A stretch of 62,429 bases of DNA from assembly GCA_030528645.1 (NCBI GenBank), contig JAUMYM010000004.1:1-62429 (forward strand), given 5' to 3'. The position numbers and the translations under genes were made by a program. The first letter of the stretch is position 1; every line of letters begins with the position of its first letter. Origin of the DNA: Erysipelotrichaceae bacterium (GTDB taxonomy: Bacteria > Bacillota_I > Bacilli_A > Erysipelotrichales > Erysipelotrichaceae). Positions 1-62,429 of the stretch are shown here, one piece after another. The notes beneath the pieces are model-generated. The model searched no databases and was not told where the DNA came from. It saw only the letters and a list, made by a program, of their open reading frames with translations.

Positions 1-473
1 AAAATCAAAAAATTCAACTTTTAGAAGATTTAAAACAGATTGATTTATATTTTTCAGAAGATAATGAAGATTATGCTTATGGATTCTCTAAAAAAGCTAG
101 TCATCAAGTCGTGTTATTGAAACAAGAGTTTTACAATGATTTTCTAATGCGTAATGCTCAATATTTAATGAAACTTCAAAAAGATTATACAGAATATTGC
201 AATATAAATTTAAAAGACAATCAATGTAAATGGATTACCGGTGACCTTATAAAAGATGGGTATCATATTAATGAAATTTTGAACTTCACAGAAGAACGAT
301 ACAGAGGAATGTTAAAAAAATCAAAAGACACTGCAAATAAAGAAATAAAAATTTATTATGAATATATAAAAAAATTAAATACAATACATTTTAAAAAACG
401 TTTTTTTGATTCAATATTTCAGCATGATAATTTTAAAAAAATCTTTCAACGTATGGTGAAAAAATCAAAATAA
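1..473 (+). CDS. C-terminal part of an unrecognised protein (5' end outside window)
   Basis: The reading frame is open from base 3 to a TAA at 471-473, so the window cuts into a gene whose start lies upstream; the GTG at 111 is probably internal. About 156 residues are visible. They are rich in Lys, Asn, Tyr and Phe and predicted to be largely helical, with no membrane segment, signal peptide or Cys cluster and a basic C-terminus (VKKSK). I do not recognise a family. A hairpin terminator follows immediately, so this is the last gene of its transcript. The existence of the gene is well supported by the long uninterrupted frame; its function is unknown. Confidence 0.6.
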   Translation, partial: NQKIQLLEDLKQIDLYFSEDNEDYAYGFSKKASHQVVLLKQEFYNDFLMRNAQYLMKLQKDYTEYCNINLKDNQCKWITGDLIKDGYHINEILNFTEERYRGMLKKSKDTANKEIKIYYEYIKKLNTIHFKKRFFDSIFQHDNFKKIFQRMVKKSK

Positions 474-497
474 AAATAGGCTTTTAAACCTATTTTT
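472..497. terminator. Bidirectional intrinsic terminator
   Basis: A perfect 9-bp stem, AAAAATAGG/CCTATTTTT, with an 8-nt loop and T-runs on both strands. It serves the rightward partial gene and the leftward lipoprotein gene, and it overlaps the stop codons of both. Confidence 0.8.
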
Positions 498-1347
498 TCT
501 TTTTCTTTGCAATCATACGAACGATAAAGATAGTTATTGCTGATAGTATGATATATGGAAGTTTTAATACAATCCAAATAATACCATCTTGTATAAAGTT
601 GATAAAGCCATTAAAAGATTCAATAAGTGCTGTTTTTAATTGATTTCCAAAGGAAGGATTTTTAATGATTTGTATTTCACTGCTAATGTTGATATCTACA
701 GTGGAATACTCAACAAGTAAATCCATGTTTTTAATGCTTGATTGAATGTATTCAATATCACTTCGTACATAAGTTAGCTTCTCTTCGATTGTGATAATAT
801 CTGCAATGGTCTCCGCTTTTTCATAAAGTTCTAATAAACGTTCTTCTTGTTTTAAAAGAGATTTTAAACGGGCATTATTATCGTTGTATGATTCTGTTAA
901 ATCTGTTGTATTTGAATACTTAGAAATAATAGTACCTATAGTTGGTAATTCTTCTAAGAATAAATCTACACCTTTGCTTGGAACTTTCACTGTGAAGTTA
1001 GCACTTTTTTTTGTTTTTTCTGATAGATTTTCTTCAGAGTAAGTGATGTAACCTTTGTGTTTCTCTAAAAGCTGTTTGAAATTATGGATAGATTCATCGA
1101 TTTTTTCTGCTTCTAAATAGATGGTATGATTTTTGGAAATTTTACGATAGTCTTCTTGTGCAGATGACATATCTGTTTTGGTATTTGTGTCAAAGGAATC
1201 ATAGCGATACTCTTCTTTATTAGCTGTATTTACATCATACACATAAGGGTATGGCTCTTCATAAGTAATTGTTTTTTTACTGCTACAGCCTGATAAAAGT
1301 AATAATGTTGATAGGGATATGATTAAAATACTAAACAATTTTTTCAT
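490..1347 (-). CDS. DUF4349 family membrane-anchored lipoprotein
   Basis: A 285-aa protein. I chose the ATG at 1347 over an upstream in-frame codon because AAGGAGGT sits just before it and it gives a clean lipoprotein signal (MKKLFSILI...LLSGC). After the lipobox comes a polar linker, then the DUF4349 core: a beta/alpha region (YLEAEKI to FTVKVPS), a long helical coiled-coil-like segment (LTESYNDNNARLKSLLKQEERL) and a return strand. A single C-terminal membrane helix ends in five lysines, so the protein is probably anchored at both ends with the core outside. The function of DUF4349 proteins is not established. The gene is monocistronic. Confidence 0.85.
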   Translation of the reverse strand: MKKLFSILIISLSTLLLLSGCSSKKTITYEEPYPYVYDVNTANKEEYRYDSFDTNTKTDMSSAQEDYRKISKNHTIYLEAEKIDESIHNFKQLLEKHKGYITYSEENLSEKTKKSANFTVKVPSKGVDLFLEELPTIGTIISKYSNTTDLTESYNDNNARLKSLLKQEERLLELYEKAETIADIITIEEKLTYVRSDIEYIQSSIKNMDLLVEYSTVDINISSEIQIIKNPSFGNQLKTALIESFNGFINFIQDGIIWIVLKLPYIILSAITIFIVRMIAKKKKK

Positions 1348-1449
1348 AATACACCTCCTTGGTAATTTCATTGTACTATTTTTATTTCTAAATTTATATA
1401 AATATGTCATAATTGTCATTTTTCACGATTTTAACACATTTGTTTCTTG

Positions 1450-1479
1450 TTTACGTTTCTATGTGAGACAAGCTATAAT
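1450..1479 (+). promoter_or_regulatory. Promoter of the 81-aa orphan gene
   Basis: TTTACG (1450-1455), an 18-nt spacer, then a consensus -10 TATAAT (1474-1479). The start codon is at 1495, so the untranslated leader would be only about 10 nt and the GGTGA ribosome binding site would lie at the very 5' end of the mRNA. Confidence 0.5.
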
Positions 1480-1494
1480 AAACATGGTGATTTT

Positions 1495-1740
1495 ATGAGT
1501 ACATGTTTAAACTTTAATCAATTAGTCGCAATCAATACTTTACTTAAGGAAAACAAGATCAACTACAGTGTCCATACCCATTCTGGATGTTATGCAACAG
1601 GGGGTTATTTTAAAAAGCTTGGACGCAAACAAAATATGGATAAAATACTACAGTTAATCAATGCGTATTTAAGTAAAGATCATTTAGAACTTGAACTCAT
1701 TGATTATGATGCATTGCATTTTATTGTGAAGTACAAATAA
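1495..1740 (+). CDS. Small orphan protein, 81 aa
   Basis: The ATG at 1495 is preceded by GGTGA at good spacing; the frame also extends to a TTG at 1447, but that lies in the promoter. The product (MSTCLNFNQLVAINTLLKEN...) is a small soluble alpha/beta protein with two cysteines and a mid-region HTHSGCYATGGYFKKLG. A family resembling short conserved Bacillota hypothetical proteins is possible, but I cannot name a function. It has its own promoter and a strong terminator, so it is a single-gene unit diverging from the DUF4349 gene. Confidence 0.65.
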   Translation: MSTCLNFNQLVAINTLLKENKINYSVHTHSGCYATGGYFKKLGRKQNMDKILQLINAYLSKDHLELELIDYDALHFIVKYK

Positions 1741-1774
1741 AAACATGTCCCTATATTTAAAGGGACATGTTTTT
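1741..1774. terminator. Bidirectional intrinsic terminator
   Basis: A 12-bp stem, AAACATGTCCCT/AGGGACATGTTT, with an 8-nt loop and flanking A/T runs. It ends the 81-aa gene and, on the other strand, the phospholipase-like gene that stops at 1773. Confidence 0.9.
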
Positions 1775-2741
1775 ATTTATAGACACTATCGAAGTATTTC
1801 ATTTCTTGAAAGGTTGATAAACCTGTTTCAAACGATTGATTATTAATGACTTTTAATAAGCGATCCAAGGATACTTCATTTTTTAAATAGTGAAAGAATA
1901 ATGTTAAGACTTCCTGACATGGTTTAATAGATTCATTAAACATTTCCACAAATGATTTTGTACTAGCTTTATTGGTAACTGGGTGATACCATGGTTTTTT
2001 CTCTAAGTTTAAAATGTCAAAGTTTGGTGATTTTAATGGAGCCATCATACTTGTAAAGATATAAGGTTTTTTTAGTATGACTTTTTCAATTGAATGAAAT
2101 AGATTAAATTTTACATCATTTTTATTATAGAGAAGTTTATGTATACCATGAAAATGTTTTAATGCAGTTTTAATGTCAGTATAATGTAATTCTTTATCAT
2201 AAACTTCTTTTAATGCAGGTTTATAAATACGATAAATACTATCTACCGTATCATTGTCATATTCTAGTAATTTATAAGCAGGATATTGACTACAATTTAC
2301 ACCCTTAATTAACATAGTCATTTCATAATCTACGGTTGTTTCGAATAAGCGATGATGAATTGTAGATAGTTTAGGATCCTTAGGTGTCTCTGATTTATAG
2401 AAAATATAAGGATGTGTTTCCTTATCTAAAAACCAATGCGTTAATAAACCTGCCACATAGCTAATCTTTTTTTGGGTTTGATGTTTTTTACATTCTGTGA
2501 ATATTTCTTTAAAAAACTCTGTAATTTTATGATAGTGAATCACACTTCCCATATTGATTACGCGTTTTGCTTCTTTTTGGTTAAGCCATGGCCAAGCATT
2601 AAAATAAAAGAAAAAGTCAGGACCACTGGAACCGATATTGTATTCCTTCATATTCTCATTAATAATTCGTTGTAAATGCAAAGGGATGTTGTCATTTTTA
2701 ACTTCTAAAGCAAATAGTTGATGTGTAATAACATTTGGCAT
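1773..2741 (-). CDS. Zinc-dependent phospholipase C domain protein
   Basis: A 322-aa protein of the bacterial zinc-dependent phospholipase C/S1-P1 nuclease-like family (PF00882). Visible landmarks are an early His (PNVITHQLFA), GSSGPDFFFYF, HYHKITEFF, the helix AGLLTHWFLDKETHPYIFY and HHRLFETTVDYEM, which supply the expected His/Asp/Glu zinc ligands. There is no signal peptide, so unlike the clostridial toxins this is probably intracellular and not a secreted lecithinase; its substrate is unknown. It starts at ATG 2741 behind GAGGT. It diverges from the MFS operon and stands alone. Confidence 0.8.
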   Translation of the reverse strand: MPNVITHQLFALEVKNDNIPLHLQRIINENMKEYNIGSSGPDFFFYFNAWPWLNQKEAKRVINMGSVIHYHKITEFFKEIFTECKKHQTQKKISYVAGLLTHWFLDKETHPYIFYKSETPKDPKLSTIHHRLFETTVDYEMTMLIKGVNCSQYPAYKLLEYDNDTVDSIYRIYKPALKEVYDKELHYTDIKTALKHFHGIHKLLYNKNDVKFNLFHSIEKVILKKPYIFTSMMAPLKSPNFDILNLEKKPWYHPVTNKASTKSFVEMFNESIKPCQEVLTLFFHYLKNEVSLDRLLKVINNQSFETGLSTFQEMKYFDSVYK

Positions 2742-2806
2742 ACTCTCTTTACCTCAACAGTATTATAACGTATAAAGAGCTGAAATGAATAAATTATACA
2801 TTTTAT

Positions 2807-2834
2807 TTGGTATTTCTTTCTTTTACTGTATAAT
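2807..2834 (+). promoter_or_regulatory. Promoter of the MFS-HAD-ECF operon
   Basis: TTGGTA (2807-2812), a 16-nt spacer and a consensus TATAAT (2829-2834), followed 27 nt later by the ATG with the ribosome binding site AAGGAGAAGG. Confidence 0.65.
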
Positions 2835-2860
2835 GAAAGTGTTGTATTAAGGAGAAGGGT

Positions 2861-4174
2861 ATGAAATATAACAAGCAAGAGAAAAGTTGGATTTTATATG
2901 ATGTAGCCAACAGTGCATTTGTTTTAATCTTAACAGCTTCAATTCCGGTCTTTTTTAGAGCTTTGGTAGATAGTGCTGGTATTGAATCGGTAAGTCAATC
3001 GTTTATTGTAAAATTATTATTTTCAAATTTAGCAAACAACGCTTTAAATGGAAATGCACAAGCATATGAAGCTTTAAAAACTTCGTTATTTGGACTATCT
3101 ACAACCATTTCCGTATTGTTGGTAGCATTTATGTCGCCGATATTTGGAGCGCTAGCTGATTATAAAGGAATGAAGAAAAAAATATTCTCAATATTTTTAA
3201 TTGTAGGTGTATTTTGTTGTATATTGCTTGGTGTAACATCAAACTGGTTAAGTTATCTGGCATTGATTATTGTTGCTCGTATTGGGTATGCAAATTGTAA
3301 TATTTTCTATGATTCTATGTTAGTGGATGTAACAACGGATGAACGCATGGATTCTGTTTCTTCTATGGGATATGCGTTTGGATATATCGGAAGTTGCATT
3401 CCATTTGTTATTGGTATTTATTTGATTTTAGCAACTCCATTTGGATTAACTAAGACATTTGCTACACAGTTATCGTTTATTATTGTTGCGGTATGGTGGT
3501 TATTGTTTTCAATACCATTGTTGAAAAATGTAAAGCAAACGCATTACTTAGAACATAATGAAGTAAATGTAATCAAAATTCTTAAACGCTTAAAAGATAC
3601 ATTGAAAAAAATTCGTAAGAATCCAAGAATGTTATATTTTATTTTAGCTTATTTTTGTTATATTGATGGAGTCTATACCATTATTTCCATGGCAACAACC
3701 TATGGAGCTGAAGTGGGTATTGATACTAATAGTATGATTGTGGCACTTTTAGTAACACAAGTTGTAGCATTTCCATTTGCGATTATTACAGCCCATTTGG
3801 TTTCAAGATTTAAAACGATATCGTTACTTAAAGTATTTGTGTTGGCTTATGCTGTAATTTGTATTTATGCGTATCAAATGGATCAAGCTTATGAATTTTG
3901 GATTCTATGTATTGCCGTAGCGATGTTTATGGGTGGAATTCAATCTCTTTCAAGAGCGTATTTTGGTAAGTTGGTTCCAAAACAATCTTCAAATGAATAT
4001 TTTGGTTTCTTTGATATTTTCGGTAAGTTTGCAGACTTCTTTGGTCCATTGATTATTACAGTTGCGGCAACAATCTTTGGTCAAAGTAAAGTAGGTATTT
4101 TAGGTTTAATTTTATTATTTGGTATTGGTTATTTATTACTTAGAAAAGTTGCGAAACTTGAGGATACTCTATGA
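2861..4174 (+). CDS. MFS transporter, UMF1/Atg22-like family
   Basis: A 437-aa polytopic membrane protein with about 12 predicted helices. The N-terminus (EKSWILYDVANSAFVLILTA) is the signature of the UMF1/Atg22-like branch of the major facilitator superfamily, and the conserved loop SPIFGALADYKGMKKK follows helix 2. The family is linked to efflux of amino acids or small solutes, but the substrate is not evident here. First gene of a three-gene operon: its stop overlaps the HAD phosphatase start by 4 nt (ATGA), indicating translational coupling. Confidence 0.85.
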   Translation: MKYNKQEKSWILYDVANSAFVLILTASIPVFFRALVDSAGIESVSQSFIVKLLFSNLANNALNGNAQAYEALKTSLFGLSTTISVLLVAFMSPIFGALADYKGMKKKIFSIFLIVGVFCCILLGVTSNWLSYLALIIVARIGYANCNIFYDSMLVDVTTDERMDSVSSMGYAFGYIGSCIPFVIGIYLILATPFGLTKTFATQLSFIIVAVWWLLFSIPLLKNVKQTHYLEHNEVNVIKILKRLKDTLKKIRKNPRMLYFILAYFCYIDGVYTIISMATTYGAEVGIDTNSMIVALLVTQVVAFPFAIITAHLVSRFKTISLLKVFVLAYAVICIYAYQMDQAYEFWILCIAVAMFMGGIQSLSRAYFGKLVPKQSSNEYFGFFDIFGKFADFFGPLIITVAATIFGQSKVGILGLILLFGIGYLLLRKVAKLEDTL

Positions 4175-4986
4175 GTTATATCTTCATTGATATTGATGGT
4201 ACTTTATATAGTAAGCATCAAGATCAAATACCGACAAGTGCCATTGAAGCTATAAAGCTTGCGAAAAGAAATGGTCATAAAGTCTTTTTGTGTACAGGAA
4301 GATCAAAAGGTGAGGCTTTGCCATTTTTAGATTTACCTGTAGATGGTTTTGCGTTTAGTTCAGGGGCATATATAGAAGTGAATTCTGAAGTGATTTATGC
4401 AAAAGAAATGGAATATGAACAGTGTTTAGAGTTAGTTCATCAATTAAATGAACATCAATTGGGATATTGTTTATCTGGAAATTTAAAGTCTTATTCAAGT
4501 CCGTATGGTATGGAATTTATTTATCGTTATTTTAGTGAAGAACATCGAAGTAAAGATGAGGTAATGGCATTAATTGAAAAACATAATTTTTTTGTAGATC
4601 ATAATTTTAAAGATGATTTCATTACAAAGATTAACATTTATAGCTATCAGTTAGATGCGATTTATAACTTTGGTAAGCGTGTTGACCATAGTTTTGACAT
4701 TACTGTATTTATCAATGAAAATTCTGCTTTTAAAGCAGCGGAATTAACGTTTCACAATCATTCAAAAGCTACAGCTGTTTCTAATATTATGCAATATTTT
4801 GAGTCTGAAGATGAAATTATTTGTATTGGGGATAGTGAAAATGATATACCGATGTTTCAAATTGCAGATGTTGCGATTGGTATGAAGCATGGAAGTAGTG
4901 AAGCATTAAAACATGTAAGTTATATTACGGATGATGTATTAGAGGATGGCGTTTATAAAGCGTTTAAGCATTTTAATTTAATTTAG
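4171..4986 (+). CDS. Cof-type HAD family phosphatase
   Basis: A 271-aa haloacid dehalogenase-superfamily hydrolase of the Cof/YidA class, typically acting on sugar or cofactor phosphates in the cytoplasm. Motif I is FIDIDGTLY, motif II is FLCTGRS, a C2-type cap lies in the middle, and motifs III/IV are a Lys (KATAVSNIM) and ICIGDSENDIPMF. It is translationally coupled to the MFS gene and lies 12 nt upstream of an ECF S-component. The exact substrate cannot be read from sequence. Confidence 0.88.
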   Translation: MSYIFIDIDGTLYSKHQDQIPTSAIEAIKLAKRNGHKVFLCTGRSKGEALPFLDLPVDGFAFSSGAYIEVNSEVIYAKEMEYEQCLELVHQLNEHQLGYCLSGNLKSYSSPYGMEFIYRYFSEEHRSKDEVMALIEKHNFFVDHNFKDDFITKINIYSYQLDAIYNFGKRVDHSFDITVFINENSAFKAAELTFHNHSKATAVSNIMQYFESEDEIICIGDSENDIPMFQIADVAIGMKHGSSEALKHVSYITDDVLEDGVYKAFKHFNLI

Positions 4987-4998
4987 AAAGGAAAGAGT

Positions 4999-5499
4999 AT
5001 GAAAAAAACAATTCGTGATCTTACATTAACAGGATTAGGAATTGCGCTATGTTTTGTGGCGACAATGTATTTAAAGATTCCTAATGCGATTAGTGGGTAT
5101 TTTAATATGGGGGATGGTATTATTTTACTGTTTTCATCTATTTTAAATCCGGTTAGTGCATTTTTAGTGGGTGGTGTTGGTAGTGCAATGGCAGACTTTG
5201 TAGGAGGCTATCCACACTATGTAATCTTTACTTTAATTATCAAGGGGTGCCAAGCGATTGTAGTAAGTCTTTTATTTCAAAAGTTTGGTATGAAAGTAAA
5301 ATACCTTGCGTACGGATTAGGGGCTACTATTATGGTCTTTGGCTATTTTTTTGCAAAATGGTATTTAAAGGGCAATGTATATGTAGCTATCTCAGGGTTA
5401 ACATCAAATATTATACAAGGCATAGCCGGCATAATTGTTGCCTTGGCACTGTTACCTGTTATTTATAAAATGGTTATGAAATATCGCAGTGAATTATAA
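4999..5499 (+). CDS. ECF transporter S component (ECF-ribofla_trS-like)
   Basis: A 166-aa integral membrane protein with about 5-6 helices. It has the pattern of energy-coupling-factor substrate-binding subunits: a short basic N-terminus (MKKTIRDLTLTGLGIALCF) and the block YFNMGDGIILLFSSILNPVSAFLVGGVGSAMADFVGGYPHY before a YVIFTLIIKG helix. It resembles the PF07155 group. The vitamin bound is uncertain. No ECF ATPase or EcfT gene lies in the window, so it presumably uses a shared module encoded elsewhere. Good ribosome binding site (AAAGGA); a terminator follows. Confidence 0.8.
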   Translation: MKKTIRDLTLTGLGIALCFVATMYLKIPNAISGYFNMGDGIILLFSSILNPVSAFLVGGVGSAMADFVGGYPHYVIFTLIIKGCQAIVVSLLFQKFGMKVKYLAYGLGATIMVFGYFFAKWYLKGNVYVAISGLTSNIIQGIAGIIVALALLPVIYKMVMKYRSEL

Positions 5500-5503
5500 A
5501 GAT

Positions 5504-5540
5504 AAAAACATGATACTTGAAATTAAGCATCATGTTTTTA
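5504..5540. terminator. Bidirectional intrinsic terminator
   Basis: An 11-bp stem, AAAAACATGAT/ATCATGTTTTT, with a further short inner pairing, between the convergent ECF S-component and alanine racemase genes. Confidence 0.85.
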
Positions 5541-5550
5541 GTTTACAAAC

Positions 5551-6654
5551 TTATAATTTATCAAAACGAGGTGTAGAACGGAATGTTTCTTTATTATCTT
5601 TAATATAGACTTTTCCTAAGCGATCAGATAGTAATGTTAATACTTCATAAGAGATAGTATCTAATTCCTTAGCGACGGTTTCTAAAGGAATGTGTGGACC
5701 AAATAATTCTACAACGGTTCCAACAGGATAAAAAACATCACTTTGTATCATACATTGATCCATACAGATTTTACCTACAATTGTACATAGGTTTCCGCAA
5801 ATCCAAACCTTACGATTTTGATTTTTACGAATCCAACCATCCGCATAACCTATGGGTATTGTTAAAATGTATTCATCTTTTTGTGCTTGATAAGTAATAC
5901 CATAACTTACATATTCACCTTGTTTGATTTTTTTGCAGTGAATGACTTTACTGTAAAGAGAAACACAAGGTTTCAACTGTTTATCGTATGAAGAATAACC
6001 ATAAATACCTAAACCTACACGATTGCAGTTGGTAATGTCGGCATCAAAAGATAAACTAGCATCTGTATTATTAGTGTGAATGTATGTAAAGGTATGACTA
6101 CAACTGTTTACGAATTTTTTAAAAAGAGAATATTGTTGTTTAGTGAAGGTTTGATCTTTTTGATCACTACATGCAAAGTGTGTAAAAATGCCTTCTACAA
6201 TAACGCCTTTTTCCTTTAAAAGAAGCATAGCTTGCTGTAATTCTTCTATGGTCTTTAAACCAATACGATTTAAGCCTGTATCAACCTTAATATGTACTTT
6301 TAAATCTTTAATATCATAGGCTATAAGTTGATGAATCCAGTCTATCGATACAACTGTAGTTGTCAGTGAATGCTCAATCAACAGTGAAGAATAGCTAGGA
6401 TTAACATAGCCTAAAATTAGAATAGGAACATCAATGGCATGTTGTCTTAGATTTAAAGCCTCATCAAGACTAGAAACACATAGATAATCAATGTTGGCTT
6501 CTATGGCACTTTTTGCAACCTCAATATCTCCGTTACCATAACCATTTGCTTTAATCACAGCCATCAATTTTTTATTTGTTTTTTTCTTAATATAATGGAT
6601 GTTATAAATAAGATGATCCAAGTTAAATTGAATCCAACTATCACGGTATAACAT
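5551..6654 (-). CDS. alr: Alanine racemase
   Basis: A 367-aa PLP enzyme that interconverts L- and D-alanine for peptidoglycan and teichoic-acid D-alanine. Lys35 in AVIKANGYGNG is the PLP Schiff-base lysine, HIKVDTGLNRIGL is the conserved barrel segment, and the catalytic Tyr lies in YVSYGITYQA. Length and domain order (TIM barrel, then C-terminal beta domain starting near SLYSKVIH) are normal. Its ATG overlaps the stop of the upstream membrane-protein gene by one base (TAATG), so the two form an operon. Confidence 0.95.
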   Translation of the reverse strand: MLYRDSWIQFNLDHLIYNIHYIKKKTNKKLMAVIKANGYGNGDIEVAKSAIEANIDYLCVSSLDEALNLRQHAIDVPILILGYVNPSYSSLLIEHSLTTTVVSIDWIHQLIAYDIKDLKVHIKVDTGLNRIGLKTIEELQQAMLLLKEKGVIVEGIFTHFACSDQKDQTFTKQQYSLFKKFVNSCSHTFTYIHTNNTDASLSFDADITNCNRVGLGIYGYSSYDKQLKPCVSLYSKVIHCKKIKQGEYVSYGITYQAQKDEYILTIPIGYADGWIRKNQNRKVWICGNLCTIVGKICMDQCMIQSDVFYPVGTVVELFGPHIPLETVAKELDTISYEVLTLLSDRLGKVYIKDNKETFRSTPRFDKL

Positions 6655-7097
6655 TATTTTTTACTGATACCTTTAATATTTAAACAAGCAAAGAAAGATA
6701 TGATAATACCGGCTAAATAGTAAATGATAAAGACAAAATCTACATTTAAAGCTTCTTTTAAAGTTTCAAAGTAAGCGTCCATTAATAAAGGGAAGCTGTA
6801 CTTGAAAAAAGATTCAACACCAAATAAATAAGTCACATCTGCAATAAAGATAAATAGCAAAGTAGCACCAAGAGAAATAAAGGCAGCTACTAAACTGTGT
6901 TTATATAACGTTGTTACAATCACTGCCGATAGAATACCGGCAAGAACATACACATATAAAAGACGTACATCTAACATTTCCCAAAGTTTTCCAATGAAGA
7001 TACCAGCTAGAATTGCTGCAGCAAAACAAGATAACATTGCAAGAAGTAATTTTGGTTTACCTTTATTTTCTTCTAATTTAAAATCGACATTTTCCAT
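6654..7097 (-). CDS. Small four-helix membrane protein, unknown function
   Basis: A 147-aa protein starting at ATG 7097, which has GGAGGATAAT just upstream. The frame extends further upstream, but that stretch is AT-rich promoter DNA reaching towards the tRNA cluster. After a charged N-terminus (MENVDFKLEENKGK) there are about four hydrophobic helices, the last ending in the basic tail NIKGISKK. I recognise no family. It is coupled to alr, so a cell-envelope role is possible, but that rests only on context. Confidence 0.6.
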   Translation of the reverse strand: MENVDFKLEENKGKPKLLLAMLSCFAAAILAGIFIGKLWEMLDVRLLYVYVLAGILSAVIVTTLYKHSLVAAFISLGATLLFIFIADVTYLFGVESFFKYSFPLLMDAYFETLKEALNVDFVFIIYYLAGIIISFFACLNIKGISKK

Positions 7098-7125
7098 AGC
7101 ATTATCCTCCAATAAATATAAAAAC

Positions 7126-7134
7126 ATTATAGCA
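7126..7134 (-). promoter_or_regulatory. Extended -10 promoter of the membrane protein-alr operon
   Basis: Read leftward, TGCTATAAT is a perfect extended -10 element 28 nt before the start codon. No convincing -35 is visible, which is usual for this promoter type. Confidence 0.5.
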
Positions 7135-7222
7135 TAAATCACTTTTTTAAAAGAATTAGAAATGTATATATTCAAATTATTTTTTAATAAAAAAATTTTT
7201 TGCATTTTTTTTGAAAATATTA

Positions 7223-7251
7223 TTGACTTATAAATTAATATTTGATATATT
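7223..7251 (+). promoter_or_regulatory. Promoter of the tRNA cluster
   Basis: TTGACT (7223-7228), a 17-nt spacer and TATATT (7246-7251) preceded by TGA, i.e. a near-consensus promoter with an extended -10. It lies 28 nt upstream of tRNA-Val. Confidence 0.7.
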
Positions 7252-7278
7252 AAATAAGCACTCGGGAAATGAGGCAAT

Positions 7279-7354
7279 GGAGGTTTAGCTCAGTTGGGAG
7301 AGCATCTGCCTTACAAGCAGAGGGTCAGCGGTTCGAGCCCGTTAACCTCCACCA
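7279..7354 (+). tRNA. tRNA-Val (anticodon TAC)
   Basis: A 76-nt cloverleaf: acceptor GGAGGTT/AACCTCC, anticodon loop CTTACAA between TCTGC and GCAGA, T-loop GGTTCGAGC, with CCA encoded. First gene of a six-tRNA transcript. Confidence 0.95.
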
Positions 7355-7368
7355 TTTATTATTAAAGT

Positions 7369-7444
7369 GCCGACTTAGCTCAATAGGCAGAGCAATTGAT
7401 TTGTAATCAATAGGTTGTGGGTTCAATTCCTATAGTCGGCACCA
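7369..7444 (+). tRNA. tRNA-Thr (anticodon TGT)
   Basis: A 76-nt cloverleaf with acceptor GCCGACT/AGTCGGC and anticodon loop TTTGTAA between ATTGA and TCAAT. CCA encoded. Confidence 0.95.
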
Positions 7445-7454
7445 TATTTTTTTT

Positions 7455-7539
7455 GGAGAAGTAGCGAAGTGGCCAAACGCGGTTGACTGTAAATCAATTC
7501 TCTACGAGTTCGGTGGTTCGAATCCGCCCTTCTCCACCA
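7455..7539 (+). tRNA. tRNA-Tyr (anticodon GTA)
   Basis: An 85-nt class II tRNA with a long variable arm. Acceptor GGAGAAG pairs with CTTCTCC, and the anticodon loop is CTGTAAA. CCA encoded. Confidence 0.95.
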
Positions 7540-7563
7540 TTCTTAAAATCTTACCACTATAAT

Positions 7564-7639
7564 TGGGGCATAGCCAAGCGGTAAGGCATCAGACTTTGAC
7601 TCTGACATTTCCCTGGTTCGAATCCAGGTGCCCCAGCCA
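7564..7639 (+). tRNA. tRNA-Gln (anticodon TTG)
   Basis: A 76-nt cloverleaf with acceptor TGGGGCA/TGCCCCA and anticodon loop CTTTGAC. Discriminator G and encoded CCA. Confidence 0.95.
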
Positions 7640-7649
7640 ATTTTATTGT

Positions 7650-7725
7650 GACCCGGTAGCTCAGGCGGTAGAGCAACTGACTTTTAATCAGTGGGTCGGA
7701 GGTTCGATTCCTCTCCGGGTCACCA
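7650..7725 (+). tRNA. tRNA-Lys (anticodon TTT)
   Basis: A 76-nt cloverleaf with acceptor GACCCGG/CCGGGTC and anticodon loop CTTTTAA. CCA encoded. Confidence 0.95.
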
Positions 7726-7728
7726 CTT

Positions 7729-7802
7729 GCGGATGTAGTTCAATGGTAGAACTTCAGCCTTCCAAGCTGACTACGTGGGTTCGATTCCCATCATCCGCTC
7801 CA
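7729..7802 (+). tRNA. tRNA-Gly (anticodon TCC)
   Basis: A 74-nt cloverleaf with acceptor GCGGATG/CATCCGC and anticodon loop CTTCCAA. Discriminator T and encoded CCA. Last tRNA of the cluster; short direct repeats lie about 40 nt past its 3' end. Confidence 0.95.
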
Positions 7803-7810
7803 TTGATAGT

Positions 7811-7837
7811 TAAGCCTTTAATTAAGGGCTTTTTTTG
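7811..7837 (+). terminator. Terminator of the tRNA cluster
   Basis: The stem AAGCCTT/AAGGGCTT (one mismatch or bulge) closes over TAATT and is followed by seven Ts. Confidence 0.8.
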
Positions 7838-7842
7838 TGTCT

Positions 7843-7860
7843 TGACCACCGTATGACCAC
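7843..7860 (+). repeat. Paired TGACCAC direct repeats beside tRNA-Gly
   Basis: TGACCAC occurs at 7843-7849 and again at 7854-7860, an 11-bp period (one helical turn). The second copy runs into ACCAC-TAA-GTGGT, a small inverted repeat. The spacing suggests protein binding, possibly leftover integrase arm sites; no integrase gene is present. Confidence 0.35.
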
Positions 7861-7878
7861 TAAGTGGTATTTTAAAAG

Positions 7879-7900
7879 AAAAAGTCCACTTGGACTTTTT
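7879..7900. terminator. Bidirectional terminator
   Basis: A perfect 10-bp stem, AAAAAGTCCA/TGGACTTTTT, overlapping the stop of the leftward 59-aa gene. Confidence 0.75.
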
Positions 7901-8078
7901 ATCTAATTAAGGTATCATTCATCAAACCTTCAATTAATGTTTCATAAAATTTAACAATATTTTTTGCAAACTCTTCAGGAGAATTTGCAGGATCAATTAA
8001 TTTTTGTTCCAAAGCAATCTTTGTAAAATCGTACGCTTGACTTTGTGCGCTTGTAGTAGTAGATAATCCTCTTTTCAT
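7899..8078 (-). CDS. Small 59-aa protein, unknown function
   Basis: Starts at ATG 8078 behind AAAGGAGA; six upstream in-frame codons would put the start inside that ribosome binding site. The product is MKRGLSTTTSAQSQ..., with a Ser/Thr/Gln-rich start and an amphipathic helical C-terminal half (EEFAKNIVKFYETLIEGLM). No membrane segment and no recognised family. It has its own extended -10 promoter (read leftward TGGTATACT, at 8101-8109) and is divergent from the sigma factor gene with an inverted repeat between them, so the two may be co-regulated. Confidence 0.55.
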   Translation of the reverse strand: MKRGLSTTTSAQSQAYDFTKIALEQKLIDPANSPEEFAKNIVKFYETLIEGLMNDTLIR

Positions 8079-8117
8079 AAACAAATCTCCTTTCAATAAT
8101 AGTATACCATAAAATAG

Positions 8118-8139
8118 AACATCAAAATAATTTGATGTT
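8118..8139. repeat. 9-bp perfect inverted repeat between the divergent 59-aa gene and the sigma factor gene
   Basis: AACATCAAA/TTTGATGTT around ATAA. It lies just upstream of the leftward extended -10 element and 25 nt before the rightward -35. It could be an operator for one or both genes. Because Ts follow it on the + strand, it could also be a weak rightward terminator. Confidence 0.4.
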
Positions 8140-8163
8140 TTTGTTAAATATGAAGAATATAGA

Positions 8164-8191
8164 TTGAAACTTTATTTTTATAATCTATAAT
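8164..8191 (+). promoter_or_regulatory. Promoter of the sigma factor gene
   Basis: TTGAAA (8164-8169), a 16-nt spacer and TATAAT (8186-8191), i.e. a housekeeping-type promoter. The leader is short and ends in AGGGG before the ATG. Confidence 0.6.
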
Positions 8192-8230
8192 TATATATAA
8201 AGACTTATATTAAGCAGATAGGGGTATATT

Positions 8231-8839
8231 ATGGAAATAATTGGTGAACACGAGTTACTAGAGTTAATTGATTTGTTAAAAAACGAACAAAACAAATTAA
8301 CAGCATTTACAACAGTCTATTTGACATTTTATCATCCATTGAAGAAGTATGCGATTAACAAATTAAATCAAAGATTACAGTATCAAACTTGTTCTTCGAA
8401 TACACAAACAACCAATCATCAACTTGCTGAAGAAATAGCAGATGAAGTGTTATTGGCAGTTTATCAACAAATTCATACTTTAAAAAATCCACAATCATTT
8501 TTAAAATGGCTTTATACCATTGCGGATATTAAAATTTATAATGTGGTACGTATAAACTATAACTATGTTAAGTATCAAGTACCAATTAAAAATATTCATG
8601 ATAAAGGCTATGAAATCGATTATCATGAGATGATGAGAAAAGAGAAGAATTGGTTGGTTTTAGATCGTATCATGGAAGATTTAGACGAAATTGAAAAGAA
8701 TATATTAAAATTATATTTATTTGAAGGGAAACGTTTTACAGTGATATGTAAAGTATTAAATATTACATATGATAAATGTATTTATCGCTACAAACGTGCT
8801 ATTCATAAAATTAGAATGAAATTAAAATTGAAGTTTTAA
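8231..8839 (+). CDS. RNA polymerase sigma factor, sigma-70 family (ECF-like), orphan
   Basis: A 202-aa protein with ECF sigma architecture. The region-2-like part (FYHPLKKYAINKL...EEIADEVLLAVYQQIHTLKNPQSFLKWLYTIADIKIYNVVR) corresponds to the core-binding and -10 recognition helices. Region 4 has a C-terminal helix-turn-helix (LDEIEKNILKLYLFEGKRFTVICKVLNITYDKCIYRYKRAIHKIRMKLK). A linker of about 40 residues (KNIHDKGYEIDYHEMMRK) joins them. No anti-sigma or membrane partner is adjacent, and its own promoter is of the housekeeping type, so regulation is unclear. It could alternatively be a divergent sigma-I/phage-type factor. Confidence 0.75.
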   Translation: MEIIGEHELLELIDLLKNEQNKLTAFTTVYLTFYHPLKKYAINKLNQRLQYQTCSSNTQTTNHQLAEEIADEVLLAVYQQIHTLKNPQSFLKWLYTIADIKIYNVVRINYNYVKYQVPIKNIHDKGYEIDYHEMMRKEKNWLVLDRIMEDLDEIEKNILKLYLFEGKRFTVICKVLNITYDKCIYRYKRAIHKIRMKLKLKF

Positions 8840-8898
8840 GTATATAAGAAGGAAAGAATTTATTGTACATTTATCACGAAAGTTTCACAATTTAAACA

Positions 8899-9018
8899 TT
8901 GATATTACAAATTCATTGCTTATAATTTAGACAATCAATTGAATAATAATTGATTAATAATTTCTTTCCCCCGTATGGATATAATCCTAAAATAGTGACT
9001 GCAAAGTCGCTTTTTTAT
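8899..9018 (+). ncRNA. Candidate small RNA or attenuated leader upstream of mutY
   Basis: A good promoter, TTGATA (8899-8904), 16 nt, TATAAT (8921-8926), is followed within about 90 nt by a terminator at 8994-9017 (AGTGACT GCAA AGTCGCT, then six Ts). The predicted transcript (about 8933-9018) begins with the hairpin AATCAATT/AATTGATT and has an open pyrimidine-rich linker (TTTCTTTCCCCCG). No open reading frame fits. It could be a free small RNA, or a leader that limits read-through into mutY. Confidence 0.4.
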
Positions 9019-9075
9019 TTTGTAAAAAAATGATAGTATAAAACATGATAAGTTGAAAAGATTAGGTGAGATATT

Positions 9076-10215
9076 TTGAGTGTAAAAACAAAGTCTATAA
9101 AAATAGATGTAGATTATTTTCAAACAGAACTTTTGCATTGGTACCATACACATAAACGAAGTATGCCTTGGCGTGAAGATCCAACACCTTATCATGTGTG
9201 GATATCTGAAATCATGCTGCAACAAACAAGAGTAGAAGCAGTTTTTGACTATTATTTAAGATTTATTCATGCATTACCAGATATTGAAAGTTTAGCTATG
9301 GTGGATGAAGATGTATTGCATAAACTATGGCAAGGTTTAGGATATTACAATCGTGCAAAAAACTTAAAGAAAACAGCACAACGGTTAGTTAGTGAGTATC
9401 AAGGACGATTGCCCAGTACATATGAAGAGTTAATCCGGTTACATGGTATTGGTCCTTATACCGCAGGAGCCATCGCATCCATTGCTTTTTCACAAAAAGT
9501 AGTTGCGGTTGATGGTAATGTTATGCGTGTCATAGCTCGTATTACAGGTGATTATCGAGACATTATGCAACAGGCTACTAAGAAAGAAATGGAGAAACTG
9601 GTATATGATTTATTGCCTGATAAGGATGTTAGTTCCTTTAATCAAGCATTAATGGAACTTGGTGCTTTACTATGTATTCCTAATGGAACAGCAAAATGTA
9701 ATCTGTGTCCAGTAAGTAAAGTATGTTATGCATATAAAGAAAACCGACAAGACGAATTGCCGGTAAAAAAAGCTAAGAAAGCTAGACGTATTGAAAAACG
9801 TACTGTTTTCATTATGATGAATGGAGATCAAGAATACTACATTCAAAAACGTAAAAAACATAGTTTACTTTCTAATCTTTGGGAGTTTCCATCTATAGAT
9901 AAACATGTTTCTTTGCATGACTTAAAAGAAATACTGAAAGAGTTTGGAATTAGATATAATAAAATTGTAAAGATTGAAAGTGCTAAACATATATTTAGTC
10001 ATATTGAATGGCATATGCAGGGCTACTTCGTTCAAGTGGTTTCAAATGAACCACAAATAAGTTCTAACAACCAGGAGGATCCTTTTGAAGAAGAATATAC
10101 TTGGGCTACAAAAGACTCTTTAGAAAAACACTATAGTATACCTACGGCATTTAAGGCATATGTTGACTCTATTGAACATGGAGATATTTATTTTTTGATA
10201 AGAAATAATAAGTGA
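9076..10215 (+). CDS. mutY: A/G-specific adenine glycosylase
   Basis: A 379-aa base-excision repair enzyme that removes A paired with 8-oxoG. TTG start at 9076 behind AGGTGAG. Glu45 in WISEIMLQQTRVEAV and Asp146 in VAVDGNVMR (after the helix-hairpin-helix LHGIGPYTAG) are the catalytic pair. The [4Fe-4S] cysteines are C200, C208, C211 and C217, spaced x7-x2-x5; the first gap is one residue longer than the x6 I expect. A C-terminal NUDIX-like domain (YYIQKRKKHSLLSNLWEFP, then FSHIEWHMQGYF) recognises 8-oxoG. Standalone gene. Confidence 0.95.
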   Translation: MSVKTKSIKIDVDYFQTELLHWYHTHKRSMPWREDPTPYHVWISEIMLQQTRVEAVFDYYLRFIHALPDIESLAMVDEDVLHKLWQGLGYYNRAKNLKKTAQRLVSEYQGRLPSTYEELIRLHGIGPYTAGAIASIAFSQKVVAVDGNVMRVIARITGDYRDIMQQATKKEMEKLVYDLLPDKDVSSFNQALMELGALLCIPNGTAKCNLCPVSKVCYAYKENRQDELPVKKAKKARRIEKRTVFIMMNGDQEYYIQKRKKHSLLSNLWEFPSIDKHVSLHDLKEILKEFGIRYNKIVKIESAKHIFSHIEWHMQGYFVQVVSNEPQISSNNQEDPFEEEYTWATKDSLEKHYSIPTAFKAYVDSIEHGDIYFLIRNNK

Positions 10216-10230
10216 AAGGGTATTAAGTTT

Positions 10231-10407
10231 ATGATGATTCGACCGCCAAAAGAAATTTTGGAATTAAGCAAAGTATATGAACTGCATAGAATATTTGTGT
10301 AAGAATATGGACGTGTGTTACTAAAATCAAATGCTCCAGATGAAGCGGTAGAAGCATTTATCAAATGTTTTGAATGCATGACTGGTAAGAAACCAGAAAT
10401 TGTATGA
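10231..10407 (+). pseudogene. Small gene interrupted by an in-frame TAA
   Basis: An ATG at 10231 opens a frame that reads 23 codons (MMIRPPKEILELSKVYELHR...), hits TAA at 10300-10302, then stays open for a further 34 codons (EYGRVLLKSNAPDEAVEAF...) to TGA at 10405. Composition and reading-frame continuity on both sides look like one 58-aa protein broken by a single nonsense change (for example GAA to TAA). The family is not recognised. It sits between mutY and tRNA-Leu, next to tandem repeats, in otherwise decayed sequence. Two separate small genes, or a sequencing error, are alternatives. Confidence 0.4.
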
Positions 10408-10462
10408 TGGATACAATGATTTTGTAAAAAGATTTATTTACTTCTTTGGTGGATAGGTCTTT

Positions 10463-10486
10463 TTTTTGTGGAACTTTTTGTGGAAC
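10463..10486 (+). repeat. Tandem 12-bp direct repeat
   Basis: TTTTTGTGGAAC occurs twice head-to-tail without spacing (10463-10474 and 10475-10486), about 150 bp beyond the 3' end of tRNA-Leu. The period is close to one helical turn. Together with the TGACCAC pair next to tRNA-Gly it resembles leftover integrase-binding repeats at a tRNA attachment locus. Confidence 0.4.
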
Positions 10487-10562
10487 AAATATACCTTTTT
10501 ATAGAACATTTTAGGGTTTTTCCAGTGCCTCTCTAAGACATCTCAAAGACATTGAAACATAT

Positions 10563-10587
10563 AAAAAACCCTTTGTTTAAAGGGTTT
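10563..10587 (-). terminator. Terminator for tRNA-Leu
   Basis: Read leftward, AAACCCTTT AAAC AAAGGGTTT is followed by further Ts. It ends the transcript of the leftward tRNA-Leu. Confidence 0.75.
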
Positions 10588-10632
10588 ATGTTCGTTTTAG
10601 CCTTATTTTAAAGGCTTTTCTAATTTACTATT

Positions 10633-10716
10633 TGGTGCACCAGAAAAGACTTGAACTTTCACGGATCTCTCCACACGCCCCTCAAGCGTGCGTGTCTACC
10701 ATTCCACCACTGGTGC
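10633..10716 (-). tRNA. tRNA-Leu (anticodon GAG)
   Basis: An 84-nt class II tRNA. Acceptor GCACCAG pairs with CTGGTGC, anticodon loop TTGAGGG lies between CACGC and GCGTG, with a long variable arm and encoded CCA. An extended -10 (TGCTAAAAT read leftward, at 10729-10737) lies just upstream. Confidence 0.95.
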
Positions 10717-10773
10717 AAATCCCTACTTATTTTAGCATATTTTTATTTTTTTGAGTGTATTTTTCATAAATAT

Positions 10774-10802
10774 TTGTAATTATGGGTAATTAAGTCTATA
10801 AT
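10774..10802 (+). promoter_or_regulatory. Promoter of typA
   Basis: TTGTAA (10774-10779), exactly 17 nt, then TATAAT (10797-10802), 26 nt before the ATG with AAAGGGG as ribosome binding site. Confidence 0.65.
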
Positions 10803-10828
10803 TACTTCGTTGTAAAGGGGAATGAAAT

Positions 10829-12655
10829 ATGTCGTATCAAAAAATTATAAATATAGCAGTTATCGCACACGTCGATGCTGGAAAGAGTACATTGGTAAAT
10901 GCTTTTTTAAGCCAAAGTCATGTATTTCGAGAAAATGAAGAGGTTGTAGATTGTATTATGGATAGTAATGCATTGGAACGTGAGCGTGGAATTACGATTT
11001 ATTCTAAAAACTGTTCCGTGAATTATGGTGAATATAAGATTAATATTGTTGATACTCCCGGTCACGCAGATTTTTCAAGTGAGGTAGAGCGTATCATTAA
11101 AACAGTGGATACTGTTATTTTGCTTGTTGATTCAGCAGAAGGTCCAATGCCTCAAACACGTTTTGTACTTCAAAAAAGTTTGCAGAGTGGACTTAGACCA
11201 ATTTTATTAATTAATAAAGTAGATAAAAAAGATGCTCGTGTGAATGAGGTTATTGATCTAGTTTATGATTTATTTTTAGAATTGAATGCGACTGATGATC
11301 AATTAGATTTCCCAATTCTATATGGTATTGCTAAACAGGGAATTGTTATGGCAGAAATGGGAGATACGAATCAAGACATCAATCCTCTTTTTGAAACAAT
11401 CATACATCATACTCAAGTATATCCAAATCTAAGTGATGAGCCTTTGCAAATGCAAGTTTCAGCCTTAGCTTATGATGATTATATCGGTCGATTAGGTATT
11501 GGGCGTGTATATAGTGGAACTATTAAAGAAGGTAGTAGTGTCTTGTTATGTGATAATGAAGGTAAGAAACAACAAAAGAAACTTAACCAGATATTTATAT
11601 ATAAAGGATTAAGTCGCATTCAAGTAAAAGAGGCTCAGTGTGGTGAAATTGTAGTGGTAAGTGGAATTAGTGATATATCAATTGGTGATACACTTTGTCC
11701 GCTAGATAATCCTTTACCAATGCCTTCCATTAAAATTGAAGAGCCTACGTTATCCATGAATTTTATGGTTAATACATCACCATTTCAAGGGAAAAGTGGA
11801 AAGTATGTTACTTCTCGAAATATCAAAGAACGTTTAGAAAAAGAACTTGAAGTTAATGTTGGTTTAAAAGTAGAAGAAACCTCTTCTACAGATTGCTTTA
11901 AAGTATCAGGTAGAGGAGAATTACATCTATCGATATTATTAGAAAATATGCGTCGAGAAGGTTATGAGGTTGCAGTATCAAAGCCTGAAGTTATTTTTCA
12001 TCGTGAAGAGGGTAAGTTGTTAGAACCTATGGAAGAAGTTATATGTTTAGTTCCCAATGAATATTCCGGTTCTGTAATTTCAAAATTGAATCTACGCAAA
12101 GGATTAATGAAAGATATTGTCGAAGAAGGAAGTTATTCACGTATTGAATATCTTGTTCCAACCAGAGGTTTGCTGGGTTATCGTAGTGAATTTATCAATG
12201 ATACTCATGGTGAAGGGACGCTAGTTCGACGTTTAAGTGGCTATGAAGAATATAAAGGAGAAATCAACCAAAGAGCCAATGGGGCATTGATTTCTACTGA
12301 ACAAGGTAAGGCAATGACGTATGCTTTATGGAATATTCAAGAACGTGGACAGTTGTTTATAGAACCACAGACAGAAGTTTATGAGGGTATGATTATTGGT
12401 ATGAGTGCTCGTAATTTAGATATGGAAGTGAATCCAATTAAGAATAAAAAATTAACAGCCATTCGTTCCACTGGAGCAGATGAAGCAATGAAGTTAGTAC
12501 CGCCTAGAATTTTATCGTTGGAAGAGGCTTTGGAATTCATTAATGATGATGAATTGGTTGAAATTACTCCGGATAGTATACGTTTAAGAAAAAAATACTT
12601 AACCAATATTGAACGTAGACAATATGCACGTAGTTTAAATGCCGTTGAAGAATAA
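10829..12655 (+). CDS. typA: Ribosome-associated translational GTPase TypA/BipA
   Basis: A 608-aa translational GTPase involved in stress- and cold-related ribosome assembly. G1 is AHVDAGKST (13-21), the switch I/G2 region is RERGITI, G3 is DTPGHADF and G4 is NKVD. An EF-G-like domain II, domains III and V, and the BipA-specific C-terminal domain (about 480-608, with the GMSARNLDMEVNPIKNKKLTAIRS block) follow. Length is normal. Single gene with its own promoter and a shared bidirectional terminator. Confidence 0.97.
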   Translation: MSYQKIINIAVIAHVDAGKSTLVNAFLSQSHVFRENEEVVDCIMDSNALERERGITIYSKNCSVNYGEYKINIVDTPGHADFSSEVERIIKTVDTVILLVDSAEGPMPQTRFVLQKSLQSGLRPILLINKVDKKDARVNEVIDLVYDLFLELNATDDQLDFPILYGIAKQGIVMAEMGDTNQDINPLFETIIHHTQVYPNLSDEPLQMQVSALAYDDYIGRLGIGRVYSGTIKEGSSVLLCDNEGKKQQKKLNQIFIYKGLSRIQVKEAQCGEIVVVSGISDISIGDTLCPLDNPLPMPSIKIEEPTLSMNFMVNTSPFQGKSGKYVTSRNIKERLEKELEVNVGLKVEETSSTDCFKVSGRGELHLSILLENMRREGYEVAVSKPEVIFHREEGKLLEPMEEVICLVPNEYSGSVISKLNLRKGLMKDIVEEGSYSRIEYLVPTRGLLGYRSEFINDTHGEGTLVRRLSGYEEYKGEINQRANGALISTEQGKAMTYALWNIQERGQLFIEPQTEVYEGMIIGMSARNLDMEVNPIKNKKLTAIRSTGADEAMKLVPPRILSLEEALEFINDDELVEITPDSIRLRKKYLTNIERRQYARSLNAVEE

Positions 12656-12657
12656 AA

Positions 12658-12679
12658 AAAATAAGCAGTTGCTTATTTT
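12658..12679. terminator. Bidirectional intrinsic terminator
   Basis: The stem ATAAGC/GCTTAT over AGTT, extended by flanking A and T runs on both sides, between typA and the convergent aminotransferase gene. Confidence 0.75.
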
Positions 12680-13902
12680 ATAGAATCAAGGATTTGCTTA
12701 AGCTTATAAGCGAGTCCTTTTATTTTATGCATTGGTAGTGAACATATTGCAATACGTATACCTTTATTTACCATAACAGTATAAATATGATGATCCATAA
12801 AAGCCTGATGAATGCTTTTTTTATGGTTCTCATCTACAATGAGAGTAATGAAAAACCCTTCATGATATGGATAATGTTGTAATTGACATTGTTTTGCTTC
12901 TTGAAGAAATAAAGAGCTACGATCTTTTAATAGTTGTACATAGTGAGCTTTTTCTTTTATGTAGTTTTGATAACCTTGATTTGCGATATAACAAAATGTT
13001 TCCATAGCTGCATTGTTGATGTTGCTCCATAGACTACGTGCACCTTTTTCAAACTGAATATATACTTCATCGATAGTTTCTTTCTTTTGTGTTAAAAGGA
13101 TAGCGGCTCCACAACGTAATCCATAAGAAGTTAAAGATTTTGATGTAGAAAACGCTACGATGATAAGTACATTATCGCTTATTTGATCAAAGTGTTGCAT
13201 ATAACGATTAGGAGCCTTTTGATAACTAAAGTCTATATAGGCAATGTCATTAAGAAGAATACATGGACCAATCTTACTACATTCATTTATAAACTCTATG
13301 ATTGCTTGCCAAGTTTTTTGGTCAAAAGAAAAACCGGTAGGATTATGACAAGGATCGTTGATAATGATAAATAGTTTTTTCTGTTGTTGTAAGACAGCTA
13401 AACATACTTCTTTAAAGTTTTTTAAATCAAATTGTTCCTCTTGAAATAACGAGTACGTTTTTACATTTAAATTAAATTGTTGTGCCATTAATTTATAGGA
13501 ACCCCAACCAATTTCAGGAATAATGATTGTGTCATTGTTATCCATTAGATTAGTTAAACTTAAACTAATAGCACCTGTTCCTCCACTTGTCGCAATGACT
13601 CTACTATTTAGATGTAAAGCGACATCTTTAAATACCCATGTTTGCACAGCATCATGGTATGAAGTGTTACCTACAAAGCTATCTGCATAGGTAGCAATTG
13701 TTTTTTTATCAAGATTTTGAAAAAAGTCATAAACACTGTTAAAGGCAACTAAATTTCTATCTTCATCATATAGTGTACCAATTGTCGCATCAATCACTTT
13801 TTCAAAGCCATGTTTTTGTATATCTTCTTTCGCCGCCTTAGCAACCTTAAATACGGTATCTTCAATTGGGCTTGGGTCTGCCATTTTACGTATAAATTTC
13901 AT
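12673..13902 (-). CDS. Class I/II (aspartate-type) aminotransferase
   Basis: A 409-aa fold-type I PLP aminotransferase. Lys255 in STSKSLTSYGLRCG is the Schiff-base lysine. NDPCHNPTG carries the cofactor-contacting Asn187, Asp219 and Tyr222 lie in LLNDIAYIDF, and Arg263 is the phosphate contact; the C-terminal Arg binding the substrate carboxylate is probably in KGIRIAICS. Large hydrophobic/aromatic amino acids or aspartate are plausible substrates. Monocistronic, with -10 TATAAT (read leftward) at 13926-13931. Specificity is not resolved. Confidence 0.88.
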   Translation of the reverse strand: MKFIRKMADPSPIEDTVFKVAKAAKEDIQKHGFEKVIDATIGTLYDEDRNLVAFNSVYDFFQNLDKKTIATYADSFVGNTSYHDAVQTWVFKDVALHLNSRVIATSGGTGAISLSLTNLMDNNDTIIIPEIGWGSYKLMAQQFNLNVKTYSLFQEEQFDLKNFKEVCLAVLQQQKKLFIIINDPCHNPTGFSFDQKTWQAIIEFINECSKIGPCILLNDIAYIDFSYQKAPNRYMQHFDQISDNVLIIVAFSTSKSLTSYGLRCGAAILLTQKKETIDEVYIQFEKGARSLWSNINNAAMETFCYIANQGYQNYIKEKAHYVQLLKDRSSLFLQEAKQCQLQHYPYHEGFFITLIVDENHKKSIHQAFMDHHIYTVMVNKGIRIAICSLPMHKIKGLAYKLKQILDSIK

Positions 13903-14006
13903 AGATACTCCTAACTATAGACTTTATTATAGCTTAAATTTCATAAATTAAATACAAGTTTTAATCAAAGAAATAATAGACTTTGATTAATATTCGATTA
14001 TTTTAA

Positions 14007-14036
14007 TTGCCTATAAAATTTAAAATACATTATAAT
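14007..14036 (+). promoter_or_regulatory. Promoter of pepO
   Basis: TTGCCT (14007-14012), an 18-nt spacer and TATAAT (14031-14036), with a leader of about 50 nt before the start with AGGAGA. Confidence 0.5.
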
Positions 14037-14094
14037 ATTAAATAGTATGTAAGAATAAATGTATAGTAGAATAATCATAGAATAGGAGAATAGT

Positions 14095-15978
14095 ATGAAT
14101 ATAAAAGATGATTTATTTTTAGCTGTAAACGGCTTAGATTTACAATCCATGGAAATACCGGATGATAAACCGATGTATGGAAATTTTATACGTATTGATG
14201 AAGAAGTAGAAAAAACGTTAATGGATGATATTGTAAAGATGAAGGATGGTAATTTGCCATTAACCAATACGTATCAAAAAGAAATGATTGCTTTTTATAA
14301 ACAAGCAATGGATTATAAGCGTAAAGAACAAGAATCATGGGATCCATTTCGTCCATATATAAAGAAGATAGAAGCTTTAAAGGACTTTAAGGAATTAGTA
14401 GACTTTAGTATGAAGAATATTTTGGTCAGCTTTCCTATAAATCTATCTGTATCTTCAGATATGAAAAACGCTACTACCAATACCGTGTATGTAAGTGGAG
14501 CAAGTACTTTTTTACCAGATAAAACCTATTATGAAGAAACACATCCAAATGGTGCTTTACTTTTAAATGTTGCGAAAGAACAAGCACGTAGTCTTTTATT
14601 AGATTATGGCTATCCTCAACAAGAAGCAGAACAAATGATAGAAGAGGCGTTTTATTTTGATAGACAATTTAAAGAGTATACAAAAACATCTATTGAACGT
14701 TCAAATTATGCAGAGAGTTATAATCCAAGAAGCATTGAAGAAATAGAGGCTTATTCTAGTCATATGTCTTTAAAGACATGGATTTCTACAATATTAAACC
14801 AAGATGTAATGGAAGTTATTGTTGAAAATCCAAATTATTTTGAACATTTAAATGCCTTCTTTCATCCAAACAATTTTAAAGCGATTCAATCTTGGATGAT
14901 TGTTTGTGAGTTTTTAGCAGTAGGAGCATTGTTATCGGAAGATATACGTGAAAAAAGTAGTATGTATACCAAGGCTTTAACAGGAAATACGGCAATTTCT
15001 ACAAAGGAGAAACATGCTTATCGTTTAGTAAGTTCAACGTTTAAAGATGTTTTAGGAGATTATTATGGTAAAACATATTTTGGACAAGAGGCTAAAAAAG
15101 ATGTAGAAGATATGGTAGCTAGAATTATCGATACCTATCGTAAACGTTTAAGTCGTAATACATGGTTATCAAAAGAAACGATTGAAAAAGCGATTACTAA
15201 ATTAAATAAAATTGAAGTATTGATTGGGTATCCAAATGAAATTGATGAGGTTTTTAATCATGTTCGTGTTGATGAAACAAAGAGTTTTTATGAAAACTAT
15301 ATGCACATTCGTGAAGTGTTTGAATTACATCAATTAGCGCAATATAAAAAGCCGGTAGATCGTAGTAAATGGGAAATGGGTGCTCATGATGTAAATGCTT
15401 ATTATCATCCATTTAATAACCTTATTTGCTTTCCGGCAGGTATTTTACAAGCACCATTTTATAGTTTAAATCAAGGGGATAGTAAAAACTATGGAGGAAT
15501 AGGAGCGGTAATTGCCCATGAGATTTCACACGCATTTGATAATAATGGTGCAAAGTTTGATGAGTTTGGTAATTTAAATAATTGGTGGAAAGAAGAAGAC
15601 TTCAATGTCTTTCACCAAAAAGCTCAACAAATGATTGATTTATGGGATACTTTTACTACAGCTGATGGTAAGGTAAGTGGAGAGCTTACTGTATCTGAAA
15701 ATATTGCTGACTTAGGTGGATTAGCTTGTGCCTTAGAAAGTTTAAAACAAAAAGAAAACTATTGTTTAAAAGATTTCTTTACCAATTGGGCACGTGTTTG
15801 GTGTTTAAAGGTACGTCCAGAATTTGCTCAATTGTTATTGCAAATGGATGTACATGCTCCAGCAAGTTTGAGGGCGAACATCACTCCTAGACATTTTGAT
15901 GAGTTTTATCAAACATTTGAGGTTACAAGTGAACATCAAATGTATTTAAAACCGGAACATCGCATTACAATATGGTAA
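14095..15978 (+). CDS. pepO: M13 family metallopeptidase (neprilysin-like PepO)
   Basis: A 627-aa zinc endopeptidase that cleaves oligopeptides. The HExxH zinc motif is H475-E-I-S-H479, and the third ligand is Glu535 in ENIADLGG with Asp539 after it. The substrate-binding NAYYHPFNN segment (family NAYY) and a C-terminal W..VRP element are present; the family's ending (C-R-V-W) is replaced by a short tail. No signal peptide, so it is cytoplasmic as for lactic-acid-bacterial PepO. Single gene between its promoter and a terminator. Confidence 0.93.
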   Translation: MNIKDDLFLAVNGLDLQSMEIPDDKPMYGNFIRIDEEVEKTLMDDIVKMKDGNLPLTNTYQKEMIAFYKQAMDYKRKEQESWDPFRPYIKKIEALKDFKELVDFSMKNILVSFPINLSVSSDMKNATTNTVYVSGASTFLPDKTYYEETHPNGALLLNVAKEQARSLLLDYGYPQQEAEQMIEEAFYFDRQFKEYTKTSIERSNYAESYNPRSIEEIEAYSSHMSLKTWISTILNQDVMEVIVENPNYFEHLNAFFHPNNFKAIQSWMIVCEFLAVGALLSEDIREKSSMYTKALTGNTAISTKEKHAYRLVSSTFKDVLGDYYGKTYFGQEAKKDVEDMVARIIDTYRKRLSRNTWLSKETIEKAITKLNKIEVLIGYPNEIDEVFNHVRVDETKSFYENYMHIREVFELHQLAQYKKPVDRSKWEMGAHDVNAYYHPFNNLICFPAGILQAPFYSLNQGDSKNYGGIGAVIAHEISHAFDNNGAKFDEFGNLNNWWKEEDFNVFHQKAQQMIDLWDTFTTADGKVSGELTVSENIADLGGLACALESLKQKENYCLKDFFTNWARVWCLKVRPEFAQLLLQMDVHAPASLRANITPRHFDEFYQTFEVTSEHQMYLKPEHRITIW

Positions 15979-15997
15979 AAAGGCATAATGCCTTTTT
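15977..15997 (+). terminator. Terminator of pepO
   Basis: AAAAAGGC ATAAT GCCTTTTT directly at the stop codon. Confidence 0.75.
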
Positions 15998-16029
15998 CTT
16001 GTTATAAAAGATATGAAACGAGGTTACTT

Positions 16030-16371
16030 ATGAAAAAATATCTATACCCTATTTTAACGCTTATATGTTTAGCCATTGGATTAAATATACTTCCGATGAT
16101 TTTATCACATGCTTTATTGACTATTGTAAAAACAATCTTTATTAGTGTGATGTTATTTATGTTTGGTATGTTATTAAATGTACGCAAGCGATCACGTTAT
16201 GAATCATGGTTTAAAAAAGTCTTGCTTAGTTTTTTGTGGCTATTCTTTTTGTTCTATCAATTTGGTTATATCATGATTCCACAACTTCACCGTTTATTTC
16301 AACTTTTGGGTATTCAAGGTATTATGATTTATTTTATTTATATCTATTTGGGATGGGCATTTTTTGATTAA
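16030..16371 (+). CDS. Small membrane protein, unknown function (113 aa)
   Basis: Starts at ATG 16030 with ACGAGG six bases upstream; earlier in-frame codons would lie in the pepO terminator. Three to four hydrophobic helices are visible: 4-22, 25-44, 60-80 and a C-terminal one. A positive loop (NVRKRSRYESWFKK) between helices 2 and 3 is predicted cytoplasmic. No family recognised. It lies just before the CapA-like gene, but no shared function is evident. Confidence 0.6.
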   Translation: MKKYLYPILTLICLAIGLNILPMILSHALLTIVKTIFISVMLFMFGMLLNVRKRSRYESWFKKVLLSFLWLFFLFYQFGYIMIPQLHRLFQLLGIQGIMIYFIYIYLGWAFFD

Positions 16372-16417
16372 GTAAATAGTAAAACTATGGTAAGATAAAG
16401 GCATAAAAGAGGTCTTT

Positions 16418-17545
16418 ATGAAAAAGAAAATTATAATACTAAGCGTTTTAATCACACTAACGATTATTTCTATCATGTATTTATTTACACTTCAAAAGGA
16501 AAAAGGAAGTATTGTTTTAAGTCCGATTGAACTACAAGTAGATGTAGAGGTTTCATCGTTTGATTTAATCATGTTTGGTGATGCCTTAATTCATCAAGCG
16601 GTATATGATGATGCACATCAAGGAAATGGTGTCTATGATTTTAGTGACATGTTTACATCTATGCATTTTATTAAAGATTATGATCTAGCTTATTATAATC
16701 AGGAAACCATTTTAGGTGGTGATTACTTAGGATTAAGTACATATCCTAGATTTAATACCCCACAAGCTTATGGAGATTTCGTGATTGAGCTTGGTTTTAA
16801 TTTGGTTTCTTTAGCGAATAATCACACTATGGATAAAGGAGAAGAAGCTATTTTAAATTCAATTGCATATTGGCGTGATAAAGAAGTTGTAAGCGCCGGT
16901 AGTTACTTATCTTTTGAAGATCGTAATGAGATTAAAGTCTATGAAAAAAATGGAATTACATATGCATTTTTATCTTATACTTATGGTACAAATGGCATTA
17001 TGGTTCCGCAAGGAAAAGAATATCTAGTGAATGTATATAATAAAGAAATGCTTCAAGAAGACATTGAAATGTATCGTCCCCTTGTAGATTATTTGATTGT
17101 AAGTATGCATTGGGGTGATGAATATGTTTTAAAACCAAATCAACAACAAATAGAATATGCAAAATTCCTTGCAGACTTGGATGTGGACTTGGTGATTGGA
17201 ACTCATTCACATTGTGTTCAACCGATTGAGTGGATTGATGATACATTGGTTGTGTATTCATTAGGGAATATGATTTCTGGGCAAGATACCCTTTTAAAAC
17301 AAATAGGAGGTATTGTTGCATTAAAGGTGAATAAAGTAAAAATTGGTGATGATACACACATCACAACAAATGATATTGAAGTAGATTTGGTTTATACCTA
17401 TAGTAAAAACATACGCAATTATAAATTAATGATGTTTGATGAAATTACAGAAGAGGTTATGGCTGATAAAGAAAAAGTGTATGAGACATACACTTCGGTT
17501 TTAAAAAATGATAATCCTGATATTAAGGTTGGGCTTACCAGATAG
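16418..17545 (+). CDS. CapA family (poly-gamma-glutamate synthesis-type) metallophosphatase-like protein
   Basis: A 375-aa protein with an N-terminal membrane anchor (residues 4-24) and an extracellular PGA_cap domain (PF09587) of the calcineurin-like superfamily. Motifs are LIMFGDALIH, YNQETILGG, LANNHTMDKG, VSMHWGDEY and VIGTHSHCVQPIE, which supply the Asp/Asn/His metal ligands, then SLGNMISGQ. In capsule-producing bacilli CapA works with CapB and CapC, but neither is here, so a role in poly-gamma-glutamate synthesis is not supported. Its last 11 nt overlap the convergent folT gene, with no terminator between them. Confidence 0.85.
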   Translation: MKKKIIILSVLITLTIISIMYLFTLQKEKGSIVLSPIELQVDVEVSSFDLIMFGDALIHQAVYDDAHQGNGVYDFSDMFTSMHFIKDYDLAYYNQETILGGDYLGLSTYPRFNTPQAYGDFVIELGFNLVSLANNHTMDKGEEAILNSIAYWRDKEVVSAGSYLSFEDRNEIKVYEKNGITYAFLSYTYGTNGIMVPQGKEYLVNVYNKEMLQEDIEMYRPLVDYLIVSMHWGDEYVLKPNQQQIEYAKFLADLDVDLVIGTHSHCVQPIEWIDDTLVVYSLGNMISGQDTLLKQIGGIVALKVNKVKIGDDTHITTNDIEVDLVYTYSKNIRNYKLMMFDEITEEVMADKEKVYETYTSVLKNDNPDIKVGLTR

Positions 17546-18101
17546 GAATGTTTTTTTGATTTGTATAATTTAATTTATTCAAAAGTGGCAATAACAATTT
17601 AAATAAGACTACGATTAAAGTAATTTCAACTGGTAATAATAATCCGTTTTTAACAATACTTTTTGCGAAGTAATAAGCAAATGATTTTGTTGCGATTATA
17701 CTTGATAAATAAGATCCAATTAGAACATTACAAAATAAACTGATAGAAATGCGTGCTAGTATAATGCGTACAATCGTTATTTTCTGTTTAAAGAAAAATA
17801 AGGCATAAATAAACACTCCCAGCATTTCATTAAAGGTATAACCAATAAAATATGGATATTTTGAAGGAAAGACCATGATGGATAAATTATCCGTAATAAA
17901 TCCTGATATTAAGGCTAAAAATGGTCCTCCAATTAATCCTGTTAAAGCATTCGTTAAGAATTTAAATGAAATTTTAAGTGTATCTGTTAAAGGAATCGCT
18001 AGTTTTGTAATTGAAATGTTTAAAGCGATTAATAAAGATACAACGGAAATAGCTTTAACATTTTTTGTTTGTTGTGTTGCTTGTTGTAGATATTTTTTCA
18101 T
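17535..18101 (-). CDS. folT: Folate-specific ECF transporter S component
   Basis: A 188-aa membrane protein with about six helices. The conserved N-terminal half TLKISFKFLTNALTGLIGGPFLALISGFITDNLS is typical of FolT. The upstream THF riboswitch gives independent support for a folate substrate. It would pair with a shared EcfAA'T module not encoded in this window. Start at ATG 18101 behind AAGAAGGAGG. Confidence 0.9.
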   Translation of the reverse strand: MKKYLQQATQQTKNVKAISVVSLLIALNISITKLAIPLTDTLKISFKFLTNALTGLIGGPFLALISGFITDNLSIMVFPSKYPYFIGYTFNEMLGVFIYALFFFKQKITIVRIILARISISLFCNVLIGSYLSSIIATKSFAYYFAKSIVKNGLLLPVEITLIVVLFKLLLPLLNKLNYTNQKNIPIW

Positions 18102-18120
18102 AAAAAAACCTCCTTCTTAA

Positions 18121-18232
18121 CCACTTAGTAGTTGTAAAGGAAGTTACAAAATACTAAGGTCTTGATACATACCGCAAGTTTCCTTTTCGTCCAATAGTAC
18201 CCAAGTATTGGCACTTAACGCATATATCAGTT
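18121..18232 (-). promoter_or_regulatory. Tetrahydrofolate (THF) riboswitch and expression platform of folT
   Basis: Read leftward, the conserved core is GCGTTAAGTG (18221-18212), then ACGAA, a short stem AAG-GAAA-CTT and GCGGT. P1 is formed by TGATATAT (18229-18222) with ATGTATCA (18170-18163). This order matches the class I THF riboswitch found upstream of folT in Bacillota. Downstream, a long hairpin (18121-18159, arms CTTAGTA/TACTAAG plus TTGTAA/TTACAA) has a loop with CTTCCTT that can pair with the ribosome binding site AAGGAGG, suggesting control of translation initiation. Confidence 0.85.
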
Positions 18233-18268
18233 AAATGTTAAATTATAGGAAAGAAATTGTCAATATGC

Positions 18269-18274
18269 TATAAT
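18269..18274 (+). promoter_or_regulatory. Extended -10 promoter of the RNA-modification operon
   Basis: TATAAT at 18269-18274 preceded by TGC (extended -10, TGCTATAAT). A clear -35 is not visible. It lies 19 nt before the ATG of the first U32-family gene. Confidence 0.5.
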
Positions 18275-18292
18275 GCTACTCGAGAGGTTTTT

Positions 18293-19177
18293 ATGGAATT
18301 AATAGTTACGCTTTCTAGTAAGGATATACTAGAGACTTTAAAAGAGAAAAAAATAGATGGTGTTATCGTTGGAGAAGCTTATTTTGCCAATCGATTGAAT
18401 CATTATTTTACAGAAAAAGATATGCAAGAAATTCGTTTGCAATGTAAACAATTAGGATTAAAATATTATGTTTTAATCAATCGTATGATAGAAGAACCTG
18501 ATTTAATATTGTTAGAGTCTTATTTAAAAACATTAAAAACAATGGAAGTTGATGGTATTTATTATAATGATTTAGCTGTATTGCATCTTGCACGTAAGTT
18601 AGATATGTTACATTTACTATCGTTTAATCCGGACACATTGATGACCAATAAATATGATGTTAATTTTTATTTACAACAAGGTATAAACAGTGTAGTGATT
18701 TCAAAGGAAATTACGTTAGAAGAGATTATAGAAATCTTAGATTATAATCCTGGGAAATGTGATTATATTATTCATGGACGATTGAATTTGTCATATACTA
18801 AACGTCCGTTTATTAAAAATTATTTAAAGCATATTGATTCTAATTATGATATAATCTATAACCAACGTTATGATTTAATTGAATCTACACGTCAAGGAAG
18901 TATGCCTGCAATTGAAAATGAACATGGTACCAGTGTATTTACAGAATTTACATTAGCGGGGTTTAAAGAAATGTTGCAGATGAAAGATAACATGAATCAT
19001 TTTATTATCGATGATATTTTTATGAGTCAACAAGAATTATTTGATGTTTTAGATGGATATCAGGCTGTATTGCAAAAGGAAGATCCGGATGTTATATTTA
19101 AACGATTAAGTGAAGCATATCCAGATAGTCATTACCATAGCGGGTACATGTATTTAAAAACTAATTTAGTAAGATAG
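18293..19177 (+). CDS. U32 peptidase-like protein, tRNA 5-hydroxyuridine synthesis subunit (TrhP1/YrrN-like)
   Basis: A 294-aa protein starting at ATG 18293 behind GAGAGG. It is a short, divergent U32-family TIM-barrel protein lacking the cysteine cluster of the larger partner next door. In Bacillus subtilis an adjacent pair of this kind (yrrN-yrrO, TrhP1-TrhP2) makes 5-hydroxyuridine at tRNA wobble U34 using prephenate. Size, order and the 7-nt gap to the partner match that pair. The HGRLNLSYTKRPF stretch corresponds to the region where the partner has its Cys motif. The assignment comes from family and context. Confidence 0.75.
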   Translation: MELIVTLSSKDILETLKEKKIDGVIVGEAYFANRLNHYFTEKDMQEIRLQCKQLGLKYYVLINRMIEEPDLILLESYLKTLKTMEVDGIYYNDLAVLHLARKLDMLHLLSFNPDTLMTNKYDVNFYLQQGINSVVISKEITLEEIIEILDYNPGKCDYIIHGRLNLSYTKRPFIKNYLKHIDSNYDIIYNQRYDLIESTRQGSMPAIENEHGTSVFTEFTLAGFKEMLQMKDNMNHFIIDDIFMSQQELFDVLDGYQAVLQKEDPDVIFKRLSEAYPDSHYHSGYMYLKTNLVR

Positions 19178-19184
19178 GTGAAGT

Positions 19185-20390
19185 ATGAATAAAATTGAAT
19201 TGTTAGCTCCAGCTGGAGACTTACAAAGGTGTAAAACAGCCATAAGATATGGTGCAGATGCGGTATTTATTGGTGGTAAAAAGTTCTCGTTGCGCTCACG
19301 TGCGAGTAATTTTGATATTGAAGCGATTAAAGAAGCTGTAGCGTTTGCAAATGAATATCATGCAGCGATTCATGTTACAGTGAATATTATTCCACATAAT
19401 GAAGATTTTGATGGACTTAAGGAATATTTAAAAACATTGGAAGAAATTGGTGTTACGGCCGTTATTATTGCTTCACCAACCTATATTAAACTGTGTAAAG
19501 AAGTTGCACCAAAATTAGAAGTACATTTATCAACTCAGATGAATACGTTAAATAGTGCGGCTATTGAAGAATATATTTCTTGGGGTGTCGATCGTATTGT
19601 TTTGGCAAGAGAATGTTCTATGGAGATGATTAAAGACATCACTGCAAAATCAAAGAAGCCGATAGAAGCATTCATTCATGGTGGTATGTGCTCAAACTTT
19701 TCAGGAAGATGTACGTTAAGTAATGTTATGACATTACGAGATGCGAATCGTGGAGGATGTGCTCAAAGTTGTCGTTGGAAGTATCACTTATATCAAGAAG
19801 ATGTTGAATTGTCCGATGAAGAAGTATTGTTTTCAATGTCAAGTAAAGATTTACAAGCTTCTTATTTTATTAAAGATATGATTGATGCTAATGTTGCATC
19901 ATTAAAAATTGAAGGGCGCATGAAGTCGAATTACTATATTGCAACGGTCGTAAAGACATATCGCAAGTTAATTGATGAAATTTATCGTGAAAAAGATATT
20001 AGTCAAGAACGTTTGGATTACTATCAAAATGAATTTTCAAAAGCTGAAAATCGTTTAACATGTACAGGGTTTTTAGGTGGAATTCCAGATGAACATGCTC
20101 ATCTATACGATGTCAATGGTAGTGGAGTAACACATGAATTTATCGGTTATATTTTGGATTATGATGCAGATAGTCAACGGGCAAAAGTAGAAGTGCGTAA
20201 TTATTTCTTATTAAATGATACATTAGAAGTATTTGGTCCAAGTATTGATAATCAACGCTTTGTGGCTAGTGACATCCTAGATGAAGAAGGTCAAATCGTT
20301 GAAGTATGTAATCGACCTATGAGTATCGTATATATCAATACACCATTTCCAGTAGCACAACATGACATGATTAGAAGGGTTACCAAATGA
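19185..20390 (+). CDS. U32 peptidase family protein, tRNA 5-hydroxyuridine synthesis catalytic subunit (TrhP2/YrrO-like)
   Basis: A 401-aa protein with the canonical U32 N-terminus (IELLAPAGDLQRCKTAIRYGADAVFIGG), HLSTQMNTLN, and the family signature with four cysteines (HGGMCSNFSGRCTLS...RGGCAQSCRWKY) thought to hold an Fe-S cluster. SLKIEGRMKS follows, then a C-terminal beta-barrel domain. Long annotated as a collagenase-like protease, this group is now known to act in tRNA U34 hydroxylation. A 4-nt overlap couples it to the SpoU methyltransferase gene downstream, which supports an RNA role. Confidence 0.88.
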   Translation: MNKIELLAPAGDLQRCKTAIRYGADAVFIGGKKFSLRSRASNFDIEAIKEAVAFANEYHAAIHVTVNIIPHNEDFDGLKEYLKTLEEIGVTAVIIASPTYIKLCKEVAPKLEVHLSTQMNTLNSAAIEEYISWGVDRIVLARECSMEMIKDITAKSKKPIEAFIHGGMCSNFSGRCTLSNVMTLRDANRGGCAQSCRWKYHLYQEDVELSDEEVLFSMSSKDLQASYFIKDMIDANVASLKIEGRMKSNYYIATVVKTYRKLIDEIYREKDISQERLDYYQNEFSKAENRLTCTGFLGGIPDEHAHLYDVNGSGVTHEFIGYILDYDADSQRAKVEVRNYFLLNDTLEVFGPSIDNQRFVASDILDEEGQIVEVCNRPMSIVYINTPFPVAQHDMIRRVTK

Positions 20391-21106
20391 TATTTGAAGG
20401 AGCAATTAGTGTAAAATCACTACTAGAACATAATTATCATCAAGTAGTAATGCTGTATATTGATAAACAAAAGGATGATCGTAATACTCGATACATCGTT
20501 AAGCTTGCAAATCAAAAGGGCATAAAAATAAACTATTGTACAAGAAGTGAAATCGATGCTTTGGCAAGTGGAAAAACACATGGTGGTATTCTGGCGGAAA
20601 GTATGCCTCGTAGCTATCAAAGGTTTGAAGATATCAAAGGACACAGAATTGCGTTTATTGATGGTATTGAAGATCCATTTAATCTAGGTTATGCGTTTCG
20701 TAGTTTGTATTGTTTTGGTTTTTCAGCTGTAATATTAAAGCGTAGAGATTTTGATGCCATAGAACATGTCATTTTAAAATCAAGTGCGGGGGCATTTAAT
20801 AAATTAGCTATCTATTTTAGTGATGATATAACACAAGATTTAAAGAAGTTAAAAGAAAAACAGTACAAGATTTTTAGTATGCAAAGAAGTGATCAGGCAC
20901 AAAGTATCTATGAAACCGAATATACAAAAAAATTGGTATTAGTTGTTGGTGGAGAAAAAAGAGGGATTGCAAAAGAAGTTTTAGCGCTTAGTGATACATT
21001 AATTTATATTCCTTATGGGAATGAATTTAAAAATGCATTGAATGCGACAAGTGCAATTTCTAGTGTTGTTAGTGAAATTCATCGACAACATTTAATGAGA
21101 AAATGA
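20387..21106 (+). CDS. SpoU/TrmH family RNA 2'-O-ribose methyltransferase (first copy)
   Basis: A 239-aa SPOUT methyltransferase. An N-terminal L30e-like substrate domain (to about residue 75, ASGKTHGGILAE) precedes the knotted catalytic domain. Motif 1 is DGIEDPFNLGYAFRSLYCFG, motif 2 VVGGEKRGI and motif 3 IPYGNEFKNALNATSAISSVV. The usual Asn/Arg positions of motif 1 (DPxNxGxxxR) are kept, but motif 3 has N-A-L-N in place of the usual S-L-N. The target RNA is unknown. ATGA overlap with the U32 gene. Confidence 0.88.
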   Translation: MIFEGAISVKSLLEHNYHQVVMLYIDKQKDDRNTRYIVKLANQKGIKINYCTRSEIDALASGKTHGGILAESMPRSYQRFEDIKGHRIAFIDGIEDPFNLGYAFRSLYCFGFSAVILKRRDFDAIEHVILKSSAGAFNKLAIYFSDDITQDLKKLKEKQYKIFSMQRSDQAQSIYETEYTKKLVLVVGGEKRGIAKEVLALSDTLIYIPYGNEFKNALNATSAISSVVSEIHRQHLMRK

Positions 21107-21134
21107 TATAATCTTAAGGTTGGAGGACTACAAT

Positions 21135-22829
21135 ATGCAAGCATTTTATATGGCAAGGAAAACGGTATTAATAAACTATACAAAAGAATATTTTCAAACA
21201 AGTGATGAGTTGTTATCTTCAGATGGATTCTATGAATTTTTAAAAGCTTTTTTACGTTCTTTAAAAGAAGAAAATACATCTTTATATCAATGGATTTTAG
21301 AAGACCAACAGGAAGAAGATGTTATGGTGGAGCTTATAAAATTATTAAAGATGATGTTAGTTTTAGAGTTAGATGAACTTGACTCACGCTTTTTAAAAAA
21401 TCAAGTATATTTTAATGAAATAGTGGAATTGGCATATAATTTCTGGCGTAGTATGCAACGTTATTCCATTGTATTTACAAAAAATGAATCTGGATTACAA
21501 CTTGCAAACTTTATTGATGCCGATAATCAATTTAATCAAATGGTATTAAATTTTTATCGCTTGATACAACAAAAAGTACAAGGTAGTAAAAATAAAGTGT
21601 ATCGTCAATTGCAAGCAGGTACGAATGCTAGTTTATTGTTAAGAGAATATAGTTGGTATACACCAAGTGAATATAGTGCATTAAAAGATATTCCATTTAT
21701 TAATACGATTATGTTACGTACACCACTCATTATTCATCCTAAAAGTAATAAGCGATTAGGAACATTTACGGAGACAAAAGTACATCCGATGAGTGAGTTT
21801 AATAAAGATGAAGATAAATGGATGTGTTATCCATGTAAAGTTGGAAATCTTTTAACGTATATCTATTTCCATCAAGATTTTACTTCAAGTGTAGTCGGCT
21901 TACCAAATTTATTTGAGCTGGCTAGTGATTTTGAATGTATTGATGCTAAACCGGAATGTATTATTCTTTTTGGTAATAAAGATGGTAGTCAAGATACAAC
22001 TTATTTTTATGATAAGAAGAATGATATTTGGGTTGGGAAAGTATCTTATCAAGATGTCATTGAATACTTTGGTTATCTAAAGAAGATGGCGTTAACGTTA
22101 CATAATTTAAAAGCCATGCAGAAGGGTTGGTTACCAATTCATGGGGCTATGATTAACTTATATTTGAAAGATGGTCGTAAAAAAGGATTGGTGTTAATGG
22201 GAGATTCTGGTGCAGGAAAATCAGAAACGATTGAAGCGATGACTGGGATTGCTAAAGGTGAAATCATTCGTCAAGAGATTATTTTTGATGATATGGGTGT
22301 CTTTAAAATTGAAGATGGTAAGGTAGTGGCTTCCGGAACAGAAATAGGGGCTTTTGTACGTTTAGATGATTTGGATAAGGGTACAGCTTACCGCGATATG
22401 GATCGTTCCGTATTCTTTAATCCTGAAAGCCATAATGCTCGTGTTGTAATACCGGTTGCAAATTATCAAAATGTTACGGCATCCCATCAAGTGGATATGT
22501 TCCTGTATGCAAATAACTATACAGATAAACGTGGTATACGCCAAGTTACAACGTTAGAAGAAGCAAAACCCATCTTTGTTGAAGGAAAGCGTTTTGCACT
22601 AGGGACAACTCAAGAAAAAGGATTAAGTACTACTTACTTTGCAAATCCATTTGGACCGATGCAGATGCAAGAAGTATGTAATCCATTAATTGATAAAATG
22701 TTTAAAACATTATTTGAAACCAATGTATATGTAGGAGAAACCTATACATGTTTAGGGTTAGAAGATAAAGGTAATAATGGAATTGTAGAATCTTCAAGAA
22801 TCTTATTTGAAGAAATAAAAGCTTTATAA
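21135..22829 (+). CDS. Divergent PEP carboxykinase/HPr kinase-superfamily P-loop protein, unknown function
   Basis: A 564-aa protein. ATG 21135 is chosen because GGAGG lies eight bases before it. The N-terminal 330 residues are mostly helical and unassigned. A C-terminal ATPase core has the P-loop GDSGAGKSE (356-364), of the HPr kinase/ATP-PEPCK type, followed by an acidic pair in IIFDDMGVF (385-386). A late stretch, FALGTTQEKGLSTTYFANPFGP, echoes the ATP-PEPCK segment that contacts nucleotide and metal. Too divergent to call a PEPCK. Last gene of the U32-U32-SpoU operon, so a kinase role in RNA or metabolism is possible but unproven. Confidence 0.7.
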   Translation: MQAFYMARKTVLINYTKEYFQTSDELLSSDGFYEFLKAFLRSLKEENTSLYQWILEDQQEEDVMVELIKLLKMMLVLELDELDSRFLKNQVYFNEIVELAYNFWRSMQRYSIVFTKNESGLQLANFIDADNQFNQMVLNFYRLIQQKVQGSKNKVYRQLQAGTNASLLLREYSWYTPSEYSALKDIPFINTIMLRTPLIIHPKSNKRLGTFTETKVHPMSEFNKDEDKWMCYPCKVGNLLTYIYFHQDFTSSVVGLPNLFELASDFECIDAKPECIILFGNKDGSQDTTYFYDKKNDIWVGKVSYQDVIEYFGYLKKMALTLHNLKAMQKGWLPIHGAMINLYLKDGRKKGLVLMGDSGAGKSETIEAMTGIAKGEIIRQEIIFDDMGVFKIEDGKVVASGTEIGAFVRLDDLDKGTAYRDMDRSVFFNPESHNARVVIPVANYQNVTASHQVDMFLYANNYTDKRGIRQVTTLEEAKPIFVEGKRFALGTTQEKGLSTTYFANPFGPMQMQEVCNPLIDKMFKTLFETNVYVGETYTCLGLEDKGNNGIVESSRILFEEIKAL

Positions 22830-22850
22830 GACTGGATAAATACCAGTCTT
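22828..22850 (+). terminator. Probable terminator
   Basis: An 8-bp stem, AAGACTGG/CCAGTCTT, over a 7-nt loop, with a broken T-run after it (TATTTTAT). May allow some read-through into the second SpoU gene. Confidence 0.55.
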
Positions 22851-22876
22851 TATTTTATGATAAATAGGGTGATGAT

Positions 22877-23596
22877 ATGAAAATAGAATCCTTAACAAAT
22901 AGTAAAGTAAAAAGATGGATGAAGTTACATAGTAAAAAAGGGCGTGATGAGGCTAAGCAATTTCTTGTTGAAGAACAACATTTAATTGAAGAATCCTTAG
23001 CCAATAATTCCTTAGAAACATTGTTATATGTTGATAAAAATGTATTTGATTTTAAAGATAGTATTCAGGTAAGTCAAGCCATTATGGATAAATTGAGTAA
23101 ACATGTATCTACCATTCATTACTTAGGTGTTGTTAACAAGCCTAACTTACAATATACTTCAAATCGAATTTTACTTTTAGATGGTATTCAAGATCCTGGA
23201 AATATGGGAACTATTTTAAGAACGGCTGTATCATTTGGCTTTAAAAAGATTTATACTTCTAAGGATTGTGTAGATGTATATAATGAAAAGTGTATTCGTG
23301 CAACACAAGGGGCAATTTTTAAAGCAGATATTATTGTTCAAGATTTAAATGAAGTAGTCAAGTTATTAAAAGAAGAAGGATATATCCTTGTTGGTACATC
23401 ACTAAAACAGGCAATACCGTTAAAAGAATTAAAACAGCAAGAGAAAATGGCGTTTATTTTTGGAAACGAAGGAAATGGTGTACGTGATTCTCTTTTAAAG
23501 ATGACGGATTGTAATGTTAAAATAGAAATGGAAGCATTTGAATCATTGAATGTCGCTGTTGCAGCAGGCATTCTTATGTATGAATGTAGAGGTTAA
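22877..23596 (+). CDS. SpoU/TrmH family RNA methyltransferase (second copy, YsgA-like)
   Basis: A 239-aa SPOUT methyltransferase. N-terminal MKIESLTNSKVKRWMKLHSKKGRDEAKQFLVEE is the typical substrate-binding domain start of YsgA/RlmB-like enzymes. Motif 1 is DGIQDPGNMGTILRTAVSFG, motif 2 FIFGNEGNGV and motif 3 IEMEAFESLNVAVAAGILMYE, all intact, unlike the first copy's altered motif 3. Likely 2'-O-methylation of rRNA. The alpha/beta hydrolase gene follows after 2 nt. Confidence 0.9.
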   Translation: MKIESLTNSKVKRWMKLHSKKGRDEAKQFLVEEQHLIEESLANNSLETLLYVDKNVFDFKDSIQVSQAIMDKLSKHVSTIHYLGVVNKPNLQYTSNRILLLDGIQDPGNMGTILRTAVSFGFKKIYTSKDCVDVYNEKCIRATQGAIFKADIIVQDLNEVVKLLKEEGYILVGTSLKQAIPLKELKQQEKMAFIFGNEGNGVRDSLLKMTDCNVKIEMEAFESLNVAVAAGILMYECRG

Positions 23597-23598
23597 GT

Positions 23599-24267
23599 AT
23601 GTTATTTAAAAAGAGAGAAGTTACTATATATATCCATGGATTTGGATTGCAACGTCAAGATGAAGTTACAGATTTACAGGCATATTTAAAACAAGCTAGA
23701 ATCAAAGTCATATCGTTTGATTTATATGATGAGCATAATGATGAAAACTGGTATCGTTGGGTTGCAACAGCAGAACAAAAAATTAAAGATTATTTAAAAA
23801 AAGGCTATCGAGTCAATGTGATTGGGTTTTCTATGGGTGGGGTTATCGCATCTTTTTTGGCATCTTATTTAAAGGTGCATAAACTTGTTTTATTAGCACC
23901 TGCATTTGAATTTTTTGATTTTGAATCAGGAAGCCGTTTTGTCAATAATTTTTTACATTTAAATCAAGAAGAAAAAGATGAATATCTTAAAAAACGTATG
24001 TTAGATTATCAGTATTTTATTTCATTTCAAGAATTAGTAAAGCGTTTAAAAGTATCGATTAAGAAAGTTTCTTGTCCACTTTTAATTTTACAAGGTACGG
24101 AAGATGAATATGTACCAAATAAAGCAAGCTTGTATGCTTATGAAAATTGTCAAAGTAAGGAAAAATATTGTTATTATCTACCAAAAGCGATGCATGAATT
24201 ACATCGTTATGAAGATAGTGAAAAGGCAAATGTACTAATTAAATTATTTCTTAAAGATAAATTGTAA
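23599..24267 (+). CDS. Alpha/beta hydrolase
   Basis: A 222-aa serine hydrolase. HG at VTIYIHGFGLQ forms the oxyanion loop. GFSMGG carries the nucleophilic Ser, Asp lies in LLILQGTEDEYVP and His in KAMHELHRYED, giving a complete Ser-Asp-His triad of the monoacylglycerol lipase/carboxylesterase type. No signal peptide. The substrate is unknown. Co-transcribed with the SpoU gene. Confidence 0.85.
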   Translation: MLFKKREVTIYIHGFGLQRQDEVTDLQAYLKQARIKVISFDLYDEHNDENWYRWVATAEQKIKDYLKKGYRVNVIGFSMGGVIASFLASYLKVHKLVLLAPAFEFFDFESGSRFVNNFLHLNQEEKDEYLKKRMLDYQYFISFQELVKRLKVSIKKVSCPLLILQGTEDEYVPNKASLYAYENCQSKEKYCYYLPKAMHELHRYEDSEKANVLIKLFLKDKL

Positions 24268-24270
24268 AAT

Positions 24271-24292
24271 AAAAAGGTCGTTAGACCTTTTT
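24271..24292. terminator. Bidirectional intrinsic terminator
   Basis: A 9-bp stem, AAAAAGGTC/GACCTTTTT, over GTTA, between the hydrolase gene and convergent adhE. Confidence 0.85.
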
Positions 24293-24293
24293 A

Positions 24294-26948
24294 TTATTCT
24301 CCGATATATGCTTTTCTTAGAAGTTCAATTAATTCTTTTACCATAGGTATACGTGGATTTGCAGGAGAACATTGATCTTCATATGCTAGATAAGCAATTT
24401 TCTCTAAACTGTTTTCCCAAGCTTTTTCATCAATACCTTGTTCTTTGAATGACATTTTAACTCCAACTTCTTTCGCTAGATTTGCTACAGCTTGTGCATA
24501 AGATTCTACACCTTCTGCCGGTGTACTAGCTTTTAAGCCTAATAGTTTAGCAATGTCTTGATATTTAACATCAGCTTTATAGTAATTGTATTTTGGCCAG
24601 ATACCTGGTTTTTCAGGTTTAGAACCATTGTAACGAATTACATGTGGCATTAATACAGCATTTGTTCTACCATGTGTTGTATGGAATTCAGCACCAATCT
24701 TATGTGCCAATGAGTGATTCACACCTAAGAATGCATTGGCAAATGCCATACCGGCAAGGGTTGCAGCATTATGCATTTTCTCACGAGCTTCTGGATCGTT
24801 TTTACCGTTTGCTACTGCTCTTGGTAAGTATTCAAATACCATCTTAATCGCTTGAAGTGCTAAGCCATCTGTATAATCACTTGCTAATGTTGAAACATAA
24901 GCTTCTGTAGCGTGTGTTAATACGTCTAAACCTGTATCAGCTGTAATAAAGCCAGGTAAGTTTGTTGTTAATGATGGATCTACGATTGCTACTGTTGGTG
25001 TTAATGAATAGTCCGCTAATGGATATTTTTTACCTTCTGCACGATCTGAAATAACTGCAAATGGAGTTACTTCACTACCTGTACCTGAAGTTGTAGGGAT
25101 ACATACTAATTTTGATTTCTTACCTAATTCTGGATACTTAAATGCACGTTTACGAATATCCATGAATTTTTGTTTTAAATCATCGAAGTTTACATCTGGT
25201 TGTTCATAGAATAACCACATACCTTTAGCAGCATCCATTGGAGAACCACCACCTAAGGCAATAATTGTATCTGGTCTAAATGCTTCCATTAATTCTACAC
25301 CACGTTTTACTGTTGTAATATCTGGATCTGGTTCTACATCACAGAACAGTTGGACTTGTACTTTATTTCTTCTTAATTCTAATTGATCAGTAACACGACT
25401 TACAAAACCTAAATCTACCATTGAACGGTCTGTAACAATGAATACTCTGTGTACATCACGCATATCTTGTAGATATTCGATTGAATCTCTTTCAAAGTAA
25501 ATCTTTGAAGGAACTTTAAACCATTGCATATTATTTCTCCTTTTACCAATCTTTTTAATGTTTAATAAGTTGATTGCACTAACATTATCAGATACTGAGT
25601 TATGTCCATAAGATCCACAACCTAATGTTAAAGAAGGAATGAATGAGTTATAAACATTACCAATACCACCAAATGTACTTGGAGAATTCCAAATAATACG
25701 ACATGCTTTTAAGCGTTTACCAAATTCTTTTGCTAATTCTGCATTTTCAGTATGAATTGCAGCAGAGTGACCGATACCATCAAACATAACCATTTGATCA
25801 GCTTTCTTTAAACCATCTTCAATTGATTCCGCTTTTAATAAAGCTAAAACTGGAGATAATTTTTCACGTGTTAGTGGTTCATCAACGCCAACTTCTTTAC
25901 ATTCTGCAATTAAGATACTTGTTTTTTCATTTACTGTAAATCCAGCTTGTTGAGCAATCCAATAAGCACTTTGTCCAACAACAGCAGGATTTAATTTTGC
26001 ATTTTTAACATCTTTTGAATAAGCTTCTACTCCAAAGATGAATTTTTCTAATAATGCTTTTTCTTTTTTATTTACAAAGTAAACATTGTAGTTACTAAAT
26101 TCTTTTTTTGCATTGTCATAGATTTCTTTATCTACGATACAAGCTTGTTCACTTGCACAAATCATACCGTTATCAAAAGCTTTTGATAAAACAATATCGT
26201 TGATTGCTTGTTTTAAGTTTGCTGTTGTTTCAACATAAGCTGGAACGTTTCCTGCTCCAACTCCTAATGCAGGTTTACCACAAGAGTAAGCTGCTTTCAC
26301 CATGGCATTACCACCGGTAGCAAGAATTGTTGCAACATCAGGGTGATTCATTAAAGCGCTTGTTGCTTCCATAGAAGGGAATTCAATCCATTGAATGCAA
26401 TCTTTAGGAGCACCAGCTGCAATTGCTGCATTGTATACTACTTTCGCTGCTTCTACAGAACATTTTTGTGCAGAAGGGTGGAAACCAAAAATAATTGGGT
26501 TACGTGTTTTTAAACAAATCAATGCTTTAAAGATTGTAGTTGATGTAGGGTTTGTAACCGGTGTTACCCCGGCAACAACACCAACTGGTTCTGCAACGTA
26601 TGTTAATCCTTTTACTGGATCTTCATCGATAATACCAACTGTCTTTAAGTGACGCATATGATTTACAACGTATTCACATGCAAATAAGTTTTTAGTTGCC
26701 TTATCTTCAAATACACCACGTTTTGTTTCATCTATTGCAAGTTTTGCAAGTGTACCATGTTGGTCAAGAGCAGCAACAGAACATTTTGCAACGATATAAT
26801 CAATTTTTTCTTGATCGAAGTGTGCATATTCATCAAGAGCGATTAAAGCCTTCGCAACTTTCTCATTTACTTCCTTAACATTTGTTGGTCCTACAACTTC
26901 ATTTGTAGGTTTTGTAGCTAGTTTTTTATCTTCTTTTTTTGCAACCAT
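24294..26948 (-). CDS. adhE: Bifunctional acetaldehyde-CoA/alcohol dehydrogenase
   Basis: An 884-aa fermentative enzyme that reduces acetyl-CoA to acetaldehyde and then ethanol, re-oxidising 2 NADH. The start at ATG 26948 has GGAGGT close by. The N-terminal aldehyde dehydrogenase half contains the catalytic Cys in NGMICASEQACIV. An NADH-binding linker and an iron-dependent alcohol dehydrogenase half (ALGGGSPMDAAKGMW; metal His residues in NHSLAHKIGAEFHTTHGRTNAVLMPHVIRYN) follow. Length and order match spirosome-forming AdhE. The upstream region has Rex- and CRE-like sites. Monocistronic. Confidence 0.97.
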   Translation of the reverse strand: MVAKKEDKKLATKPTNEVVGPTNVKEVNEKVAKALIALDEYAHFDQEKIDYIVAKCSVAALDQHGTLAKLAIDETKRGVFEDKATKNLFACEYVVNHMRHLKTVGIIDEDPVKGLTYVAEPVGVVAGVTPVTNPTSTTIFKALICLKTRNPIIFGFHPSAQKCSVEAAKVVYNAAIAAGAPKDCIQWIEFPSMEATSALMNHPDVATILATGGNAMVKAAYSCGKPALGVGAGNVPAYVETTANLKQAINDIVLSKAFDNGMICASEQACIVDKEIYDNAKKEFSNYNVYFVNKKEKALLEKFIFGVEAYSKDVKNAKLNPAVVGQSAYWIAQQAGFTVNEKTSILIAECKEVGVDEPLTREKLSPVLALLKAESIEDGLKKADQMVMFDGIGHSAAIHTENAELAKEFGKRLKACRIIWNSPSTFGGIGNVYNSFIPSLTLGCGSYGHNSVSDNVSAINLLNIKKIGKRRNNMQWFKVPSKIYFERDSIEYLQDMRDVHRVFIVTDRSMVDLGFVSRVTDQLELRRNKVQVQLFCDVEPDPDITTVKRGVELMEAFRPDTIIALGGGSPMDAAKGMWLFYEQPDVNFDDLKQKFMDIRKRAFKYPELGKKSKLVCIPTTSGTGSEVTPFAVISDRAEGKKYPLADYSLTPTVAIVDPSLTTNLPGFITADTGLDVLTHATEAYVSTLASDYTDGLALQAIKMVFEYLPRAVANGKNDPEAREKMHNAATLAGMAFANAFLGVNHSLAHKIGAEFHTTHGRTNAVLMPHVIRYNGSKPEKPGIWPKYNYYKADVKYQDIAKLLGLKASTPAEGVESYAQAVANLAKEVGVKMSFKEQGIDEKAWENSLEKIAYLAYEDQCSPANPRIPMVKELIELLRKAYIGE

Positions 26949-26959
26949 ACTTACCTCCG

Positions 26960-27054
26960 TTGTGATAAATTTCACTTAGTACATTAACTATATTAACAGA
27001 TAAAAAAAAGAAGTCAATAGCAAAAAACAACTTTTTCACAAGTAATCGCTTTCA
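26960..27054 (-). promoter_or_regulatory. adhE promoter with Rex-like and CRE-like sites
   Basis: Read leftward: a CRE-like 14-mer (27054-27041) that matches the CcpA consensus TGWAARCGYTWNCW at 12 of 14 positions when read on the + strand (AGTAATCGCTTTCA); -35 TTGACT (27017-27012); 16 nt; -10 TAATAT (26995-26990). The -10 overlaps TGTTAATATAGTTAATG, resembling the Rex operator TTGTTAA-N4-TTAACAA with one good and one weak half. A further GTGA...TCAC dyad lies in the leader (26975-26962). Sensing of NADH and carbon status is thus plausible. Confidence 0.5.
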
Positions 27055-27074
27055 TGATGAAAAGAATTGAATAT

Positions 27075-27347
27075 TTAATATAAAATTACAAATTTATGTT
27101 CCTGTTTTTGAAGGGGAACTTCTTTTAAACTGTAGTTTGTGACATGTATAAATTGATTCCCTTTAAGAATGATATGTAGTGTATGATCAATGTCTTCTTG
27201 TTTCCCTTGCAAGTAGCAGGCAACCATACCATTATCTAAATTTTGAACGGTTCCGGTTAATTGATGACGAATCGCTATCATCGCAACAAAACTACGAAAA
27301 CCAACTTGTTGTACACGTCCTTCAAATAAGATGTAATATCGTTTCAT
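27075..27347 (-). CDS. acyP: Acylphosphatase
   Basis: A 90-aa protein of the usual family length. Arg18 in GRVQQVGFR binds the acyl phosphate, and Asn36 in TGTVQNLDNG is the catalytic Asn that positions water. It hydrolyses acyl phosphates such as acetyl phosphate in the cytoplasm. It is a single gene upstream of adhE on the same strand, with about 100 bp of adhE promoter region between. Confidence 0.93.
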   Translation of the reverse strand: MKRYYILFEGRVQQVGFRSFVAMIAIRHQLTGTVQNLDNGMVACYLQGKQEDIDHTLHIILKGNQFIHVTNYSLKEVPLQKQEHKFVILY

Positions 27348-27446
27348 ACGTTTCCTCTATATAGATATTATAGAATAAAACCACTTTTCTTTAAATACGT
27401 CAGTAGATATGCTACTATTACACCGTAAGAAACAAAGGAGAAGGTT

Positions 27447-30035
27447 ATGTATTTTAATCAACCAAAAGAAAAAGTAGTAGCACAGTTTCAAAGTGATGTA
27501 AATACAGGTTTAACAAGTTATCAAGTTGCTGATTTACAGAAGAAATATGGGTGGAATGAATTAACACAAAAAAAAGCTACCCCTTTTTATGTAAAGTTTT
27601 TATTGAAATTTAAAGATTATTTAATGATTTTATTAATTCTTGCTGCTGTAATATCCATGATTGTAGATCCTCATGAATGGGTAGAAAGTGTAATTATTTT
27701 TATTGTTGTTATTTTTAATGCATTTCTAGGTGCCTATCAAGAAAATAATGCTGAAAAATCATTGGAAGCATTAAAGAAAATGTCATCACCGACAGCGAAA
27801 GTTATTCGTGATGGCGTAAAGATAGAAATACCTTCAAAAGAGGTTGTTGTTGGAGATATTTTTGAAATCATGGCAGGAGATTTTATACCTACGGATGGTA
27901 GAATTTTACAATCTTTTAATTTACAAGTAGATGAATCGGCTTTAACAGGAGAATCTGTACCTGTAAATAAAATAGATGATGTGATTGAAAAAGAAAAGCT
28001 TCCACTAGGGGATCAAAAAAACATGGTATTTGCATCAACGGTAAGTACTTATGGTAGAGCCATTGCTATTGCTACAAGCATTGGTATGGATAATCAAGTA
28101 GGTAAGATTGCAGATATGTTAAATCGTGCTGAAAGTGAAGAAACACCATTGCAATTAAAATTAAAACAGATTTCTAAATTAATCGGCTATATGTGTTTGG
28201 TTATTTGTGCAATCGTTTTTGGCTTAGAATTAGTTTCAGGTTTAGGTATTTTAGATGCGTTTAAGACATCAGTAGCCTTAGCAGTTGCTGCTGTTCCAGA
28301 AGGATTAGCGACAGTTGTAACGATTGTTTTAGCCATTGGTGTAAAAAAGATGGCAAGTCAAAATGCGATAATTCGTACCCTTGCTTCGGTAGAAACATTA
28401 GGATCTTGTTCAATCATTTGTTCAGATAAAACAGGAACTTTAACACAAAATAAAATGACAGTTGTAAAAACATATCAAAATGATAAAGGTATAGAAGACT
28501 TTACAACAACTAACACAGATGTAAAAGAGATGATTACTTATTTTGCATTGTGTAGTGATGGTCAGGTCAAAGAAGAAGCAAGTAAGTTACATATGATTGG
28601 TGATCCAACAGAAACTGCTTTAGTATATGCTTTGTATCAATATGGTATTACAAAAGAATCATTAAATTCTATTTATAAACGTGTGGATGAAATCGCTTTT
28701 GATTCTTCAAGAAAGATGATGAGTGTTTTCTTTCAAACAGAACATGGAGTATTACAATTAACAAAAGGTGCTCCGGATGTTGTGATTTCTAGATGTAAAG
28801 AAGAGTTATCCGATGCACTGCAAGCCAATGAAACAATGGCAAATCAAGCATTACGTGTATTAGCATTAGGAATCAAACAGTATGAAGTAATGCCTGAGGT
28901 GATTGATGAATCGTTAGAACAAGATTTAACGTTTGTCGGTTTAGTAGGTATGATTGATCCACCTCGATTAGAAGTAAAAGATGCGATTGCTCAAGCCAAA
29001 AGTGGTGGTATTAAAACGATCATGATTACAGGAGACCACTTAACAACTGCCAAAGCGATTGCAGCTGATTTAGGAATTTTCAATGAAGGAGATCATGCGA
29101 TTACTGGTCAACAGTTAGATGAAATTAGCGATGAAGCATTATTAGAAGAAATTAAACATATTACGGTGTATGCTCGTGTTGCACCGGAACATAAAGTGTG
29201 TATTGTAAATACATGGCAAAAACTACAACAAGTAGTAGCGATGACAGGCGATGGAGTGAATGATTCTCCAGCATTAAAGAGTGCAGACATTGGTTGTGCC
29301 ATGGGAATTACCGGAACCGATGTTTCTAAAAATGCTGCAGATATGATTTTAACAGATGATAACTTTGCGACGATTATTGCTGCGGTAAAACAAGGTCGTG
29401 GTATTTATGCCAATATCAAAAAAGATGTTCAATTCTTATTATCTAGTAATATCGGAGAAGTCATTACCATCTTTTTAGCAAGTCTTCTAGGGTTAATACC
29501 GGGATTAAATATGGGGATTCCATTACTTCCAATTCATTTATTATGGGTAAACTTAATTACGGATTCACTACCGGCTTTTGCCATTGGTATGGAACAACCT
29601 GAAAATGTCATGCATCAAAAGCCACGTCCTAAAAATGAATCTTTCTTTGCTGGCGGTTTAGGCTTTACAATTATTTGGCAAGGAATTATGATAGGCTTAA
29701 TTACATTAACTGCGTATATGTATGGGTTACAAACATCACATACAGTAGCGATGACTATGGCATTTGTAACATTATCGTTAGGTCAATTGGTACATTCATT
29801 TAATGTGAAGTCAGAAAAAAGTATATTAAATAAAACTATGTTTAATAATAAATATTTAATCTATGCTTTTGTAGTAGGTATCCTTTTACAAGTTATGATT
29901 ATTAATGTTCCATTCTTATCAAATTTATTTAGCTTAACCGCTTTATCTATGACTAATCTATTAGTATCAATTGGACTTGCATTTTTACCATTAGTGATTG
30001 TAGAAATTGCAAAATGGCTCAAATATAAAGCATAG
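27447..30035 (+). CDS. P-type cation-transporting ATPase (Ca2+-type, P2)
   Basis: An 862-aa P2-type ATPase with about 10 helices. The actuator loop has the TGES motif. The phosphorylated Asp327 is in CSDKTGTLTQN. The nucleotide domain has KGAPDVV and DPPR, and the hinge is TGDGVNDSPALK. Helix 4 carries AAVPEGL, part of the Ca2+ site; helices 5-6 with NLITDSLPA supply Asn/Asp ligands. An N-terminal cation-ATPase domain (YFNQPKEKVVAQFQ) and a C-terminal cation-ATPase domain are present. Probably exports Ca2+ (or Mn2+). The ribosome binding site is AAAGGAGAAGG; no strong promoter seen. Confidence 0.93.
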   Translation: MYFNQPKEKVVAQFQSDVNTGLTSYQVADLQKKYGWNELTQKKATPFYVKFLLKFKDYLMILLILAAVISMIVDPHEWVESVIIFIVVIFNAFLGAYQENNAEKSLEALKKMSSPTAKVIRDGVKIEIPSKEVVVGDIFEIMAGDFIPTDGRILQSFNLQVDESALTGESVPVNKIDDVIEKEKLPLGDQKNMVFASTVSTYGRAIAIATSIGMDNQVGKIADMLNRAESEETPLQLKLKQISKLIGYMCLVICAIVFGLELVSGLGILDAFKTSVALAVAAVPEGLATVVTIVLAIGVKKMASQNAIIRTLASVETLGSCSIICSDKTGTLTQNKMTVVKTYQNDKGIEDFTTTNTDVKEMITYFALCSDGQVKEEASKLHMIGDPTETALVYALYQYGITKESLNSIYKRVDEIAFDSSRKMMSVFFQTEHGVLQLTKGAPDVVISRCKEELSDALQANETMANQALRVLALGIKQYEVMPEVIDESLEQDLTFVGLVGMIDPPRLEVKDAIAQAKSGGIKTIMITGDHLTTAKAIAADLGIFNEGDHAITGQQLDEISDEALLEEIKHITVYARVAPEHKVCIVNTWQKLQQVVAMTGDGVNDSPALKSADIGCAMGITGTDVSKNAADMILTDDNFATIIAAVKQGRGIYANIKKDVQFLLSSNIGEVITIFLASLLGLIPGLNMGIPLLPIHLLWVNLITDSLPAFAIGMEQPENVMHQKPRPKNESFFAGGLGFTIIWQGIMIGLITLTAYMYGLQTSHTVAMTMAFVTLSLGQLVHSFNVKSEKSILNKTMFNNKYLIYAFVVGILLQVMIINVPFLSNLFSLTALSMTNLLVSIGLAFLPLVIVEIAKWLKYKA

Positions 30036-30042
30036 ACAATAG

Positions 30043-30071
30043 TTGCATTTAAAAGGTATTAATTATATAAT
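30043..30071 (+). promoter_or_regulatory. Promoter of the pheST operon
   Basis: TTGCAT (30043-30048), 17 nt, TATAAT (30066-30071); transcription should start near 30078, just ahead of the T-box leader. Confidence 0.65.
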
Positions 30072-30089
30072 TTCATTGATAAACTTTGA

Positions 30090-30280
30090 TTGTAGAAGTA
30101 GTAGTAAATTAACTATTTTAAGAGAGAAATCATTTGGTGCAAGATTTCATTAGTGATTTATGAATTCGCCTACATAGTGAATTTAATACATTCCGGGTAG
30201 TTCCGTTATCTACAATAAAGTGCATGTTATATGAATTAGGATGGTACCACGCTAGTCGTTCCTTTGGAATGACTTTTTAT
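30090..30280 (+). promoter_or_regulatory. T-box leader responding to uncharged tRNA-Phe
   Basis: Stem I carries AAGAGAG and TGGTGCAAG elements. The specifier codon is TTC (Phe) at 30165-30167 within GAATTCGCC. The T-box proper is AGGATGGTACCACG (30238-30251), whose TGGT can pair with the acceptor end of uncharged tRNA-Phe. The competing terminator is AGTCGTTCC TTT GGAATGACT (30254-30274) followed by Ts. It controls pheS and pheT by antitermination. Confidence 0.93.
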
Positions 30281-30294
30281 TTTAGGAGGAAAGT

Positions 30295-31329
30295 ATGGAG
30301 AAAATACAGCAACTTAAACAGCAAGCGGTAGAGTTTATTGAATCAGCAACACAAGTAGAAGAAGTCAATCAACTACGTATTGAGTATTTAGGTAAAAAGG
30401 GTCATGTTGCTAATTTGATGAATTTAATGAAAGAATTACCGAATGAAGAAAAACCAAAACTTGGAGCAAAAGTAAATGAATTAAAACAAGAATTGACAGC
30501 ACGTATTGATGAAAAGATGATGATGTTAAAGAAACAAGCGATGCTGGAAAATCTTGAAAAAGAAAAGATTGATATTACATTACAAGGGTATCAAAGTACA
30601 TTAGGTACGATTCATCCTTTAACCATGATTACACAAGAAATCGAAGATTTATTCTTAGGGATGGGTTATCAAGTAGCGGAAGGACCGGAGATTGAATTAG
30701 ATATTTATAACTTTGAAAAAGCAAATACGCCTAAGAATCATCCGGCTCGTGATATGCAAGATACGTTTTATATTAATCCGGAAGTATTGTTAAGAACGCA
30801 TACAACAGCGATACAAATGCGTGAGTTAGAAAAGGCAAATGGTAAGTTGCCGATTAAATTAATTTGTCCTGGGAAAGTGTATCGTCGTGATGATGATGAT
30901 GCGACACATTCACATCAATTTATGCAAGCAGAAGGCTTAGTAGTTGGTAAAAACATTACATTAAGTGATTTAAAAGGAACATTACAATACATGGCAAATC
31001 ACTTATTTGGACAAGGACGTACTATTCGTTTTAGACCTTCTTACTTTCCATTTACAGAGCCTTCAGTAGAAGTTGATGTTTCATGTCATATCTGTAATGG
31101 ACAAGGGTGCAATGTTTGTAAATCAACAGGATTTATTGAGGTGTTAGGTGCAGGTATGGTGCATCCAAATGTTTTAAAAGCAAATGGCTTTGATCCGGAA
31201 GTGTGTAGCGGATTTGCCTTTGGAATTGGTTTGGAACGTGTTGCAATGTTGAAGTATGGTATTGATGATATACGTAATTTTTATATCAATGATATTCGTT
31301 TCTTAAAAATGTTCCATCGTTTTGATTAA
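30295..31329 (+). CDS. pheS: Phenylalanine-tRNA ligase alpha subunit
   Basis: A 344-aa class II synthetase subunit. An N-terminal coiled coil (about 1-95) binds tRNA. The catalytic core has motif 1 around [30 protein letters not shown], motif 2 [21 protein letters not shown], and motif 3 [22 protein letters not shown]. The zinc-like [17 protein letters not shown] insert typical of many bacterial PheS is present. Forms an alpha2-beta2 enzyme with PheT, encoded 11 nt downstream. Confidence 0.98.
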
Positions 31330-31340
31330 GGAGAAAAACA

Positions 31341-33722
31341 ATGAAATATAGTTATAATTGGTTAAAAGAATATGTCGATTTAAAAGATATTAATGTGTAT
31401 AATCTTGCGGAAAAGATGACAGCAGCCGGTATGGAAGTAGAAGCGATTACGCCACTTGCCAGTGGAACCAACTTAGTGATTGGAGAAATTATAGATTGTC
31501 AAAAACATCAAGATTCTGATCATCTTCATGTATGTAAGGTAGATATTAAAGAAGAAGTCTTACAAATTGTTTGTGGTGCAAAAAACGCTCGTACTGGCTT
31601 AAAGGTTATTGTGGCTAAAGTTGGAGCAAAATTACCGAATATTGAAATTAAAAAGGCAAAATTAAGAGGTGTAGAATCGTTTGGTATGCTATGTTCATTA
31701 AAAGAATTAGGTGTAAATGCAAAATATCTAAGTGAACATCAACTATCAGGTATTGAAGAATTACCGGAAGATGCTTTGGTAGGGAATTCGAATGTATTAG
31801 AATATTTAGGTTATGATGATTTTATGATTGATGTAGGGCTTACTCCAAATCGAAGTGATTGTAATGGTATTTTTAATATGGCAAAGGAAATTGGGGCGAT
31901 TTTAAATCGTAAAGTAACACTGCCTTCATTAAGGATGACTGAATATGAAACTAAATCAACGTTTAAAGTAGATGTTCTTACAGAAGCGTGTCATAATTTT
32001 TTAGCTAAAGTAATTCATCATATCGAAATAAAAGAATCTCCACTGTGGATGAAGCGTCATCTTGAAGCGGTAGGAATTAAATCGATTAATAATATTGTCG
32101 ATATTTCTAATTATGTAATGTTAGAAACGGGACAGCCTTTACATTTTTATGACTTAAATATCATACATGACCATCTGGTTGTAAAAGATAACTATAGTGG
32201 AAGTTATACAGCATTAGATGGGAATTCATATCAAATTGAAAAAGAAGATATTATGATTTTTAATCAAAATAAACCGGTTGGTATTGCAGGGATTATGGGT
32301 GGAGATGACAGCAAAATTACGATGGATACAAAAGGAATTGTCATTGAAGCTGCCTCATTTCATCCGGTAAACATTCGTAAAACAAGCAAGCGTTTAAATC
32401 TTTTTACAGAATCATCAACAAGATTTACCAAAGGAATTGATTTACAAGCATTAAATAAAGCGATGTTACGAAGTGTTGATCTATTAGTAAAGTATGCCGG
32501 AGCAAAAGAAATAGAAGAAACTGTTTGGTTTAAACAAGATTGTTTTACTCCTACTATGATTGAAACAGATTTAACATATATAAATGGTTTATTAGGCACC
32601 AGTTTTTCAAAAGAAGAAGTTCATCGTGTTTTAGAGGCTTTAGATTTCTATCCACAATGGAACCAAGAAGTTGTAACCTGTAAGATACCGAGTTATCGAA
32701 GTGATATAAAGCTTCCGGCAGATATTGCGGAAGAAGTGATTCGTTTAATCGGATTTGATTCTTTACAGGCAACCATGCCAACAATGGAAGCAACAGTTGG
32801 TTTATTAAATAAGAAACAACAAAATCGTCGTTTGATTCGTAACTTTTTATCAAGTAGTGGTCTAAATGAGATAGTAACTTATACGCTGATTAATCAAGAG
32901 TATGCAAGTCATAATGTATTACCATTTGATGAAACCGTTGCTTTATTGTCTCCTATGTCAAATGAACGTAAATTTATTCGTAATTCCCTTATTAATAGTG
33001 TATTAGAATGTGCAAGCTATAATGTAGCACGTAAGAACAATCATGTTAATCTTTTTGAAATATCAAATGTATATGGAACAACAAAAGTAAAAGAGCGTTT
33101 AGCTATTTATTTAAGTAATTACTTACATCAATCTCGTTTATTTAAGATGGAAGTTAAAGTTGATTTTTATGTCTTAAAAGGACTACTTGTTAACTTATTT
33201 AAAAAAATGGGGTATGAAGCACATCGTGTAAGCTTTAAAGTTGATCAACAAATTGATGTTAATATCTTTCATCCATATCGAGTGTGTAATGTTTATGTCG
33301 ATGATGTTGTGGTTGGATGTTTTGGTCAAATTCATCCGGAATATGCAAGTCAATTTGATCTTGAAGAAGTATACTATGCTGAAATCAACTTAGATGATCT
33401 ATATAAAATTAAAACGGATAAAGTACAATTTAAAGCAATTGATAAATATCCAAGTGTAAAACGTGATATTGCTCTTGTATGTAAAGATGAAGTAAGTGCA
33501 AAAGAGTTGATGAATTGTATTGAGATTCATGATTATGTTTGTGATGTTGAAATATTTGATATTTATCGAGGAAATCATGTCGAGGATGGCTATAAGTCAG
33601 TTGCAATTGCCTTAACATATCAAGCAAATGATCATACTTTACAAGAAGAAGAAATCAACGAAGTACATAATCAAATACTAGAGAATTTAAAACATAAAGT
33701 GAATGCAGTGTTAAGAGGTTAA
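31341..33722 (+). CDS. pheT: Phenylalanine-tRNA ligase beta subunit
   Basis: A 793-aa bacterial-type PheT. The N-terminal tRNA-binding domain (about 40-150, VIGEIIDCQKHQDSDHLHVCKVD) is followed by the B3/B4 editing domain (about 210-380, IMGGDDSKITMDTKGIVIEAASFHP). B5 lies around 400-470, a catalytic-like core around 480-690, and the C-terminal ferredoxin-fold anticodon-binding domain from about 700 (FKAIDKYPSVKRDIALVC). Order and length are normal. The HerA-like gene starts 2 nt after its stop. Confidence 0.98.
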   Translation: MKYSYNWLKEYVDLKDINVYNLAEKMTAAGMEVEAITPLASGTNLVIGEIIDCQKHQDSDHLHVCKVDIKEEVLQIVCGAKNARTGLKVIVAKVGAKLPNIEIKKAKLRGVESFGMLCSLKELGVNAKYLSEHQLSGIEELPEDALVGNSNVLEYLGYDDFMIDVGLTPNRSDCNGIFNMAKEIGAILNRKVTLPSLRMTEYETKSTFKVDVLTEACHNFLAKVIHHIEIKESPLWMKRHLEAVGIKSINNIVDISNYVMLETGQPLHFYDLNIIHDHLVVKDNYSGSYTALDGNSYQIEKEDIMIFNQNKPVGIAGIMGGDDSKITMDTKGIVIEAASFHPVNIRKTSKRLNLFTESSTRFTKGIDLQALNKAMLRSVDLLVKYAGAKEIEETVWFKQDCFTPTMIETDLTYINGLLGTSFSKEEVHRVLEALDFYPQWNQEVVTCKIPSYRSDIKLPADIAEEVIRLIGFDSLQATMPTMEATVGLLNKKQQNRRLIRNFLSSSGLNEIVTYTLINQEYASHNVLPFDETVALLSPMSNERKFIRNSLINSVLECASYNVARKNNHVNLFEISNVYGTTKVKERLAIYLSNYLHQSRLFKMEVKVDFYVLKGLLVNLFKKMGYEAHRVSFKVDQQIDVNIFHPYRVCNVYVDDVVVGCFGQIHPEYASQFDLEEVYYAEINLDDLYKIKTDKVQFKAIDKYPSVKRDIALVCKDEVSAKELMNCIEIHDYVCDVEIFDIYRGNHVEDGYKSVAIALTYQANDHTLQEEEINEVHNQILENLKHKVNAVLRG

Positions 33723-33724
33723 TT

Positions 33725-35221
33725 ATGTTAAAAGAGAATAATATTTTACTTGGAAAAGCAAATGATTTAGAAATCATAATGCAGTTAAACAAAATGAATC
33801 GCCATGGTATTATTGCAGGTGCCAGTGGTACAGGGAAAACCGTTACTTTAAAAGTGATTGCGGAGTCTTTGTCTAAGGCAGGGGTTCCAACATTTATTGC
33901 AGATATTAAAGGTGATTTAAGTGGAATGGTACTACAAGGACAAGCTGAGAAGGTTGCTGGTCGCTTGGAATCAATGGGGATACAGGAGTTTCCATTTGAA
34001 GCCTTTCCGGTACGTTTTTATGATATTTACCAAGAAAAAGGACATCCAATTCGTACTACCGTATCACAAATGGGCCCATTACTTTTAAGTCGTATTTTAA
34101 ACTTATCGGAAGCACAAACAGGTGTTCTTAATATTGCCTTTAAAATTGCAGATGATAAACAATTAGAATTAATTGATATCAAAGATTTAAAGTCTATGTT
34201 GCAATTTATTAGTGAACACGCCAGTGAATATACCCTTGAATATGGCAATATTTCAAAACAAAGTGTAGGGGCTATTTTAAGACAACTATTAGTATTACAA
34301 CAAGAAGGTGGAGATTTATTTTTTGGGCAACCGGATTTAAATATCAATGACTGGCTAGCAGTGGAACAACAAAAGGGTGTTATGAATATCTTACATTGTG
34401 ATCGTCTTTTCTTAAGTCCAACACTCTATTCAACATTTTTGTTATGGATGCTTGGAGAATTGTATGAAACACTACCGGAAGTGGGAGATTTAGACAAGCC
34501 TAAAATGGTCTTCTTCTTTGATGAGGCACATTTACTTTTTGATGATGCACCAAAAGTGTTGATGAATAAAATTGAACAAATTGTTAAGTTAATACGTTCA
34601 AAAGGTGTTGGTATTTTCTTTATTACACAAAGTCCGGCTGATATCCCAAATGCAGTTTTAGCACAATGTTCAAATCGTATTCAACATGCTTTGCGTGCCT
34701 ATACGCCTAGTGAAATAAAGGCTGTGAAATTAGCAGCAGAATCCTTTAGAAGTAATCCGGAATTAGATACGATTGAAACCATTTCAAATATGTCTACAGG
34801 TACGGCATTGGTTTCTGTTTTGGATGCCAGCGGTGCACCAACAATAGTTCAAAAAACTAAGATTTTACCTCCATCTAGTTATATGGGTATGATTGATGAT
34901 CAAACTAGAAATCAAGTAATTAAACAAAGTAGTCTTTATGGAAAGTATGAAACAACCGTTGATAATATAAGTGCTTATGAAAAAATCACGCATTTAAAAG
35001 AAAAAATAGCGTTTGAAAAAGAAAAAGAGGAACTGGCTGCTCAAAGAGAAAAAGAAGTGGAAAAGGCTCGTAAAGAAAAAGCAAGAACAAGTAAAACGTC
35101 ATCAACAACAAGACGTAGAAAAAGTGCACTTGATAAAACAATTGATACAACAATGAATACAATTGGTAGAGAAACAGGGAAGGCTATTTTTAGAGGAATT
35201 CTAGGAATGTTTAAAAAATAA
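33725..35221 (+). CDS. HerA-like ATPase (DUF853/YjgR-type)
   Basis: A 498-aa P-loop ATPase of the HerA/FtsK superfamily. Walker A is GASGTGKT (32-39) and Walker B is MVFFFDEAH (Asp266-Glu267). The sensor ITQSPADIP and an Arg finger region (CSNRIQHALRAYTP) follow. The C-terminal 80 residues form a long charged coiled coil and a basic TSKTSSTTRRRKS stretch, suited to DNA or membrane binding. The DUF853/YjgR subgroup has no settled function. Cotranscription with pheST is likely (2-nt gap). Confidence 0.85.
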   Translation: MLKENNILLGKANDLEIIMQLNKMNRHGIIAGASGTGKTVTLKVIAESLSKAGVPTFIADIKGDLSGMVLQGQAEKVAGRLESMGIQEFPFEAFPVRFYDIYQEKGHPIRTTVSQMGPLLLSRILNLSEAQTGVLNIAFKIADDKQLELIDIKDLKSMLQFISEHASEYTLEYGNISKQSVGAILRQLLVLQQEGGDLFFGQPDLNINDWLAVEQQKGVMNILHCDRLFLSPTLYSTFLLWMLGELYETLPEVGDLDKPKMVFFFDEAHLLFDDAPKVLMNKIEQIVKLIRSKGVGIFFITQSPADIPNAVLAQCSNRIQHALRAYTPSEIKAVKLAAESFRSNPELDTIETISNMSTGTALVSVLDASGAPTIVQKTKILPPSSYMGMIDDQTRNQVIKQSSLYGKYETTVDNISAYEKITHLKEKIAFEKEKEELAAQREKEVEKARKEKARTSKTSSTTRRRKSALDKTIDTTMNTIGRETGKAIFRGILGMFKK

Positions 35222-35291
35222 TAATTTATATAGAAATATTTTTTAAATATGGTAAAATAACTATGCATTAAAAGAAGGAGAAAGAAATAAG

Positions 35292-37154
35292 ATGAAGAAG
35301 TTATTCGTTATTGCAATTGCATTTTTAATGAGTTTATCTTTAGTTGCTTGTAATACAAGTACAAAAAAAGAAACTTCATTTAAAGCTGGTACTTACACAG
35401 CTGAAGCATTTGGGTTTAATAAAGAAACTCCAATTAGCGTTGAAGTAGTTACAAGTGATAGTGCAATTGAATCAGTAAAAGTATTGTCACACAAAGAAAC
35501 AGATGGGATTGGTTCAGTAGCTGCTGAAAAATTACCACAACAAATTGTTGATACACAATCAGTAGATATTGATATTATCAGTGGAGCAACAATGTCAAGT
35601 GAAGCTATCGTTGAAGCTGTAACACTTGCTTTAAAACAAGCAGGAGTAGATGCAAAAAAATTAGTGAAAAAAGAAAGCAATAAAAAAGAAGCACAAGTGA
35701 TTGATGCTGATGTATTAGTAATCGGTGCTGGTGGTGCTGGTTTATCAGCTGCAATTGAAGCTGCTGATGCTGGTAAAAAAGTTGTTATTTTAGAAAAAAC
35801 AGCAATTACAGGTGGTAATACTACAAGAAGTACTGGTGGTATGAACGCTGCAAAAACTGCAAACCAAGATCAAAATACATTTGAAGAAGGAAGCAGTTTA
35901 GAAAAGAAATTAGAAACAGCAAAAGAAAAATATCCAGAATTATCTGAATTAGTTGCTACTGTTGAAAAACAATATCAAGATTATTTAGCAAATCCTCAAG
36001 GATATTTCGATTCAACAGAATTATTTATGTTAGATACTTTAGTTGGTGGTAAAAATGTAAATAATCCTGAATTAGTTAAAGTATTAGTTGAAAATTCTGC
36101 TGAAACAGTAGAATGGTTAAAAGCAAACGGTGCTGATTTATCTTCAGTATCTAGCTTTGGTGGTGCAAGTGTAAAACGTATTCACCGTCCAGTGAATGCA
36201 GAAGGTAAAACAATTGCTGTAGGTTCTTACCTTGTTCCAATTTTAACAGAAGTTGCAACTAAAAAAGGTGTTGAAATTATTTATGATGCACAAGTTACTG
36301 AATTGTTAGTAAATGAAGGTGTTGTAGTTGGTGCTAAATCAGATACTTATACAGTAAATGCAAAATCAGTTGTTATTGCAACAGGTGGTTTTGGTGCTAA
36401 TATTGAAATGGTTACAAAATTTAAACCGGAATTAAAGGGATTTGTTACAACAAACTCACCTGCAATTACTGGTGATGGTATTGTCTTTGCTCAAGCAATT
36501 GGTGCTAATGTAGTAGATATGGATCAAATCCAAATTCACCCTACAGTAGAACAAAAGAGCTCAGGATTGATTACAGAAGGTTTACGTGGAGATGGTGCTA
36601 TCTTAGTTAACTCAGAAGGTAAACGTTTCGTTGATGAAGTTGGAACACGTGATGCTGTTTCAGCTGCTGAAGTTGCTCAACCAGGTGGTTTTGCATACTT
36701 AATTATCGATCAAAGAATGGTTGATTCTTCAAGTGTAATCGCAAGTTATATTTCAAAAGGTTATACAGTAACTGGAGAAACATTAGAAGACTTAGCGAAA
36801 GTTATTGAAGTAGATGCAGAAAACTTAAAAGCTACTTTAGAAACATGGAACCAAGCAGTAGAATCTAAAAATGATGCTGAATTTAACCGTACATCATTTG
36901 CTGAAAAATTAGATACAGCTCCATACTATGCAATTAAAGTTGCTCCTGGTGTTCACCATACAATGGGTGGATTACAAATCAATGCAAATGCAGAAGTATT
37001 AAATACAAATGGAGAAGTAATTAAAGGCTTATACGCTGCTGGTGAAGTTACTGGTGGTGTACATGGTGCAAACCGTTTAGGTGGTAATGCTGTTGCAGAT
37101 ATTATCGTATTTGGACGTATTGCTGGTAAAAACGCTGCAGCATCTGCAAAATAG
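35292..37154 (+). CDS. Surface lipoprotein flavin reductase (FMN-binding + FAD-binding 2; fumarate/urocanate reductase-like)
   Basis: A 620-aa protein: lipobox LSLVACNTS, then an FMN-binding domain (about 30-120) in which Thr100 of SGATMS is the predicted site of covalent FMN attachment by ApbE. The FAD-dependent reductase core begins at VLVIGAGGAGLS (about 142) with AITGGNTTRSTGGM, HPT, EGLRGDGAILVNSEGKRFVDE and HHTMGGLQIN. Such flavinylated proteins reduce fumarate, urocanate or similar acids outside the membrane. The acceptor is not determined here. The ApbE gene is not in the window. Confidence 0.9.
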   Translation: MKKLFVIAIAFLMSLSLVACNTSTKKETSFKAGTYTAEAFGFNKETPISVEVVTSDSAIESVKVLSHKETDGIGSVAAEKLPQQIVDTQSVDIDIISGATMSSEAIVEAVTLALKQAGVDAKKLVKKESNKKEAQVIDADVLVIGAGGAGLSAAIEAADAGKKVVILEKTAITGGNTTRSTGGMNAAKTANQDQNTFEEGSSLEKKLETAKEKYPELSELVATVEKQYQDYLANPQGYFDSTELFMLDTLVGGKNVNNPELVKVLVENSAETVEWLKANGADLSSVSSFGGASVKRIHRPVNAEGKTIAVGSYLVPILTEVATKKGVEIIYDAQVTELLVNEGVVVGAKSDTYTVNAKSVVIATGGFGANIEMVTKFKPELKGFVTTNSPAITGDGIVFAQAIGANVVDMDQIQIHPTVEQKSSGLITEGLRGDGAILVNSEGKRFVDEVGTRDAVSAAEVAQPGGFAYLIIDQRMVDSSSVIASYISKGYTVTGETLEDLAKVIEVDAENLKATLETWNQAVESKNDAEFNRTSFAEKLDTAPYYAIKVAPGVHHTMGGLQINANAEVLNTNGEVIKGLYAAGEVTGGVHGANRLGGNAVADIIVFGRIAGKNAAASAK

Positions 37155-37162
37155 AGAATAAA

Positions 37163-37190
37163 ACACTTTACAATGTAAAGTGTTTTTTTG
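37163..37190 (+). terminator. Strong terminator of the flavin reductase gene
   Basis: A 9-bp stem, ACACTTTAC/GTAAAGTGT, over AAT, followed by seven Ts. Confidence 0.9.
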
Positions 37191-37203
37191 TTATAAATAA
37201 TAT

Positions 37204-37243
37204 AAATGAACTTCCTTTTTAACCTGTGAAGTTCATTTTATTT
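37204..37243. terminator. Second hairpin in tandem
   Basis: An 11-bp perfect stem, AAATGAACTTC/GAAGTTCATTT, with a 13-nt loop, followed by TATTTAT. Placed between the flavin reductase terminator and the next promoter; it may be a back-up terminator or stop leftward read-through. Confidence 0.5.
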
Positions 37244-37252
37244 ATAATTACT

Positions 37253-37281
37253 TTGTTGTCTTTTTCAAGATATGATAAAAT
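37253..37281 (+). promoter_or_regulatory. Promoter of the DUF1349-pepT-fruK run
   Basis: TTGTTG (37253-37258), 17 nt, TAAAAT (37276-37281) preceded by TGA (extended -10). Confidence 0.5.
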
Positions 37282-37299
37282 AAACAAAGGAGTTAAATT

Positions 37300-37887
37300 A
37301 TGAAAAAAGAGTTGAATACAAAGCTTTTAAAATGGATCAATGAACCAAAGTATTATGTTATTGATACAAGTAAAGTTATCATTGGCACGGAGCCTTATAC
37401 AAATTTATGGCATAACACAAATGGAAATCAAATCTTTAATAATGCTCATTGTTTGGTGTTTGATATTCATAGAGATTTCACATTTACCGTGAAAGTAGAA
37501 TATCGCTTTAATAAACGATTAGATCAATGTGGTATCCTTTTGATGAAAGATGAATATAATTATTTAAAAGTAGATATTGAACATAAAAATGAAGAGATTT
37601 CTTTTTTAACTTCTACATTAACCTTAAATGCCTATTCTGATATGGCAAGTGGGAATTTAGCAAATGGTATTGAAACAATGTATTTTCGATTAAGTAGACG
37701 AGATAATGATTTCTTAGTTGAAAATTCATACGATGGAAAAAAATTTAAACGTATGCGTATTTGTCATCTAGATGGGACAAACTTTAAGCTAGGTATTTAT
37801 GCATGTAGTCCATTGGATTCAAGTTTTGATGCAATTTTTCAAAATTTATATTTAGAAGAATGTATATGGAAAAAGGGGGATTTATGA
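37300..37887 (+). CDS. DUF1349 domain protein (concanavalin-like fold)
   Basis: A 195-aa protein nearly filled by a DUF1349 domain (PF07081), a beta-sandwich related to carbohydrate-binding folds. Landmarks are LWHNTNG near residue 40, RFNKRLDQCGILLMKDEYNYLKVDIEHKNEE, and the closing KLGIYACSPLDSSFDAIFQNLYL. No signal peptide, so it is cytoplasmic. A sugar- or glycan-related ligand is a guess from the fold. Its stop overlaps the pepT start (ATGA). Confidence 0.8.
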   Translation: MKKELNTKLLKWINEPKYYVIDTSKVIIGTEPYTNLWHNTNGNQIFNNAHCLVFDIHRDFTFTVKVEYRFNKRLDQCGILLMKDEYNYLKVDIEHKNEEISFLTSTLTLNAYSDMASGNLANGIETMYFRLSRRDNDFLVENSYDGKKFKRMRICHLDGTNFKLGIYACSPLDSSFDAIFQNLYLEECIWKKGDL

Positions 37888-39098
37888 AAGCCGTTGATCG
37901 TTTAATAAACTATGTAAAAATTGAAACAACATCCAATCCAGAAAGCAACACTAGTCCAACAAGTGCAAATCAATTTGATTTGGCTCGTGTTTTAAAAGAA
38001 GAACTCATAGAATTGGGTGTAGAAAAAGTTATTTTAACAGATACTTGTTATGTCTATGCGTTTATTCCAAGTAATGTAGATACTCCTACAGATAAAATAG
38101 GATTGATTGCACACATGGATACTGCACCGGATTTTTCAGGTAAGAATGTAAATCCGAGAATTGTAGAAAAGTATGATGGTAGTGATATTATTTTAAATAA
38201 CCAAAGAGTATTGTCAAAACAACGTTTTACACAACTAGAAGAATTAATTGGACATGACTTATTAGTAACCGATGGAACAACGCTATTAGGGGCAGATGAT
38301 AAAGCCGGAATTAGTGTAATTATGACACTGGTAGAATATGTTATGTCACATCCAGAATTTAAACATGGAGACATTCGCATCGCTTTTACTCCAGATGAAG
38401 AAGTGGGAAAAGGGGCAGATCATTTTGATGTTGAACTCTTTGATGCAGACTATGCCTTTACTTTTGATGGAGGTCATGGAGATGATTTAAGTTATGAAAC
38501 ATTCAATGCAGCAAGTGTAGATATAGAAATTGAAGGATTGTCTGTTCACCCAGGTAGTGCAAAAGGTCGAATGATCAATGCTTCTTTAGTTGGTTGTGAA
38601 TTTGTTTCGATGTTGCCAGTCTTTGACCGACCTGAATTTACGGAAGGAAAAGAAGGATTTAATCATTTAACTGATTTTAACGGTGATGTAAGTTATTGTA
38701 AATTACAATATATTGTTCGTAATCATGATATGGATGTATTTCATAGACAATTGGCTTTATTTGAAAAGATTAAGACATTTATGAATGAAAAATACAATCA
38801 AGAGCTTGTTAAAATTTCTACGAACATTCAATATAACAATATGTATGAAGTTTTAAAAGATCACATGCATATTGTAAATAAAATGCAGGATGCAATGCTT
38901 GCAGTAGGTATTACCCCAAAAATAGAAGCTATTCGTGGTGGTACAGATGGCTCACGTTTAACGTTTATGAATCTTCCTTGTCCAAATGTTGGATGTGGAG
39001 GTGGGAATTTCCATGGTCCTTATGAGTATTGTTCGATTACAGATTTAAATAGAGCTGTGGAAGTTGCGAAACATCTAGTGAGTGTAAAAGGAGAATAA
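37884..39098 (+). CDS. pepT: Peptidase T (tripeptide aminopeptidase)
   Basis: A 404-aa M20 family metallopeptidase. Start at ATG 37884 behind AAAAGGGGGA, overlapping the upstream stop. Metal ligands: His77 and catalytic Asp79 in LIAHMDTAPDFSG, bridging Asp in LLGADDKAG, Glu pair in FTPDEEVGKGAD, a further Asp in FTFDGG, and a late His in GGGNFHGPYE. It cleaves the N-terminal residue of tripeptides in the cytoplasm. Confidence 0.95.
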   Translation: MKAVDRLINYVKIETTSNPESNTSPTSANQFDLARVLKEELIELGVEKVILTDTCYVYAFIPSNVDTPTDKIGLIAHMDTAPDFSGKNVNPRIVEKYDGSDIILNNQRVLSKQRFTQLEELIGHDLLVTDGTTLLGADDKAGISVIMTLVEYVMSHPEFKHGDIRIAFTPDEEVGKGADHFDVELFDADYAFTFDGGHGDDLSYETFNAASVDIEIEGLSVHPGSAKGRMINASLVGCEFVSMLPVFDRPEFTEGKEGFNHLTDFNGDVSYCKLQYIVRNHDMDVFHRQLALFEKIKTFMNEKYNQELVKISTNIQYNNMYEVLKDHMHIVNKMQDAMLAVGITPKIEAIRGGTDGSRLTFMNLPCPNVGCGGGNFHGPYEYCSITDLNRAVEVAKHLVSVKGE

Positions 39099-39100
39099 AG

Positions 39101-40027
39101 ATGATATATACATGTACTTTGAATCCTTCATTGGATTATTACTTAGAGTTTGATAAACCATGTAAGATGAAAGTTACGAATCGAAGTAATTTAGAATATT
39201 ATGAAGCAGGTGGCAAGGGAATTAATGTTTCCATTGTTTTAAATAATCTCATGGTTCCAACACGTGCATTGGGGTTTTTAGGTGGTTTTACAAGTGATTT
39301 TTATTTATCACTTTTACAACGTTACGAGTATTTACAACCTTCGTTTACAACGATTGAAGGACACACTCGTATTAATATTAAAATTAAAGATTCACAGGAA
39401 ACAGAATACAATGCAAAAGGTCCAGTCATTTCATATCAAAGTTTTCAATCCTTAATGAAAAAAATTGAACGTATTGATGAAAGAGATATTTTTATATTAA
39501 GTGGATCTATTCCCGAAAGCATTTTAGAATATGTTGAAGAAATTATTAAAACATTAAAAGAAAATAACGTTCCTTTTGTACTAGATACCAATCCAACCAT
39601 AACAAGTCAATTGTTAAAGTATCAACCATTATTAATTAAACCAAATATTAAAGAACTTGAAGAGTTGGTACAACATGTAGTGGTTGATCAAGCTGAGATT
39701 GTAAAATATGCTAAGATGTTAGTGGAAGAGGGAGCTATTAATGTAATTGTATCACTAGGTGAAGAAGGTAGTATTATGGTTAATCAAGATGGTGCCTATT
39801 ATTCAAATACCATTCATAATGAAGTAATCTCTTCAACAGGAGCTGGAGATTCTATGGTAGCAGGTTTTGTCTTCAGTTTAAATCGTGGTGCCAATGTGGT
39901 TGATGCTTTTAAATATGCTAATTGTTGTGGATTAGCGACAACCTTTTCAAAAGGATTAGCAACAAGAGAGAAAATAGAACAATATTTTAATTTAATAGAA
40001 ATAGAAAAGATAGAGGATAATCAATGA
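39101..40027 (+). CDS. 1-phosphofructokinase family (PfkB/LacC-type) sugar kinase
   Basis: A 308-aa ribokinase-superfamily kinase. The start MIYTCTLNPSLDYYLEF is typical of FruK/LacC enzymes; the substrate loop is YEAGGKGINVS, and the anion hole with catalytic Asp250 lies in SSTGAGDSMVAGF. Most likely phosphorylates fructose 1-phosphate or tagatose 6-phosphate. No fructose PTS or DeoR-type regulator lies next to it, so substrate is unresolved. Overlaps the next gene by 4 nt. Confidence 0.85.
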   Translation: MIYTCTLNPSLDYYLEFDKPCKMKVTNRSNLEYYEAGGKGINVSIVLNNLMVPTRALGFLGGFTSDFYLSLLQRYEYLQPSFTTIEGHTRINIKIKDSQETEYNAKGPVISYQSFQSLMKKIERIDERDIFILSGSIPESILEYVEEIIKTLKENNVPFVLDTNPTITSQLLKYQPLLIKPNIKELEELVQHVVVDQAEIVKYAKMLVEEGAINVIVSLGEEGSIMVNQDGAYYSNTIHNEVISSTGAGDSMVAGFVFSLNRGANVVDAFKYANCCGLATTFSKGLATREKIEQYFNLIEIEKIEDNQ

Positions 40028-40596
40028 AAAAGATAATAGGTAGCTTACTTGTTAGTGTATTACTTCTTACAGGTTGTAGTGAAAAAGTAACCAAACTAAA
40101 TGTAACACTAACAAGTTTAGATTCTATAGAGGTTGATATGAGCAGTTATCATAATATGAGTGTTTCTAAGCATGTATTTAAGAAGGTAACTTTTGGACAA
40201 GCTAATACATTATATGCAAGTGAAAGTAATGCAGGAGGTAGTGCTGTTGTTGTTTATGGTTATCCGGGCTGTCCATTTTGTCAACAAGCTATGCATGTAT
40301 TGAATGATGCAGCAGAAGCGTTAGGTATTTATGTCTATTATGTGGAAGCTACTCAAGAGTATGAAGGAAAACAAGCGGATATAGATACTTTAATGAGTTT
40401 GATTTCGGAGTATTTACTCAAAGAAAACAAAAGTGATCAACTTTATGTACCACAAGTATTTGTTATTAAAAACGGGAAGATTGTAGGTTCACATTTATCA
40501 TTAGTGAATAGTTATCGTGGTGGTAATTTATCAGATGGTCAATATAAAGAGTTGAAAAATATTTATATACGTATTATGAAAAAACTAAGTGATTAA
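40024..40596 (+). CDS. Thioredoxin-fold lipoprotein
   Basis: A 190-aa protein: lipobox LLLTGCSE (Cys18), a linker of about 50 residues, then a thioredoxin-like domain with active site CPFC (Cys83/Cys86) in YPGCPFCQQAM and a cis-Pro region in YVPQVFVIKNGKIVG. It acts outside the membrane as a disulfide reductase or oxidase. A glutaredoxin-like gene follows 14 nt downstream, giving an extracellular plus cytoplasmic thiol-redox pair. Confidence 0.85.
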   Translation: MKKIIGSLLVSVLLLTGCSEKVTKLNVTLTSLDSIEVDMSSYHNMSVSKHVFKKVTFGQANTLYASESNAGGSAVVVYGYPGCPFCQQAMHVLNDAAEALGIYVYYVEATQEYEGKQADIDTLMSLISEYLLKENKSDQLYVPQVFVIKNGKIVGSHLSLVNSYRGGNLSDGQYKELKNIYIRIMKKLSD

Positions 40597-40610
40597 AAGG
40601 AGATTGTAAG

Positions 40611-40865
40611 ATGAAACAAGTGAAGTTATTTTATTTAAGAATGTGTCCTTATTGTTTAAAGGCTTTAAAGTATTTAGAAGAATTAAAGAAAGAAGAGCGT
40701 TATAAAGATATTGAAATTGAGATGATTGAAGAAAACAAACATCCTGAAATTGCTAATCAATATAACTATTATTATGTGCCAACATTTTATGTTGATGAAG
40801 TAAAAGTATTTGAAGGAAAACCAACTTTAGAAGATATTAAGCGTGTATTAGATCAATCGTTATAA
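40611..40865 (+). CDS. Glutaredoxin-like protein
   Basis: An 84-aa single-domain protein. Active site Cys12-Pro-Tyr-Cys15 in YLRMCPYCLKAL, with the cis-Pro at YVPTFYVDE. No signal, so cytoplasmic. As many Bacillota lack glutathione, the reductant may be another low-molecular thiol or thioredoxin reductase. Confidence 0.88.
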   Translation: MKQVKLFYLRMCPYCLKALKYLEELKKEERYKDIEIEMIEENKHPEIANQYNYYYVPTFYVDEVKVFEGKPTLEDIKRVLDQSL

Positions 40866-40869
40866 AGAT

Positions 40870-41283
40870 ATGTTTAAAAGTAGAGTTTCTTTAACAAATA
40901 CATTGTATTTACAGGAAATTTATGTTGATGATAAGTCAATTGATTTTTATATTTGTTTAAATGAAAAACGTATAGGTAAAATTGATTTGCGTTTTACGAT
41001 GGATGATGAAATGTATTATTTTGGACAAGTAGGGTATTCGATTGATCAACGTTATCAAGGACATAATTATGCATATTATGCATGTCAGATTCTCTTCCAA
41101 TTAGCAAGAGATAAATATAAGATGAATAGTTTAATTATTACTTGTAGTCCGAATAACATTGCATCTTTAAAAACACTTCAAAAATTAAATGGAACATTAC
41201 TTGAAAAAGTAAATGTTCCCATTCATCATGAATTGTTTCGTAGAAATGAAACAGAGAAATATATATTTGCATTTAAACTGTAG
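40870..41283 (+). CDS. GNAT family N-acetyltransferase
   Basis: A 137-aa protein of RimJ/RimL-type GNAT fold. IGKIDLRFTMDD, the acyl-CoA loop region VGYSIDQRYQGHNYAYYACQIL (equivalent of Q/R-x-x-G-x-A), and the C-terminal CSPNNIASLKTLQKLNG (N-x-x-S) are visible. Substrate unknown. Weak ribosome binding site, only 4 nt after the glutaredoxin stop, so translation is probably coupled. Confidence 0.8.
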   Translation: MFKSRVSLTNTLYLQEIYVDDKSIDFYICLNEKRIGKIDLRFTMDDEMYYFGQVGYSIDQRYQGHNYAYYACQILFQLARDKYKMNSLIITCSPNNIASLKTLQKLNGTLLEKVNVPIHHELFRRNETEKYIFAFKL

Positions 41284-41291
41284 AGGTAGCT

Positions 41292-42818
41292 ATGAGAAGG
41301 TTAAAGTTGTTGATTTTTAATCGTTTAATTTTTGTAGGTATCATTATTATGATACAGCTTTATTTTCTAATGAAGATATTTTATTCTACTTTAGAATATA
41401 GTGTCATCCTACAACAATCGTTATTGTTTTTAAGTGTAGTTATGGTTATTTATATTTTAAATAAAAAGGATAATCCTTCCTTTCAACTTGCATGGTGTAT
41501 TTTGATTTTAGCATTACCTCTTTTTGGTGGGGTTGCATATTTGTTATTTGGTGGTAAAAAGATTCCGAAGATGTTGCGCAATGAAATGACAAAATCAATT
41601 CATGAATCCAATGCGATGTTGAATCGTGATGAAAATCTACAAAGTGCTATTAAAAAGTATGATGAAGATGTAGCTGTTTTATTTAACTATGTTCAAAATT
41701 GTGGATATTATCCGTATTATGATAAGACACAAAGTCAGTATTATCCAAGTGGTGAAGTTGCTTTTGAAGCAATCTTAAAAGATTTAAAGCAAGCAAAGCA
41801 TTTTATTTTCCTTGAGTTCTTTATTATTAAAGAAGGAAAGATGTGGAATGAAATATTAGAAGTTTTACAACAAAAAGTGCAAGAAGATATTGAAGTATAT
41901 GTCATGTATGATGATGCAGGATGTGTACAAACGTTACCATATCGTTATGAAGAGTATTTGAATCAATTAGGTATTAAGTGTGTTATTTTTAATAAGCTTG
42001 AAGCTCGTTTAGCCATTAAAATGAATAATCGAGATCATCGTAAACTCATTGTTATTGACAATCAAATTGCTTATTTTGGTGGTATTAATCTATCGGATGA
42101 ATATATCAATGTGTGGAAACGATTTGGATATTGGAAAGATAGTGCAATTCGTATTGAAGGGAAAGCGGTTTGGAGTGCAACTGTCATGTTTATACAGTTT
42201 TATAATGCGATTGCTAAACGTAAGCTGATATATCAAGATTTTAAGATTCCATGTATGGAAAACGAGAACGAACAATTTGTGTTACCATTTTCAGATAGTC
42301 CTACAGATGATGAACAAATTGGTAAGAACATACATATAAATTTAATCAACAAAGCTAAGAAGTATATTTATATTCATACACCCTATCTAATTATTGATTA
42401 CGATATGACAATGTCATTGACACGTGCCAGTAAAAATGGAGTTGAAGTGATTATTACCACACCTGCAATTCCGGATAAAAAATATGTTTTTGCGATTACA
42501 CGGAATAACTATCAAAAACTATTAAAGGCAGGTGTTAAGATTTATGAATTTACACCGGGTTTTTTACACTCTAAAAATTTTGTGTGTGATGATTTGGTTG
42601 CTTTAGTTGGTACTATCAATATGGACTATCGAAGTTATTATTTGCATTATGAATGTGGGGTATTAGTTGCAGATAAACAAGTAGTTTTAGATGTGAAAGA
42701 AGATTATCTAGCTACTTTAAAACAATCAAAAAGAATTTATTTAGAAGATATGGAAGATACAAATATTTTTATGAAAATGATACGTGCATTTTTAAATATA
42801 TTTGCGCCATTGATGTAG
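41292..42818 (+). CDS. cls: Cardiolipin synthase
   Basis: A 508-aa membrane enzyme that joins two phosphatidylglycerols. Two N-terminal membrane helices, then two phospholipase D motifs: HRKLIVID (His249, Lys251) followed by GGINLSDEY, and HSKNFVCDD (His426, Lys428) with GTINMDYRS. Length and order match bacterial ClsA-type enzymes. The patatin-like phospholipase gene comes 21 nt after, suggesting a lipid-handling end to this operon. Confidence 0.93.
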   Translation: MRRLKLLIFNRLIFVGIIIMIQLYFLMKIFYSTLEYSVILQQSLLFLSVVMVIYILNKKDNPSFQLAWCILILALPLFGGVAYLLFGGKKIPKMLRNEMTKSIHESNAMLNRDENLQSAIKKYDEDVAVLFNYVQNCGYYPYYDKTQSQYYPSGEVAFEAILKDLKQAKHFIFLEFFIIKEGKMWNEILEVLQQKVQEDIEVYVMYDDAGCVQTLPYRYEEYLNQLGIKCVIFNKLEARLAIKMNNRDHRKLIVIDNQIAYFGGINLSDEYINVWKRFGYWKDSAIRIEGKAVWSATVMFIQFYNAIAKRKLIYQDFKIPCMENENEQFVLPFSDSPTDDEQIGKNIHINLINKAKKYIYIHTPYLIIDYDMTMSLTRASKNGVEVIITTPAIPDKKYVFAITRNNYQKLLKAGVKIYEFTPGFLHSKNFVCDDLVALVGTINMDYRSYYLHYECGVLVADKQVVLDVKEDYLATLKQSKRIYLEDMEDTNIFMKMIRAFLNIFAPLM

Positions 42819-42839
42819 AGGGAAGGAAGGTATATAGCA

Positions 42840-43691
42840 ATGGATAAATATGGATTGGTCTTAGAGGGTGGTGGCATGCGTGGAGCCTATACAGCTGGAG
42901 CATTGTCATGGTTTATTGATCATAATATCGTGTTTGATTATGGTGTAGGCATTTCAGCTGGAGCGATACATTTATGCAGTTACTTACTAAAAGATAAAGA
43001 CTTACTTTATAACATTTCTGTAGAATATACATCAAATCCAAATAATGTAGGTATTAAGCCTTTACTAAGAGAGGGAAGATTGGTTGGATATGAGTATATG
43101 TTTTATGAAGTTTTGGTCAAGACTTTAAACTATGATATTAAAACTGTTAATCAAAATAATCAATATGAAATTGGTCTATATGATTTAAAACAACAAGCTC
43201 CTGTATTTATTAAAACAAGTACTTTAGATCAGGAATGCAAACTTTTAAAGGCTTCGTGTACATTACCAATTGCGGGTAAAATTGTTGAATATAATGACCA
43301 TCTATATTTAGATGCAGGTATCAAGGTGATGATTCCTTTTGAGCAAAGTTTAGTCAATGGATGCAATAAACAGTTTGTCATTGTTACAAAGCCGGAAGGA
43401 TACATACGTAAGGCGGCTGGTTTCTTTGCTCGTCTTTTGATTAAATTTAACTATTTAAAGTATCCACAAATATTTAAAGATTACTGTGTTAGACATATCA
43501 ATTATCATAAACAGATGGATATGGTATTAGATGCAGTGGAAAAGAAAGAAGCATTTTTAATCAGACCAAGTAAAAAGATTAAGGTAAATCGTTTTTCTGG
43601 GGATTATGAAAGTTTAAAAGAATTGTATCATCTTGGATATCAAGATATGGAAGCTCAAAAAGATGCGATTCTTGCATTTTTAAAGAAATAA
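42840..43691 (+). CDS. Patatin-like phospholipase
   Basis: A 283-aa acyl hydrolase. Oxyanion GGGMRG near the start, nucleophile Ser39 in GISAG, and Asp158 in LDAG complete the Ser-Asp dyad. No signal peptide: cytoplasmic or peripheral to the membrane. Similar to YjjU-type patatins. Strong promoter not seen, so likely carried on the cls transcript. Confidence 0.9.
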   Translation: MDKYGLVLEGGGMRGAYTAGALSWFIDHNIVFDYGVGISAGAIHLCSYLLKDKDLLYNISVEYTSNPNNVGIKPLLREGRLVGYEYMFYEVLVKTLNYDIKTVNQNNQYEIGLYDLKQQAPVFIKTSTLDQECKLLKASCTLPIAGKIVEYNDHLYLDAGIKVMIPFEQSLVNGCNKQFVIVTKPEGYIRKAAGFFARLLIKFNYLKYPQIFKDYCVRHINYHKQMDMVLDAVEKKEAFLIRPSKKIKVNRFSGDYESLKELYHLGYQDMEAQKDAILAFLKK

Positions 43692-43745
43692 AAAAGTTCA
43701 AATGATGTTGATCCAAAATTTTGGATACATCAAATGAACTTTTTA
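43691..43745. terminator. Long bidirectional terminator hairpin
   Basis: Nested pairings AAAAAGTTCA/TGAACTTTTT, ATGATG/CATCA and GATCCAAAA/TTTTGGAT form one extended imperfect hairpin of 55 nt between convergent genes. Confidence 0.8.
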
Positions 43746-44849
43746 TTTTAGATACAATTCATAGTATTCATCATAAGTTAAATTACTTTCTTTTACCTTT
43801 GTTGCAAGCTCAACACCGACATAGCGCCAATGCCAAGCTTCAAAGGAATAGCCGGTGATACTATCTTTTCCATATGGATAACGAATGATAAAACCGAAAT
43901 TATGGGCGTTATCAACCAACCAAAAATATTCGTCTGTTTCTCCAAATTTATTGTAGCGAGTTGTTGCAGAATTTAAGTCAATCGATAAGCCTGTCTGGTG
44001 TTCAGAATGACCAGGACGAGCAGCAATGGAATCCGCTTTTTCTTGTCCTTGTTCGCTGACATATTTTTTATATAAATCATCTTGATATTGGTAATCACGA
44101 TAACCACTACCAATATAAGCATTTAATCCAACATCCGTCATAGCTTTATGCATCTGCATAAAAGCATTGGCTGTTTCATGTTCAACTTCTACATTTTTAG
44201 AAGCATAACGAACATTCATAGGAACTATTTTTGGGATAAAAGAAGCATCCAAATAATAATGTTTATTGACAATCATAGCGTGAGAATCTTGGTTTGGAGA
44301 TGGTTCTGTATTTTCATAATATGTAATATAATTATTGGTTAAAGTAAAGAAGTGTTCTGTATTTTTATCACGATTTGCCAGTACATCATTGATGTATATA
44401 GTTATATCCTCAACATGATCAAATACCAATAAAGGTGTCATCTCATAGAAATATAATTGTTCAAATAACTTTAATACCGTTTCTTCTGTATATCCCTTTG
44501 CAACTAATCGATCATAAAGTAAGAAGTCATCTTCTGTAATCGGATTTTTTATCAGGTAGAAGGTTAGATATTCTTGTTTAAATGAATCTGTTTTTATTTG
44601 TTCATTTAAGTATTCACTATAGTATTGATTTTTTAAAATGGTTTTTGTTAGTTTACGTTTACGAATATGTTGAAGGGCAATCTTATCATAACCAAGTTTT
44701 AAGAGATTACTATCTTCTATATAACGAGGAACACGAATAATGACAATCGTTGTGATGATGAGTAAAGAAATTAACAATAAAAACCATCGATTAATACGTC
44801 GTTTATATCGACTATTCATTGAACGACTATTTCTTTTTACAACTTCCAT
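43743..44849 (-). CDS. D-alanyl-D-alanine carboxypeptidase, VanY/M15B family
   Basis: A 368-aa membrane-anchored peptidase. Start at ATG 44849 (AGGAGG just upstream). A basic N-terminus and one membrane helix (about 22-42) precede a linker domain and the catalytic M15 domain from about 230. SGYRDYQYQDDLY, the zinc motif SEHQTGLSIDLN (His and Asp ligands), and EAWHWRYVG (catalytic Glu, zinc His) are all present. It trims the terminal D-Ala of peptidoglycan stems outside the cell. No vanA-type genes are near, so this is cell-wall housekeeping. Confidence 0.93.
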   Translation of the reverse strand: MEVVKRNSRSMNSRYKRRINRWFLLLISLLIITTIVIIRVPRYIEDSNLLKLGYDKIALQHIRKRKLTKTILKNQYYSEYLNEQIKTDSFKQEYLTFYLIKNPITEDDFLLYDRLVAKGYTEETVLKLFEQLYFYEMTPLLVFDHVEDITIYINDVLANRDKNTEHFFTLTNNYITYYENTEPSPNQDSHAMIVNKHYYLDASFIPKIVPMNVRYASKNVEVEHETANAFMQMHKAMTDVGLNAYIGSGYRDYQYQDDLYKKYVSEQGQEKADSIAARPGHSEHQTGLSIDLNSATTRYNKFGETDEYFWLVDNAHNFGFIIRYPYGKDSITGYSFEAWHWRYVGVELATKVKESNLTYDEYYELYLK

Positions 44850-44858
44850 AAGCACCTC

Positions 44859-45527
44859 CTAAATAGTAAATGGATATTGATTTGGAATAGGACTTTCAAA
44901 TGTCATTGCTTGTTTTAAAGTAGGATGAATGAATGTTAATCTATAAGCCCATAGAGCTAATTGTTGATGTTTTATGGCTTTAGGATTATAACGTTGATCT
45001 GCCCATAAAGCATGATTACGACTTGAAAATTGAACTCGAATTTGATGATGGCGTCCTGTTTTTAAATCAATCAATACTTTCGCTAAGTTGTCTTTTCTTG
45101 AAAGAACTTTATAAGATAATATAGATAATTTTCCTTTTGCATCAACAAAGCTAGTATTTGTCTGTTCATTTTTACTTAAATAATCTTGAAACGTTCCTTC
45201 ATTCTTTAAGTTATTATCTTCTACAATTGCAATGTATTGTTTTTGAAATTGATGAAGGCGAATTTGATTGGATAAGCGAGAAGCAGCTTTGCTTGTTTTG
45301 GCAAATACGACAACACCACCCACAGGACGGTCTAAGCGATGAACTAATCCTAAATAGACATTGCCAGGCTTTAGATATTTTCTTTTTAGATATTCTTTTG
45401 TCATTGTTAGTAAGTCCGGATCTCTTGTTTTATCTTCTTGCATCAAAAGATTACAAGGCTTTTCAACAACAATGATATGGTTATCTTCATAGATAACCTT
45501 TAAGTTATTTACTAGTCCAGCGTCCAT
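44859..45527 (-). CDS. RluA family pseudouridine synthase
   Basis: A 222-aa pseudouridine synthase; catalytic Asp66 in GLVHRLDRPVGG, then TGRHHQIRVQF. No S4 domain, so a short RluA-type enzyme. The ATG at 45527 (or a GTG at 45536) lies inside the 3' end of the upstream methyltransferase gene, giving a 23-nt overlap. The target (rRNA or tRNA uridine) is not determined. Confidence 0.88.
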   Translation of the reverse strand: MDAGLVNNLKVIYEDNHIIVVEKPCNLLMQEDKTRDPDLLTMTKEYLKRKYLKPGNVYLGLVHRLDRPVGGVVVFAKTSKAASRLSNQIRLHQFQKQYIAIVEDNNLKNEGTFQDYLSKNEQTNTSFVDAKGKLSILSYKVLSRKDNLAKVLIDLKTGRHHQIRVQFSSRNHALWADQRYNPKAIKHQQLALWAYRLTFIHPTLKQAMTFESPIPNQYPFTI

Positions 45528-46377
45528 AGATACCACATGGTAAAACCATATTATCCGTTGTAATTGGTAAACCTAATTCTCCAGTTTCAATGATTCCGTT
45601 TGGATATTTTAAAAGAATGGTTTTCTTTAAAATATTTTCTAATACAGTACTTGAAAAACCGGTTGTATAACAATTTACCAAGAAGAATAAAGGTTCATCA
45701 TCTAAAATAGTAAGACATGCATTAATAAGTTCTACAATATTGTCTTCCAATTTCCATAACTCATTATTAGGACCTCGACCATAAGAGGGAGGGTCTAGTA
45801 GGATTGCTTGATATTTATGATTTCTACGAGCTTCTCTTAATACGAATTTTAAACAATCATCTTGTATAAATCGAATCGAATGATCTTGTAAATTAGATAA
45901 TTTCATATTCTCTTTTGCCCATTGAATCATACCTTTACTTGCATCCACATGAACAACATTTGCTCCAGCTTTTGAAAGTGCCATAGTTGCCCCTCCAGTA
46001 TAGGCAAATAAATTCAAGGCATTGATTTCGCGGTTACTGTTTGAAACTAAGTCCATCATCCAATCCCAATTGTAGGCTTGTTCTGGGAAAAGACCTGTAT
46101 GTTTAAAACCAGTGGGAGATACTTTAAATGTTAAGTCTTTATAATTGACAGTCCAATATTCAGGTAATTTGTTGTGAAATTGCCAACTTCCTCCACCTGA
46201 TTTTGAGCGATGATAAGTGGCATCGTTGTTGTTCCATTTTTTATTTAAATGATCAATTGGCCAAATGGCTTGGGGGTCAGGTCTTCTTAGAATAATAGTT
46301 TTCCAACGCTCTAACTTTTCACCATTTCCGGCATCAATGATTTCATAATCAATCCAATTTGTAGCTAATTTTTTCAT
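45505..46377 (-). CDS. Class I SAM-dependent methyltransferase (RlmI-like, COG1092)
   Basis: A 290-aa protein starting at ATG 46377 behind GAGG. SAM-binding motif I NLFAYTGGATMALSKAG, motif II HVDASKGMIQWAKENMKLS, and catalytic DPPSYGRG. It resembles the RlmI/RlmK-type 23S rRNA m5C methyltransferases but has no N-terminal PUA domain and starts with a short beta region. Co-oriented with and overlapping the pseudouridine synthase gene, so both probably act on RNA. Confidence 0.85.
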   Translation of the reverse strand: MKKLATNWIDYEIIDAGNGEKLERWKTIILRRPDPQAIWPIDHLNKKWNNNDATYHRSKSGGGSWQFHNKLPEYWTVNYKDLTFKVSPTGFKHTGLFPEQAYNWDWMMDLVSNSNREINALNLFAYTGGATMALSKAGANVVHVDASKGMIQWAKENMKLSNLQDHSIRFIQDDCLKFVLREARRNHKYQAILLDPPSYGRGPNNELWKLEDNIVELINACLTILDDEPLFFLVNCYTTGFSSTVLENILKKTILLKYPNGIIETGELGLPITTDNMVLPCGIYGRWTSK

Positions 46378-46473
46378 ACTATACCTCGTGCAAATTATAA
46401 CATATTTATGATGTGGTTTCACTGTACATATTGCATAAATGATTATAAAATGATTAACAAGGGAAGTGAATAT

Positions 46474-47235
46474 ATGATTATCAGATGTAGTGAAAAGCAT
46501 CGCGAAATGTTGATGGAATATCTTTATCAAGATAAGATTACAAATTTATTTTTGATAGGGGATATTATTAATTTTGGATTTAACAATGATTTTCAAACGG
46601 TGTTTATGGATTTTGAAACAGAAATAAAAACCATTTATTTAATTTATCGTAGTAATTTGATTATTAGTAGTAAAGTAAACAAAGTAGATGTAAATTTTAT
46701 TGAAAAAATTGTTGATGAGTATCAAATTATGGTAATCAATGGAGCAAAAGTAGTAATGGATCAGGTAAAATTACCGAAATTTAAAGCAGAGAATTGTACA
46801 ATTGCCAAGCTGGATTGCCTGTCGAATTATGTAAATGATAGACAGATTGAACGCTTAACCATAGATCGACTTCAAGAGGCATTTCAGCAAATACTAAAAG
46901 TATTTCCACTAACACAAATAGATAGTTTATCGCACCAATTAAAAACTAACACAGGTCGTACGTTTCTTTATTATGTAGAGAATGAAATTGTTTCCTTTGC
47001 ATCATCAACTGCTGAGTGTGATGATTTGGCGATGATTGTGAGGGTTGGAACATTAAAAGAACATCGTGGTTTTGGTTATGCAACAAAAGTAGTGAGTGCA
47101 TTAGTACAATCGTTATTAAGTGAAGGTAAAACACCGGTGTTATTTTTTAGTAATCCCCTAGCTAGTAAAATCTACCATAAAATAGGTTTTAAAGATGTTG
47201 GGAAATATACGATTCAAAGGAAGGATATGGTATGA
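46474..47235 (+). CDS. GNAT family N-acetyltransferase (two-part, 253 aa)
   Basis: Starts at ATG 46474 (AAGGGAAGTGA before it). The N-terminal half is divergent. The C-terminal half has the GNAT core: LAMIVRVGTLKEHRGFGYATKVVSALVQSLLSEG with the R/Q-x-x-G-x-G/A acyl-CoA loop, and a late FFSNPLASKIYHKIGFKDVG. Substrate unknown. ATGA overlap couples it to the helicase gene. Confidence 0.8.
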   Translation: MIIRCSEKHREMLMEYLYQDKITNLFLIGDIINFGFNNDFQTVFMDFETEIKTIYLIYRSNLIISSKVNKVDVNFIEKIVDEYQIMVINGAKVVMDQVKLPKFKAENCTIAKLDCLSNYVNDRQIERLTIDRLQEAFQQILKVFPLTQIDSLSHQLKTNTGRTFLYYVENEIVSFASSTAECDDLAMIVRVGTLKEHRGFGYATKVVSALVQSLLSEGKTPVLFFSNPLASKIYHKIGFKDVGKYTIQRKDMV

Positions 47236-49376
47236 GTTTTGATTTAAATACATTGAATAAACAACAACAATTAGCCGTGTTTTCTAATTCTAAGTATATT
47301 CGTGTCATTGCCGGAGCAGGTAGTGGTAAAACAAGAGTGTTAGTTACTCGTATTATGTATTTAGTAAAGGAAAAAGGTGTAAATCCCAAGAATATATTAG
47401 CGATTACTTTTACCAACAAAGCGGCAAAAGAAATGAAAGAGCGTATCTTAAAAGATCTTCATGATAAATCCACAATGACCATTTCTACCATCCACTCTTT
47501 ATGTGTACGCATCTTACGCCAAGAAATCAATGCATTTGATTATCCAAGTAATTTTACAATTATAGATCATGCCGATCAGATTTCTATTTTAAAAGATGCG
47601 TATCGTGAATGTTCCTTGGAAATAGGACAAGTATCTCATGCGTCTATGTTAGACTATATTTCAAATAATAAAATGGCTGATGTGAGTGTATCGGAAGCCT
47701 ATCAATTTGCTTCTGGTGATATTGAAAAAAAGAAGGTGGAAGTATATCAGTATTATTTAGAACGATTGAAAAAAAATTATGCTTTAGATTTTGATGATTT
47801 AATTTTAGTTACCATTCGTTTATTTCGTCACTATCCGGAAATACTAGCGAAATGGAATCGTCGATACCAATATATTCATGTAGATGAATTTCAAGATATT
47901 GATGAACAACAATATAGTTTAATCAAATTATTAGTTGGTAACGATAATTCGATTTATGTAGTTGGTGATCCAGATCAAACGATTTATTCGTGGCGTGGAG
48001 CGGATGTGAATATTATTATGGGATTTGAGAAAGAATTTGATGAGGTAGAAACCATTATCTTAAATCAAAACTATCGTAGTACGCATACCATATTAAATGG
48101 ATCAAACAGTTTGATTAAACACAATCGTAATCGTGTAGAAAAAGATTTATTTACAGAAGCTTTAGTAGGCGATAAGATTACACATTATAGTTGTGCGAAT
48201 GATCTTATTGAAGCGACTTATATTGCTAATGAGATTTTATCGAATAATAAACATAGTTATAGTGATTTTGCGATTTTATATCGTAGTAACTATCAATCAC
48301 GTGCACTAGAAAAAGCATTAAAAGATTTTAAAATACCATATGTTATTTATGGAGGAATACGTTTCTTTGATCGCCAAGAAGTAAAAGATGCTTTGTCTTA
48401 TTTAAGAATGATTGTCCATGCGGATGATTTTGCCTTTGCAAGAATTATCAATACTCCAAAGCGTGGATTTGGGGATAAGTCTTTTGATTTGGTTAAAGCA
48501 AAAGCGAATGCGTTGAATCTAACGTATTTTGAAACAATTCAAAAAGAAAAATTATTTTCTGGCAAAGTATTAAAACAAGTTGAAGACTTTATAACTATGA
48601 TTTTAAATTGGCGTAAAATCTATCAAGACAAACGTCCTAGTGAAATGTTAGAGATTGTTTTAGATCAATCTGGCTATCGTATGATGTTAGAGAAGGATAA
48701 AGAAACAGATCGCATAGAAAACTTAAAGGAATTGATTAATGATATTGAATCTTATGAAAAAACAGCGTTAGAACCTTCTTTGGATGAATATTTACAAGAG
48801 ATTGCTTTGTATACAGATATTGATGATGGTAAGTATCCTTCTTTTGTATCTTTAATGACGGTACATGCTTCAAAAGGTTTAGAGTTTCATACCGTGTTTG
48901 TATATGGTATGAATGATGGAGTGTTTCCATCTCAACGTTCTATGTTTGAAGGAATTAAGGGATTAGAAGAAGAACGCCGTTTGGCTTATGTGGCTTTTAC
49001 AAGAGCATGCAAGAAATTATATATTACGGAATCTGGTGGTTATAATTTTCAGATGCAAAAGGAAAAAGAGCCTTCACGATTTATAAGTGAAATTGATGAA
49101 GAGTTCATTCATCATGTTGGAGTATCCAATCAAAAAGCTTCCATTTTTATTGATACGACATTAAATAAAGAAAAAAGTGTGACACAAAGACCTATGCTTC
49201 ATAAAATAGAACGTAATGTACAATATCGCAAAAAAGATATAGTTGTTCATGAGATGTTTGGTAAAGGGATTGTGCTAAATCAAGTGGATGATATTTTAGA
49301 AATTGCGTTTGATCATCCAATTGGCATTAAAAAAATTAATTGTCGTCATCCAAAATTATCCAAGAAAGTAAATTGA
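47232..49376 (+). CDS. UvrD/PcrA-type DNA helicase
   Basis: A 714-aa superfamily 1A helicase. Motif I is AGAGSGKT (27-34), Ia TFTNKAAKEMKER, II VDEFQDID, III VVGDPDQTIYSWRGA, IV LNQNYRST, V TVHASKGLEFHTVFVYGMNDGVFP and VI EEERRLAYVAFTRA. Length is near PcrA, and the C-terminal tail (VHEMFGKGIVLNQVDD) resembles the RNA polymerase-binding tudor-like tail of PcrA. Likely acts in repair and replication-transcription conflicts. Confidence 0.92.
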   Translation: MSFDLNTLNKQQQLAVFSNSKYIRVIAGAGSGKTRVLVTRIMYLVKEKGVNPKNILAITFTNKAAKEMKERILKDLHDKSTMTISTIHSLCVRILRQEINAFDYPSNFTIIDHADQISILKDAYRECSLEIGQVSHASMLDYISNNKMADVSVSEAYQFASGDIEKKKVEVYQYYLERLKKNYALDFDDLILVTIRLFRHYPEILAKWNRRYQYIHVDEFQDIDEQQYSLIKLLVGNDNSIYVVGDPDQTIYSWRGADVNIIMGFEKEFDEVETIILNQNYRSTHTILNGSNSLIKHNRNRVEKDLFTEALVGDKITHYSCANDLIEATYIANEILSNNKHSYSDFAILYRSNYQSRALEKALKDFKIPYVIYGGIRFFDRQEVKDALSYLRMIVHADDFAFARIINTPKRGFGDKSFDLVKAKANALNLTYFETIQKEKLFSGKVLKQVEDFITMILNWRKIYQDKRPSEMLEIVLDQSGYRMMLEKDKETDRIENLKELINDIESYEKTALEPSLDEYLQEIALYTDIDDGKYPSFVSLMTVHASKGLEFHTVFVYGMNDGVFPSQRSMFEGIKGLEEERRLAYVAFTRACKKLYITESGGYNFQMQKEKEPSRFISEIDEEFIHHVGVSNQKASIFIDTTLNKEKSVTQRPMLHKIERNVQYRKKDIVVHEMFGKGIVLNQVDDILEIAFDHPIGIKKINCRHPKLSKKVN

Positions 49377-49436
49377 TATTGCTAAAATGGTAAAACTAAG
49401 ATAGTATGTAAATAAGGATTCATTAGGAGTATCATC

Positions 49437-50396
49437 ATGAAGAGGTTAATGATTATCTTAGTTTTTTTATTTGTATTAATTGGATGTAGCAGTAGTGCGT
49501 CTAATTTGACAAGTGAAATTCCATCTATTAATGCCGTTAACACGAATTTTAATCAGAGTTGTATCATGCCTGTAAGCAAACCAATTCAAGTGTTTTCTAA
49601 AGTCGTAGATATTGAAAATGACGAAGTGGTTATCTATGATGAAAAAACGAAAGAAAAAATAGTGTTATCTTCTATTGCCAATCCAAAATACATTACTTCA
49701 AATAGTACTTGTGCATCTTTTTTTATCTATATTCAGACAGATACAAAAGGGTATTATTTTACAATGACGGAAGAGTTTGCTACCTATAAACAAGAATCTG
49801 ATTATATGCAACATGTTGTTGTTTTTGATGTTTTAAAGAAACTTGTTCCATATACTTGTGATGATCGTCATCCAATCGCTACTTGTTTGATTAATGGTAT
49901 ATATCTAGCGGATGAAGAAGGACATATTTTATACAAAGTCAATGAAGAAGGATTGAGTGAAGTCAATCGTGATATAGAACATCCATACTATGCATTTTTA
50001 AAGATGGATGAACATAAATATCTTGTATGGTTAATGGATCATACGTTAGTATATGCACATTTAAACCAACAGGATGGATTTATCTATGAACCATATAAAT
50101 TAATGGATGATCAACATAAGATTATCTATGGAGAATATACGTTTGTTGTTCAAGATAGCAATCATAGTGAATTCATTTTACTTTATGTTATTGATCGTAA
50201 TGGTATGGTTTATGAAATGGATTATCAAAATGATTCTTCATTTAGGAAGGTATCGGATAGTCCAATTGTGGAACTAAAAAAAGCATTGATACCTGATACG
50301 GTTTTAAATAGTGAAATTCAATTTAAATTTATGGATGGTAGTTTTCTTTCATTAACGGATGAAGATGGCAGCAAACTTATTTTTGAATTAAAATGA
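49437..50396 (+). CDS. Lipoprotein of unknown function (319 aa)
   Basis: Lipobox LFVLIGCSSS (Cys17) after a hydrophobic stretch. The remainder is beta-rich with repeated short strands (for example DKHVVVFDVLKK-like and YLVWLMDHTLVYAHL), suggesting a beta-propeller-like surface protein, but I recognise no family. Ribosome binding site is weak (TTAGGAG). It lies between uvrD and the aro operon with a strong hairpin just after. Confidence 0.65.
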   Translation: MKRLMIILVFLFVLIGCSSSASNLTSEIPSINAVNTNFNQSCIMPVSKPIQVFSKVVDIENDEVVIYDEKTKEKIVLSSIANPKYITSNSTCASFFIYIQTDTKGYYFTMTEEFATYKQESDYMQHVVVFDVLKKLVPYTCDDRHPIATCLINGIYLADEEGHILYKVNEEGLSEVNRDIEHPYYAFLKMDEHKYLVWLMDHTLVYAHLNQQDGFIYEPYKLMDDQHKIIYGEYTFVVQDSNHSEFILLYVIDRNGMVYEMDYQNDSSFRKVSDSPIVELKKALIPDTVLNSEIQFKFMDGSFLSLTDEDGSKLIFELK

Positions 50397-50406
50397 TATA
50401 CAATAT

Positions 50407-50434
50407 AACCATATAGTTTTCTATATGGTTTTTT
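50407..50434 (+). terminator. Terminator/attenuator-like hairpin immediately before aroB
   Basis: A perfect 10-bp stem, AACCATATAG/CTATATGGTT, over TTTT, followed by TTTT and then directly by the aroB ribosome binding site AGGAGG (50435-50440). There is no room for a promoter between hairpin and aroB, so aroB must be reached by read-through or by a promoter upstream in the lipoprotein gene. Confidence 0.8.
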
Positions 50435-50444
50435 AGGAGGAAGA

Positions 50445-51443
50445 ATGAAGATTCAAGTAAAAAGTAACATCAGAGATTATGAAGTTATTATTGAAAGAAA
50501 TAGTATTTCAAAGTTACAAGAGTATATTTCTTTTGATAGGAAAGTCATGATTATTACGGATGAAAATATACCGTTGACTTATATACAAGAAGTGAAGAAA
50601 ACGATACAGAAGTGTTATGTATATACTGTAAAAGCCGGTGATCAAAGTAAAAGTCTAGAAGTTTATCAAGCGATTATCAAAGAGCTCTTATGTCTTCATT
50701 TTGATAAATCTGATTGTTTGATTGCTTTAGGAGGAGGAATGATTGGTGATCTTACTGGTTTTGTTGCCAGTAGTTATAAAAGAGGTATTGCATACATCAA
50801 TATTCCAACATCGACCTTGGCACAAATTGATTCTTCCATTGGTGGTAAAGTGGCTTTAAATTGTCATGGTGTTAAAAACTGCATTGGTTTTTTTTATCCT
50901 GCGTATAAGGTAATAATTGATGTAAATCTTTTGAAGACTCTTCCAATAAGACATTATTATGCCGGCTTAGTAGAAGCCTTAAAAGCGGGTATTTTACAAG
51001 ATCAGATATTATATACGCTATTTAAAAATCAAGAAGTAGATACAAGCATTGAAGAAGTTATTTATCGATCATTAATGGTGAAAAAGAAGATTATTGAAAT
51101 GGATGAATTTGATACAAAGCAAAGAAAATTATTGAATTTAGGTCATACCATTGGACATGCCTTAGAGTCTAGTAGTGAATTTCATTTGCTACATGGAGAA
51201 GCAGTTGCTTATGGATTACTTAAGATGATTGATGATTTTACCTTACAACAAGAAGTTTGTAGGATTATTGATTCTTTACAAATTGATGTACATAATATTA
51301 AATATGATAAAAATAGTATATTGGAATATGTTTTAAATGATAAAAAAATAGATCATGATAAGATAGATTTAGTAAGAGTGAAAGGGATTGAAGATTGTTA
51401 TCTTCAACGTGTTTCTTTAAAGGAATTAGGTGATTTATTATGA
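50445..51443 (+). CDS. aroB: 3-dehydroquinate synthase
   Basis: A 332-aa NAD/metal-dependent enzyme that converts DAHP to 3-dehydroquinate. NAD-binding ALGGGMIGDLTGFVAS, IPTSTLAQIDSSIGGKVALN, and metal ligands Glu in GLVEALKAG and His in NLGHTIGHALE and LLHGEAVAYG. Slightly shorter than the usual 350-360 residues. First gene of the aro operon, overlapping aroC by 4 nt. Confidence 0.96.
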   Translation: MKIQVKSNIRDYEVIIERNSISKLQEYISFDRKVMIITDENIPLTYIQEVKKTIQKCYVYTVKAGDQSKSLEVYQAIIKELLCLHFDKSDCLIALGGGMIGDLTGFVASSYKRGIAYINIPTSTLAQIDSSIGGKVALNCHGVKNCIGFFYPAYKVIIDVNLLKTLPIRHYYAGLVEALKAGILQDQILYTLFKNQEVDTSIEEVIYRSLMVKKKIIEMDEFDTKQRKLLNLGHTIGHALESSSEFHLLHGEAVAYGLLKMIDDFTLQQEVCRIIDSLQIDVHNIKYDKNSILEYVLNDKKIDHDKIDLVRVKGIEDCYLQRVSLKELGDLL

Positions 51444-52534
51444 AAAATACATTTGGAAGTTGTTTAAGCATAACCTTATTTGGTGAAAGTCATCAGGAAG
51501 CTATTGGTTGTGTGATGGATGGATTACCAGCCGGAATAAAACTAGATGTATCTTTTATCCATGAACAACTCCAACGACGCAGACCTCAAGGAGAGATTTC
51601 TACAAAGCGTGTTGAACAAGATAGTTTTAAAATTATAAGTGGCTTTTTTAATGGTTATACAACGGGTAGTCCAATGACTATTCTGATTGAAAATCGTGAT
51701 GTGAAAAGTGAAGACTATAAATCGAATTTGATTCGACCAAGTCATGTAGATTATGTTGCGGAGTGTAAATATCAAGGCTATCAAGATTATCGTGGATCAG
51801 GTCATTTTTCTGGGCGTTTAACAGCGCCATTGGTGATTGCAGGGGCAATCTGTTTGCAGTTATTAAAGAATATTGATATTGAAATTGCTTCTCATATTTT
51901 AAAAATTAAAGATATTCAAGATGATGGATTTCAATTTGAACATTTAGCACAACAAATGAAGAGATGTAATACTTCTTTTAATGTGTTAAACCAAGATATA
52001 AAAGAAGCCATGATACAAGAAATTACAAAAGCGAAAGAGCAATGTGATTCGGTAGGTGGTGTCATTGAGTCTATTATTGTGGGTTTAAAACCAGGTGTAG
52101 GAGAGCCGTTTTTTGATAGTATTGAAAGTGTGATTAGTCATCTGCTTTTTTCCATTCCAGCTGTAAAGGGTGTTCAGTTTGGGCTAGGTTTTTCCTTTAG
52201 TGATTATTATGGAAGTCAAGTTCGTGATGAATATCAATATATCGATCATAAAGTAGTAACAACATCTAATTATAATGGAGGTATCCATGGTGGTTTAAGT
52301 AATGGTATGCCTATTACGATACAAAGTGTCATTAAACCAACTTCTTCGATTGAAAGACCTTTTTCATCCATTGATTTAACTACTAAGGAAAATATTAAAA
52401 CATCCATTCAAGGTCGACATGATCCATGTATTGTTCATCGTGCAGTCGTCGTGGTTGATTCTATGCTTGCAATTGCAGTGGTAGACTTATTACTTCAAGA
52501 ATATGGCAGAGAATTATTTAGGGTTGTAAAATGA
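51440..52534 (+). CDS. aroC: Chorismate synthase
   Basis: A 364-aa FMN-dependent enzyme that makes chorismate from EPSP. GESHQEAIGCVMDGLPAG, RRRPQGEIST, YRGSGHFSGRLTAPLVIAGAIC, and IHGGLSNGMPITIQSVIKPTSSI are the family signatures; a C-terminal RHDPCIVHRAVVV follows. Coupled by ATGA to both neighbours. Confidence 0.97.
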   Translation: MKNTFGSCLSITLFGESHQEAIGCVMDGLPAGIKLDVSFIHEQLQRRRPQGEISTKRVEQDSFKIISGFFNGYTTGSPMTILIENRDVKSEDYKSNLIRPSHVDYVAECKYQGYQDYRGSGHFSGRLTAPLVIAGAICLQLLKNIDIEIASHILKIKDIQDDGFQFEHLAQQMKRCNTSFNVLNQDIKEAMIQEITKAKEQCDSVGGVIESIIVGLKPGVGEPFFDSIESVISHLLFSIPAVKGVQFGLGFSFSDYYGSQVRDEYQYIDHKVVTTSNYNGGIHGGLSNGMPITIQSVIKPTSSIERPFSSIDLTTKENIKTSIQGRHDPCIVHRAVVVVDSMLAIAVVDLLLQEYGRELFRVVK

Positions 52535-53766
52535 GAGGGTTAATTGGTAAGAAATTAGGGCATAGTTTTTCAAAAGAAATTCATGAACTATTTTATAAAG
52601 AATATACATTAATGGAAGTATCGGATTTAGATGCTTTTATGCAAGAAAGAGCGTTTGATGCGATTAATGTTACAATTCCATATAAGGAAGCTGTTTTATC
52701 TTATTTAGATTGTCAAAGTGAAGAAGTATCTAAAATTGGTGCATGTAATACCATCGTAAAACAAGATGGAAAATTAATTGGATATAATACAGATTATTAT
52801 GGTTTTTTGTATATGTTAAAAAAACATAAGGTTAATCTTGAAGGAAAGAAGATTGTTATTTTAGGACATGGTGGAGCAAGTAAAGCGGTAATTGCTGTGT
52901 TAAAGGATTTAAAGATTAGTAACTATCTGATCTGTAAACCGACTAAAACACAAGACACCATCACTTATCAAGAATTGTATGAAAATCATCGAGATTGTTC
53001 AGTGATTATCAATACTTCTTATGTGGGTATGTATCCAAATAATGATGATAGAGTTATTGATTTAACTTATTTTAAGGAATTGGATTGTGTGATTGATCTT
53101 ATCTACAATCCTTTAAAGACAAATTTAATAGTAGATGCTCAAGAGAGAAAGATTAAGGCAATTGGTGGATTAGAAATGCTGGTAGCACAGGCTATTAAGG
53201 CGATTTCTTTGTTTTTAAATCAAGAGATCCATGAGACTCTTATTGATGAAATTTATCAATCCCTTTTAAAAAAGAAGTATAATCTTGTTTTGATTGGTCC
53301 ATCTTATAGTGGTAAAACAACAATAGGTGCTTATCTTGCAGAGGAATTAGATTATAAATTGATTGATATTGATGCAGAAATTGAAAAAGAAATCAAGATG
53401 GATATTTCAACGTACTTTGCTTTACATGGAGAACAGGCATTTCGTCGTTTAGAAGAAAAAATAATAAAAACATATGCTAAAATGCATCATAACATAATTA
53501 TTACCGGCGCAGGAGCTGTCATAAATCCGCGCAATATGCAACGTTTATTACAAAATGGATATATCTATGCGATTGATCGACCAATGGAACATATCGTGTT
53601 AGATTCCAGTCGTCCATTAGCTACCAATATGCAACAATTAAAACAACTCAATGCTACTCGTAAAGCATTGTATGATAAATACTGTGATGAAACAGTTATG
53701 AATCATACGACAATACAAGCGTGTGCAGAGGTGATAGCAAAGAAGTGGAGGTCACATGAAGGTTAA
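52531..53766 (+). CDS. Fused shikimate dehydrogenase-shikimate kinase
   Basis: A 411-aa two-domain protein. Residues 1-about 245 are shikimate dehydrogenase (AroE): HSFSKEIHE, Lys52 in NVTIPYKEAV, Asn73, Asp88 and the NADP loop LGHGGASKAV. Residues about 250-411 are shikimate kinase (AroK): P-loop GPSYSGKT (256-263), IDIDAEIEK, Arg in AFRRLEEK, and SSRPLA as the lid Arg. The usual triple Gly of the kinase is GAG here. The two activities are consecutive pathway steps. Overlaps aroA by 11 nt. Confidence 0.93.
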   Translation: MRGLIGKKLGHSFSKEIHELFYKEYTLMEVSDLDAFMQERAFDAINVTIPYKEAVLSYLDCQSEEVSKIGACNTIVKQDGKLIGYNTDYYGFLYMLKKHKVNLEGKKIVILGHGGASKAVIAVLKDLKISNYLICKPTKTQDTITYQELYENHRDCSVIINTSYVGMYPNNDDRVIDLTYFKELDCVIDLIYNPLKTNLIVDAQERKIKAIGGLEMLVAQAIKAISLFLNQEIHETLIDEIYQSLLKKKYNLVLIGPSYSGKTTIGAYLAEELDYKLIDIDAEIEKEIKMDISTYFALHGEQAFRRLEEKIIKTYAKMHHNIIITGAGAVINPRNMQRLLQNGYIYAIDRPMEHIVLDSSRPLATNMQQLKQLNATRKALYDKYCDETVMNHTTIQACAEVIAKKWRSHEG

Positions 53767-55009
53767 AATTTATCCGGATTTTATTCAACATAATGAAGTT
53801 ACAATTCCACCGAGTAAATCCTTTGCCCATCGTGCCATTATTTGTGCTAGTTTATCAGAAGGTGTTTCTAAGCTTGAACACATTGATTATAGTGAAGACA
53901 TTTTGGCTACCATTAATGCGGTAAAAGTTTTAGGTGCAAAAGTAGAAATGTATGATACTTATCTATACATTCAGGGAGTTACCAGTATAAAGCCAATAGG
54001 GAATACGGTTGACGTCAATGAATCCGGTAGTACATTAAGGTTTATGATTCCTATTTTTGCCTTAGCAGGTTTTCCAATTCGCTTTCTAGGGAAACCACGC
54101 TTATTTCAAAGACCTTTATATCCCTATAATCCATTTATACATATTGAATATCATGAAAATGAGATTGTTGTCTGTGGATATAAGTCCTTTAAGGATATAC
54201 AACTAGATGGTAATGTTTCTTCACAGTTTATTAGTGGATTCCTATTTGCTTTACCATTTATGAATCAAGATACCTTCATTGAAATTAAGCCTCCTTTTGA
54301 ATCAAAAAGTTATGTTGCAATGACCATGGATGTCTTAAGTCGATTTCAGGTTGAGATGCAATATGTAAATGACTATTGTATCTTAGTAAAGGGAAATCAA
54401 AGGTATCAAGCAACAAAGATGAAAATAGAAGGGGATTACTCACAGCTTGCTTTTTTTGCAGCATTAGGTTTATTAAATGATGATATAAAGGTGAAGGGTG
54501 TAAGTCACACTACATTACAAGGGGATAAAGAATTTTTAGATATTATTCAGCGTATGAATGGTCGATATCAAGTGATTGAAGATGGTTATTTATTTTATAA
54601 ATCGCATCTCAAGGGTTGTGATATTGATTTAGGGAATTGTCCTGATTTAGGTCCTATTTTAATGGTTTTAGCAAGCAAAGCAGAAGGTGCGACAACGATT
54701 TATAATGCCGGACGTTTACGTATTAAAGAATCAGATCGTATTTTTGCAATGGAAGAAGAACTTAAGAAACTTTATGTTGATATTGAAAGTGATGAAAGTA
54801 CGGTCTATATTCGAGGTAGTTTTCAATACAATGGAGACTGTATATTAGATAGTCATAATGATCATCGTGTGGTTATGGCACTTTCCATCTTGGCTACAAC
54901 TTTAAATAAACCGGTGATGATTGAACATGCCGAAGCAATTAAAAAAAGCTATCCAAGTTTTTTTGATGATTTAAAAGCGTTAGGAATCTCTATTGAGATT
55001 TATACATAA
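53756..55009 (+). CDS. aroA: 3-phosphoshikimate 1-carboxyvinyltransferase (EPSP synthase)
   Basis: A 417-aa enzyme. PPSKSFAHRAIICASLSEG holds the substrate-binding Lys/Ser, NESGSTLRFMIPIFAL corresponds to NxGT-type signature, LDGNVSSQFISGFLFALP is the phosphate loop, and RIKESDRIFAMEEEL then DSHNDHRVVMALSI close the active site. Coupled to the aroE-aroK fusion gene. Confidence 0.95.
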   Translation: MKVKIYPDFIQHNEVTIPPSKSFAHRAIICASLSEGVSKLEHIDYSEDILATINAVKVLGAKVEMYDTYLYIQGVTSIKPIGNTVDVNESGSTLRFMIPIFALAGFPIRFLGKPRLFQRPLYPYNPFIHIEYHENEIVVCGYKSFKDIQLDGNVSSQFISGFLFALPFMNQDTFIEIKPPFESKSYVAMTMDVLSRFQVEMQYVNDYCILVKGNQRYQATKMKIEGDYSQLAFFAALGLLNDDIKVKGVSHTTLQGDKEFLDIIQRMNGRYQVIEDGYLFYKSHLKGCDIDLGNCPDLGPILMVLASKAEGATTIYNAGRLRIKESDRIFAMEEELKKLYVDIESDESTVYIRGSFQYNGDCILDSHNDHRVVMALSILATTLNKPVMIEHAEAIKKSYPSFFDDLKALGISIEIYT

Positions 55010-55024
55010 CATAAAGGAGTCGTT

Positions 55025-55465
55025 ATGAAAGTAATGATTATAAATGGTCCAAATATGAATATGCTTGGACATCGTGAACCAGCGATTTATGGTAGTATGC
55101 AGTATCAAGATTTAATACATGAATTGCAAAAACATGCTAAAAAATATGATATATCTTTGCATTGTGTACAATCGAATAGTGAAGGAAAGCTTGTTGATTA
55201 TATACAAGAATGTTTTTACAAGAAGTATGATGGATTAATTATTAATCCAGCAGCATATTCACATACTTCGATTGCGATTTTAGATGCATTAACAATCCTA
55301 ACTTGTTTAAAAATAGAAGTGCATATTTCTGATATTCAACAGCGAGAAGCATTTCGCAATCAAAGTCTTACCTCAATGGCAGTTGATCATATGATTATGG
55401 GGCATGGTGTAAAAGGGTATTTTGAAGCATTAGACTTTTTACATTTAAAGTTGCAAAAGAAATAA
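55025..55465 (+). CDS. aroQ: 3-dehydroquinate dehydratase, type II
   Basis: A 146-aa enzyme. NGPNMNMLGHREPAIYG includes the catalytic Tyr and Arg region, INPAAYSHTSIAILDAL the Asn and His, and VHISDIQQREAFRNQS the Arg. Type II (AroQ) rather than the type I found in many low-GC relatives. Closes the aro gene run; ribosome binding site AAAGGAG. Confidence 0.95.
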   Translation: MKVMIINGPNMNMLGHREPAIYGSMQYQDLIHELQKHAKKYDISLHCVQSNSEGKLVDYIQECFYKKYDGLIINPAAYSHTSIAILDALTILTCLKIEVHISDIQQREAFRNQSLTSMAVDHMIMGHGVKGYFEALDFLHLKLQKK

Positions 55466-55497
55466 AGAAAGAATTATAATATCTTACGAGGTTGTTT

Positions 55498-55845
55498 ATG
55501 AAGAAAAAAGAGATTGTAATTTTAGTAGGAATGATGGTGCTAGTAGGTATATTGTATCTTACAAGTCGATACTTTATACAAGTTAGTAAAATATATGTAG
55601 TCGTTAAACATAGAGACGATGATGTTTTAACTGTGGATATTACAAAAGATGGAGAGTATTGGATTACCGGTAGTTATGGAGAGTTAATGTTGGAAGTAAA
55701 AGATTCTAAGTGGCGTATTACAAACGAAGATTGTCCAAATCATATTTGTTCTTCCATTGGTTGGGTCAATACCGATTCTTATTTTCCGATTATATGTTTA
55801 CCAAATGAAGTTTCGGTAACTTTAAAGGATGCTTATGAAAAATAG
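55498..55845 (+). CDS. NusG domain II-like membrane-anchored protein
   Basis: A 115-aa protein starting at ATG 55498 (GAGG before it). One N-terminal membrane helix, then an extracellular NusG-II-like beta domain (PF07009) with the Cys pair in NEDCPNHICSSIGWV and a third Cys in IICLPNEV. Paired with a Gx-type membrane gene overlapping by 11 nt; the pair often accompanies flavinylation or electron-transfer loci in Bacillota. Confidence 0.85.
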   Translation: MKKKEIVILVGMMVLVGILYLTSRYFIQVSKIYVVVKHRDDDVLTVDITKDGEYWITGSYGELMLEVKDSKWRITNEDCPNHICSSIGWVNTDSYFPIICLPNEVSVTLKDAYEK

Positions 55846-56332
55846 TACAAAAAAGATGGCTTATATTACGATGTTTTCAGCCATGGCAATTTTATTAAAT
55901 ATCATTGAAAGTACCTTTATACCACCTGTTTCTTTTGGAATACGTTTTGGTATAGCGAATATTATATCTTTGGTAACCATTCAATTCTTTGGTTATAAAG
56001 AGATGATTGTTGTAAATGTACTGCGTATTTTAATTGGTAATCTTTTAAAAGGTTTAATTTTTGGTTCTACGTTTTGGATTAGTACATGTGGGGTTGTATT
56101 AAGTTCCATTGCTTTAATTCTATTGAAGAAAACCAATTCGTCTATTTTATTTTCATCAATTATTTCTAGTATTATGCATTCTATTGGTCAAATTATTATG
56201 GTTATGTTTTTCTATCAGCAGTTTGCTGTTATTACATATTTACCAATTTTATTTTTTACTTCCATCCCTACAGGAGTACTAACAGGATTTATAGCTCAAC
56301 AAGTACTTCATAGAATTAAATTACGTGTATAA
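55835..56332 (+). CDS. Gx transporter family protein (Hpre_diP_synt_I)
   Basis: A 165-aa integral membrane protein with about 5 helices; start at ATG 55835 because AAAGG lies seven bases before. IESTFIPPVSFGIRFGIANIISLVTIQFFG is the PF07456 signature, formerly annotated as heptaprenyl diphosphate synthase component I. Substrate not established; possibly flavin or quinone-related. Translationally coupled to the NusG-II gene. Confidence 0.82.
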   Translation: MKNSTKKMAYITMFSAMAILLNIIESTFIPPVSFGIRFGIANIISLVTIQFFGYKEMIVVNVLRILIGNLLKGLIFGSTFWISTCGVVLSSIALILLKKTNSSILFSSIISSIMHSIGQIIMVMFFYQQFAVITYLPILFFTSIPTGVLTGFIAQQVLHRIKLRV

Positions 56333-56333
56333 G

Positions 56334-56364
56334 AAAACAGTATCTATAGAAGATACTGTTTTTT
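56334..56364. terminator. Bidirectional intrinsic terminator
   Basis: A perfect 12-bp stem, AAAACAGTATCT/AGATACTGTTTT, over ATAGA, between the Gx gene and convergent pepF. Confidence 0.9.
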
Positions 56365-56367
56365 CAT

Positions 56368-58164
56368 TTATTTAATTAATTGTGTTAATTCTTCAAGTCG
56401 ATCTTTAAAGACACTAAGCGCTTCTTTTAGATATTCATCACTTGTCATATCTACACCAGCTTTTTTCATGATGTTGATTGGTGTATCGCTACATCCAGCT
56501 TTTAAGAAATTGATGTAAGCATCAATATCTTCTTGTTTGCCATTTAAAATACGTTTGGCTAGTGTTGATGCAGCGGCAAAGCCTGTTGCATATTGGAAGA
56601 CGTAGAAATTTGAATAGAAGTGTGGGATACGTGCCCATTCTAATTGAATTTGATTGTTACTATCCATGTTTGGACCATAATATTTTTCGTTGATGGCTTT
56701 GTAAGTGTTTGATAAATATTCATGTGTTAATGCAACACCATTTTTTAAATCTGTATGTAATTGATATTCAAATTCAGCAAATTGTGTTTGTCTAAAGACA
56801 GTTCCTTTAAAACCATCTAAATAGTGATTTATGATATAGGCAATAACCTTTGGATCTGTTTCTGTCTTTAAAAGATATGCTGTTAATAGATTTTCATTTG
56901 TTGTAGAAGCAATTTCAGCTAAGAAAATAGGGTAATCTGAATAAATAAATGGTTGATGCTTACGAGAATAATAACTATGTACACTATGACCAAGCTCATG
57001 AACTAAAGTGTATAAATTATCAATCGAATCTTGCCAATTCATTAAAATATAAGGGTTTGTATCATAGCCACCACTTGAATAAGCCCCACTTCGTTTTCCT
57101 TCATTTTCTAGCCAATCAATCCAACGTTGTTGGAAAGCTTCTTCAAGAATGGATACATATTCACTGCCTAAAGGAGCTAATGCGTTTAATGTAATTTCTT
57201 TTGCTTGTTCCATTGTATATTCAATCTTTACATCCTCTACAATTGACACATACATATCATAAGCAGTGAGTTTGTCTAATTGTAATTTTTTAGCGCGTAA
57301 ATCGACATATTGATGTAATAGATGTACATGGTCATTGATTACCTTTAATAACGTATCGTATACTTTTTCATCTACATGATTTGAAGATAAGGCTGCATGT
57401 CTTGATGAGCGATAGTTTCTTATTTTCGCATTGTAATTTGCGTATTTAATGTTTGTGCTAAGCGTAGAAGCTAATGTATTTTTTATGCCATCATAAGCTT
57501 GATAGATTTTATCAAAGGCTTCTTTACGAATTGCTCGGTTTGTACTCTCTAAGAATTTTGCATATAAGCCATTTGTTAAAGCTACTTCTTGACCTTCTTC
57601 ATCTTTCATCGATGGGTATCGCAAGTCAGCATTAGAAAGAGTAGAAGCAATTTTGCCTGGAGCATAGAATATTTCACTAGCTTCTGCCAGTAATTCTTCA
57701 CTTTTTTGATCTAAGATATGTTCTTTTTCTTCGAAAATACGATCAAAATAGGTTTTATATAAGGTTAAGGCAGGCTCTTCTTGCATAAAGGTTTCGATAA
57801 CTGTTTTATCTGTCTTTAAGATAGAAGGTATCATTGCAGAAGCAATTGTTGCATAGTTTGTATATAGAGTCATGATGTTTGCAGAAAGTGCCTGATAATT
57901 TGTATTTGTTGTATCTGTATCCGCATTTAAATGACTGTATGTATATAGAGTTAATACTCTACGAGCGACTGCTTCATCAAAACGCAAAGCTTCTAATAAT
58001 GTTTTGCTTGTTTCCATCATGTTTGAAATGGCTGCTTGATAGTCTTTGAGTAAAGCATGAACTGCTTGAAATTCAACTGTCCATGCTTGATCATCTTTGA
58101 AAATAGATGTTACATCCCATGTTAATTCTACAGGGATTTCATTTCTTTGTAATATGTTTGCCAT
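56368..58164 (-). CDS. pepF: Oligoendopeptidase F (M3B family)
   Basis: A 598-aa zinc endopeptidase acting on oligopeptides. HExxH: His389-Glu390-Leu-Gly-His393 in LVHELGHSVHSYYS, with the downstream Glu ligand in FLAEIASTTNENL. The N-terminal helical domain and length match PepF. Cytoplasmic (no signal). Fourth peptidase type in this window, together with PepO, PepT and AmpS. Confidence 0.95.
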   Translation of the reverse strand: MANILQRNEIPVELTWDVTSIFKDDQAWTVEFQAVHALLKDYQAAISNMMETSKTLLEALRFDEAVARRVLTLYTYSHLNADTDTTNTNYQALSANIMTLYTNYATIASAMIPSILKTDKTVIETFMQEEPALTLYKTYFDRIFEEKEHILDQKSEELLAEASEIFYAPGKIASTLSNADLRYPSMKDEEGQEVALTNGLYAKFLESTNRAIRKEAFDKIYQAYDGIKNTLASTLSTNIKYANYNAKIRNYRSSRHAALSSNHVDEKVYDTLLKVINDHVHLLHQYVDLRAKKLQLDKLTAYDMYVSIVEDVKIEYTMEQAKEITLNALAPLGSEYVSILEEAFQQRWIDWLENEGKRSGAYSSGGYDTNPYILMNWQDSIDNLYTLVHELGHSVHSYYSRKHQPFIYSDYPIFLAEIASTTNENLLTAYLLKTETDPKVIAYIINHYLDGFKGTVFRQTQFAEFEYQLHTDLKNGVALTHEYLSNTYKAINEKYYGPNMDSNNQIQLEWARIPHFYSNFYVFQYATGFAAASTLAKRILNGKQEDIDAYINFLKAGCSDTPINIMKKAGVDMTSDEYLKEALSVFKDRLEELTQLIK

Positions 58165-58255
58165 ATAAATCCTCTTTCATTCTATGTTATATAGTATACA
58201 TGAATTTTTAGTTTATACCAAAAAACTGATTTACTTCATAATTTATTAATTCTAC

Positions 58256-58284
58256 TTGTTTTAAAGTAAGCTTAACTTTATAAT
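58256..58284 (+). promoter_or_regulatory. Promoter of the ROK kinase-aminopeptidase operon with a spacer dyad
   Basis: TTGTTT (58256-58261), 17 nt, TATAAT (58279-58284). The spacer holds the imperfect dyad AAAGTAAGCTTAACTTT, positioned where a repressor would block RNA polymerase. Confidence 0.6.
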
Positions 58285-58308
58285 TGAGTTAGTTTAAAGG
58301 AGGATTGT

Positions 58309-59211
58309 ATGAAAACATATATTGGAATTGATCTAGGTGGTACAAATGTTCGTGTTTGTAAAATTATGGCAAATGGGAATATTTTACAAGAAGTAAAAAG
58401 TCCTTCCTATGGGATGGAAGGTCCTGAGGTTGTGATTGAAAATCTAGTGAAGTTAATTAAAAGTATTGATGCATATCAAGAGTGTTCAGGAATTGGAATT
58501 GGAGTTCCGGGTCCAGTTGATACGGTTAATAAAGTAATGAAAATCTCTAGTAACTTAAAGGGTTTTACGGATTATCCTATCGCAAAAGTATTAGAAGAAA
58601 AAGTGGGGTTACCGGTATTTGTCGATAATGATGCCAATGTTGCCGGTCTAGCAGAAGCTTTAGTAGGTGCTGGGAAAGGGTTAGGGATTGTTTACTATGT
58701 AACAATTTCAACTGGTATTGGTGGTGCTTTAATTGTTAATGGTAAGTTAATTTCTGGCAAAAGCGGTTATGCTGGAGAAACAGGAAATATGATCGTTGAT
58801 CCATATCGCAAACCATTTAACAATTTAAATCCTGGTGCAAGTGAATCTGAAGCAAGCGGACGTGCGTTAACACGCAAAGGAAAGGAATTGTTTGGAGAGG
58901 ATTCAATTCAAAATGCAGGGGATGTCTTTGCATTGGCTGCAAGTGGTAATAGTGATGCTCAAAAACTAATCGATCAAATGACAACAGACTTGGCGATTTT
59001 ATTCTCACATGTTGCACATATTGTAGATCCACATATGTTTGTCATTGGTGGTGGTGTATTAAAGTCAAAGGCACAATGGTTTGATACGATGATTGAAAAA
59101 TTCAAGACTTTTGTACATCCTGGTATGCGAGATGTAAAATTTGAAGTAGCGAAATTAGAAGAACCTGGTATTGTAGGAGCTGCTATGTTACCGGTGTCTA
59201 ATGGACTTTAG
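58309..59211 (+). CDS. ROK family sugar kinase lacking the ROK zinc motif
   Basis: A 300-aa sugar kinase. N-terminal phosphate loop GIDLGGTNVRV; catalytic Asp108 in FVDNDANVAGLAEA; second phosphate loop ISTGIGGALI; adenosine region IGGGVLKS. At the zinc site, the usual ExGH is E157-T-G-N160 and the CxCGxxGCxE cysteines are absent (the segment reads LNPGASESEASGRAL). It likely phosphorylates glucose or another hexose, but without structural zinc. The M29 aminopeptidase gene follows 8 nt downstream. Confidence 0.88.
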   Translation: MKTYIGIDLGGTNVRVCKIMANGNILQEVKSPSYGMEGPEVVIENLVKLIKSIDAYQECSGIGIGVPGPVDTVNKVMKISSNLKGFTDYPIAKVLEEKVGLPVFVDNDANVAGLAEALVGAGKGLGIVYYVTISTGIGGALIVNGKLISGKSGYAGETGNMIVDPYRKPFNNLNPGASESEASGRALTRKGKELFGEDSIQNAGDVFALAASGNSDAQKLIDQMTTDLAILFSHVAHIVDPHMFVIGGGVLKSKAQWFDTMIEKFKTFVHPGMRDVKFEVAKLEEPGIVGAAMLPVSNGL

Positions 59212-59219
59212 GAGGTAGT

Positions 59220-60455
59220 ATGTTTGATCAAAATTTATTAAAGAAATATGCACGTTTAGCTATTAGAAATGGTGTAAATGTTGCCAAAGGGCAATTGCTT
59301 GTGATTAAAGCTGAAGTATCATCAATTGAGTTTGTGCGTCACTTAGTGGAAGAAGCTTATGAGTATGGTGCAAAAGAAGTCGTTGTATTATGGAGTGATG
59401 CGTTTATTGATCGCTTAAATGTGAAATATCAAGAGGTAGAAACACTTACTAGAATTCCACAATGGATTATTGATCGTCAACAAGATTTTGTAGATCGTGG
59501 AGTATGTTTCTTACATGTTTCAAGTGAAGTTCCGGGTTTATTAAAAGATATGGATCCATCAAAATTAAAACAACGTACTATGGCGGTTTCAAAGGCGATG
59601 GAACCATTCCGTTACTATACAATGAGTGATGTTGGACAATGGACAATTGTAGCCTTACCAAATCCAACATGGGCAAAAATGATTTTCCCGGATTTAGAGG
59701 AAGAAGCTGCAATGCAAGCATCGTTTGAAGCTATGTTAAAAGCAGTAAGAGTAGATAAAGACAATGATCCAATTGCTGAGTGGGATAAACATAATGAAAC
59801 CCTACATAGACATAGTGCTTTGTTGAACAATTATAACTTTAAGTCTTTACATTTTAAAAACAGTTTGGGTACGGATTTAGTAGTTGATCTAGCAATCAAT
59901 CACATTTGGGCAGGTGGTAGCAGCACAAGTCAAAAAGGTATTGTATTTAATCCAAATATGCCTACTGAAGAAGTATTTACAATGCCGAAGCGTGATGGTG
60001 TAAATGGAGTTGTTGTAGCGACAAAACCGCTTAGCTATCAAGGTAAATTAATTGAAAATTTTAAAATAGAATTTAAAGATGGAAAAGCTGTGAAATGGGA
60101 AGCAGAAAAGGGAGAAGATGCATTAACGAATTTAATTCATTTAGATGATAATTCTTCTTATTTAGGAGAAGTTGCTTTAATTTCACATGATTCTCCAATT
60201 AGTAATTTAAATTTACTTTTCTATAACACATTATTTGATGAAAATGCTTCATGTCATTTAGCGTTAGGAGCTGCATATCCATCAAATCTAAAAGGTGGTA
60301 TTGAGATGAGTAAAGAAGAATTATTAAAGGCTGGAGCTAATGTAAGTATGGCACATAGTGATTTTATGTTTGGTAGTGCGTGTATGAATATTGTGGGGAC
60401 AACCTTTGATCAACAAGAAGTAGTTATCTTTAAAGATGGTAACTTTGTAATTTAA
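59220..60455 (+). CDS. M29 family aminopeptidase (AmpS-like)
   Basis: A 411-aa metallo-aminopeptidase of the thermophilic type M29. N-terminal QNLLKKYARLAIRNGVNVAKGQLLVIKA, AKEVVVLWSD, the metal-binding Glu in EVFTMPKRDGVNG and LGEVALISHDSPIS, His in FDENASCHLALGAAYP, and a final HSDFMFGS His-x-Asp. Cytoplasmic, broad N-terminal specificity. Operon with the ROK kinase. Confidence 0.93.
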   Translation: MFDQNLLKKYARLAIRNGVNVAKGQLLVIKAEVSSIEFVRHLVEEAYEYGAKEVVVLWSDAFIDRLNVKYQEVETLTRIPQWIIDRQQDFVDRGVCFLHVSSEVPGLLKDMDPSKLKQRTMAVSKAMEPFRYYTMSDVGQWTIVALPNPTWAKMIFPDLEEEAAMQASFEAMLKAVRVDKDNDPIAEWDKHNETLHRHSALLNNYNFKSLHFKNSLGTDLVVDLAINHIWAGGSSTSQKGIVFNPNMPTEEVFTMPKRDGVNGVVVATKPLSYQGKLIENFKIEFKDGKAVKWEAEKGEDALTNLIHLDDNSSYLGEVALISHDSPISNLNLLFYNTLFDENASCHLALGAAYPSNLKGGIEMSKEELLKAGANVSMAHSDFMFGSACMNIVGTTFDQQEVVIFKDGNFVI

Positions 60456-60460
60456 ACGTA

Positions 60461-60489
60461 AGCATTCTAGCGATAGAATGCTTTTTATA
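60461..60489 (+). terminator. Terminator of the ROK-ampS operon
   Basis: A perfect 9-bp stem, AGCATTCTA/TAGAATGCT, over GCGA, followed by TTTTATAT. Confidence 0.85.
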
Positions 60490-60511
60490 TTATAATAATC
60501 AAGGTGAAGTT

Positions 60512-61981
60512 ATGTATTACATCAAAGATATAAAGAAATACATGAAATGTCCTAAACTATTTTGGTATAGTCAGTTTGATGAACAAGAAGAATATAACTC
60601 TTTTTTTCGCATGGATGAGGCTATTACTAATTTAGCCCTTGAAAAATTAGGCATACATGAGTATTTTTTAGGACAAAAAGGAGATGCGAGAGAAGTTGCA
60701 TTAAAGGCACTGGAAGACCATAGTTATCAATGGTTTGTAAAGTGTCGTTTTGAGTATGAAAATTTAAGAATAAAACTTCCTATTTTAAAACGAGTTTCAG
60801 GAGGCTTTGATGTTTACTTTATCAGTGTAGTAAATTATCCTAAAGAAAATGATGTATTGTTTTATCGTGCAAATATTTGGGTTTTAAAACACAATCATAT
60901 AAATATATGTAACGTTTATATCCTTCATCTTAATCAAGAGTATATAAGAGAAGATTCTTTAGATGTTCATCAGTTGTTTCAAATCAGTGAGTATTTTTAT
61001 AACGATACAAATCATCAAACAAGATTAATTAAAGAAGCACTGGAAGCAGAAGATGTTGATTTTAAAGTGTATTTAACTAAAATGGATGAAATGAAAGAAA
61101 AAAAACATGTTGAAATGAAACGACACAAGGGTTGTACGAAGCGTTTTATATGTCATAAATTCCATGATTGTTTTCAAGTCGAAGAAGAGTATGATTCCAT
61201 ATTGCATCTTTCTTCTTGTAGCAATAAGTATGAATTATATGATCAAGGGATTAAATCTATGAAAGAAGTGGATTTCAATCGAATTGAATCCAATCGAGTA
61301 CAATATGCTCAAGTAAAAGCGTGTTTCAATCACGATGGTGTTTTTATTGATAAAATGGCTATTAAAAGTTGGTTTGAGAGCTTAGAATATCCAATTGGCT
61401 TTATTGATTTTGAATGGGAAACATTTGCGATTCCTCCATTTAAAGATACAAAACCATTTCAAGTAGTTCCCTTTCAATATTCTTTGCATATCTTATACGA
61501 AGATGGAAATTTAGTTCATAAAGAATTTTTAGGCTTTAAAGATCCAAGAGAAGAGTTTGTATGTAATTTCATTCGTGATATGAAAGGTTGCAAATCCATT
61601 GTTGCCTATAATGCCAATGGTGCTGAAAAAATTAGAATTCGTGAATTAGCTCAATATTTACCACAGTATCAAACACAATTAGAAGAGATTAATACCAACA
61701 TGGTAGATCTTGCGGTTCCATTTGTTTCAGGTAGTATTTATCACATTAATATGAAGGGCTCTTATACCTTGAAATCTATTTTACATGCGATTAATCCTAC
61801 TATGAGCTATGAACATTTGGCGATTCATCATGGTATGGATGCAGTATTTCAATGGCGTATGTTGGATCGTCAATTGACTGAGGAAGAAGATCAAATTATT
61901 CAAAATTTAAAGAAGTATTGCGCTTTGGATACCTATGCGATGATAGAAGTTTTTAAGTGGATGAAATCCCTATACTTGTAG
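60512..61981 (+). CDS. DUF2779 protein: Cas4-like region fused to an RNase H-like exonuclease domain
   Basis: A 489-aa protein. The N-terminal half resembles Cas4/Dna2-type Fe-S nucleases: Cys13 in YMKCPKLFWYS, then Cys208, Cys214 and Cys220 in a C-x5-C-x5-C cluster. The C-terminal half is DUF2779, an RNase H-fold DEDD-type module: Asp299-x-Glu301 in FIDFEWETFAIPPF, VAYNANGAEK, and YCALDTYAM. The PD-(D/E)xK nuclease catalytic Glu-x-Lys expected in the first half is not visible. Function unknown; nucleic-acid processing is likely. AAGGTG ribosome binding site; single gene. Confidence 0.82.
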   Translation: MYYIKDIKKYMKCPKLFWYSQFDEQEEYNSFFRMDEAITNLALEKLGIHEYFLGQKGDAREVALKALEDHSYQWFVKCRFEYENLRIKLPILKRVSGGFDVYFISVVNYPKENDVLFYRANIWVLKHNHINICNVYILHLNQEYIREDSLDVHQLFQISEYFYNDTNHQTRLIKEALEAEDVDFKVYLTKMDEMKEKKHVEMKRHKGCTKRFICHKFHDCFQVEEEYDSILHLSSCSNKYELYDQGIKSMKEVDFNRIESNRVQYAQVKACFNHDGVFIDKMAIKSWFESLEYPIGFIDFEWETFAIPPFKDTKPFQVVPFQYSLHILYEDGNLVHKEFLGFKDPREEFVCNFIRDMKGCKSIVAYNANGAEKIRIRELAQYLPQYQTQLEEINTNMVDLAVPFVSGSIYHINMKGSYTLKSILHAINPTMSYEHLAIHHGMDAVFQWRMLDRQLTEEEDQIIQNLKKYCALDTYAMIEVFKWMKSLYL

Positions 61982-62014
61982 TATAATAAAGACAGAAATA
62001 CATGAGATAACACA

Positions 62015-62020
62015 TATAAT
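62015..62020 (+). promoter_or_regulatory. -10 element upstream of hpf
   Basis: TATAAT at 62015-62020 without a recognisable -35, 44 nt before the ATG. HPF genes are often stationary-phase controlled, so a non-housekeeping or activator-dependent promoter is possible. Confidence 0.3.
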
Positions 62021-62063
62021 GAGTATAGAATTTTCAAACAGATTAAAAAAGGAGGAATAATTT

Positions 62064-62429
62064 ATGAAGTTTGAGATTTATGGTAAAAATCTAGTCATCA
62101 CAGAGGCAATGAAGTCTAAAATTGAAAATAAGCTTTCATTTTTAGATAAGTATCTTTTAGTAGATGAAGATACAATTGCCAGAGTTGTGGTAAAAACGTA
62201 TCGTAATAACGATAAAGTAGAAGTAACCATACCAAGTAATATCGGTGTATTAAGAGCGGAAGTAGTCCATAATGATTTCTATAGTGCAATTGACTTGGTT
62301 GTGGATAAACTTGAAGAACAAGTACGAAAACAAAAGAATAAATTAAAACGTAATCATAAAGAAAAATTAGCCTTAGCTTTTTTAGAAGAATTAAATAATG
62401 ATGTAGATACAGAAGATGATGTAGATGAG
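62064..62429 (+). CDS. hpf: Ribosome hibernation promoting factor (3' end outside window)
   Basis: The first 122 codons of an HPF/YfiA family protein: MKFEIYGKNLVITEAMKSKIENKL, then AIDLVVDKLEEQVRKQKNKLKR, followed by the start of the acidic linker (NNDVDTEDD) that precedes the dimerisation domain in the long form. Good ribosome binding site AAGGAGG. The frame is open at the last base, so the C-terminal domain is cut off. It binds 30S decoding sites and forms 100S dimers in resting cells. Confidence 0.93.
   Translation, partial: MKFEIYGKNLVITEAMKSKIENKLSFLDKYLLVDEDTIARVVVKTYRNNDKVEVTIPSNIGVLRAEVVHNDFYSAIDLVVDKLEEQVRKQKNKLKRNHKEKLALAFLEELNNDVDTEDDVDE

Follow-up and report, generated by a model that had tools for sequence, protein, structure and literature searches.

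A PEP carboxykinase-like protein with a built-in N-terminal domain in Erysipelotrichaceae, probably a nucleotide-dependent PEPCK of an unclassified branch

The ATP-dependent PEP carboxykinases (ATP-PEPCK, PF01293), represented by Pck of E. coli and by the T. thermophilus enzyme (2pc9), are proteins of two lobes, and the residues with which E. coli Pck contacts its substrate, metal and nucleotide are well established. The PEPCK-like protein described here has in common with them both lobes and the equivalents of Y207, K212, K213, H232, the P-loop, the DD pair, K288 (as an arginine) and R333. In contrast to ATP-PEPCK, it presents an identity of only ~14%, a score below the Pfam cut-off, an extra N-terminal domain of ~165 residues, a C-terminus that corresponds to E. 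coli residue 466 and an adenine pocket (R449/T455) that is not conserved. The HPr kinase/phosphorylase (HprK, PF07475) shares with it the GxSGxGKSE form of the P-loop, the DD pair that follows, an HG motif and a stretch resembling TEIxxFVRL / YxxxDR; however, HprK has ~310 aa and another N-terminal domain and, to our knowledge and in the three HprK sequences that we compared, contains neither the N-terminal lobe of PEPCK nor the Y-x4-KK motif. The PEPCK-like protein appears to have retained traits of the two branches.

Two further families have to be considered. In other Bacilli, a divergent PEPCK of ~541 aa (L151-L162) belongs to the same superfamily, has a similar length and carries the motifs YFGExKK, HGG, the P-loop and HDD, but it reaches 40-74 bits to PEPCK_ATP, above the cut-off, and is a distinct family that could be matched to our protein only around the active site. 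This ~541-aa family is present in many Bacilli genomes and shows IRTTIETAFYRNNV near its N-terminus. On the other hand, DUF4914 (PF16260) is a separate uncharacterised family of ~625 aa, which shares with the PEPCK-like protein the KK motif, a histidine 19 residues later, the P-loop, the DD pair and N-x-R, in forms of its own (Y-x5-KK, GASGxGKSE, DDM and NPRV). In the profile alignment these positions are Y212, K218, K219, H238 (19 residues on), the P-loop, D306-D307 and N387-x-R389, and the profile-profile comparison of both families gave an E of 1.6e-9 around the active site. Unlike in our protein, the N-terminal domain is in DUF4914 a separate protein or absent. As regards PPi-PEPCK, it is reported to share no evolutionary origin with ATP/GTP-PEPCK (PMC8100219), and the fact that our protein has an intact P-loop speaks against its being of that type.

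The gene was found in a window of 62,429 nucleotides (contig JAUMYM010000004.1) of an Erysipelotrichaceae bacterium. The ORF at 21135-22829 (+), with an ATG at 21135 preceded by a Shine-Dalgarno-like ggagg and with the stop reached at 22829, is genuine and encodes 564 aa (P0001), a length that is kept in 107 homologues. Upstream and in the same direction there are two U32 genes of the prephenate-dependent tRNA hydroxylase type (18290-19177 and 19185-20390, +) and a SpoU/RlmB-type rRNA methyltransferase gene (20387-21106, +), which shares 4 bases with the second U32 gene and ends 28 bases before the PEPCK-like gene. An intrinsic terminator (22828-22850, +; stem of 8 bp, loop of 7, T-rich tail, -10.2 kcal/mol, z -3.8) is located at the stop codon of the PEPCK-like gene and ends the operon, so that the second SpoU gene, which starts at 22877, probably belongs to another transcription unit. 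The first-pass annotation had placed the gene at the close of an operon of two U32 genes and one SpoU gene, followed by another SpoU gene, and the gene order agrees with that description.

By sequence, the likeness to known families is distant, as that annotation had also held. The profile comparison that it had proposed, with PF01293 and PF07475, left both below threshold: PEPCK_ATP scored 19.3 bits (cut-off 26.5) and HprK_C 13.6 bits (cut-off 33.3), and a few relatives of the protein just reach the PEPCK_ATP cut-off. DUF4914 was not reached either (10.4 bits, cut-off 25.7). There was no Pfam match to GTP-PEPCK (PF00821), the NCBIfam GTP-PEPCK model gave merely 19.1 of 504 bits, and the NCBIfam search returned no family name. 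Searches of the PDB sequences with the single protein and with the family profile gave no match, and a literature search on the PEPCK-like family or DUF4914 found no paper in the library covered.

The structure prediction and fold search, likewise proposed at first pass, were also run. The AlphaFold model, for which 28 homologues were supplied, reached a pLDDT of 85.8 and a pTM of 0.87, and against the PDB the 50 matches listed by Foldseek (best E 2.7e-15) and the 50 matches listed by VIA were all PEPCKs. The best VIA-align match was 2pc9 of T. thermophilus (Z 18.9), with 353 residues aligned; the identity to PEPCKs was 13-14%. Residues ~168-564 (21636-22826, +) are thus modelled as a whole PEPCK with both lobes. 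Since the VIA alignment spans model residues 176-564, the extra part is merely the first ~165 residues. It had been stated that over 300 residues at the N-terminus have no known match; this stands by sequence but not by fold: residues ~168-330 are modelled as the N-terminal lobe of PEPCK, leaving just residues ~1-165 with no clear match. At the other end, the protein stops at the equivalent of residue 466 of E. coli Pck, which continues for ~75 residues more. The modelled two-lobed fold with its P-loop places the protein in the PEPCK structural superfamily.

To pair the residues of the active site, the family profile was aligned with ordinary as well as divergent PEPCKs (E 3e-8 to 3e-10); conservation was evaluated in the 107 homologues, which span Erysipelotrichales, Clostridia, Lactobacillaceae and Fusobacteria. 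Y311, K316, K317, H336, S358 and K362 pair with Y207, K212, K213, H232, S250 and K254 of E. coli Pck, and S363, D385, D386, E403, R409 and R436 with T255, D268, D269, E282, K288 and R333; these twelve residues are invariant in 107/107 homologues. In the gene, the stretch Y311-FGYL-K316-K317 is encoded at 22065-22085 (+) and the equivalent of the metal ligand H232, H336, at 22140-22142 (+), which lies 19 residues after K317, the same spacing as between K213 and H232. The P-loop GDSGAGKSE (residues 356-364) corresponds to 22200-22226, D385-D386 to 22287-22292, R409 to 22359-22361 and N434-A-R436, the equivalent of N331-T-R333, to 22434-22442 (all +). The first-pass annotation had assigned the P-loop and the DD pair to the HPr kinase/PEPCK superfamily; both are present, in a PEPCK fold. 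In the alignment, the equivalents of the metal and substrate residues Y207, K212, K213, H232, D269 and R333 are all in place. Opposite the substrate-binding R65, the alignment places T210, with an invariant R207 three residues off. The adenine pocket is not conserved in the PEPCK-like protein: R449 has no counterpart, and N547 lies opposite T455.

The N-terminal domain (residues 1-167; 21135-21635, +) is mostly helical in the AlphaFold model. When residues 1-170 were folded alone, pLDDT was 86.2 and pTM 0.82; Foldseek against the PDB gave nothing below E 0.38, and the best VIA matches of this piece were globins with Z 6.5, below the meaningful level for helical folds. A profile search finds a stand-alone ORF of 162-172 aa in three Clostridia genomes; a profile-profile comparison confirms the match (hhalign E 2.5e-8 over 142 columns), and the reverse search agrees. 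In two of these genomes the ORF ends where a DUF4914 gene begins, and in the third a DUF4914 gene follows in the same direction after ~3 kb; two other genomes have DUF4914 genes with no neighbour of this type. Because its distant homologues are separate proteins encoded beside DUF4914, we infer that the domain is accessory, with a regulatory or assembly role. The existence of fused and split arrangements suggests that it may work with a PEPCK-fold enzyme.

A broader proposal, which we put forward tentatively and hold to be possible rather than probable, is that the PEPCK-like family together with DUF4914 makes up a novel PEPCK class with a dedicated helical partner of ~165 residues, fused here and a separate subunit beside DUF4914 in some Clostridia. 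In many gut Bacillota without PEP carboxylase, pyruvate carboxylase or ordinary PEPCK, such a class could connect PEP with oxaloacetate as a link so far hidden. In one locus (L178, 1929-5269, -) the stand-alone N-domain gene is immediately followed by two pyruvate phosphate dikinase fragments, and in another (L177, 4526-9557, +) a DUF4914 gene is followed by apparent 2-oxoacid:ferredoxin oxidoreductase genes; in both loci the neighbours are PEP/pyruvate enzymes. According to a 2026 paper (PMC13209566), heliobacteria owe their anaplerotic CO2 fixation to a "PEP carboxykinase-like protein" that is not further specified and may or may not belong to DUF4914 or to the present family.

The PEPCK-like gene is present in 44/60 related genomes, nearly always as a single copy. 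With these carriers and with full-length relatives in Clostridia, Lactobacillaceae and Fusobacteria, the sequence family is far beyond chance. At E <= 0.001, 101/392 Bacillota genomes gave a match, some of these being weak P-loop matches, and full-length or near-full-length relatives were observed in 15 of the 243 sampled Clostridia genomes. Among the named carriers there are Clostridium, Caloramator, Peptostreptococcus, Mogibacterium, Anaerococcus, Erysipelothrix, Allobaculum, Faecalicoccus, Turicibacter, Companilactobacillus and Cetobacterium. No match to the protein was found in the phage collection searched; the plasmid collection gave one, in Limosilactobacillus fermentum, annotated in GenBank as phosphoenolpyruvate carboxykinase, so automatic annotation already ties at least one member to PEPCK. 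In three genomes (G229, G394 and G411) full-length members run through two in-frame TGA codons each, which suggests that these hosts read TGA as Trp and that the gene is still kept.

Another aspect to mention is the presence of other enzymes of PEP and oxaloacetate. In Erysipelotrichaceae (f1), another PEPCK was observed in 0/21 genomes with the gene vs 8/15 without it (Fisher p 2e-4, phylogeny ignored), and in an enlarged sample in 0/40 vs 9/21 (p 2e-5, phylogeny likewise ignored). In the sister family f2, by comparison, 16/22 carriers also have an ordinary PEPCK, and the two genes occur together in 9/28 named genomes. A role as simple substitute for ordinary PEPCK everywhere was considered and is ruled out by this co-carriage; where both coexist, the PEPCK-like enzyme may differ from the ordinary one in direction, regulation or substrate. 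When an f1 genome carries another PEPCK, the gene for it is often within ~3 kb of a gene for the alpha subunit of oxaloacetate decarboxylase (PYC_OADA; G003:C1, G010:C30, G024:C18 and G027:C25). As ordinary PEPCK sits there near OadA genes, lifestyle may explain part of the exclusion in f1. None of the 60 genomes searched has a PEP carboxylase or a GTP-PEPCK. In the genome of the window (97.5% complete) the search found no PEP carboxylase, pyruvate carboxylase/OadA, malic enzyme, GTP-PEPCK or other PEPCK, and the PEPCK-like protein may be the only recognised enzyme between PEP and oxaloacetate in this host.

The fold, the residue alignment, the conservation, the distribution and the gene order rest on computation. 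On these data the protein is probably a nucleotide-dependent PEPCK of a new, unclassified branch with a built-in accessory N-terminal domain, in line with an early hint at PEP supply: in fold and in active-site residues it agrees with PEPCK. The enzyme would depend on a metal and a nucleotide, and would act through the two-lobed fold formed by residues ~168-564. Its cleft is predicted to hold oxaloacetate or PEP together with a divalent metal via K317, H336 and D386, with Y311 and R436, and the nucleotide would be placed on the P-loop opposite, via K362, S363, D385 and R409. The predicted reaction is oxaloacetate + NTP <-> PEP + NDP + CO2, with a presumed substrate and nucleotide; it would probably run in the CO2-fixing direction, yielding oxaloacetate for aspartate, and the N-terminal helices may serve regulation or assembly. 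Points that speak against this reading are T210 at the place of the substrate-binding R65, the adenine pocket that is not conserved, the early end of the chain, the co-carriage with ordinary PEPCK and the HprK-like central stretch TEIxxFVRL...YxxxDR.

The main rival to this explanation is a PEPCK-fold kinase that acts, like HPr kinase, on a protein or small molecule and not on oxaloacetate. The P-loop GDSGAGKSE is in fact nearer to that of HprK than to that of PEPCK, the HprK profile matches residues 334-443 (hhalign E 5e-6), a span that takes in TEIxxFVRL and YxxxDR, and f2 carriers mostly have an ordinary PEPCK alongside. Nevertheless, a true HprK is encoded separately in 59/60 genomes (in that of the window at G000:C12), the Y-x4-KK motif and the whole N-terminal lobe that HprK is missing are conserved, and the matches to PEPCK profiles are longer and stronger than those to HprK, so we consider this kinase unlikely. 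Rather improbable, in our opinion, is a PEPCK-type enzyme that uses some other 2-oxo acid or phosphoryl donor, such as a decarboxylating phosphotransferase of another kind. Room for it is left by the extra domain, T210 opposite R65, the missing adenine-pocket residues, the low identity and the ordinary PEPCK of some carriers, but most equivalents of the oxaloacetate and metal contacts are invariant and with PEPCK spacing, and in f1 the gene and ordinary PEPCK are mutually exclusive. A catalytically dead, regulatory homologue is the least probable reading: a few genomes do contain a related paralogue whose motifs are altered, whereas the key residues of the main family are invariant in all 107 members. 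This divergent paralogue, of ~483 aa, was found in three genomes from the same family as the window (L163 348-1796, -; L164 359-1822, +; L165 417-1799, -); it is without the full N-terminal domain, and by alignment has K317 changed to E, R436 to Y and an altered P-loop. It is possibly a non-catalytic partner or regulator.

The remaining alternative is the one that the gene order had suggested at first pass, a kinase or ATPase that takes part in RNA modification together with the U32 and SpoU proteins. The PEPCK-like gene is probably co-transcribed with the SpoU gene here, being co-directional, 28 bases behind it and before the terminator, and the order is repeated in part of the Erysipelotrichaceae. 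The neighbourhood survey proposed at that stage was carried out: a U32 gene lies <=3 kb from the PEPCK-like gene in 11/19 Erysipelotrichaceae genomes, some of the unlinked cases being on short contigs, but in 0/22 f2 genomes that carry both gene types. In a wider sample of 60 loci with >4 kb upstream, the linkage appeared in 14/35 Erysipelotrichales-like loci and 0/25 others. Moreover, U32 proteins are encoded in 58/60 genomes, with or without the PEPCK-like gene, and in several relatives a prolyl-tRNA synthetase is at the place of the SpoU gene. Neighbours common to distant lineages were looked for around the PEPCK-like gene and none was conserved. The U32/SpoU linkage is, then, local synteny and not a conserved functional unit. 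As it is confined to some Erysipelotrichaceae, and the fold is that of PEPCK, RNA modification was rejected as the main reading; we regard it as very improbable, and the protein is probably not an RNA-modification enzyme.

The family is widespread and overlooked, and probably a new branch within the known PEPCK enzymes. The step between PEP and oxaloacetate governs the synthesis of aspartate and succinate and the fixation of CO2 in fermenting gut bacteria. In models of Erysipelotrichaceae and some Clostridium species based on Pfam or NCBIfam this step would be recorded as missing, despite a conserved, single-copy protein with the PEPCK fold. If active, the enzyme would fill this metabolic gap, offer a testable function for DUF4914 and show a PEPCK working with a partner domain; its significance would be greater should DUF4914, with the shared domain, turn out to be one class with the PEPCK-like family.
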